IMG/VR virus record: IMGVR_UViG_3300022198_004783
Coordinates: 1 to 26,622 of that record
DNA: 26,622 nt
From: a virus
Reading direction: 5' to 3' (one strand)
The notes beneath the pieces are model-generated. The model made no database searches. It worked only from the letters and a program-made list of their open reading frames with translations, and was not told the origin of the DNA. Positions within the stretch are counted from its first letter, which is position 1; every line of letters starts with the position of its first letter. A program made the translations under genes and the position numbers. Of this stretch, positions 1-26,622 are shown piece after piece.

Positions 1-852
1 TACCCCCAAGCGGTACCTCAGGCAGCCCCCAGCTACCAATCAGCCCCTACTCAGTACGCCCCCCAATCCCAACCGGCGGAATCGGCGGGGAATCCCTGGG
101 AATCGGCGTTCAACAAGGTGGTGAACCTGCTGAGCGCACCAGTCCAATCCCCGTTCCAGGGTCAACAATCGCAGATTCCGACAGCGTATACCCCGGCCAA
201 TTACGGGTTAACCAGCCCCCAAGTTACGCCACAATCGGCTCCGCTGACCTGGTCTCCCAGCCAGGCATACTCGCCCAGCTCTTCCCCAACTTACTTGACG
301 GGATACTCGGCGCAGGAAGCCCACGCGGAAGTGGACGCGGCGATCGCGGATTATTACAATCTGAGCAACGAGACTCGTCAGGTTCTGGACGCGTTCGGGA
401 TGGAAGCTCCAGCGATTCTGAACAACTACGCTCTAAACCTCGAGGCGATGGTGGACAGCGCCGTCGCGTGGGGAAATCGCGCCGCTGATGTAATCAAGGG
501 TTATGCCAACTTCGCTGTTAACGAGCATCAGGAGAACCTTGCTTACAACGAGATCCTGACCAATCCCGATGTGCTGAGTGATTACACGCTCAAGTTCTTT
601 GGTCCCGAAGGTCCGTACCCTGTGTACGAAAGCGAAGATCAACTGGAGACTCGTGGTTATCCGACCCGGCAGGTTGGTCAACCTCAACTTGGTCAGTTCC
701 CTGCTCCCCCTGCAGCAGCTGCTCCTCAGGCCCCCGAAAACTTCTGGGGCACCTTCAGCGACATGATGAATCGCGACCCACAGAATGCCTGGCGCGTTCT
801 GAACCAAGCCCAACCTCAAGCCGTTGCAAACAAACTGTTTGTAATGGAGTGA
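1..852 (+). CDS. scaffold-like capsid assembly protein (5' truncated)
   Basis: The frame is open from the first base, so the gene begins left of the window; the first in-window start-like codon (GTG at 118) is internal. The N-terminal visible part is very rich in Pro, Gln, Ser, Tyr and Ala and probably disordered. It is followed by a helical region (EAHAEVDAAIADYYNL, roughly residues 105-200) and a second Pro/Ala linker near the C-terminus. It sits directly before the major capsid gene, where tailed phages usually place the scaffold or prohead protease. No protease motif is visible, so scaffold is the better guess. The assignment rests on position and composition, not on a recognised domain. 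Confidence 0.6.
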   Translation, partial: YPQAVPQAAPSYQSAPTQYAPQSQPAESAGNPWESAFNKVVNLLSAPVQSPFQGQQSQIPTAYTPANYGLTSPQVTPQSAPLTWSPSQAYSPSSSPTYLTGYSAQEAHAEVDAAIADYYNLSNETRQVLDAFGMEAPAILNNYALNLEAMVDSAVAWGNRAADVIKGYANFAVNEHQENLAYNEILTNPDVLSDYTLKFFGPEGPYPVYESEDQLETRGYPTRQVGQPQLGQFPAPPAAAAPQAPENFWGTFSDMMNRDPQNAWRVLNQAQPQAVANKLFVME

Positions 853-857
853 TATTT

Positions 858-884
858 AGCCGGTAGTTAAATAAATTACCGGCT
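858..884 (+). terminator. hairpin after scaffold-like gene
   Basis: Perfect 8-bp inverted repeat: AGCCGGTA at 858-865 and TACCGGCT at 877-884, with an 11-nt AT-rich loop, starting 6 nt after the stop codon. The following bases (GCTAAAATTT) are only weakly T-rich. It could be a leaky terminator or an RNA-stabilising or processing hairpin that lets capsid mRNA accumulate separately from the upstream transcript. Confidence 0.5.
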
Positions 885-904
885 GCTAAAATTTGTGTTA
901 GATA

Positions 905-963
905 AGACATATCTATGTCTAAATCTTTCACCCGATAAAACACTTCCTGCGACACTGGAGGAT
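905..963 (+). promoter_or_regulatory. leader of the capsid gene: small palindrome and strong RBS
   Basis: The 119-nt gap before the capsid gene holds a palindrome AGACAT-ATCT-ATGTCT (905-920) and a clear Shine-Dalgarno sequence GGAGG around 957-961, about 10 nt before the GTG start at 972. The RBS decides that start. No convincing -35/-10 pair was seen, so where transcription starts is open. Confidence 0.4.
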
Positions 964-971
964 AAAACAAA

Positions 972-2135
972 GTGTTCATTGATAACGATTTTCCAAAGAT
1001 CTTGGGTGCGGAACTCTACCGTCCCCACCCTGCTTATATTGCCGAAATGGCTGTGGAGCCCGTGGTTGTCCACGACTTCACTCGCCAGCCTGGTCAAACT
1101 GTTCAGTTAGACCGCTATAAGTTCTGGGGTACTCCTGGTACTAAGGACAGCCGTGAGCGTATTGCCGATCAAACCATCGGTACCGCTAACAGCCGTAACA
1201 TCACCAAGGAAAAAGTCCTGGTGGTGCTTAAGGAATACACTGGTCCTGCAGATCCGGGCGATCCGACCCAGCCCAGTACATTCAAGATTGCTCGTGAAAC
1301 TCTGGTTACCGCCCAGCGCCTGCTGCTGGATACCGGCAACCTGAACATGTTCCACCAGTCGATTGGTAGCCTGACGCTGCTTGACGACTATCGCCGTTGG
1401 CGTGACCGCGTGTTCATCGATGAACTCGCCAAAGCTGAAGCCAATGGTGCCGCTTCTACTTCCCAAGGTGGTTACTACTTTGCTGGTGGTAAGACTAAGA
1501 ATGCTTCTGGTCAAATCACCTACACCAGCAGCGAGTATGACAACGAAGTGCAGCAGTTCCAGGTTCGCACTGACCTCCTGACTGTTGTTAAGGATCTCCG
1601 CAAGCGTAACGTCCCCACCTTTGGTGATGGCCTGTATCGCTGCATCTGCGATCCTACTTTCATGATGCACCTGCGTCGTGATCCTGACTTCCGTGAGATC
1701 GCCCGTTACGCCGGTAATCCTGGCCAAGGCATGTACATGGGTAACCCCATGATGCCTAACAACGCAGGCTTCTTCATGGGTCCCCAGGCTGGTCAGGCTT
1801 ACTTCCTGGCTGGTGAACCTGTGATGCCTACTGGTGTCCAGTTCGAAGGTGTGAAGTTCTTCGAATCCACCAACTTCCCGACCAAGAGTGTTAGCGCATC
1901 TTTCAATAACGGTTCCAGCTATTCCTCTCAGGAAGTGGCCCAAGGTTACTTCTTTGGTCCTCAGGCGATCGGTGTTGGCATCGGTGGCCCTAATGCCCAG
2001 GTGCTCATCAACAACAACGATGATTTCAGCCGTTTCATCATCCTGATCTGGCAACTGTACGCTGGCTTCGAGATCCTGAATAAGGACTTCGTGACTACCG
2101 CATTTAGCTTCGTCCAAGATGACGGCAGCGTCTGA
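972..2135 (+). CDS. major capsid protein
   Basis: 387-aa protein starting at GTG with a strong GGAGG RBS. It begins MFIDNDFPKILGAELYR, followed by an N-arm, then the HDFTRQPGQTVQLDRYKFWG segment (about residues 35-54) that looks like coat-protein beta structure. A helical spine region (RETLVTAQRLLLD) and a C-terminal segment ending in DDGSV follow. There is no signal peptide or membrane segment. Codon use is strongly biased to C/G-ending codons compared with the genes from 3.4 kb on, as expected for the most abundant virion protein. It follows a scaffold-like gene and precedes another highly biased structural gene. Assigned from length, position, composition and resemblance to cyanophage coat proteins; it was not matched to a named family. 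Confidence 0.8.
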   Translation: MFIDNDFPKILGAELYRPHPAYIAEMAVEPVVVHDFTRQPGQTVQLDRYKFWGTPGTKDSRERIADQTIGTANSRNITKEKVLVVLKEYTGPADPGDPTQPSTFKIARETLVTAQRLLLDTGNLNMFHQSIGSLTLLDDYRRWRDRVFIDELAKAEANGAASTSQGGYYFAGGKTKNASGQITYTSSEYDNEVQQFQVRTDLLTVVKDLRKRNVPTFGDGLYRCICDPTFMMHLRRDPDFREIARYAGNPGQGMYMGNPMMPNNAGFFMGPQAGQAYFLAGEPVMPTGVQFEGVKFFESTNFPTKSVSASFNNGSSYSSQEVAQGYFFGPQAIGVGIGGPNAQVLINNNDDFSRFIILIWQLYAGFEILNKDFVTTAFSFVQDDGSV

Positions 2136-2171
2136 TAACTAACAATAAACACACAACATAGGAAAAGATAA

Positions 2172-2975
2172 ATGACCTATTTGTCCGCTAAAAAAATCTA
2201 CCCAGGTAACTGGGCAGAACCCCTGAACGGTTGGTACAAGAACATTGATACCAACGATGACGGCAGCAATAACGCTTCTAACGGCGGCCCTACTTCCGTG
2301 CTGGCTGTCCCTGGTTATCGCTACTTCCAGCAGCGTGGTTACGTTGCTGTGACTGCCACCTCTGGTGCTGGTGCAGTTGCTTCTGCTGATGTGATCGTTC
2401 CTTCCCCCTATCGGAATGACGACACCCGTACCGACATCACCGGCATGGTGATCTCTGGTAGCAGCACCCTGCCTGCTTATGTGTATCGCACCACTATCTC
2501 CGTGGCTTCCGGCTGGGGTGATGGTCGTGTTGCCTCGGGTGTGTATGCCGCTACCGGCAACGTGATCTCCTTCGGTCGTAGCAATGGTGGTAGCCCCACC
2601 GCTGCTTCCGGTGTTGGTGAGGGTGTGATCCAGGCAAACCTGACTTCTACCGTGTCTGGTTCCCAGGCTGGTGAGATCTTCTTCGCTGCCGGTTCTGCTG
2701 CTTATAGCTCTAACCCCTTCCTGACTGCTACTGGTGCTGCCGGTGTATCGGGTGCTGTGGTGAACTACGCCGCCACTGCCGCTACCACCCTGAAAGTGTT
2801 TGCGAAGGAGACTGCTAACTCGACTGCTACCTCTGGTGGTTTCTACATCTCCAGCGGTGATGCTGCAGGCGGCCGTACCGGTTACCTGGTTGTCGAGTGC
2901 TGCTACATCCAGCCTGATGTGGCTCCTGGCTACGAAGACATTGACGGCTACCTGACTGGCCGCACTGTTAGCTGA
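2172..2975 (+). CDS. abundant structural protein next to capsid (decoration or head/tail protein)
   Basis: 267 aa beginning MTYLSAKKIYPGNWAEPLNGW, rich in Gly, Ala, Ser and Thr with alternating hydrophobics, which suggests a beta-sandwich virion protein. It starts 36 nt after the capsid stop with an AGGAAA RBS and shares the capsid gene's highly biased codon use, so it is probably made in similar amounts. It ends with a Cys-Cys pair (VECCYIQPD) and an acidic stretch. A capsid decoration protein or a major head/tail component would fit. No named domain was recognised. Confidence 0.6.
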   Translation: MTYLSAKKIYPGNWAEPLNGWYKNIDTNDDGSNNASNGGPTSVLAVPGYRYFQQRGYVAVTATSGAGAVASADVIVPSPYRNDDTRTDITGMVISGSSTLPAYVYRTTISVASGWGDGRVASGVYAATGNVISFGRSNGGSPTAASGVGEGVIQANLTSTVSGSQAGEIFFAAGSAAYSSNPFLTATGAAGVSGAVVNYAATAATTLKVFAKETANSTATSGGFYISSGDAAGGRTGYLVVECCYIQPDVAPGYEDIDGYLTGRTVS

Positions 2976-2987
2976 GTAAGTTAAACT

Positions 2988-3012
2988 AGGACCAGATGTA
3001 ATTTCTGGTCCT
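2988..3012 (+). promoter_or_regulatory. 9-bp hairpin abutting the next start codon
   Basis: Perfect inverted repeat AGGACCAGA (2988-2996) and TCTGGTCCT (3004-3012) with a 7-nt loop. It ends one base before the ATG at 3014 and begins 13 nt after the upstream stop. There is no usable RBS between hairpin and ATG; the only SD-like bases (AGGA) are in the left arm. It could attenuate transcription after the two highly expressed structural genes or control initiation of the next gene. Confidence 0.55.
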
Positions 3013-3013
3013 T

Positions 3014-3424
3014 ATGCTTTACCAGCACAAAAAAACTGGAGCGCGACTCAAAGTTGTTTCTGAGTGGGATAACGGCGATTGGTACATGGTCGAAGACCAG
3101 GACGGTCGCCTGTTTACTGCTTATCGAACTGAAATTCAGCCCGATGAACAAGCAACTAAAAAAGTCAAAACTCTACAAGTAAAGGATAAAGCAGCAAAAG
3201 AAGAGCCTCGTACTTTTCCTCCCGATACCCGCTTGAATATTAATTCAGCGACTGCCCAAATGATCGCAGATCATATCAAGGGCATTGGTTTAAAAACGGC
3301 TCGTGAGATTAAGGATCTTCAAATGTCCTTATCGGGTGAAAGGTTTAACAATCTCGACCAACTTAAGCAAATTAAGAGGGTGGACTGGGACGCTGTCTTC
3401 GCCGCTGATCTGATTCGCGTTTAA
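3014..3424 (+). CDS. helix-hairpin-helix (ComEA-like) protein
   Basis: 136 aa. Residues 1-42 (MLYQHKKTGARLKVVSEW...) look like a small beta-barrel. A charged linker (43-70) follows, then a ComEA-type helix-hairpin-helix at 74-99, with LNINSATAQMIADHIKGIG matching the usual N-x-A-x3-L-x-x-I-x-G-I-G pattern. HhH units bind the DNA backbone non-specifically. In this position, after the capsid genes, it may bind genomic DNA at the head or connector. The gene is followed by a clear terminator. The HhH call is firm; the role is inferred. Confidence 0.7.
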   Translation: MLYQHKKTGARLKVVSEWDNGDWYMVEDQDGRLFTAYRTEIQPDEQATKKVKTLQVKDKAAKEEPRTFPPDTRLNINSATAQMIADHIKGIGLKTAREIKDLQMSLSGERFNNLDQLKQIKRVDWDAVFAADLIRV

Positions 3425-3439
3425 CTACATCTCCATCAC

Positions 3440-3463
3440 ACCCCTGGGAAACCGGGGGTTTTT
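3440..3463 (+). terminator. rho-independent terminator closing the capsid operon
   Basis: ACCCCTGG (3440-3447), GAAA tetraloop (3448-3451), CCGGGGGT (3452-3459), with one G-T pair, followed by a run of T to 3463. GC-rich stem, GNRA loop and T-tract are all present, 16 nt after the HhH stop. Confidence 0.88.
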
Positions 3464-3492
3464 ACTTTTAGAATAAAAAGAAAAGTAGAATA

Positions 3493-4206
3493 ATGTCTGG
3501 CTTGGTTTACCTAGGAAGAATTGCTGGTCCTGGTGAGGACGTATTTCCTACTACCGGTCCACATCTTGACGTGCGAGTGACACCACAATTTGGTGCACAG
3601 AAGGGCAAGAAGATAGATCCTCAAACTGCACGAAGCTTACTCCAAAATGTGCTTGTGGGAGACAAGCGCACTCCCTTGGTGCAGCAACAGGAAGATCAGT
3701 GGAAGTGGAATTTTCCGATCACATCTCCATACGGTCAGCGCTCTGCACCAACCAAAGGTGCCTCTACTTATCACCAAGGACTAGATCTTGGTATCGGTCC
3801 AGAAAACATCGTATATAAAGGTACGGGATCTTTTACCCCAGGCAAGGGGTATGGAACACTAGCAACTACTGATGCACAAGGTAATCCTTACGAGATTCAG
3901 TTTTTACATACAAAACCGGCAGTCGCAAGCTCAGTTGAATCTTCAACGGTCACCCCTGCTACCTCAAGTGATACGTCTTCTAGAACCGAGGATATTCTCA
4001 AGGCGTTTCTCTATGGTGCACAAACAAGAGAAGAAAAAAAACCAGAAAAGACATTCCAACAAGAATTGAAAGAACAATTGATTGGAGGTTTAATTTCGCA
4101 ATCGATGAATCCAATGGGGTTCTTGTCTTCCTATAGTTCTTCCGATCCTTTTCTTGGTGGCAGAGCAGCGGCAACATCTGATTACCTAGGCGGCCTTTTG
4201 GGTTGA
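3493..4206 (+). CDS. M23 (LytM/lysostaphin-type) endopeptidase, apparently circularly permuted
   Basis: 237 aa. The central part carries the M23 signature H-x3-D: YHQGLDLG with H94 and D98, after the usual PITSPYGQR lead-in, and a later FLHT (H139). The motif that normally ends an M23 domain (GPHLHFEV...DP) instead appears near the N-terminus as TTGPHLDVRV (H24, D26) followed by KKIDP (to residue 43), with Asp replacing the second His. The order therefore looks circularly permuted. Residues about 145-237 are a Ser/Thr-rich linker, a charged helix and a Gly/Ser tail. M23 enzymes cut peptidoglycan cross-bridges using zinc; within a virion operon this is most likely an entry enzyme. First gene after the terminator. 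Start at ATG 3493 with only weak A/G-rich upstream sequence. Confidence 0.75.
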   Translation: MSGLVYLGRIAGPGEDVFPTTGPHLDVRVTPQFGAQKGKKIDPQTARSLLQNVLVGDKRTPLVQQQEDQWKWNFPITSPYGQRSAPTKGASTYHQGLDLGIGPENIVYKGTGSFTPGKGYGTLATTDAQGNPYEIQFLHTKPAVASSVESSTVTPATSSDTSSRTEDILKAFLYGAQTREEKKPEKTFQQELKEQLIGGLISQSMNPMGFLSSYSSSDPFLGGRAAATSDYLGGLLG

Positions 4207-4217
4207 TTACTTGCTTT

Positions 4218-4223
4218 TATAAT
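4218..4223 (+). promoter_or_regulatory. possible -10 element (TATAAT)
   Basis: An exact TATAAT lies in the short gap after the M23 gene, 23 nt before the GTG start at 4246. No good -35 hexamer sits 16-18 nt upstream, so this is a weak promoter candidate only. AAGGGG (4232-4237) downstream is the probable RBS. Confidence 0.28.
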
Positions 4224-4245
4224 TAAACGATAAGGGGTAATAGAA

Positions 4246-4707
4246 GTGCAGCTTTCTGACTTCGATAAAAGTAGAGTCAGGTATCATCTGGGATACTTCA
4301 CTGTTTCTGTACCAGCGGGTGATTATGCTCGTCTGGAAGAAGCAATGAATACGGTTCCGGATTCTTACTTCTATGACAAAATCTCTATTCAGATCGGACG
4401 TTGTGATACGGCCGAAAAGAAAACCGAGGTTGCGACATCGCCTTCTACCCGACTTGAAAGCATTGCTGGTGACGTTGATCGTACGATTCGTTCCAGTAAT
4501 GCCAAGGAGGCACTTAAGGTTTGGGACGAGATTTATCTCTACGAAACCAACCGTCTAGCCGGTATCCTTTACGTTCCTAACTACAAGGATCCGTTCCAGG
4601 CCAGATATCGTTACGAACGTTCTGGCGCTGAATTTATCCAGAGTCTTCCAGGTCCTGCAGATACGGCTGTGGGATCACGCATTTATTTACATGAGGTTTG
4701 GAGGTAA
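4246..4707 (+). CDS. unrecognised virion-module protein
   Basis: 153 aa from a GTG start (MQLSDFDKSRVRYHLGY) with an AAGGGG RBS. Soluble, mixed alpha/beta, with many Tyr and Arg residues (YKDPFQARYRYERSGAEF) and no membrane segment or known catalytic motif. The size, and the position in the structural operon ahead of an alanine-rich protein, would suit a head-completion, neck or tail-connector protein, but I do not recognise it. It ends 2 nt before the next gene's ATG, with the next RBS inside its 3' end. Confidence 0.6.
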   Translation: MQLSDFDKSRVRYHLGYFTVSVPAGDYARLEEAMNTVPDSYFYDKISIQIGRCDTAEKKTEVATSPSTRLESIAGDVDRTIRSSNAKEALKVWDEIYLYETNRLAGILYVPNYKDPFQARYRYERSGAEFIQSLPGPADTAVGSRIYLHEVWR

Positions 4708-4709
4708 TC

Positions 4710-5591
4710 ATGGATTTTGATTTTGGTGGTTTTATTTCTGGTTTAGAAAAAAAAGCTCGCAGGGCAATGCCTACTGCCACGCGACGAGCGTATGCTCCAG
4801 CTTTAACCCCTGGCACAATTTTTTCTTCCGCCAAGCCTCCAGTGACTGTTCCAGGTGCAATTTTAGGTTTGTCAGGAAAACTATATGAACGAGCCATGTT
4901 GCCCGTAGCAATTTATGAACAAGGACGCCAAGTTTTTAATCCTCAAGATAATATTTTGACACGGCTTGGAGATCTTGGCTCAGGAATTCGTAATCTTGCA
5001 AGCGGTAGGCCGTACTTAGAAGGTAGAACCTCTTCTGTACAGCGTCCTCAGATGCCCGGTCTTCCTACTGACTACAAGCAAAGAGAATTAGAAGCAGGTG
5101 CTGCAGCAGAAGCTTTTCGCCCAGGTGCCGGATTCCCTGGTCAACAAGCAGCAGCAGATCGTGCTTATGAAGCAGAGAAGTCTCGCGTTGCTCAGTTAAC
5201 CGCTCAGGATCCTGAGTTAAAGCGTTACGCAGATGCTCGAAAACTTGCTGTTGCCCCTGGCGCCACACCCGAGCAAGTCCAATCTGCGGAAGATATCGGC
5301 ATGCAGATCTGGGCACAACAGAATCCTGATCTTGCCGCCAAAGTTAAACCTGGTCAATCTGGTTACGACGTGATTCAGGGCAGTTTGGCAGGACGAGCTG
5401 CTGCAGAGGGTTATGGCTATCAAATGCCTCAGCAGATTACAATGACACCTCCTCCAGGAGTCAATATTCCACAGGGTCTGCCTAATGTGCAATCTTTCGG
5501 CGGATCTCAAGCTTATGGTAAAGAAGGCTTAAATCTCGACCCTGAGCTCACCAAGAAATTTGAGGAGCTTCTTAATCAAGCTAGAAAATAA
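4710..5591 (+). CDS. alanine/proline-rich virion-module protein of unknown function
   Basis: 293 aa starting MDFDFGGFISGLEKKARRAM. ATG 4710 is chosen over an upstream in-frame TTG (4698) because a perfect GGAGG (4700-4704) sits 5 nt before it. An N-terminal basic amphipathic part is followed by a weakly hydrophobic stretch (VPGAILGLSGKLYERAML). Then come Gln/Ala/Glu-rich helices (about 120-200), a Pro-rich linker (MTPPPGVNIPQGLP) and a charged C-terminal helix. No catalytic motif. The composition resembles internal virion or ejected proteins, but this is only an impression. Confidence 0.6.
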   Translation: MDFDFGGFISGLEKKARRAMPTATRRAYAPALTPGTIFSSAKPPVTVPGAILGLSGKLYERAMLPVAIYEQGRQVFNPQDNILTRLGDLGSGIRNLASGRPYLEGRTSSVQRPQMPGLPTDYKQRELEAGAAAEAFRPGAGFPGQQAAADRAYEAEKSRVAQLTAQDPELKRYADARKLAVAPGATPEQVQSAEDIGMQIWAQQNPDLAAKVKPGQSGYDVIQGSLAGRAAAEGYGYQMPQQITMTPPPGVNIPQGLPNVQSFGGSQAYGKEGLNLDPELTKKFEELLNQARK

Positions 5592-5625
5592 TCACTTGGC
5601 ATTGCTTCGCATGTAAGACCAACCT

Positions 5626-5659
5626 GCTGGACATAGATCATCGATCTACGGGGGCCAGT
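5626..5659 (+). other. possible structured leader RNA
   Basis: The 5592-5676 stretch has no ORF that I support. It contains a nested inverted repeat: an outer GCTGG (5626-5630) with CCAGT (5655-5659), and an inner perfect TAGATC-ATC-GATCTA (5634-5648). There is no T-tract, so it is not a typical terminator. It may be a regulatory hairpin ahead of the small ORF at 5677; function unknown. Confidence 0.3.
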
Positions 5660-5676
5660 GTTGTTGCTTTAGTTCC

Positions 5677-5802
5677 ATGATTCTTTGCCCTAATTTCGTT
5701 AAACGACTTGCAGCTACAGTAAGTCTGATTGCCGTGGTGCAACCAGTCTTTACTCCTGGCCTCAAAGCAGATTCGAATTGGGTAGGAGAACAAATCATTT
5801 AA
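5677..5802 (+). CDS. small hydrophobic ORF (41 aa), possible signal peptide or membrane peptide
   Basis: Reads MILCPNFVKRLAATVSLIAV then a short tail ending DSNWVGEQII. Lys-Arg precedes a hydrophobic core of about 14 residues and a GLKA-D site that resembles signal peptidase cleavage. The stop codon (5800-5802) lies 4 nt before the ATG of the SleB-like gene, which has no well-placed RBS of its own, so translational coupling is plausible. There is no clear RBS before ATG 5677, which lowers confidence. It could be an export leader or a small membrane protein, or a chance ORF. Confidence 0.42.
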   Translation: MILCPNFVKRLAATVSLIAVVQPVFTPGLKADSNWVGEQII

Positions 5803-5806
5803 GATT

Positions 5807-6520
5807 ATGGCCCCCAAAACAGTACAACAACTTTTTGGTTTAAAGCCCGAAGAGTTAAATGCTCTTACTGTTCTTTCGGGACTAGAGGGGTATCGCGGTG
5901 GTCAGGGACAAGATGTCGCTGCTGTTGCAGCTAATGTTCTTTCCCGAAGACTTCAAGGTGGATGGGGCGGTGTTGATATTAGAAATATTGCCAAATCCCC
6001 TGGTCAATATGAAGCTGTATTTGACTATTCGATGCAGCAGCTAGCAGACCCAGGCTTTGGCGCAAAAGTTCTTGGCGGTGAAGCTGAATTCAATCGTTTA
6101 CGCGACATTGTTAATAACCCAGCACTGGTCGGAGAACAATTTAAAAAATCAAAAGGAGCGCAGTCTTTCCGAGGTGTTGCCGCTTATGGGAACAAAAAAC
6201 CTGATGACTACACTCCGGTTCCTGGTAAAAGTAATTTTTATTTTAATCCTTTAGATCAAAAACTTTATCAAAAAGGTGTAAATATTTTTGGCTCTTCTTT
6301 AATGGGGGATCAATCTTCGTTACCACCACGAGTTTCTCCAACGGATACAAGAAGTGTGGAGGAAATTCTCTCCTCCGCCCTTGGGGGCGCAACTAAGGCA
6401 GATCTCGAGGCAAGGGAGCAAAAATCTCAAAGTCTTTTAGGAACAGTCAAAGATGCTATTAAGAGTTCTTTGATTCGTTCTGCTATTCCAGGATTAATTT
6501 CTCCTGGAGGAATGTTCTGA
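5807..6520 (+). CDS. SleB-like cell wall hydrolase, probably virion-associated
   Basis: 237 aa. Residues about 18-75 follow the SleB (Hydrolase_2) pattern: a Glu in SGLEGYRGGQGQD (E27), then AAVAANVLSRRL, then SPGQYEAV (Q67). SleB proteins are lytic transglycosylases or muramidases that cut glycan strands of peptidoglycan. The second half is a Tyr/Asn-rich region and a helical tail ending in Gly-Met-Phe. Placed among virion genes and away from the lysis genes, so an entry role is more likely than lysis. The next gene overlaps by one base (TGATG). Confidence 0.65.
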   Translation: MAPKTVQQLFGLKPEELNALTVLSGLEGYRGGQGQDVAAVAANVLSRRLQGGWGGVDIRNIAKSPGQYEAVFDYSMQQLADPGFGAKVLGGEAEFNRLRDIVNNPALVGEQFKKSKGAQSFRGVAAYGNKKPDDYTPVPGKSNFYFNPLDQKLYQKGVNIFGSSLMGDQSSLPPRVSPTDTRSVEEILSSALGGATKADLEAREQKSQSLLGTVKDAIKSSLIRSAIPGLISPGGMF

Positions 6521-6792
6521 TGTCACGCTTTTCTAAATATCTAGACAAGGACTATCTACCTGGCGAAGTTTATGAAGCTACCCTTGGAGCGGCTCGTTTT
6601 GAACCCGTAGCAGTTCAACAAGCTTTAGCAGAAAAAAAGTTTAAATTTAAACCGGCCCGAGACGACGGCACATACTTTCAACGTTTTATGGTCCTTCAAA
6701 ACAATCCGGAACTCCTAGCAAACCAAGCCTTTGGCTCGTCTCCTGACTTTTTTAAAGCCATGTCCATGTTTGGTGGATCGGGCTATAATTAA
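6520..6792 (+). CDS. small unrecognised virion-module protein
   Basis: 90 aa, MSRFSKYLDKDYLPGEVYEA at the start, ending MSMFGGSGYN. Soluble, slightly basic, predicted mostly helical; no motif recognised. It overlaps the SleB-like stop by one base (TGATG), so it is probably translated by coupling and may work with that protein. The Gly/Phe-rich C-terminus (FKAMSMFGGSG) resembles that of the preceding proteins. Confidence 0.6.
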   Translation: MSRFSKYLDKDYLPGEVYEATLGAARFEPVAVQQALAEKKFKFKPARDDGTYFQRFMVLQNNPELLANQAFGSSPDFFKAMSMFGGSGYN

Positions 6793-6810
6793 CAAAAAGC
6801 GGTAAGAACA

Positions 6811-7590
6811 TTGGCGAGTTCAAATAGTAACAAGCAGCCACTGCTGATTGATAGGCCTTTATTCGATTCGGTCCGAGTCACAACTCAAACTGTTGGCAGC
6901 TCTTCGGCTAATACCTTGTTTGTGCAGGGCGGTCAGGTCCCAGCACTTCTCGTCGACATGGACGCTAACCTCAGCGAAGACATCAACAGCGGTGGTGTTG
7001 TTGACTCTATCGCTATTACGCGAAACGATTTTTACCGCGCTGTTGACTACACTATCAATACCACAACTTCTGGAACAGTCATTTCACTGACTAGCGGCCA
7101 AGTTGTTCTTATTGCAGAGACAGGCGTCCTTGGAACAGCGGCAGAAAGTGGTTACGGTTACTACACTTACACTGGCGCGTCGACGCTGACTGGAGTTAAT
7201 ACTGCACTTCTGTACTCTGGTGGTACAACAACTGGCTTTGCGTACCAGGGGGTTGCCTATGGTTACCAGCCCGCTGTGACCCTGGCTTTCTACCACACCC
7301 GTAATACCACCACGCCAATTCCTGCATCAGGCGACTACAAGCTTCTGTTCTCTAAAACAATCCCAGCCAACAGCGGTTCTGTTGATTGCGGTGACGTAAT
7401 GCCGCAACTTTCAGCTCCAGTTGTTCAGGCAGGTAACACAAACGGCCTTGGTAATACCGCGCCTCTCCGAAACAAAGGAATTTACTTGGAACGTGGCGAC
7501 CGTCTTTACGTTGGTGTTTTCCCAGACGGACCGAATATTTCAGGTTACACCCCAGGCGTCCACGTCACTGCTCAAGGCGGCTTCTTCTAA
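6811..7590 (+). CDS. Ser/Thr/Gly-rich beta-structured virion protein
   Basis: 259 aa from a TTG start (MASSNSNKQPLLIDRPLF), the earliest start giving a sensible N-terminus; the RBS is weak (GGTAAG, 6801-6806). Alternating Thr/Ser/Val/Tyr residues suggest all-beta structure, as in tail tube or baseplate proteins. It has a Tyr-rich core (AYQGVAYGYQPAVTLAFYH) and ends in GGFF. Two bases separate its stop from the next gene. It is somewhat similar in composition, not clearly in sequence, to the protein at 2172-2975. Confidence 0.6.
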   Translation: MASSNSNKQPLLIDRPLFDSVRVTTQTVGSSSANTLFVQGGQVPALLVDMDANLSEDINSGGVVDSIAITRNDFYRAVDYTINTTTSGTVISLTSGQVVLIAETGVLGTAAESGYGYYTYTGASTLTGVNTALLYSGGTTTGFAYQGVAYGYQPAVTLAFYHTRNTTTPIPASGDYKLLFSKTIPANSGSVDCGDVMPQLSAPVVQAGNTNGLGNTAPLRNKGIYLERGDRLYVGVFPDGPNISGYTPGVHVTAQGGFF

Positions 7591-7592
7591 TC

Positions 7593-9176
7593 ATGGCTAA
7601 AAAACGGGGGAGTTCCTTTGGTAACTTCGTTCGTTCAGAAACGTTTATACCAAAGAACGTTCAGCCAATTAGAACAGAATTTTCCAGGGGCTCGATCCCG
7701 GATTCGATTTACTCTGCAAACAGAGAGTCTGCGTGGTCTCGTTGGAGAAGAGGGTTTGAAATCTACTGCAACACACTTGCAGATAACACCTACAGTTACC
7801 CTTTTGACTACGCAATTCCTCTTCCCCCTGGAACAGTTATTCCCCCTGGGTCAAATTCTCCAAAAATCCCAGGCGTATTTCAAGGTTTCCCAACAACCAA
7901 TAAAGAGTTTGGGATGCATTGGGCGGGAGTGCGTGTTGCTGGCAGCTTGAGATTTGATAATTTACGTGGCGCAGGCGGGATCGCCGCTTCGATTCAATCT
8001 GTTGCAGAAGATACAAACTATTGGTACATAACTCTTGATGGTGGTTGGAATGCATCAAATCCACTTCCTCCACCTCTCTACATTCCCCCTGTAATTATCG
8101 GGGGTAAGGTCATTGTGCCGGCTCAATACCCAATCAACGGCGAGATCCTAGAAGACCGGATCATAACCATTGGTGGCACACCCATTAATTCGGAAACAAT
8201 TGATCCCAACACCCAGAAAAGATATGGATATGTTCAAGGTGTTCTTGTGGCCACAGACGAAGTTAATGGTATTTTGACTATCCAAAAACAAGGCTCTGTT
8301 GAATCGACGACCGATGCAGTATTAAGAACTCCATCCCAAACGGCGCCACATGTTGGTCGTTACCTGATGACGGGTACGCGGTACTGTTGCTCGTGCCAAG
8401 ATTTTACTCGTCGGGATTATGCGTACATGATGGGTCTTGGTAAAGGAAACCAAAAGGTTTTCCCTCGTACCCGTGCAGCCACCATCAAACCTGGTCGTTA
8501 TGAAGTCATGACCCTCAATGGGAAGGTTGACAATAGCGCTATGACTAGTGCAACAGTTAATCGTGGGATGGAAGTGATTGCTCCAGCTCCCGAGTATGAT
8601 ATACCTCCAACCGTCACGCCAAATTCATCGGTCATTCCTGGCACACTACGGGACAACCCTGGTGTTTTTCGTGATTTTGGGCGTCAGTATTTAAGAAACC
8701 GACCACTTCCCTCGTTGGAAGGAGCCACTTCAGAAGGTCCAGTTCTTTTTAAAGATTACGCCAGTCAACGCAATCCAAATGGTTCGTATACCATTACATC
8801 TCTTACTGATTTTTGGACGCCACTGCTTGATGAGCTTCGCTACTGTAAACATATTTACGCGATGAAATTTACCGAGAAGGTTTTTCCGCCTGAGCCGTCT
8901 GACCTTCCAGTGGAAATGGGTAGCATCGTGGAATGGGAGCAAAATCTTGTAGATGAAGCAAGAAAAAACAACGAAAAAGCAGGTTATGCGCTTGCACGTC
9001 GCGGTTTGTCTTTAATGGATGTTCCTCCTTATAACTGCCAAGCTCCGATGATGATGCCAATGATGCAGAAACTGTTTAACGTACCTTCAACATTTGTATT
9101 AATGTCAGGATTTACGATGTACGATAAAAATGGTCAGCCATACGTACCAGCGCAGGGTGGCGAACCTGGAATCTAA
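7593..9176 (+). CDS. large unrecognised structural protein with a CCxC motif
   Basis: 527 aa. The N-terminus is basic and aromatic (SAWSRWRRGFEIYCN, about residues 46-60) and is followed by Pro-rich beta segments (to ~200). A conspicuous YCCSCQDFTRRDYAYMMG comes next (C265, C266, C268), then a Pro-rich linker, a helical region (VEWEQNLVDEARKNNEKAG) and a Met-rich patch (MMMPMMQKL) near the C-terminus. Size and position suggest a tail or baseplate component. The Cys cluster could bind metal or an Fe-S cluster, or form disulfides; nothing in the sequence decides. Follows the previous gene by 2 nt and overlaps the next by 1 nt (TAATG). Confidence 0.65.
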   Translation: MAKKRGSSFGNFVRSETFIPKNVQPIRTEFSRGSIPDSIYSANRESAWSRWRRGFEIYCNTLADNTYSYPFDYAIPLPPGTVIPPGSNSPKIPGVFQGFPTTNKEFGMHWAGVRVAGSLRFDNLRGAGGIAASIQSVAEDTNYWYITLDGGWNASNPLPPPLYIPPVIIGGKVIVPAQYPINGEILEDRIITIGGTPINSETIDPNTQKRYGYVQGVLVATDEVNGILTIQKQGSVESTTDAVLRTPSQTAPHVGRYLMTGTRYCCSCQDFTRRDYAYMMGLGKGNQKVFPRTRAATIKPGRYEVMTLNGKVDNSAMTSATVNRGMEVIAPAPEYDIPPTVTPNSSVIPGTLRDNPGVFRDFGRQYLRNRPLPSLEGATSEGPVLFKDYASQRNPNGSYTITSLTDFWTPLLDELRYCKHIYAMKFTEKVFPPEPSDLPVEMGSIVEWEQNLVDEARKNNEKAGYALARRGLSLMDVPPYNCQAPMMMPMMQKLFNVPSTFVLMSGFTMYDKNGQPYVPAQGGEPGI

Positions 9177-9397
9177 TGGCTAACTTTGGCGATATTGTTG
9201 ATGGTACTTTTGTTCTTTCGGAAGAGCAGCAAGCAATCCGAAAGTATGGCTTCAGTCCTATTGACGCCAGTGGAACACCGACTGTATACCACGTAGGAGA
9301 CGTTGTGAACCTGCCTTATGGCTCAGGGGATGTCTCGTCTATTGAAGCCATTGGACTAGCCTGGGCAGCCTTCTCAAGCGGTATCACACCCCAATAA
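9176..9397 (+). CDS. small acidic virion-module protein
   Basis: 73 aa (MANFGDIVDGTFVLSEEQQA). Acidic and soluble, with an N-terminal helix and a beta-rich remainder; no motif recognised. Starts inside the stop codon of the 527-aa gene (TAATG), so it is translationally coupled to it. It is the last gene before the leftward HTH cassette. Confidence 0.6.
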   Translation: MANFGDIVDGTFVLSEEQQAIRKYGFSPIDASGTPTVYHVGDVVNLPYGSGDVSSIEAIGLAWAAFSSGITPQ

Positions 9398-9420
9398 AAA
9401 AGCCCCACCTAAGTGAGGCT
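9396..9420 (-). terminator. terminator for the leftward HTH gene
   Basis: Read on the minus strand: AGCCTCAC-TTAG-GTGGGGCT (stem with one mismatch, 9401-9420) followed by six T's (the AAAAAA at 9396-9401 on the plus strand). It lies 25 nt beyond the stop of the HTH gene. It lacks a T-tract for rightward transcription, so it should mainly stop leftward RNA. Confidence 0.75.
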
Positions 9421-9444
9421 CCTCTCCCTAGCACCACGCCTAGC

Positions 9445-9678
9445 TTAGTTGTCCCCCTGGGGCACTGCCGTTTTTTGTTCCATTTTCTTAAGGTGCTTGC
9501 GTACAGCAGGTACGTTCCAGCGATAGGTATCCCGTGAACGGGTCTCAGGGAAAGCCGCAAAGTGGGGGCCAAGCTTCAGTTTGCCGTCATCCCGGTACTT
9601 GAAGAGTGTCTTACGGTCAACGCCAAGGAGTTCTTCTGCAACCTTGACGGGGACCCAACCTGCTGTAGCTTTGGACAT
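9445..9678 (-). CDS. small helix-turn-helix DNA-binding protein (excisionase/MerR-like)
   Basis: 77 aa. Residues about 8-35 (WVPVKVAEELLGVDRKTLFK) form a helix-turn-helix of the kind seen in excisionases and MerR-like winged helices. A wing-like segment with many aromatics follows (KLGPHFAAFPETRSRDTYRW), then a final basic helix. It is the only leftward gene between 1 and 14.3 kb and has its own candidate promoter (9704-9731) and terminator (9396-9420). It is likely a transcription regulator or DNA-architecture protein. With no integrase in view, excision as such is not supported. Confidence 0.7.
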   Translation of the reverse strand: MSKATAGWVPVKVAEELLGVDRKTLFKYRDDGKLKLGPHFAAFPETRSRDTYRWNVPAVRKHLKKMEQKTAVPQGDN

Positions 9679-9703
9679 GGCACAGAGAAGTGCGTACTTT
9701 GAT

Positions 9704-9731
9704 ACCCTACACAGAACAGGGCAGGTGTCAA
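9704..9731 (-). promoter_or_regulatory. promoter of the leftward HTH gene
   Basis: Minus strand: TTGACA (9726-9731, exact -35), 16-nt spacer, TAGGGT (9704-9709, -10 with the key T-A-T positions). The start codon follows at 9678. This is the best sigma70-type promoter seen in the window. Confidence 0.55.
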
Positions 9732-9812
9732 GACCCTTAACAAGGATTTAATCTCTTTTCTTTTTTGTTGGTGTGTAGGCAACCTAAAATGAGTTAACGG
9801 CAACTAAAGAGT

Positions 9813-10178
9813 ATGTTCAACTGTGAACAGGAACCCCTCGCCCTGCTCATTGAATTAACTCCAAAGTTAGCAAAGAAACGATACAGACAATCTATCTACG
9901 AAGCCTGGGACCATAAATGCGGTTATTGCGGAGATCCGGCCACAAGTTTGGATCATATTGTTCCAAGGTTTAAATCTGGTTCCAGCAATAGAAGTAACTT
10001 GCTCCCATGTTGTCGTCGTTGTAATCAAAACAAAGCAAGTAACAAGATGGAAGACTGGTACCAACAGCAAACATTTTTTAGTCAAGCAAGATTAGATCGG
10101 ATTTCGGCGTGGATCAAACAAGAAATGATAGATTTAGTAGATCAAGAAAAAACAGTTAATTACAAGCTGGCGGGATAA
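9813..10178 (+). CDS. HNH endonuclease
   Basis: 121 aa. Classical HNH core with a zinc-binding frame: CGYCG (C36, C39), SLDHIVPRF (D47, H48), SNRSNLLPC (N62), CCRRCN (C67, C70) and a following Lys. HNH enzymes nick or cut DNA with one metal ion. Free-standing HNH genes in phages act as homing or recombination enzymes, or in packaging beside terminase; terminase is not nearby here, so homing or mobility is the simpler reading. Its stop overlaps the next ATG (TAATG), and together with the HTH gene it sits like an insert inside the virion operon. Confidence 0.85.
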   Translation: MFNCEQEPLALLIELTPKLAKKRYRQSIYEAWDHKCGYCGDPATSLDHIVPRFKSGSSNRSNLLPCCRRCNQNKASNKMEDWYQQQTFFSQARLDRISAWIKQEMIDLVDQEKTVNYKLAG

Positions 10179-12856
10179 TGGGTCTTACTTATAACGCAAA
10201 CGACAAGAAATGGAATGTTTCCTATGAAAAGAGTGATTATCCGACGGATAAACCCGTTTATGACACGATGGAGGTGTGGGCAAAACAGGAGAAGAAAACT
10301 GGATCCCAAAAAGGTCAGTCATTTCAATTTACCGTTACCACCGATTATAGCGTTGGCATAAACAAGAATAAAGACCCCAATAAGGGTTGGGTCAAACTTG
10401 GTGACATCCCCGTAAACTACTCAAAAGAAGATCTTCAAAAGTACCAAACCACCCTGGGGAATTTCCAGGATCTTGCGTTTTCAGCTTCTAAAGCTTCCAG
10501 TGAAATACAATCAAACAATCAAATTCATCAATATATAAACGACGAGAACAAAAAATTAAACGAAGAAAATGAAGCTTTAAACGCAAATTACGACAAAGGT
10601 CTTTTGGTTATCTCATCAACGAAAGGCGGAGATTATCTTACTCAAATTGAAGCATTAAAGGAGCTTAACATTAAAGATATTCAAGATAATTTTGATACAT
10701 TTTACATAACAGAAAAAATAACACCTGTCACTTTAAAAGCGGAAGATTATAAACCTCTTTATGGTGATTTTGATGCAACATATTATGCCAAAGAAAATCC
10801 GTCTGTAGCTGAAAAATGGGATACGGCTGTCGAAAATGGTGACCTGGACATCACCGAAAGATACACTAATAAACAAAATTTTCTTGCTTCTCATTATGCA
10901 CTGCAGGGCAAGAAAGCTGGTAAGCGCGGTAATGCACCAGAAAAGACTAAGTATGCAGACGAATACATTGAAAAGAAACCAACTGATAAAGATCTTCAAG
11001 AGGTTCGAGATCTTCAGCTAGGTATTAATACGGATAGTCAAACTGATCGAATCCTTAAAGTACCAGAGATTGCGGCCGAATGGGAGAAAGCTAAAGACGG
11101 AGATACATACTGGAAGAAATTAGCAAAAGAAAGTTTTCTTGACATCAATAAAAAGGATGATTTTGTTGCGCTTTTCCGATTGTCTGATAGGGATAAAGAT
11201 AAACAAATTAGTCTGGACTACAACGTTAATGCTGGATATGGTATTACGGAATTAGAAGATGCTATTAATACTGCAGTTGGCGCGAAAGCTACTGTAGACG
11301 TTAAAAAATTTGGTGCGCTTAAGCAGAACGTTCTTAAAGACACCATCGAAGAAATGAAGAAGGCTAAAGCAAAAGAAAGTACGATCAGCCTATTAGGAAA
11401 TCTTGGTGGCTTTAGCGAAATTACAGATATCAACCAAGAGTTGTCAAACTCAATTTTAGGGGACAGTGGAGTAGGTGGTATGCTTTCTTTCACCTCTGGA
11501 GGAAAAGCAGAAGAGTCCCTGGAAAAAAGCCTTCAGAACATCACCGGTGTACGTAATAACGCTACATATAATTGGCAGCAATGGTTTGATGACACTTTAA
11601 AGAAAAAGTATGATCAAGAATTGAAACTCGGCTATACAGCAGACGAAGCAAAAAAAACCATAAAAATTGAAGCTGATTTTGCCAGCACTTTTATCGACAA
11701 ATATTTAAAGCCACGTTTTGATACAGCTCGTTCCATGGATGAATTTAAAGAATATCTTGATGTCAGACAAGAGGAGCAAAACCCGTTCCAGACTCAAGAT
11801 ATGTTTAACGCAGTTAGCTTGGTTGCAGAACTGAGGGCCAAAAAATATCTTGATGATATTAAAAAAGAAGGTGATCGTTCTTTCGATGCAGATTTCTATT
11901 TCAACCCGACAGGCAACAAAGCAGCAGAAGATGCGTACGCTGAACAAGCTAAAACGGTGGCAGCAGACTGGAAAGCTGCTAAAGAAGGAGATTCATATTG
12001 GAAACAGCAGGCCTATCGCTTTGGTATTGATATTACCGATAAAGATGCTTTTGCCCGTATGCACTTTGAAGTCAAGGGCCAAGGAAAAGGTTACGACCCA
12101 GCCGAGAATATTTTGACAGCAAGCAAAGTGCAAGATTATATCTTTGATGAAATTCTTCCGGCATTGAAAAAAGAGTCTTTAAAACAAGGTACCATTTTTG
12201 GCCAGTTTGTTACTCCAGATGAATTTGCTGACGAAATGTTGAAGGGACTAGATCCAACAGATAAAGAAAACTGGAATGAAGCGTTACAGAAATTTGGTCT
12301 AGACAATTTTAAAGGAACTACCGAAGAACTGAAACAATACATTGCCGAGACATTACGCACCGGGTCCGCTCAAGAAATACGAGAACAAATTAAATACCTA
12401 AACGAGAAAAGACGCAAGCCGACTCAACAAATTCTTGGACTAACTTACATTGAACGAGAAGAAGATTACAAAAATGAACAAGCCACACCAGAGACTGAGC
12501 TGTACAAAGTCTTCCAATCCGCTGGTTTCCAGGGAACCGAAGACGAGTTTTATGAAAACTTCTTCCCGGATGTTGACAGATCTGAGCAAACACTACTAAC
12601 CAAGGCGGGTTCTGATTCAGCGTTAAAGATTGAAGGTTTGGATTTCAGCGACCCGTTTGCTTCCCTTGGAACTATTGAAAGTTTCTTTTCCGATGATGAA
12701 AAAACAACTTTGGTTGATGACGATGAAAATGTCGCTCCAAAAACTTCAAGCTTCTTTAGCTTAGGATTAGATGACAATGACAATGACACTGACTACAAAT
12801 CAAAAACAGGTAGTCAAATTCTTGGTGAATTTACATCCATGCTCAAGGGGCTCTGA
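10178..12856 (+). CDS. 892-aa internal-repeat protein, candidate ejected/internal virion protein
   Basis: Long, charged (Lys/Glu/Asp), largely helical protein with no membrane segment and no catalytic motif that I recognise. Residues 105-145 have coiled-coil character. A divergent repeat of about 50 residues occurs near 200-251, 292-343 and 588-640, with shared pattern A-E-x-W-x-x-A-x-x-G-D, then (in two copies) YWK, then LDI-x-x-K-x-x-F. The C-terminus is acidic (DDDENVAPK, LDDNDNDTDY). It is the largest gene in the window and lies between virion genes and small packaging-like proteins. Tape measure or ejected internal virion protein are the options; the lack of long uniform coiled coil favours the latter. 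More A/T-rich in codon use than the capsid genes. Confidence 0.65.
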   Translation: MGLTYNANDKKWNVSYEKSDYPTDKPVYDTMEVWAKQEKKTGSQKGQSFQFTVTTDYSVGINKNKDPNKGWVKLGDIPVNYSKEDLQKYQTTLGNFQDLAFSASKASSEIQSNNQIHQYINDENKKLNEENEALNANYDKGLLVISSTKGGDYLTQIEALKELNIKDIQDNFDTFYITEKITPVTLKAEDYKPLYGDFDATYYAKENPSVAEKWDTAVENGDLDITERYTNKQNFLASHYALQGKKAGKRGNAPEKTKYADEYIEKKPTDKDLQEVRDLQLGINTDSQTDRILKVPEIAAEWEKAKDGDTYWKKLAKESFLDINKKDDFVALFRLSDRDKDKQISLDYNVNAGYGITELEDAINTAVGAKATVDVKKFGALKQNVLKDTIEEMKKAKAKESTISLLGNLGGFSEITDINQELSNSILGDSGVGGMLSFTSGGKAEESLEKSLQNITGVRNNATYNWQQWFDDTLKKKYDQELKLGYTADEAKKTIKIEADFASTFIDKYLKPRFDTARSMDEFKEYLDVRQEEQNPFQTQDMFNAVSLVAELRAKKYLDDIKKEGDRSFDADFYFNPTGNKAAEDAYAEQAKTVAADWKAAKEGDSYWKQQAYRFGIDITDKDAFARMHFEVKGQGKGYDPAENILTASKVQDYIFDEILPALKKESLKQGTIFGQFVTPDEFADEMLKGLDPTDKENWNEALQKFGLDNFKGTTEELKQYIAETLRTGSAQEIREQIKYLNEKRRKPTQQILGLTYIEREEDYKNEQATPETELYKVFQSAGFQGTEDEFYENFFPDVDRSEQTLLTKAGSDSALKIEGLDFSDPFASLGTIESFFSDDEKTTLVDDDENVAPKTSSFFSLGLDDNDNDTDYKSKTGSQILGEFTSMLKGL

Positions 12857-13155
12857 TGGCTGATAAACGAAAGAAGGCTGCCGCTGCTGCTAAGATCGCT
12901 AAAGATAAGATGGAGTGTAATAAACCCAGAGAGACCCCTGGACACCCAACAAAAAGCCATGTGGTCAAGGCATGTGAAGGTGATAAAGAAAAAATTATTC
13001 GTTTTGGTCAGCAGGGAGTCGAAGGCGCTGGAAAGAATCCTAAAACTGCCGAGGATAAAGCACGGAGGAAATCTTATTATGCACGACATAACGCACAAGA
13101 TCCAAAGCCTGACAAGATGTCAGCACGTTACTGGAGCCACAAAACAAAATGGTAA
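12856..13155 (+). CDS. small basic cyanophage protein of unknown function
   Basis: 99 aa, strongly basic. Lys/Ala-rich start (MADKRKKAAAAAKIAKDKM), a middle with Cys, and the C-terminal signature KSYYARHNAQ followed by MSARYWSHKTKW. I associate this C-terminus with a conserved small protein of marine phages that has no known function. The charge suggests DNA or RNA binding, perhaps inside the virion. Overlaps the preceding stop by one base (TGATG). Confidence 0.65.
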   Translation: MADKRKKAAAAAKIAKDKMECNKPRETPGHPTKSHVVKACEGDKEKIIRFGQQGVEGAGKNPKTAEDKARRKSYYARHNAQDPKPDKMSARYWSHKTKW

Positions 13156-13192
13156 TTTCCTGCTAAGCTGTGTAGGTTGATTCTTTATCAGC

Positions 13193-13315
13193 ATGGCAAA
13201 ACCCAGATCCACGGCAATCCAAATTGAGTCTAAACCCAAGAAGACACGTCAAGGGCGCTCTAAAAGGACTAAGCTAAAGCCTGGGCAAAAACGTTATCGT
13301 GGACAAGGTATGTAA
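13193..13315 (+). CDS. very small basic protein (40 aa)
   Basis: MAKPRSTAIQIESKPKKTRQ followed by a Lys/Arg/Gln-rich tail ending RYRGQGM. The KKTRQGRSKRT...YRGQG pattern is one I associate with tiny basic proteins of many marine phages; no function is known. It lies 37 nt after the previous gene and before the lysozyme, with the promoter candidate for that gene overlapping its 3' end. It is probably real despite its size. Confidence 0.65.
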   Translation: MAKPRSTAIQIESKPKKTRQGRSKRTKLKPGQKRYRGQGM

Positions 13316-13329
13316 AAAGTATGTATGAT
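13300..13329 (+). promoter_or_regulatory. possible promoter of the GH24 lysozyme
   Basis: TGGACA (13300-13305, one mismatch from TTGACA), 18-nt spacer, TATGAT (13324-13329, one mismatch from TATAAT). The predicted transcription start falls in the palindrome at 13331-13352, which would then be an operator or leader hairpin. Confidence 0.42.
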
Positions 13330-13330
13330 T

Positions 13331-13352
13331 GAGAGTAATAATAGATACTCTC
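13331..13352 (+). promoter_or_regulatory. palindrome directly before the lysozyme ATG
   Basis: Perfect 7-bp inverted repeat GAGAGTA (13331-13337) and TACTCTC (13346-13352) with an 8-nt AT-rich loop, abutting ATG 13353. No RBS lies between them. It is a candidate operator, because it overlaps the predicted start site, or an RNA hairpin controlling translation. A comparable palindrome precedes the other lysin gene at 22511-22533. Confidence 0.45.
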
Positions 13353-14018
13353 ATGTCGGATCTTTCGCGTGCTGTTAATCTGATTCGTAAATACGAAGGG
13401 TTTAACGAAAAAGCATATCCAGATCCGTACTCAGGTGGAGAACCATACACCATCGGGTTTGGGACTCAGTTCTATCCCGATGGTTCTCCCGTCAAGCAAG
13501 GTCAGTGCTGCAGCCAAGAGAAGGCACTGGAGTATTTATTTCACGAAGTCAACGTTATTGAGTCCCAGCTTCTGCGTTTAAACTTAGGACTTGATGACTG
13601 TATGCGCCAAGCTCTTGTTTCTTTTATCCATTCAATTGGATGGGAACCTTTCCTTTACAGCCGTATGATTGACTGTCTTGAAACTGAAGACCTGTCAGGA
13701 GCAACAGAAGAAATTGGCCGTTGGATTTTTGATCAAGACCATAAAGTCATTGGTAGCCTGCTTGATCGTCGTCGAGAAGAGGTGAATCTATTCCTGCAGG
13801 AGGTTGACGCAAACCCCTGGTCCTCTACAGAAGTCCTCTTGACGGCATTCAGGAATTACAGCGCTGCTTCTCATGAAGTCCGGGCAATCCGAAAACTGGA
13901 AGAACAGATCAATCCTTATATTCTGTCAGAGTTTGCTAACGACTTTAAGATTGACGAAAATCCCTGGGTTGATTTTAGAGATGAGAGTCTAGATTCTTTG
14001 TTCAAAGTGTACGATTAG
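13353..14018 (+). CDS. GH24 lysozyme (endolysin-type muramidase)
   Basis: 221 aa (MSDLSRAVNLIRKYEGFNEK). Catalytic residues fit the phage T4-type pattern: E15 in KYEGF, D24 in AYPDPYS and T33 in YTIGFGT, with a 3-residue insertion between D and T compared with T4 lysozyme. The GFGTQFYPDGSPV lobe and the AxxSFxxxxG helix region (ALVSFIHSIGWEPF) follow. The last ~70 residues are a helical extension of unknown role. ATG 13353 is preferred to TTG 13329, because the region between holds the palindrome. It cleaves the glycan backbone of peptidoglycan. It lacks a signal peptide, so release would need a holin. Second of four wall hydrolases in the window if counted by lysis relevance. Confidence 0.85.
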   Translation: MSDLSRAVNLIRKYEGFNEKAYPDPYSGGEPYTIGFGTQFYPDGSPVKQGQCCSQEKALEYLFHEVNVIESQLLRLNLGLDDCMRQALVSFIHSIGWEPFLYSRMIDCLETEDLSGATEEIGRWIFDQDHKVIGSLLDRRREEVNLFLQEVDANPWSSTEVLLTAFRNYSAASHEVRAIRKLEEQINPYILSEFANDFKIDENPWVDFRDESLDSLFKVYD

Positions 14019-14036
14019 AATAGTTGTAGTAAAAGC

Positions 14037-14339
14037 ATGCAGAGCGGAATGGAGCGATCAAGTGAGCCTAGAGAGTTTGAGCTTCCTCTGGAGTTGCAGT
14101 TTGCCATGCGCAAAGCTGAGCTACAAGCCTCTGAAATGACTTGGGACCAGCTTTACTCTGCTCTTCTGAACCTATATCACCAAAGGATGATGGAGTGGCA
14201 CGCCATCAAGGATATCATGGCATCAGAAAATATTGAGATCGATTGGGATCATCCAACCGATCTCGAATTAGCAGAGCTTGCCGCCGCTTTCGCATACGAC
14301 GACGAGGACGATGATGAAGATGATCTTCAGACCGTCTGA
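14037..14339 (+). CDS. nblA: NblA-like phycobilisome degradation protein
   Basis: 100 aa. Residues 14-62 resemble NblA (Ycf18): FELPLELQFAMRKAE, then M-x3-Q and ALLNLYHQRMM, matching the L-x-L-E-x-x-F-x-x-R ... M-x3-Q ... L-x-x-L-Y-x-Q-M-M pattern. NblA is a small helical adaptor that binds phycobiliproteins and brings them to Clp protease, dismantling the light-harvesting antenna. An extension of about 35 residues ends in an Asp/Glu run (YDDEDDDEDD), which ordinary ~60-aa NblA proteins lack. ATG 14037 is taken as the start; ATG 14049 is also possible. Convergent with DUF3310, overlapping it by 13 nt. The similarity is by eye, so an unrelated small helical protein cannot be excluded. Confidence 0.6.
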   Translation: MQSGMERSSEPREFELPLELQFAMRKAELQASEMTWDQLYSALLNLYHQRMMEWHAIKDIMASENIEIDWDHPTDLELAELAAAFAYDDEDDDEDDLQTV

Positions 14340-14596
14340 GACTCGTCAAGTTGAATAAGACGATCGAGGTAGAACTGTGCCTTCTTCAGTGATTCTGTCC
14401 CGCCTTTATGCCTCTCACGCCACAAATACTTCAGGATATTCCCTTTTAGGAATCCGCGATACTCTTCGTTGGTTAGGGCTGACTCGATGGCTTCGATGCA
14501 TTCGATTCCGCCGTCATTGTAATGAGAAGGGTGGTTGACCGCATCCTCTTGGATCACAGGAGGTTCTTCTTTAGTGGCCCAGGGAACAGGGCACAC
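14327..14596 (-). CDS. DUF3310 protein
   Basis: The core VNHPSHYNDGGIECIEAIES, followed by FLKGNILKYLWRERHKGGTE and a LKKAQFYLDRLI helix, is the DUF3310 pattern, a ~60-aa phage domain of uncertain function sometimes linked to nucleotide metabolism. The frame stays open up to ATG 14818, but 14623-14818 is also covered, in another frame, by a better-looking gene, and the translation there is Gly-rich and shadow-like. GTG 14596 is my chosen start; GTG 14557 is an alternative. The stretch just upstream (EEVSDCPGGVCPVPW) still looks protein-like, so a frameshift fusion with the upstream gene is possible. Confidence 0.75.
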   Translation of the reverse strand: MCPVPWATKEEPPVIQEDAVNHPSHYNDGGIECIEAIESALTNEEYRGFLKGNILKYLWRERHKGGTESLKKAQFYLDRLIQLDESQTV

Positions 14597-14622
14597 ACCG
14601 CCTGGGCAGTCACTTACTTCCT

Positions 14623-14970
14623 CTACCGGCGCAAACCACGACGTTTGAGAGACTCCTCCATCATCTCCTCGTCCGGTCCCTCCAATTCCAAGACCAGTGC
14701 TTTGGGCTTCGGTGATGCTCCCATTGCCAGCCCCTCCTCCATCGAGGGAATGTAACCCGTCATTCCAGGACGTGCTCCCTCGAGATTCAACGGATTCCTT
14801 TCGAGCCCCTGTTCGCATGCCACTAACCCGCGATTGTACATATCATATAGTGGCACATCATTCTCTTCATTTGCAATAGGTGCGCCAAATGTTTCTTCGT
14901 CAAGACACCGACACTTGACTTCGTCTTGGACAAAAGAATCTAAAAAACCGGCGGCGGAGTTGTGATACAT
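14623..14970 (-). CDS. acidic protein of unknown function upstream of DUF3310
   Basis: 115 aa (MYHNSAAGFLDSFVQDEVKC), acidic, with CRC near residue 21, a GARPGMTGYIPSMEEG middle and a Lys/Arg-rich end (EESLKRRGLRR). No known motif. The only good RBS, AAGGAG (14990-14995), is 20 nt before the ATG, so initiation may be unusual. The DUF3310 frame opens in the -1 frame relative to this gene. It reads away from the rightward gene at 15009. Confidence 0.55.
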   Translation of the reverse strand: MYHNSAAGFLDSFVQDEVKCRCLDEETFGAPIANEENDVPLYDMYNRGLVACEQGLERNPLNLEGARPGMTGYIPSMEEGLAMGASPKPKALVLELEGPDEEMMEESLKRRGLRR

Positions 14971-15008
14971 GATATCCGAGATTGATTTGCTCCTTTTACA
15001 ATGATACT

Positions 15009-15383
15009 ATGGCAAGTTTCTTTGATCCTACTTACGATCCACGTCAGGATGCAGCATCCTCTGGTACGGAAGTAACTGATCTTAACCCTGAACGTATTTA
15101 CGATACTGATCTTCGTCGTGTAGATGAAGAAGACCGTCGATCTGTTGAGTCTGTTAATGACAAACAAGGCAGAGTCTCAAGATTCATGAAGGCTGCCAAA
15201 AGTGCTGGTGCTTACAAACAAAGAGCCGGTATTGCAGAACCGACGATCCGAGGACGTACTCCCAGGAATCCGGCTTTTATTGATGGCACTGAGCTACCGA
15301 GCATGGGTGACCGGATTGGCCGAGGTGGAGGCACAAATTATGCAGACAAACCTCAGCCAAGATCCGGTAGGCCTTTCAATTAA
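15009..15383 (+). CDS. disordered charged protein of unknown function
   Basis: 124 aa (MASFFDPTYDPRQDAASSGT). Rich in Arg, Asp, Gly, Pro and Ser; the first half is acidic (NPERIYDTDLRRVDEEDRR) and the second basic, with Arg-Gly repeats (RIGRGGGTNY, PQPRSGRPFN). No domain; probably intrinsically disordered. It is the one rightward gene inside the leftward block. Its stop overlaps that of dCTP deaminase (TAA/TTA share bases 15381-15382), so the two genes converge with no terminator. There is no clear RBS. Confidence 0.6.
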   Translation: MASFFDPTYDPRQDAASSGTEVTDLNPERIYDTDLRRVDEEDRRSVESVNDKQGRVSRFMKAAKSAGAYKQRAGIAEPTIRGRTPRNPAFIDGTELPSMGDRIGRGGGTNYADKPQPRSGRPFN

Positions 15384-15967
15384 ACCTGAGAGAATACAAC
15401 TTCTGCAGGTTGGTCTTGGTACTTACCTTTCCGATCTTGGTAGCTTACAGAGCAAGGGTTACCACGATAGAAAAGAAGTTGAGTGATCCCTTCATTTGCA
15501 TAAATGCGATTGAAGAGTCCAGTGCAGTTGCTGATTTCTAACGTTAGATAACCTTCCCACATTGCCTCGGCAGGTGTAATATTCACGAGGATGCCGGAAC
15601 GAGCATACGTCGATTTACCGACTGCAACAACAGTTACATCACGAGGAAGCTTCAGGCGCTCCATTGCGACACCAAGGCAGTAACCATAGGGCGGTAACAA
15701 GAAGTACTTACCGCGCTCATCTTCTAAAAGCTCTGCAGGTTTCAAGATACTTGGGTCAAAGTTCTTTGGATCACAATCACCAGCCTGTACTTTGCCGAAA
15801 ATCAGACATTGCTCTGGTGACAACCGGATGTCATAACCATAGGAACCAAGTCCATAACTTAATAGTTTCCTTCCATTTTCTTTGCTGACCAGACGATCCA
15901 CAAACGGAGAAATCATCTCCTCTTCTTCCGCAAGTTTTTTGATTTCCCAGTCAGCAAGTACGCTCAT
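15380..15967 (-). CDS. dcd: dCTP deaminase
   Basis: 195 aa from ATG 15967 (MSVLADWEIKKL), the usual N-terminus of the family; a TTG 12 nt upstream is less likely. Family motifs are all present: SYGYDIRLS (about 42-50), GKSTYARSG (117-125), the catalytic-Glu motif AEAMWEG (E138, matching the E. coli enzyme position) and LTLEISN (141-147). It converts dCTP to dUTP, feeding dTTP synthesis during phage DNA replication; a bifunctional dCTP deaminase/dUTPase is possible but cannot be told from the sequence. It follows the Dam-like gene in a leftward run, with a 33-nt gap. Confidence 0.92.
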   Translation of the reverse strand: MSVLADWEIKKLAEEEEMISPFVDRLVSKENGRKLLSYGLGSYGYDIRLSPEQCLIFGKVQAGDCDPKNFDPSILKPAELLEDERGKYFLLPPYGYCLGVAMERLKLPRDVTVVAVGKSTYARSGILVNITPAEAMWEGYLTLEISNCTGLFNRIYANEGITQLLFYRGNPCSVSYQDRKGKYQDQPAEVVFSQV

Positions 15968-16000
15968 AACCTTGTTCAATCGTTCTTCAGTATACGCAAA

Positions 16001-16588
16001 TTACTTGAGAATGTGCCCCCTTTCTTCGTAGATGTCTATAAATCTTTCGGTTGCCGACGACGTGTCGTCAACGGGAGGTAGATAGACAATCAAAGAAGTG
16101 CACGTCTTATGTTTACCAACACCTTCACTGGTTCTCATTACCAGAGTTGGGGGAGTTTTTAAAATACACACAGGGAAATTAAAGATTCGTGGGTCATAAC
16201 GAATCATGTCTGTACAGTTTGTAAAGAACAGGCCTTGCTTCACTTCTCCTGCAAGCCATTCCTTATATAAACGGTTAAACCACACAGCATGGGAAGACAT
16301 CAATGTTGGAGATGATGTTCGTGTCATCTTCCAGCGCTGCCTTTTCTTATCCCAAAAGTAAGCCCCAGAGGGGGGGAAGAGATACACGCTACCGTACCAA
16401 GGTTGAACATTCAACCCATCCTTGCTAGGTGTGTAGTATTTCTTTGCTTCTACATACGTGTTGGCAAAGTCAGAGCTTGCGACATCCAGATCGATTCCAC
16501 CCAATAACTCATGGGCAGCCGTTACCAGATCTTGGCAAGTCACATACTCACGACCTTCGACGTGACTACTGATATGTTGGAGTCCCAT
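16001..16588 (-). CDS. phage Dam-like N6-adenine methyltransferase, altered catalytic motif
   Basis: 195 aa. Matches the phage DNA N6-adenine methyltransferase (Dam, PF05869) layout: EYVTCQDLVTAAHELLGGID, then DLDVASSDFAN and KYYTPSKDGLNVQPW (about residues 14-64). The catalytic (D/N)PP(Y/W) loop is expected at 71-74 but reads FPPS (VYLFPPSGAYFWDKK). The downstream LYKEWLAGEVKQGLFFTNC and YLPPVD parts agree with the fold. If active, it would protect phage DNA from restriction or mark it; the changed loop could mean altered specificity or loss of activity. It starts inside the stop of the preceding gene (TAATG). Confidence 0.72.
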   Translation of the reverse strand: MGLQHISSHVEGREYVTCQDLVTAAHELLGGIDLDVASSDFANTYVEAKKYYTPSKDGLNVQPWYGSVYLFPPSGAYFWDKKRQRWKMTRTSSPTLMSSHAVWFNRLYKEWLAGEVKQGLFFTNCTDMIRYDPRIFNFPVCILKTPPTLVMRTSEGVGKHKTCTSLIVYLPPVDDTSSATERFIDIYEERGHILK

Positions 16589-16974
16589 TACTTTTCTGAA
16601 ACTTGGTTGTAATCAATTTCAAAATAACGAATACCCTCTGCATCATTGATAACATAACCAGCTTTTTCCGCAGGGTCAATATTTTGTGCAGCAGACAGAA
16701 TCCGACGAAATGTTTCAGCCATATCACCATCGTTTCCACGTTCGCACTCCTCTTGGGCAGAGTGAATTTCCTTGAGAGTCCAAAAGAACATAGAGCGTTC
16801 TTTGTTCTCTGGCTGAAAAACCATGATACCTGGACCCTCAACCTCCCAGAGTTTAAAGTATTGCTGGCCCATATCACCAAGAATTAACTTGATGGTTGCG
16901 TCAAGCATCCGTGTTTTAGTTTCATCTAGCTCTGGGCCAATGACTGAAGCAATTAATTTTTCACGTCGGTTCAT
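16588..16974 (-). CDS. unrecognised protein of the leftward module
   Basis: 128 aa (MNRREKLIASVIGPELDETK). Soluble, with an N-terminal helix, a beta segment (GPGIMVFQPENKERSMFFW) and an acidic helical middle (EIHSAQEECERGNDGDMAE). No motif recognised. Overlaps its neighbours on both sides by 1-4 nt (ATGA with the upstream gene, TAATG with the Dam-like gene), so it is part of a tightly coupled operon and probably expressed with the DNA-modification genes. Confidence 0.65.
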   Translation of the reverse strand: MNRREKLIASVIGPELDETKTRMLDATIKLILGDMGQQYFKLWEVEGPGIMVFQPENKERSMFFWTLKEIHSAQEECERGNDGDMAETFRRILSAAQNIDPAEKAGYVINDAEGIRYFEIDYNQVSEK

Positions 16975-17429
16975 TTTTCAATTAATCCCTGGCGAATTAA
17001 GGATTCAATAAGCTTGTCAGTTGGCTTATACAAGACAACCATCTTACCTAATATGCCACGTTTTTTGACAAGGTTTCCATTTTCATCTTTGACTTTATTT
17101 AATTCCCCCGATCGAATTAAATACTCAGCTACACAACGCAACCGTCGTTTCAGAGGAAGCTCAGCTTGTGGGAACTTGCCGCAGATTGTAGCTGGCAATG
17201 AATCCTGGAACGCAAGACGCAAACGATTCGCAAGCGTCATGTGAGAGTTCTCATCCTCTTCTTCATATTGCCTTAAGATTTCAAGGTATCTTTGCAGGCA
17301 CCCATCATCGAAAGAGCCTTCTGGAGGCAAGAACATTTCCACCTGAAGTCTTATTGATTCAGGCAGTGTCTCATTGACGTTATCAACAGTAACGTTTGAG
17401 ATATCGACAGTACTAAATCGGTGCGCCAT
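16971..17429 (-). CDS. possible winged-helix protein
   Basis: 152 aa (MAHRFSTVDISNVTVDNVNE). The N-terminal third is beta/acidic; residues about 95-152 (LKRRLRCVAEYLIRSGELNK, then a KDENGNLV hairpin and a final DKLIESLIRQGLIEK helix) look like a winged helix with its wing. This is an inference from pattern, not a named family. It overlaps the upstream HTH gene by 17 nt and the downstream gene by 4 nt (ATGA). Together with the HTH protein it could regulate or start replication in the early module. Confidence 0.6.
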   Translation of the reverse strand: MAHRFSTVDISNVTVDNVNETLPESIRLQVEMFLPPEGSFDDGCLQRYLEILRQYEEEDENSHMTLANRLRLAFQDSLPATICGKFPQAELPLKRRLRCVAEYLIRSGELNKVKDENGNLVKKRGILGKMVVLYKPTDKLIESLIRQGLIEK

Positions 17430-17841
17430 CTTCCATTACCTGATCTGCGGTCTTGGTTTTGTATAGGCGGGGATCGCGGTGGTCAGCAGGGCATATCTCC
17501 CTGTTTTTAGCGAAGGAGCGAACCAGCGCATTCCAGGGGATGCGAATAACAGCCTTTTTATTTGTCATGGGAGAGGCGTTTATGTAATGGATGCCTTCAA
17601 CCCAGCCCTTGTCTGGTTTGGTTTTTCCAATGGCAATCCAATTCCGCAAAGTCTGATCTGATACGCTCAAACGGCGAGCACATTCTTCCGTTGAGATATA
17701 CTCATCAGCAAAAGCCTCTGGATTCAAGACATCGGTTTCTCCGTTTTCGTACCTGCTGTGCCACATGGAGGCCAAGATATTCCTGATCCCCTTGAGTTCA
17801 GCGGCAATATCTTCTAGACCTTTGCGAATTCCGTAAGCCAT
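17413..17841 (-). CDS. helix-turn-helix DNA-binding protein
   Basis: 142 aa. An N-terminal helix (LEDIAAELKGIRNILASMW) precedes an excisionase/MerR-like HTH at about residues 49-72 (STEECARRLSVSDQTLRNWI). A wing-like segment (KGWVEGIHYINASP) and a basic C-terminus follow. First gene of the leftward module, so it may regulate it. It resembles the smaller HTH protein at 9445-9678 in fold only. The divergent 53-nt gap to the rightward gene at 17895 should contain promoters for both, but I found no convincing hexamer pairs. Confidence 0.72.
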   Translation of the reverse strand: MAYGIRKGLEDIAAELKGIRNILASMWHSRYENGETDVLNPEAFADEYISTEECARRLSVSDQTLRNWIAIGKTKPDKGWVEGIHYINASPMTNKKAVIRIPWNALVRSFAKNREICPADHRDPRLYKTKTADQVMEDGAPI

Positions 17842-17894
17842 AGCAACAAACGCACTAATAAGATGCTAACGTTTTTAGAGATAGGATTACAACC

Positions 17895-18194
17895 ATGGAA
17901 GAACAAATTCCACCGAGCCAACCTCCGGTTCAGCAGATGCCGGAAGGACAGATCAGCCTGGAGCAACTCGCAGAGATGAAGGCGCGTGCCAGGGATCTTG
18001 CCTTTCAGCAGGCTTTTGCTCAACAAGCGGCACAATCACAGCAAGCACCAAAAGTCGTCTACTTGCGTCGCAACCTTACCGTTGCTGAACTTTTGATTGT
18101 TCTCCTGATTTCTTGCGGTATTGTAACAGGAATTCAGTGGTCTTGGAATTTTGTTTCCAATGCTCTTCCAAAGATTGAGATTAAGGTGCGATAA
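17895..18194 (+). CDS. single-pass membrane protein
   Basis: 99 aa. Residues 1-52 are Gln/Pro/Ala-rich with an amphipathic helix (SLEQLAEMKARARDLAFQQA). One transmembrane helix lies at about 62-82 (LTVAELLIVLLISCGIVTGI), preceded by Arg-Arg, so N-in/C-out is expected; the tail (residues 83-99) is short and ends in basic residues. It opens the tail-fibre block. One membrane pass and a long helical cytoplasmic part could suit a lysis-related or virion membrane protein, but no holin or spanin signature is seen. Confidence 0.65.
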   Translation: MEEQIPPSQPPVQQMPEGQISLEQLAEMKARARDLAFQQAFAQQAAQSQQAPKVVYLRRNLTVAELLIVLLISCGIVTGIQWSWNFVSNALPKIEIKVR

Positions 18195-18238
18195 ATAAGC
18201 AGGCGTATAATTAAAGAAAGAATTGCGCAATACAATAG

Positions 18239-20167
18239 GTGGCAAACCGTAGAATCACGGAATTTCCAGCCATTAATGGGGGCGATATTATCGATCAGGA
18301 CCTGCTTACGCTGGTCCATGTTTTCGAGGTCGACCCCACTCTGCGCAATAAAAAAATAACTTTTACAGAGTTCAGGGAATATCTTAATGTTTATTATGCT
18401 CCCATAAGTGGAGCAACATTCAGCGGAAACGTTACCATCTCTGGAGACCTGACGGTTACAGGCTCTAGTACCTTCAATACTCTTACATCATCTGGACTAA
18501 GTACGTTTAGTGGTATTGTTGTTCAAAACAATGCGATTGTTAGTGGAACAGTCAGTGGAACAACAATTACTGGAACCAACGTTCAAGGCACTAACATCAA
18601 CGCTATAACAACAACTGTTACAACTGCGACAGGCACAAACGCAAACTTTGTTTCTGGTAACTTCAGTACCCAAGTTTCGGGCGCTACGATTACCGGTGGT
18701 CAAGTCAGATCGCCATCTGGCGTTTTTACAAACCTCAGCGGTGCAACAATTACTGGAACGACTGTTGCGGCAACAACGGGTTCTTTTCAGGTTCTTAGCA
18801 CGCCACTTCTTGAAGTTAGCGGGAATCTTTCGGTTGCCAGTGGTTTAACAGTCACTGGCCTTGCTCAGTTTGGCAACGGTGTTCAGGCCACTGGAACTTT
18901 TTCCGGAACAACAATCACAGGAACAACAGGTGCATTTTCAACGGTATCTGGTGTTTCTGGCGTTTTCACAACGCGTCTTTCTGGTGAAACAATTACAGGT
19001 GATACAGCTTTAATTTCAAATACAACAGGTGTTTCCGGAACGTTTACCACCAGGATTTCAGGTGCAACCGTTACTGGCAATACTGGAGCTTTTGGTAATG
19101 TTAGCGGTATTTCTGGTGTTTTTACACAGCTTTTATCTGGTGCTCTCATCACTGGTGATACGGCCCAGCTGACAACACTCACTGGTGTCTCCGGAACATT
19201 CACCAATGTTTCTGGTACTACCGTTACTGGTGATACAGTTGCTGCGACAATTGTTTCCGGCGTCTCCGGCGTATTTAACAGCTTTTTATCTGCAACCACA
19301 ATTACAGGGGCGTCAGGCATCTTCACAAACCTGACGAGCACCTCTGGTACTTTTGCAACGCAGGTCTCAGGTGCCACGGTTACCGGTAATATCGGACAAT
19401 TTACGTCGTTGACCGGGGCAACCGGAACATTTACCACACGTGTTTCCGGTCTGCTTGTTACAGGTGACACCGGAAGTTTCACGAACCTCACTGGCATCGC
19501 TGGTGTCTTCACCACCAGTATTTCTGGTGCCACAATTACCGGCAATACAATTCAAGGAACTTCCGGAGTCTTCACCCATCTTAGTGGCACGACTTTTACT
19601 GGGACAACAGTTAATGCATCGACTGGTGTTTTTCAGACACTTGCAGCATTAAACCTTGCTTTTACGAACACCGTTGTATCAGGTAATTTTAGCGTCCTTG
19701 GCTCCAGTACTTTTACTTCTGGTGTTCAGGTAACAGGCACGCTTAGTGGCACCACGATTACCGGAACAACTGTCAGTGCAACGACGGGTTCTTTTGTTTC
19801 TTTAACCGGAACAACGACAACCGGTGTAACAGCTACGTTTACTACCGGATCTTTTACTGAGTTAACAGGGACTACAACAAGTGGTGTAACGGCAACCTTT
19901 ACGACGGGTAGCTTTACATCATTAACCGGAACCACAACGACGGGTGTCACAGCAAAGTTTACGAGTGGTTCGTTTACTTCTCTTACTGGCACTACAACAA
20001 CAGGTGTAACGGCTACGTTTACAACCGGTGCCTTTGTAAATATCACAGGCAGCACACTTAATGTGACAACACCATCTGGCCCAACGCCTGCAATTGTATG
20101 TTCTGGTGTTGTATCCGGTGGTACTGGTGGATTTATTATCCAAGGGCCGTTAGTGATCTTGCCTTAA
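18239..20167 (+). CDS. repeat-rich tail fibre protein
   Basis: 642 aa from GTG (MANRRITEFPAINGGDIIDQ). Residues 1-60 are an N-terminal attachment-like domain. The rest is Ser/Thr/Gly/Val repeats: a 26-residue unit (SGVFTTRISGATVTGNT type) repeated eight times at 18953-19558, and a 20-residue unit (SLTGTTTTGVTATFTTGSFT) repeated four times at 19799-20038. The short C-terminus (GGTGGFIIQGPLVILP) has no chaperone domain. Such repeats form trimeric beta-structured shafts in phage fibres. Likely the shaft of a receptor-binding fibre, working with the next gene. Confidence 0.8.
   Translation: MANRRITEFPAINGGDIIDQDLLTLVHVFEVDPTLRNKKITFTEFREYLNVYYAPISGATFSGNVTISGDLTVTGSSTFNTLTSSGLSTFSGIVVQNNAIVSGTVSGTTITGTNVQGTNINAITTTVTTATGTNANFVSGNFSTQVSGATITGGQVRSPSGVFTNLSGATITGTTVAATTGSFQVLSTPLLEVSGNLSVASGLTVTGLAQFGNGVQATGTFSGTTITGTTGAFSTVSGVSGVFTTRLSGETITGDTALISNTTGVSGTFTTRISGATVTGNTGAFGNVSGISGVFTQLLSGALITGDTAQLTTLTGVSGTFTNVSGTTVTGDTVAATIVSGVSGVFNSFLSATTITGASGIFTNLTSTSGTFATQVSGATVTGNIGQFTSLTGATGTFTTRVSGLLVTGDTGSFTNLTGIAGVFTTSISGATITGNTIQGTSGVFTHLSGTTFTGTTVNASTGVFQTLAALNLAFTNTVVSGNFSVLGSSTFTSGVQVTGTLSGTTITGTTVSATTGSFVSLTGTTTTGVTATFTTGSFTELTGTTTSGVTATFTTGSFTSLTGTTTTGVTAKFTSGSFTSLTGTTTTGVTATFTTGAFVNITGSTLNVTTPSGPTPAIVCSGVVSGGTGGFIIQGPLVILP
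18953..19558 (+). repeat. eight tandem ~78-nt coding repeats (26 aa)
   Basis: Unit starts at 18953, 19031, 19109, 19187, 19262, 19340, 19418 and 19496: spacing 78 nt, with one unit of 75 and a shorter last one (63). Each codes S-G-[TV]-F-T-x3-[SL]-S-G-x-T-x-T-G-[DN]-T. The DNA copies have diverged while the protein pattern is kept, which points to selection on fold and not to a recent expansion. Confidence 0.85.
19799..20038 (+). repeat. four tandem 60-nt coding repeats (20 aa)
   Basis: Exact 60-nt period, four units starting at 19799, 19859, 19919 and 19979, coding SLTGTTTTGVTATFTTGSFT-like units. They are much closer to each other than the 78-nt units. The same 20-residue unit appears again in the next gene (20416-20535). 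Confidence 0.9.
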
Positions 20168-20202
20168 TTCTTCGGTTAAAATAAACAAAAAGAGACAACA
20201 AA

Positions 20203-21894
20203 ATGGCTTACGGCGAAATTAAAGTTGATACTATCACTTTTACTGATGGCGGGATTGATAAAAGTGTTGCTATTTCTGGTTTAGTCCAGAATCCGACGTT
20301 TAGTGGGAATATCACTGTTACTGGTACTATCTCTGGAAACCTTGTTCAAGGACAAACTGTTTCTGGTGTAACTGTTACTGGAACAGCCGCAGCGTTTACC
20401 ACTGGAACATTCATTTCGCTTACAGGCACAACAATTCAAGGCACAACGGCAACCTATACAACTGGTTCATTTACTTCGCTGACAGGAACAACCACTACTG
20501 GCACAACAGCAAAATTTGCTTCAGGTGTATACACTACGCAAATTTCTGGTGCAACCATTACTGGTAATTCAGCTGCATTTACCACGGTAACAGGTGGAAC
20601 CGCAACAATTACATCAGGTGTTTTTGCTTCTGGTACTGCAGCGGCACCATCTGTTTCTGTTGGCACCACAGATAACGGCATTTATTCACCCGGCACAGAC
20701 CAAGTAGCCATCTCGACTAATGGCACCCAGCGCATCAGTATCGGGTCCGATGGTGACATCAATGTTGATAGCGGCGGTGTGTTCTATGACGCCTCGACAA
20801 ACCGCTTGGCGGTGGGCACTACGAGCCCAAGTGTTACATTTGAAGTAAAAACGACATCTACAACAGCTCACACAGTTGCGGCTTTTGGAAGTGGGCCAAT
20901 ATCCGGCGGTTTAGAAGTAACAACAAACGGAAATCTTGATTGGGGCTTCAATGCTCTCAACGCTAGAAACCTAACCTTTAGCACTAACCAGCTAGAACGC
21001 CTGCGCATCACCTCAACCGGCCAGCTAAGTCACATTGGCGGTGGCTCTTCAGGTTCACCTGCAGTTGGCTTTAACGGCAGCGCACCTAGTAACAGCCTCG
21101 TTATTGATTCGACAGGCAAAGTAGGCTTGGGGACTTCTGCGCCTGATGAATTACTGCATATTAAAGGTGATATTGTAGAGTTCAAGGGCACAAATACCAA
21201 CCAGATTGCAGATACGGCAGGAACAGAACAGGTATTTAAGTTTGGCATTGAAGGGCAAAAGAATAGTGTCTACGGCCCTGCCGGATCAATTATTTTCAGG
21301 CAGGATGCTAGTACGTGGTCTTCTGTTGATCAATACAATAAGCCGACTCGTATTGAATTCTGCACACAAGACGTGTCTAGCTCGGATACATCAGAAACAC
21401 CGCGATTGGTTATAAGCCAAGACGGCAACGTTGGGATCGGAACAACAAGCCCTGATTATCTTTTTGATTGCCAAAAAACTGGCTCACAACTAATTAGGAG
21501 TCGAACGAATGACACAGGCTCGGGAGCGAGTACCGGCGGATTTCTTGGAGAATACCTTGGAGGAGGTGGTGGGACAAATACGCAAATCAGCATAGCCGCC
21601 GGTAATAATTATGGCTTTTTGTCTACACTTACCAACTCCCCGCTGCTTATTGGGACAAATGGTACGGAGAAATTAAGAATTGACACGTCTGGGCGAGTAT
21701 TGATAGGCACAAGTAGCAATAGTGGCGGCGCATTACTTCAAGTGAATGACAATCGTATTAGGATTGCAACTGCAAAAACACCTGCATCCGCGACAGACAC
21801 TGGAACCGCTGGTGAGATCTGCTGGGACGCCAACTACGTCTACGTTTGCACCGCCACCAACACTTGGAAGCGCTCTGCGCTGTCTACTTGGTAA
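20203..21894 (+). CDS. tail fibre / receptor-binding protein
   Basis: 563 aa (MAYGEIKVDTITFTDGGIDK), a start I associate with cyanophage fibres. Residues about 25-150 carry the same 20-aa repeat as the previous gene. The rest has four [EQP]-[KR]-L-R-I-x-x-x-G modules (QRISIGSDG, ERLRITSTG, PRLVISQDG, EKLRIDTSG), often followed by VGIGTTSP, typical of marine phage fibre shafts. Long segments between them vary and would form loops or knobs. It ends in a Trp/Cys-containing cap (GEICWDANYVYVCTATNTWK). Likely the distal, host-recognising part of the appendage. Confidence 0.8.
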   Translation: MAYGEIKVDTITFTDGGIDKSVAISGLVQNPTFSGNITVTGTISGNLVQGQTVSGVTVTGTAAAFTTGTFISLTGTTIQGTTATYTTGSFTSLTGTTTTGTTAKFASGVYTTQISGATITGNSAAFTTVTGGTATITSGVFASGTAAAPSVSVGTTDNGIYSPGTDQVAISTNGTQRISIGSDGDINVDSGGVFYDASTNRLAVGTTSPSVTFEVKTTSTTAHTVAAFGSGPISGGLEVTTNGNLDWGFNALNARNLTFSTNQLERLRITSTGQLSHIGGGSSGSPAVGFNGSAPSNSLVIDSTGKVGLGTSAPDELLHIKGDIVEFKGTNTNQIADTAGTEQVFKFGIEGQKNSVYGPAGSIIFRQDASTWSSVDQYNKPTRIEFCTQDVSSSDTSETPRLVISQDGNVGIGTTSPDYLFDCQKTGSQLIRSRTNDTGSGASTGGFLGEYLGGGGGTNTQISIAAGNNYGFLSTLTNSPLLIGTNGTEKLRIDTSGRVLIGTSSNSGGALLQVNDNRIRIATAKTPASATDTGTAGEICWDANYVYVCTATNTWKRSALSTW

Positions 21895-21896
21895 CC

Positions 21897-21914
21897 AGAG
21901 AAGCCTTCTTCTCT
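21897..21914 (+). terminator. weak hairpin after the fibre gene
   Basis: AGAGAAG (21897-21903), CCTT loop, CTTCTCT (21908-21914): perfect 7-bp stem starting 3 nt after the stop, but AT-rich and without a T-tract. It may be an attenuator or mRNA 3' stabiliser. Confidence 0.4.
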
Positions 21915-21951
21915 AATTACCTTGGTACTAAAATAGGAAAAAACATCTGTT

Positions 21952-22275
21952 ATGGCTACTCCTGTCTGGTCTATCGCAAATTTGGAACGCACCCTTCCTG
22001 ATGGCATTACTCCCCCTGAAGGTCAAGTCACCACTGCGCATTGGACCGTAAGCCTTGAAGATCAAGGTAAAACGGCTAGTGCATATGGCTCCGTTGGTTT
22101 CAGCGATGCAGATCCCGGTAATTACACGCCGTTTAATCAGCTCACTGAAGCACAAGTCATTGGTTGGGTAAAAGCCACCCTTGGCGATGAGGAAGTAGCA
22201 TCTATCGAAAGTGCACTGGCAGAACAGATTCAGCAAAAGCTGACTCCTACTTCAGAATCTGGTGTACCTTGGTGA
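21952..22275 (+). CDS. small fibre-block protein of a cyanophage family
   Basis: 107 aa (MATPVWSIANLERTLPDGIT). The pattern WSIANLERTLPDG...V..AHWTV..... followed by YTPFNQLTEAQVIGWVK is one I associate with a conserved short protein downstream of cyanophage fibres; no function is established. Soluble, with a beta-rich N-terminal half and a helical C-terminal half (EEVASIESALAEQIQQKL). Possibly a fibre accessory or cap. Confidence 0.65.
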   Translation: MATPVWSIANLERTLPDGITPPEGQVTTAHWTVSLEDQGKTASAYGSVGFSDADPGNYTPFNQLTEAQVIGWVKATLGDEEVASIESALAEQIQQKLTPTSESGVPW

Positions 22276-22280
22276 TCAGT

Positions 22281-22289
22281 TGCTATACT
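22281..22289 (+). promoter_or_regulatory. possible extended -10 promoter
   Basis: TG-C-TATACT: an extended -10 with one mismatch from TATAAT, 22 nt before the ATG at 22311. No good -35 hexamer upstream. It could start a short transcript covering the 61-aa gene and the endolysin. Confidence 0.33.
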
Positions 22290-22310
22290 TTTTGAAGTCA
22301 TCTGTTTAAT

Positions 22311-22496
22311 ATGGCCTGCAAAAAGAGTGAACTGATTTCTGCCATCAATTCCTTTGGATCTGCTCGTGCCACTGGCGATGGCAACCTTATTGGTTTTTCT
22401 GCTCAGTTGATTGGGCAACTGATTGAAACTCTTGAGTTTGCTCCGGAGGAAGAAGTAGCAGAGGACACCGAGGTAAAAGAAGCCGTACCTGCTTGA
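22311..22496 (+). CDS. small acidic helical protein
   Basis: 61 aa (MACKKSELISAINSFGSARA), with helices to about residue 42 (LIGQLIETLEFAPEEEVAED) and an acidic tail. No motif. It lies between the fibre-block protein and the endolysin. I associate similar ~60-aa proteins with this position in cyanophages, function unknown. Confidence 0.6.
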   Translation: MACKKSELISAINSFGSARATGDGNLIGFSAQLIGQLIETLEFAPEEEVAEDTEVKEAVPA

Positions 22497-22510
22497 TTTG
22501 TTGACTTGAT

Positions 22511-22533
22511 CTAGAGTATTTACATTGCTCTAG
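22511..22533 (+). promoter_or_regulatory. palindrome before the endolysin gene
   Basis: Perfect inverted repeat CTAGAG (22511-22516) and CTCTAG (22528-22533) with an 11-nt AT-rich loop, ending 8 nt before ATG 22542. TTGACT sits at 22501-22506, but no good -10 follows at the right distance. It shares AGAGTA on one arm and CTCT on the other with the palindrome before the GH24 gene (13331-13352). Confidence 0.4.
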
Positions 22534-22541
22534 GTCTATAA

Positions 22542-23552
22542 ATGTCAATCAAACTCACAGACGCCGCAAGGTTTTTTAACGAAGAACCGCATCAAATCGA
22601 TGCGTTGGAGTGGCTTCAGGCTCAGCTCACTGCTGATGTCCTGGATCTTTTTGCTGAGAAATATCGAAACAAACCAAGACCTGCTTTAGCTATAGACAAC
22701 ACTTGGGACGGTGTTCTTGCAGCAGCTAAAACAGCTGGTGCTAAATGGCCTGAATGTGTTGCGGCACAGTGGGCACTCGAATCGGGATGGGGTCAACACA
22801 CATCTGGTAAGAATAATTACTTTGGATTGAAAGGATCTGGTTCTACGGTCAGCACCCAAGAATTCATCAATGGTCAATGGGTCACGATCAAGGCTGGATT
22901 CCTTGATTTTCCTGATTTACAAACATGTGCTTGCTACCTCGTTGATCGCTGGTATAAAGACTTTGGGCGCTTCAAAGGTGTTAATAGAGCAACCAGCAGG
23001 AATGAATGCGCTCGACTTTTGGTTAAGGAAAGTTACGCAACTGACCCTGACTATGCAACAAAATTAATTCAGATCATGGATCGTCAACTTCAAAACATTG
23101 GAGAGAAAGAAGATCCCAACCCACACAACAATAACTTGAACCCTTGGAGCCCATTCACCTATAAGATCACACCTAATATCACATATGGTGAGATTTGTTT
23201 AAACCAAGAAAAGCGAAGGTTTACCAAGCAATATCAATGCGACACAGCAAAAGAACTATGTTTATTCCTAGAAAAAGTCCGTAAACAGTTTGGTAACAAG
23301 CCAATCATTATCACTAGCGGTTCTCGTCCAGAACCCATCAATACTCAAGTAAACGGCGCAAAGAACAGTGAACATACCTACAACGCACCGTCTAAAGGCG
23401 CGATTGATTTTTATATCCAGGGTGTTGATATCTATAAGGTGCAAGACTGGTGCGATAAACATTGGCCTTATTCGTTAGGATATGGCGCACCCAAGGGATT
23501 CACGCATCTTGGCATTAGGGAAGGAAAACCACGCGTTCGCTGGGTCTACTGA
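22542..23552 (+). CDS. two-domain endolysin: GH73 glucosaminidase plus M15 peptidase
   Basis: 336 aa. Residues about 50-185 are a FlgJ/GH73-type glucosaminidase: VAAQWALESGWGQH (catalytic E80), then NNYFGLKG (91-98) and the ATDPDYATKLIQIM helix. Residues about 205-336 are a D-Ala-D-Ala carboxypeptidase-like M15 domain: IIITSGSRPEP, SEHTYNAPSKGAIDFY (zinc ligands H and D, with an insertion between them) and FTHLGIR. The first domain cuts glycan strands and the second cuts peptide stems. There is no signal peptide, so release depends on a holin; the holin-like gene is close by at 23716-23877 on the other strand. Preceded by a palindrome and no clear RBS. Confidence 0.87.
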   Translation: MSIKLTDAARFFNEEPHQIDALEWLQAQLTADVLDLFAEKYRNKPRPALAIDNTWDGVLAAAKTAGAKWPECVAAQWALESGWGQHTSGKNNYFGLKGSGSTVSTQEFINGQWVTIKAGFLDFPDLQTCACYLVDRWYKDFGRFKGVNRATSRNECARLLVKESYATDPDYATKLIQIMDRQLQNIGEKEDPNPHNNNLNPWSPFTYKITPNITYGEICLNQEKRRFTKQYQCDTAKELCLFLEKVRKQFGNKPIIITSGSRPEPINTQVNGAKNSEHTYNAPSKGAIDFYIQGVDIYKVQDWCDKHWPYSLGYGAPKGFTHLGIREGKPRVRWVY

Positions 23553-23553
23553 A

Positions 23554-23715
23554 GTGAAAAAATACAAAGACAAGCCGCGTCGTGTCAACATGTGTTGGCA
23601 GATTGGAGACGAAAAAAAATGCGTGACCCTACCGCAGGAGCACGCATATGAAACAAGGGATTGGGTTGAGAGTCAGGGGGGCGTGTGCTTCTGGTTTCAG
23701 GCGTTACCTGACTGA
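23554..23715 (+). CDS. small Cys/Trp-rich protein (53 aa)
   Basis: GTG start one base after the endolysin stop (MKKYKDKPRRVNMCWQIGDE). It has pairs of Cys and Trp (NMCWQIGDEKKCVTLP, GGVCFWFQALPD). The frame is open further upstream inside the endolysin, but that translation is shadow-like. Probably a coupled accessory gene. Its TGA abuts the TCA stop of the leftward holin-like gene. Confidence 0.6.
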   Translation: MKKYKDKPRRVNMCWQIGDEKKCVTLPQEHAYETRDWVESQGGVCFWFQALPD

Positions 23716-23877
23716 TCAACGCTGTTTTGCTTTGCCAACCACCAGTGCCAGTGTTTCAATAACCTTATAGAGCTTACCGACGATCCTGTCGTCGGAAGGG
23801 GTTGGAGTCAAAGACACAATAATAGAAGCAGCGGCATGAATGGCAAGTGCCAGTTCGATGTACTTGTTAAGATCCAT
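23716..23877 (-). CDS. holin-like small membrane protein (53 aa)
   Basis: MDLNKYIELALAIHAAASII, then a VSLTPTPSDD turn, then a second hydrophobic helix (VGKLYKVIETLALVVGK) and a basic end. Two helices around a Pro-rich turn, the tiny size and a basic tail are holin features, and the I-V-x-L-T-P-T-P-x-D-D turn is one I associate with small putative phage holins. Good RBS (GGGAG, 6 nt before ATG). Located next to the endolysin but on the opposite strand, which is unusual. It would form the membrane lesion that lets the lysins reach the wall. Confidence 0.6.
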   Translation of the reverse strand: MDLNKYIELALAIHAAASIIVSLTPTPSDDRIVGKLYKVIETLALVVGKAKQR

Positions 23878-23895
23878 GGGTATCTCCCGTTTCTT

Positions 23896-24126
23896 TTATT
23901 CTATGACTCTTGGTTTATAGAAGAAAAAAGATTTATATTCATCCGATATTTCCCACCTTGGATCTTCATGCGATAAAAACCAACGTTTCCAAACCCTGAA
24001 CTGTTTATCTGGTAAAGCAGATTCACATCGCATACAAACGGAGTCGCCACCAGGGATTTCAATTATCCATTGACGAACCTGACGTACAGCAATAGCTTGA
24101 ACCCTGGTACCTAATTTACCGGTCAA
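23896..24126 (-). CDS. small basic protein, start uncertain
   Basis: About 76 aa if started at TTG 24126, which overlaps the upstream stop by 11 nt. The frame is open to GTG 24336, but 24126-24336 also encodes the upstream gene in another frame and its translation here is abnormally Lys/Arg-rich. The well-formed part reads GTRVQAIAVRQVRQWIIEIP then GGDSVCMRCESALP (a CxxC motif) and an aromatic end (YKSFFFYKPRVIE). No family recognised. It may also be reached by a +1 frameshift from the upstream gene. Confidence 0.5.
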   Translation of the reverse strand: MTGKLGTRVQAIAVRQVRQWIIEIPGGDSVCMRCESALPDKQFRVWKRWFLSHEDPRWEISDEYKSFFFYKPRVIE

Positions 24127-24343
24127 AATCGAACTCAACCGTGACACGGATTTTTTCTTGCGTTTGTTTAGCCAGTCGTTGAGTTGTCTTTTTGATTTTC
24201 CGACCGCTAAGCTTGCAAGCCACACGCACCCTTTCTCCGTACGAATCCAGGGAATCAATCGCATCTTGAGGATTTTCCCATCCGGCAAAAAAATCGTCCC
24301 AATCTTTTTGCTTCGTTGTGACCTCAATGTTTTCACTACCCAT
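24116..24343 (-). CDS. small protein of unknown function
   Basis: 75 aa from ATG 24343 (MGSENIEVTTKQKDWDDFFA), chosen because that ATG overlaps the stop of the upstream 40-aa gene (TGATG). An acidic N-terminal half (FFAGWENPQDAIDSLDSYGE) is followed by a basic helix (LSGRKIKKTTQRLAKQTQEK) and an IRVTVEFDFDR strand. No motif. Middle gene of three overlapping leftward small genes. Confidence 0.6.
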   Translation of the reverse strand: MGSENIEVTTKQKDWDDFFAGWENPQDAIDSLDSYGERVRVACKLSGRKIKKTTQRLAKQTQEKIRVTVEFDFDR

Positions 24344-24465
24344 CAATCTTCGTAAATACGGCAACTTGGTGCCCAGGGATACTCTTCACAATAACTCTTT
24401 TTCTTTACGGGTGTAGGTTTACCTTGGAACAAAGAGACAACAAATGTCTTTATTTTGTTGATCAT
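24343..24465 (-). CDS. very small protein (40 aa)
   Basis: MINKIKTFVVSLFQGKPTPV, then KKKSYCEEYPWAPSCRIYED. An N-terminal amphipathic or membrane-binding helix is followed by a Cys-x7-8-Cys acidic tail (YCEEYPWAPSC). I associate the C-x2-Y-P-x-A-P-x-C-R-x-Y tail with tiny cyanophage proteins. It overlaps the upstream stop by 4 nt (ATGA) and the downstream ATG by 1 nt, so it is embedded in an operon. Confidence 0.6.
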   Translation of the reverse strand: MINKIKTFVVSLFQGKPTPVKKKSYCEEYPWAPSCRIYED

Positions 24466-25379
24466 GGTCTGTTTGTTAGAGGGACAAATAGCTCAGGGAA
24501 CCGATCAGTGTCCTGATGTTCATTCTGCCACGAGGTTTTCCATTCAGACAGCGAGTGGTCGTGAACTGTGTTGAAGTAACTATCATCTCCAATATCACAC
24601 AAGATACCAAGATTTGTAGGTAATACAGATTGGCCAATCGCAAGTATGCCTGTATCACTTACTGTTACGATCCCCGTGGTATCAATGACAAATGGAGTAA
24701 TTGTTACAATATATAATCCAGCAGGAACAGATACACTCGTAAGAACAGGGCTTGTTAAACCCTGTGATTCTTGAGCTGTTTCTTGCAGAACAATACTTCC
24801 GTCGCTGTCTTCAAGTTCAAAAAGAACTTCTGTTGCGGGGAACTCGACAATTAAACCAATTTCATAGGCAAGTGGTTCATTCCTGGTTGTTGAAACACAA
24901 ATAAGATACGTGCCTGCACTAAGCGGATAATAACGTTCATCTCCGCGATCTAAACGCAGTTGTGAAAATTGATTATATAAATCAGATTTAGCGCTCATGA
25001 CCGTATCTAAGTACGGCACATAGACTTCACCGTTTGTTTTTAGGCCATCGGTAATAGAATCAGCGTCAAAAATAGACTCACCTTGGATAGGTGTTCTGTT
25101 CAGGTCATAGGCAGATAACTGAATGTATTGTGGACGCGGTGGCCCTTTTGTAGCAATAATCCAAGCAGGAGAAGCAAGAGTAACTGTGTACCAATGATTG
25201 TACCTACCGCCACCAAAACCACCATTAGACGTAAAAGAGGTATCGGCTTTACCAACAACTTTATTTTCTGGTCCAAGGGACCCCTTTAAGTATCTTAAAG
25301 AAGTACTGGAAAAAGTCCCAAGGTTTAAGGGATTTTCAAAACTACGTTGGGCTTGGCTTAATCGTGAACTACGGGACAT
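24462..25379 (-). CDS. beta-sandwich (PPC-like) protein, possible virion adhesin
   Basis: 305 aa (MSRSSRLSQAQRSFENPLNL). Two beta-rich parts resemble PPC-type domains: residues about 35-180 with HWYTVTL and YPLSAGTYLICVST (152-164), and about 181-265 with SVSVPAGLYIVTITPF. The A-G-x-Y-x-[IV]-x-[VI] signature is what suggests PPC. No signal peptide, so secretion is not indicated; a virion surface or carbohydrate-contact role fits a phage. C-terminal region Trp/His-rich (HDHSLSEWKTSWQNEHQD). Overlaps the next gene by 4 nt. Confidence 0.6.
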   Translation of the reverse strand: MSRSSRLSQAQRSFENPLNLGTFSSTSLRYLKGSLGPENKVVGKADTSFTSNGGFGGGRYNHWYTVTLASPAWIIATKGPPRPQYIQLSAYDLNRTPIQGESIFDADSITDGLKTNGEVYVPYLDTVMSAKSDLYNQFSQLRLDRGDERYYPLSAGTYLICVSTTRNEPLAYEIGLIVEFPATEVLFELEDSDGSIVLQETAQESQGLTSPVLTSVSVPAGLYIVTITPFVIDTTGIVTVSDTGILAIGQSVLPTNLGILCDIGDDSYFNTVHDHSLSEWKTSWQNEHQDTDRFPELFVPLTNRP

Positions 25380-25418
25380 TATTGTTGCGTTTTCTTTCTT
25401 TTATTCTAATTCTGAAAA

Positions 25419-26090
25419 TCAACCCTCATCATAGTAGGGAGCATCTGGTGCACACAAAGGACTCCTAATGGTTTGTTTGTAATAGCGTTCGATTAACTCT
25501 TGTTCCCTGCCAAGGCGTACGGCATTGGAGATAGCCATTAGTTCTTCTGGTTTGAATTCCAGATTGAAGGGGGATACATTTGCAGGGGGGTAGCCAATAT
25601 TCCAACTTGAAACAAGATGCAGTGGATTGACACACCAAGGATTACCGCAGACCCTGGAGACGGTCAAAGAGCCAATATCCCCCCAGGCACATTGGTAAAT
25701 CAGTTTGTGTGGTGTAACATTCTCCAACGCACGAAGGGTATGAAAAGAGCGGTAGGAAGGAAAGCTCATCCTTCGTGGTGACCTTGCACCTGGAGCATTG
25801 ATCTCCCAACATTCGGACGGATCACGAATGTCGACCAAGGACCAGAGTTTCTCGTATTTGTAGTTGTAGTAGGGATGTAGAAAGTTCATGTTGAAACCAC
25901 AGATGTTTGATTTGATTTTTACAACGCAGTGGTAACACCAATGATGTTCTTTGTCCCTGATGCGATGGCGGTGAGGACAAGGATAACCAATGTAATAACC
26001 ATGCGACTCAAGTTGAGATTCGTCGAGTTTATTGATATTGGGGACATAGCGGAAATTTGTGCGTTGCCCCTTGGTCTGTAGGTTTGCCAT
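25419..26090 (-). CDS. HNH endonuclease-like protein with extra zinc site
   Basis: 223 aa. An N-terminal Cys/His cluster (C38, H40, H42, H49-H50, C52, C55 in YPCPHRHRIRDKEHHWCYHC) looks like a zinc site. The HNH-like core is at about 127-160: HKLIYQCAWG, then RVCGNPWCVNPLHLV (C148, C153, N155, H158). Residues 170-215 are a helical tail. Probably a DNA nuclease; a homing or DNA-recognition role is open. Its ATG overlaps the upstream HNH stop (TGATG), so the two are coupled. Confidence 0.75.
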   Translation of the reverse strand: MANLQTKGQRTNFRYVPNINKLDESQLESHGYYIGYPCPHRHRIRDKEHHWCYHCVVKIKSNICGFNMNFLHPYYNYKYEKLWSLVDIRDPSECWEINAPGARSPRRMSFPSYRSFHTLRALENVTPHKLIYQCAWGDIGSLTVSRVCGNPWCVNPLHLVSSWNIGYPPANVSPFNLEFKPEELMAISNAVRLGREQELIERYYKQTIRSPLCAPDAPYYDEG

Positions 26091-26416
26091 CAGTCGTCCC
26101 AGCTCCAGGTCTTTTTGCGTTTATGGGGCCTTGCGATCCAGCTTTTGTAAAGCTCTTGTCGGTTGTCTTTATTTTTATCTCGATGAGAAATACAGCAATG
26201 GTCAGGGCACTCCCCTGTACGCAGGTAATAAACAATCCGATGCGCTTGGTACACGTCGGCATCAATAGATACCAGGTAATACCCAGAGTGTTTATGTAGC
26301 CGTTTTACTGGTTTGTTTTTTTTGACGTAGATCAGGCCGGAGGGACACTCGTCACTGAGAGCCACAACCTCCTTGATGCGCCAGAGGGGAGGCATGGGCC
26401 TGTAGTCACGAGACAT
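26090..26416 (-). CDS. HNH homing endonuclease-like protein
   Basis: 108 aa. A beta-rich N-terminus (PPLWRIKEVVALSDECPSG, with LHKHSGYYLVSIDADVY before the core) leads into the HNH_3-type core: AHRIVYYLRTGECPD and CISHRDKNKDNRQ (H and N-N positions as in H-x-D-x-N-K-x-N-N), then a basic tail (RPHKRKKTWSWDD). It is shorter than typical homing enzymes and lacks an AP2 or NUMOD region. No RBS precedes the ATG. Encoded next to a second HNH gene; probably a mobile or host-DNA-cutting nuclease pair. Confidence 0.72.
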   Translation of the reverse strand: MSRDYRPMPPLWRIKEVVALSDECPSGLIYVKKNKPVKRLHKHSGYYLVSIDADVYQAHRIVYYLRTGECPDHCCISHRDKNKDNRQELYKSWIARPHKRKKTWSWDD

Positions 26417-26622
26417 AAAAGGAGTATGGATGGGGTAGAAAAGAAGTTTAGCAGGCCTCGGGGGAAGCGGTGCTAGTAAAAGGAGTATACGTATAGTTTC
26501 ATATAGATCTTAGAGTGTCAGACATTTTGATCATTTTGTAGGCTCTCATACCCCTTTTGTTATTTTTCATGCCTGCCCCCCCCCGAACCCCCCCGTGCCC
26601 GTCTCATCGTAAGACTATATAG
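26417..26622. other. non-coding right end with repeats and C-tracts
   Basis: No ORF that I support. It contains a 12-bp direct repeat TAAAAGGAGTAT (26416-26427 and 26477-26488), a related inverted copy ATACCCCTTTTG (26548-26559), a palindrome TATACGTATA, and two C-tracts, C9 (26576-26584) and C7 (26588-26594). Candidate roles are promoters or binding sites for the leftward HNH genes, or an origin or terminal region; none is shown by the sequence. Confidence 0.4.

Follow-up and report, generated by a model that had tools for sequence, protein, structure and literature searches.

In an S-EIV1-like contig, does the third gene after that for the major head protein encode an M23 peptidase with a circularly permuted domain? 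The window analysed, a stretch of 26,622 nucleotides, is a virus record syntenic with Synechococcus phage S-EIV1. An earlier note, based on the sequence of the window only, had claimed that the motif which closes an ordinary M23 domain is found near the N-terminus of the gene product, ahead of the other catalytic motifs and with an Asp in the place of a His. Here, this claim is followed up by profile comparison, structure prediction and comparison of related viral loci. The coordinates of the features are given in Table 1.

Table 1. Features of the peptidase gene and its surroundings in the window
Feature	Position	Strand	Remarks
Major head protein gene	972-2135	+	phrog_1357, E 5.6e-17
Helix-hairpin-helix neighbour, 136 aa	3014-3424	+	HHH_3 E 2.8e-05, below Pfam cut-off
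Terminator-like hairpin and T-run	3440-3469	+	just 5' of the peptidase gene; consensus match only
Probable circularly permuted M23 (LytM-fold) peptidase gene	3493-4206	+	237 aa; domain at residues 1-150, then low-confidence, partly helical tail
Canonical M23 C-terminal equivalent, residues 4-43	3502-3621	+	profile match over 18-43; strand 4-10 by homologue alignment and model
Linker of the permuted form, residues 44-76	3622-3720	+	helix 43-50, hairpin 63-72 (model)
Canonical M23 N-terminal equivalent, residues 77-142	3721-3918	+	C-half profile match; invariant residues
C-terminal tail, residues 151-237	3943-4203	+	low-confidence helices, pLDDT 39-59 (AlphaFold2)
phrog_29158 neighbour, function unknown	4246-4707	+	E 9.7e-78

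Motif order in the open reading frame

Translation of the open reading frame confirmed the motif order, with TGPHLDVRV (residues 21-29) and KKIDP (39-43) preceding HQGLD (94-98) and FLH (137-139); GPHLD (H24, D26) is thus found ahead of HxxxD (H94/D98) and LH (H139). The resulting order, HxD ... Hx3D ... H, differs from the Hx3D ... H ... HxH of the M23 family. A canonical M23 domain hidden upstream or in another frame was ruled out, since an in-frame stop is present a few codons 5' of the ATG (identical copy L001), leaving no room 5' of it for a hidden front half, and the 237 aa protein has no HLH motif beyond H139.

The segment equivalent to the canonical C-terminus consists of a strand (residues 4-10) followed by TTGPHLDVRV...KKIDP. 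In the alignment, H24 is the first His of HxH and D26 occupies the place of the second, zinc-ligand His. The earlier note had placed this segment at residues 22-43; the segment is indeed present, but it probably starts at about residue 4, because the predicted strand 4-10 matches the position of the canonical 'V..Gq.Ig' strand in Acinetobacter and Moraxella homologues. The assignment of this strand is based on the Acinetobacter form, in which RLVGISGNSGIGTGAHLD resembles the canonical ..IGy.GnTG.STGPHLH. The segment equivalent to the canonical N-terminus carries S78/G81/R83, GAS (89-91), H94xxxD98, G121 and L138-H139. The tail that follows the domain is possibly a region for virion anchoring.

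Comparison with canonical and permuted M23 profiles

In searches with PF01551 and NCBIfam models no match above cut-off was obtained for the focal protein, and PF01551 did not match in the S-EIV1 genome. The link to M23 was made through a domain of an Acinetobacter tape-measure protein found by tblastn, of which PF01551 picks up the front half only.

Profiles were built from a set of 65 canonical domains, the majority retrieved via similarity to the front part only, and divided into segment A (from S..G.R to the catalytic His) and segment B (from there to HLH..NP), which were used separately and joined as A+B and B+A. For the half-domain tests the alignment of the cyanophage family (A6, 36 sequences) was cut in two. 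The cyanophage N-half scored 38.8 against segment B and 8.4 against segment A, with a probability of 95.3 for the former and residues 18-43 aligned over 21 columns; after shuffling of the B columns (n = 200) this half reached 9.2±2.0, with a maximum of 19.3. The C-half behaved in the opposite way, scoring 105.7 against segment A and 12.4 against segment B. For the whole cyanophage domain, the permuted profile (B+A) scored 127.0 and the canonical one (A+B) 106.1, and shuffling of the B columns (n = 100) gave 106.3±1.35 (maximum 115.5). Similarly, the Acinetobacter/Moraxella set scored 156.4 with the permuted profile versus 127.7 with the canonical order, and 123.4±1.7 (maximum 134.2) after shuffling. 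The comparison with normal and permuted profiles that the earlier note had proposed therefore favours the permuted profile for both sets. The motif order is also retained across relatives (93 permuted domains detected), which together with the distance of the N-half score from the 200 shuffles shows that it did not arise by chance.

The Acinetobacter tape-measure domain matches solved M23 structures (3slu, 6muk and lysostaphin) in two segments of swapped order; for 3slu, query residues 47-121 correspond to 221-294 and residues 6-35 to 310-337. This swapped match recurs with a family profile (E 1.4e-8). The profile of the cyanophage family gives the same swapped pair to 3slu with an E of 0.024, the second segment alone being insignificant.

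Structure prediction

AlphaFold2 was run with 44 relatives. The full-length model had a pLDDT of approximately 88-98 over residues 1-150 and a pTM of 0.62, close to the 0.63 (150/237) that would be expected if residues 1-150 formed one rigid unit and the rest contributed nothing. Residues 1-151 alone were predicted as a single compact domain (pLDDT 95.0, pTM 0.90), which speaks against residues 22-43 being a separate domain; these residues would pack beside H94, D98 and H139. The strands are predicted at 4-10, 25-31, 97-99, 105-109, 112-116, 120-126 and 132-138, positions that are consistent with the strands of M23 in circular order. Foldseek searches with the AlphaFold2 models against the PDB and BFVD gave no significant match, the unpermuted stretch included; a sequential aligner performs poorly with permuted folds. 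The single-domain model, the half- and whole-domain profiles and the swapped two-segment matches of the closest homologues all support circular permutation of the domain.

Active site and the His-to-Asp change

In M23 enzymes the zinc ligands are the Hx3D residues His and Asp plus the second His of HxH. Activation of water is aided by the other His of HxH together with a His located some 30 residues before it, and the intermediate is stabilised by a Tyr or Arg (PMC9662197). Among the 44 relatives the invariant positions are T21, H24, L25, D26, R28, S78, G81, R83, GAS, H94, D98, L138 and H139. The Hx3D zinc motif is thus conserved as H94/D98, and the additional catalytic His and the oxyanion-stabilising Arg as H139 and R83, as assigned by alignment to canonical domains and PMC9662197. 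In the place of HxH, all members examined have HxD (H24, D26). The replacement at D26 that had been pointed out previously is therefore real and also invariant; it might, as the earlier note suggested, affect the geometry of zinc binding or catalysis. The metal would then be held by two Asp and a single His.

In a subgroup of loci (L282, L283, L286, L287, L294 and similar ones) HxG[IL]D is replaced by HxGQD or HQAHD, with retention of the metal-binding H and D and loss of the hydrophobic residue before the Asp.

The frequency of the Asp was judged only on scans with patterns lacking HLD. It was present in 24/24 and 8/8 permuted domains versus 1 of 62 canonical domains; eight more phage M23 domains, picked for diversity, had His at this position. 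The single canonical case is an actinobacterial domain (L192) with HLD in the sequence STGPHLDFRI. Judged by these sequences the Asp is tied to the permuted form, though not exclusive to it. A joint change from H-x-E to D-x-R was considered, as D26 and R28 are both invariant and L192 reads HLDFR, and was rejected since one canonical case is too few.

Gene neighbourhood

Identity to S-EIV1 was 87% for the head protein, 71-87% for the nearest neighbours and 54% for the focal protein. Of 183 related viral loci, 170 have the head protein gene, 178 the helix-hairpin-helix gene and 180 the phrog_29158 gene, always on the same strand. That the peptidase gene is linked to the gene for the major head protein supports its earlier assignment to a virion operon.

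Six terminator-like sites were found, versus 1.7±1.4 in shuffled sequences; at the one before the peptidase gene, the hairpin itself spans 3440-3459. A perfect 9-bp inverted repeat (AGGACCAGA..TCTGGTCCT) is present in the intergenic region at 2988-3012, with a terminator-like score on both strands. Elsewhere in the window, a probable endolysin (22542-23552, + strand) combines a glucosaminidase domain with an M15 peptidase domain C-terminal to it, and a separate lysozyme-like gene is located at 13329-14018. The permuted M23 is therefore not necessarily required for lysis.

In the GenBank record of S-EIV1 (KJ410740.1), the homologue of the head gene (approximately 60784-62010, + strand, 87% identical; L026:17406-18632) lacks the corresponding annotation. 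A hypothetical gene on the minus strand (AHV82227.1) overlies it, and the + strand call covers only its 3' part.

Relatives and origin of the permuted form

The direct orthologue in S-EIV1, AHV82231.1, is 53.6% identical over its full length and has the same gene neighbourhood. In GenBank it is already labelled 'peptidase M23 family'; the feature table of this record mentions neither a permutation nor an Asp change.

The permuted domain was found in two settings, either as a stand-alone protein of the head module (S-EIV1 lineage) or as a domain inside a tape-measure or tail protein in phages of Acinetobacter and Moraxella. The C-terminal/internal domain of the Acinetobacter Vieuvirus tape measure (Ab105-2phi, ASK85823.1) and that of the Moraxella Mcat19 tail protein (AKI27805.1) share the permuted order, the HLD and the catalytic set with the focal protein, but differ in being embedded in longer proteins, in having a shorter linker and in being only about 30% identical to the focal domain. 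In Moraxella phages Mcat18 (KR093642.1) and Mcat21 (KR093645.1), the permuted domain matched as two pieces in two annotated tail protein genes, which suggests a frameshift or a split gene. ACG-2014f, Sf-FP1, Prochlorococcus phage Syn1, Leptolyngbya phages and actinophages were rejected as permuted relatives, as the M23 domains read out were canonical.

Three scans yielded 234, 418 and 351 viral contigs with relatives of the permuted domain; these are overlapping sets, of which part was read out, and the patterns contained HLD. The description of the enzyme as uncommon consequently needs qualification, since its presence in hundreds of viral contigs makes it widespread among phages.

In a first tree, on circularly aligned columns, the permuted domains formed one group (SH-aLRT 90). 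A careful tree without the columns of D26 and R28 splits them; a single group was not rejected by the AU test (p-AU 0.344), and long branches play a part. By these sequence trees, the permutation may have arisen in one event or in two, neither view being rejected.

Proposed function and alternative explanations

The product of the gene is probably an M23 metallopeptidase domain in circularly permuted form, which would be carried by the virion of S-EIV1-lineage cyanophages. The strand pair that closes an ordinary M23 domain (V..Gq.Ig and TGPHLHFEv..vNP) would have been relocated ahead of the start of the domain and the old termini joined via the linker, so that a single chain rebuilds the same active-site groove in the beta-sheet. 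In the expected site, H94, D98 and D26 would bind the metal, H24 and H139 would activate water and R83 would stabilise the intermediate. Most likely the enzyme is a virion-associated endopeptidase, which would cleave the peptides that cross-link cyanobacterial peptidoglycan as the DNA enters the cell.

The conservation of the catalytic positions in 44 sequences argues for an active enzyme. We consider it unlikely that the fold is kept without peptidase activity and has a role in binding or activation, as in EnvC and NlpD, which are degenerate LytM factors. In that case the Asp, which replaces the zinc-ligand His in all members examined, would mark the loss of normal zinc chemistry, but Asp is a normal zinc ligand and, unlike in the degenerate LytM factors, R83, H94, D98, H139 and H24 are all invariant.

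Another substrate for a permuted M23 enzyme appears improbable as well. The gene adjoins head genes and has an altered ligand set, which would fit a head-maturation protease or, by the precedent of the lipid-acting permuted NlpC/P60 enzymes, a substrate other than peptidoglycan. However, the homologous domain is found in tape-measure and tail proteins, as is typical for virion enzymes that cut the cell wall, and capsid proteases, which come from other families, usually have their genes 5' of that for the major head protein.

A domain-swapped assembly, in which residues 4-43 of one subunit would fill in the groove of the next one in the virion with no permutation within the chain, is very improbable. 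Phage virion proteins are often oligomeric and 33 linker residues separate the two parts, but the AlphaFold2 monomer is a single confident domain and the Acinetobacter and Moraxella versions, which lie within long tape-measure and tail chains, have a much shorter linker in the alignment. That the N-terminal GPHLD is a chance motif unrelated to M23, to which the short match and the lack of a Foldseek match might point, can be practically dismissed, being refuted at sequence level by the shuffle tests and contradicted by the retained DP/NP motif and by the segment pairs matched in swapped order, which are seen in two separate groups of proteins, though weakly in the cyanophage family.

A virion-borne permuted M23 peptidase would give a much-studied family of cell-wall peptidases a natural circular permutation coupled to a change of metal ligand. 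The failure of standard models to detect these enzymes would then be explained. The finding also indicates which protein the S-EIV1 lineage of cyanophages probably uses for entry, and which part of the tape-measure proteins probably does so in Acinetobacter and Moraxella phages. More tentatively, phages may possess a permuted branch of M23, evolved once or more, whose metal site consists of one His and two Asp. Unrelated virions would employ it (those of S-EIV1-lineage cyanophages, and the tape measures of Acinetobacter and Moraxella phages), and its preferred metal or its substrate would not be that of ordinary M23, as is the case for permuted NlpC/P60 enzymes.

Comparison with known systems

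With the M23 family (LytM/lysostaphin-type, PF01551) the focal protein has in common Hx3D, the upstream S..G.R, a His about 30 residues before HxH in circular order, and the TGxHL motif followed by NP/DP. It differs in that the segments are swapped, the second His of HxH is an Asp and the protein is below Pfam detection. A literature search that covered few subscription papers found no paper describing a permuted M23, and an earlier description may exist. Like the proposed enzyme, phi29 gp13 and other virion-associated M23 enzymes are peptidoglycan endopeptidases acting at entry (PMC9662197), but these are presented as ordinary M23 members, and 'permut' does not occur in that 2022 review. The permuted NlpC/P60 enzymes (LRAT/YaeF, Tox-Act1) likewise form a circularly permuted branch of a cell-wall peptidase family; they differ in their unrelated, papain-like fold and in that the permuted members act on lipids. 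Whether permutation alters the metal or the substrate in M23 also, as in the NlpC/P60 enzymes, becomes a testable question.

Follow-up and report, generated by a model that had tools for sequence, protein, structure and literature searches.

What does a small gene lying between a lysozyme gene and a DUF3310 gene contribute to the phages that carry it, and is it a viral form of NblA, as an initial annotation of this DNA proposed? NblA is a small cyanobacterial protein that sets off the breakdown of the light-harvesting antenna; it is described as bridging phycobiliproteins and ClpC (PMC4103541, PMC7966870). Phage-encoded NblA is already known; what appears to be new here is a branch with a fixed place in the genome, a predicted third helix and, in most members, a tip resembling that of single-stranded DNA-binding protein (SSB). 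The window, by which we mean the whole stretch of DNA analysed, comprises 26,622 nucleotides of a virus record 26.6 kb in length.

A virus-only branch of the NblA family

The gene and its parts are placed as follows.

14037–14339, + strand: nblA-like gene with the start given in the initial annotation, an open reading frame of 100 codons (PF04485 match; profile–profile comparison)
14049–14339, + strand: the same gene from its likelier start at Met5, 96 codons (start-codon conservation)
14079–14222, + strand: NblA domain, residues 15–62, made up of helix 18–33, a turn and helix 36–63 (Pfam; AlphaFold2)
14223–14297, + strand: conserved extension, residues 63–87, with a predicted third helix at 75–87 (conservation; AlphaFold2)
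14298–14324, + strand: acidic linker DDEDDDEDD, residues 88–96, predicted to be disordered (sequence; pLDDT below 50 from residue 93)
14325–14336, + strand: C-terminal tip LQTV, in place of the PF of 91 of 100 distinct relatives

The reading frame at 14037–14339 encodes MQSGMERSSEPREFELPLELQFAMRKAELQASEMTWDQLYSALLNLYHQRMMEWHAIKDIMASENIEIDWDHPTDLELAELAAAFAYDDEDDDEDDLQTV. Relatives run to hundreds, with at least 461 in IMG/VR, where 461 of 503 candidate stretches encode one; the best 80 of these 461 were kept, and later counts rest on the matches listed. An N-terminal fragment (L101) is counted among the 100 distinct relatives used for tails and left out of the 99 used elsewhere. Since so many of the candidate stretches encode relatives and substitutions between them are mainly synonymous (L087 against L092, for example, has a core dN of 0.009 and a dS of 2.3), the gene is, on the evidence of its substitutions, under purifying selection and a chance reading frame is ruled out. 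Its true start is probably 14049, four codons after the listed one, because the Met5 position is a start codon in all 99 distinct relatives (ATG in 97, GTG in two) and an in-frame ATG lies upstream of it in only 76 of them.

NblA is the sole Pfam family above its curated cut-off for this protein. An NblA pattern had been recognised by eye at residues 14–62 and a search with the NblA profile suggested; that search returns a significant match over residues 15–62 (26.4 bits, cut-off 25, E 9.3e-6), and profile–profile comparison with decoys agrees. All 21 members of the relatives' alignment match PF04485 at E ≤ 10, with scores under the cut-off in S-EIV1 (L001, 16.3 bits), L041 (18.6), L087 (18.4), L110 (24.1) and L113 (22.6) and above it in L012 (26.3). 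Because the Pfam margin is thin, homology was tested a second time by comparing profiles, one built from 49 phage sequences of the branch and the other from 29 NblAs picked by hand, of which 27 are cyanobacterial and two come from the phages Ma-LMM01 and PaV-LD; L270 (internal stop), L258 (below cut-off) and near-duplicates were omitted from the latter. The alignment found by hhalign has a probability of 96.8 and a score of 53.9 and is colinear over 61 columns, as against scores of at most 16.6 for 40 column-shuffled versions of the reference set and 11.1 for its reversal. With a profile of 21 phage sequences, the NblA chain 1ojh came top among all solved chains (E 0.0028). By these comparisons the protein is a distant homologue of NblA, which confirms the original observation; the homology spans residues 5–65, and the phage sequences form a divergent, virus-only branch of the family. 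That it is instead an unrelated helical phage protein, its likeness due to convergence of short amphipathic helices, is highly improbable: the Pfam score is just 1.4 bits above the cut-off and under it for several relatives, but the profile score lies far above all the shuffled and reversed decoys, the alignment is colinear along its whole length and every one of the 21 members matches the same family.

The AlphaFold2 monomer prediction (mean pLDDT 78.1, pTM 0.50) has helices at 18–33, 36–63 and 75–87, the first two forming a helix-turn-helix with block pLDDT of 79–92, and confidence drops below 50 for residues 93–100. The initial annotation had tied its reading to an NblA match and an NblA-like hairpin; the match is found and a helix-turn-helix is predicted. 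Structure libraries, on the other hand, listed no NblA, since Foldseek searches of the PDB and BFVD and a search with VIA-align, using two models, returned no NblA chain or meaningful match, small helical folds being hard to find in this way. All 100 distinct relatives have the hairpin, then the conserved extension, then the acidic linker, and residues E64, D71, P73, T74, E77 and L81 of the extension are invariant in 99 of 99. Branch-specific invariant residues also occur within the core, such as KAE (26–28) and LYH.R..EW (46–54).

The two-helix core is shared, colinear over the 61 columns, with cyanobacterial NblA (PF04485; solved as 1ojh, 3cs5, 2q8v and 2qdo), after which the phage branch adds the third helix and the acidic tail. 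The canonical cyanobacterial NblAs compared have 54–72 residues and no acidic tail. The positions of NblA Leu7 and Phe13 are kept in all 99 branch members, of which 87 have Glu and the other 12 Gln at the position of Glu10. In contrast, the Gln11 position is Leu or Met in 99 of 99, against Gln in 28 of the 29 reference NblAs, and none of the 99 has a basic residue at the Lys53 position, against 23 of 29; with six references lacking a basic residue there, Lys53 is not universal even within NblA. At the Leu51 position all 99 have Ile or Leu. We take Leu51 and Lys53 of Anabaena NblA to be residues of its phycobiliprotein-binding motif. Given the changes at Gln11 and Lys53, both NblA-type binding surfaces may have changed in the S-EIV1 branch; in NblA, an N-terminal motif is described as binding ClpC and a C-terminal one as binding phycobiliproteins (PMC4103541).

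The NblAs of Ma-LMM01 and PaV-LD are likewise phage-encoded and have the same core, but they are 79 and 54 residues long, lack the acidic tail, lie in different gene neighbourhoods and score 51.8 and 46.8 bits against PF04485, compared with 26.4 for the window protein. Distant NblA homologues in marine cyanopodoviruses, S-TIM5 and S-SCSM1 are attributed to Nadel et al. 2019 (via PMC9602691), and it is by this description, as distant homologues in phages of picocyanobacteria, that they can be likened to the S-EIV1 branch.

Among PHROGs there was no significant family for the branch; a hit of the S-EIV1 protein to phrog_15004, which would make it an SSB, was set aside as not significant (E 0.12). 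A tblastn search of phages with Nostoc NblA gave nothing useful and also missed the known NblAs of Ma-LMM01 and PaV-LD, so its silence says little about the family. When bacterial and archaeal genomes (one per species) were scanned with the family alignment, none of 64 pattern matches was confirmed, and at that sensitivity no host or prophage copy of the branch was thus found, the scope of this statement leaving aside the S-EIV1-like prophage described in S. elongatus UTEX 3055 (PMC9239245). Of 244 cyanobacterial genomes, 92 were found to carry the cyanobacterial NblA itself, with scores above the cut-off in 90.

Gene neighbourhood and an upstream promoter-like element

Among isolates, the closest is Synechococcus phage S-EIV1, which comes from a High Arctic lake; its copy (70% identity over 70 residues) is annotated as a hypothetical protein and is flanked by the same genes as in the window. 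A table of Nishimura et al. 2017 (PMC5332604) lists hli and ptoX, and not nblA, for the S-EIV1 group G238, and no mention of an S-EIV1 nblA was found in the literature covered, which does not extend to Nadel et al. 2019 or Chenard et al. 2015. The surroundings of the gene are these.

13329–14018, + strand: phage lysozyme gene directly upstream (PF00959; upstream in 91 of 91 relatives)
14015–14022, + strand: –10-like promoter element TTAGAATA, directly upstream of the nblA-like gene (conservation of TA[AG]AAT)
14327–14818, – strand: convergent DUF3310 gene in tail-to-tail overlap, its stop lying within the last nblA codons (opposite strand downstream in 90 of 91 relatives)

These neighbour counts refer to the 91 distinct relatives with enough flank among the matches listed, 86 of which also have a dCTP deaminase gene downstream. 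Approached from the lysozyme side, the nblA-like gene adjoins lysozyme at 79 of 80 loci, the remaining one being too short to tell. With neighbours this stable, the gene seems to be a fixed component of S-EIV1-like cyanophage genomes and not a scattered acquisition.

The upstream motif TA[AG]AAT is present in 99 of 99 distinct relatives, in 65 of them equally far from the first ATG. The window has six copies of TTARAATA against 2.27 expected, a number reached in three of 100 shuffles, and four of the six (3468–3475, 14015–14022, 20176–20183 and, on the – strand, 25402–25409) sit 22–30 nt ahead of reading frames starting at 3493, 14037, 20203 and 25379 (–). The looser pattern T[TA]A[AG]AATA, counted over the window and S-EIV1, has seven of 18 matches 15–40 nt before the start of a reading frame, compared with 11% of background positions, and in S-EIV1 the element also precedes two genes, at record positions 768 and 48012. 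From its positions we infer that TTARAATA is a candidate late promoter common to S-EIV1-like phages; as an argument from position it was rejected as proof of late transcription.

The C-terminal tip and its likeness to SSB

The initial annotation drew attention to the acidic extension, and DDEDDDEDD at 88–96 is indeed absent from canonical NblAs, but the extension is not purely acidic, since a predicted helix (75–87) precedes the run. The acidic character also proved to be family-wide, tails of 17–29 residues holding 6–14 acidic ones in all 100 distinct relatives while linker length and sequence vary; the most conserved part of the tail is nonetheless its Pro-Phe end, which is invisible in the window copy. 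This end, with Phe as the terminal residue, is found in 91 of 100 distinct relatives among the matches listed, and the nine exceptions are the window protein (LQTV), one MQVA and seven proteins of a second branch (CFL, CLL, SFL, SFAV, SAV and PVG). Pro-Phe stays although its codons vary (CCC, CCG or CCT; TTC or TTT; stop TGA, TAG or TAA), and the proteins of a third, deeper branch end in NLQPF or TLLPF even though they differ at H48, W54, P73 and T74, which are invariant elsewhere. The idea that overlap with the convergent gene forces the Pro-Phe was rejected, as overlap in the S-EIV1 branch is confined to the stop codon and the codons themselves vary.

In the window the relatives' CCN TTY is replaced by ACC GTC. 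Four of four records have the identical LQTV end, on which ground an assembly error was rejected. As the convergent DUF3310 gene overlaps the tip codons of nblA, its own end has changed too: the ends of nblA (+) and DUF3310 (–) overlap at 14326–14339 inside an inverted repeat, TCAGAC-C-GTCTGA, which the tip change completes. Because relatives have only a short quasi-palindrome where the window has the full repeat, the tip may have been lost in this lineage through a templated (palindrome-correcting) mutation. Whether Pro-Phe was lost or replaced, it would be dispensable there, or else its partner would itself have changed.

The SSB C-terminal tip, which in E. coli is DDDIPF, is built in this way too, as a disordered run of acidic residues with Pro-Phe at its end; a basic pocket of DnaG is described as recognising the carboxylate of the terminal Phe together with the acidic residues, and comparable pockets are described for PriA, RecO, exonuclease I and Pol III chi (PMC5872125). 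The nblA-like protein differs from SSB in having no SSB domain (at E ≤ 1 the window protein does not match PF00436, and it is not classed as an SSB), and the window copy, ending in LQTV, lacks the SSB-type end as well. The SSB of S-EIV1 itself (PF00436, 34.7 bits) ends in TDEPF. In all 16 records of the Pro-Phe type with both genes readable (S-EIV1; G245–G249, G253 and G258; G266, G270, G271 and G273; G285–G288), both tips are Pro-Phe, some of these records being near-duplicates, as the like-ending SSBs of G245 and G266 illustrate. In G250, the sole second-branch genome with both genes, neither tip is Pro-Phe; its SSB end, CFQLF, is probably a read-through, as L517, a copy with 97% identity, has DDNEHF at its end, and is not Pro-Phe either way. 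SSB ends were also seen to differ between branches, L517 having DDNEHF and L518 DDDNQPF.

Whole-record scans, with records read in pieces, counted reading frames of at least 60 codons that end in Pro-Phe: nblA and SSB only in G249 (327 reading frames), these and one other in G247 (319) and in S-EIV1 (269), these and two others in G245 (332), and none in G250 (213). A 145-residue frame in G245 (L500:6050–6487, – strand) has a third SSB-tip-like end, TLEEVPF, and no Pfam match. Across 2704 distinct reading frames from virus loci, 82 end in Pro-Phe with at least three acidic residues in the preceding ten, 81 of them NblA and one SSB, in a set of loci centred on nblA and hence no fair sample of genomes. 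Of 12 SSBs in six cyanobacterial genomes, the five long-tailed ones, from five genomes, end in Pro-Phe (DEVPF, DEVPF, DDIPF, DEIPF and PYPF) and the other seven do not. We regard the relation between the nblA and SSB tips as a resemblance with some co-variation, the contrast coming from a single genome, and not as proof of shared binding.

Possible functions of the core and the tail

We favour, with moderate confidence, an NblA-type role in antenna breakdown. Phage NblAs are described as expressed during infection, those from metagenomes as active when expressed, and phycobilin loss as following their expression in cyanobacteria (all PMC9602691). The S-EIV1 branch is remote and its Lys53 position never basic, so phycobilisome stripping by its members is an extrapolation from these known cases. 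In such a scheme the protein would be made late, alongside structural and lysis genes, and would form an NblA-like helical dimer bringing phycobilisome proteins to ClpC, the breakdown of the antenna freeing amino acids and dimming the antenna before lysis. The acidic tail may possibly contact Clp or phycobiliproteins, and the C-terminus could be a docking peptide of the SSB-tip type with which the phage has extended the adaptor, a suggestion made more weakly than the antenna role; with a changed target, the added helix and tip would make up a second docking site. A core gene, still annotated as "hypothetical", in a cyanophage lineage that is widespread would thereby acquire a functional hypothesis, in which antenna breakdown would be a fixed part of the lineage's late programme and not the work of an occasionally acquired gene. 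Should the tip dock as that of SSB does, it would be a natural tool for redirecting ClpC and, to our knowledge, the first case in which an adaptor for antenna degradation is linked to proteins of DNA maintenance.

The adaptor might alternatively have been retargeted, its NblA core recruiting ClpC and its acidic Pro-Phe tail bringing in DNA-maintenance cargo in place of the antenna, namely those host (or phage) replication and repair factors that have an SSB-tip pocket. Selection on the tip at the protein level, its agreement with the phage SSB in all 16 records of the Pro-Phe type and with long-tailed host SSBs in five of five genomes, the dominance of NblA and SSB among acidic Pro-Phe frames in the nblA-centred (and so unfair) sample, the non-basic Lys53 position, and pockets known to hold a C-terminal Phe with acidic residues (PMC5872125) are all consistent with this. 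Short terminal motifs easily arise, however, nine of 100 distinct members, the window's included, lack Pro-Phe, and the one non-Pro-Phe genome compared, G250, has an atypical SSB end too; we therefore think retargeting unlikely. A two-headed adaptor, in which the core engages ClpC and the acidic linker carries an SSB-tip mimic that captures host DNA replication or repair proteins or feeds them to Clp, is equally doubtful, and this holds jointly with a variant in which the tail keeps the adaptor at the centre of phage replication; if it were true, the window lineage would represent a naturally occurring mutant that has lost the tip.

Slightly less probable again is that the tail serves longevity, a disordered acidic segment offering the Clp unfoldase a poor grip, so that the adaptor is recycled, and the tip having no partner. 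The 6–14 acidic residues kept in all 100 members, although the linker varies in length and sequence, would fit, as would the codegradation of NblA by Clp that Baier et al. reportedly described in 2014, for an adaptor would otherwise be consumed with the phycobilisome; the conserved Pro-Phe end and the conserved extension are, however, left unexplained. Loosening of the antenna without ClpC, the hairpin mimicking phycobiliprotein helices and prying rods apart, we judge quite improbable: it was suggested for NblA generally by Dines et al. (via PMC4103541), and the hairpin is the best-predicted part of the AlphaFold2 model, but nothing in it is particular to the S-EIV1 branch.

Elsewhere in the window, an HNH endonuclease gene (9813–10178; PF01844) lies amid structural genes, and the syntenic gene of S-EIV1 is annotated as an HNH nuclease. 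A single protein encoded at 22542–23552 combines glucosaminidase and peptidase M15 domains and represents a second cell-wall enzyme beside the lysozyme. Two adjoining long proteins (18239–20167 and 20203–21894), rich by eye in repeats of the SGTTITGT type, are probably tail fibres.
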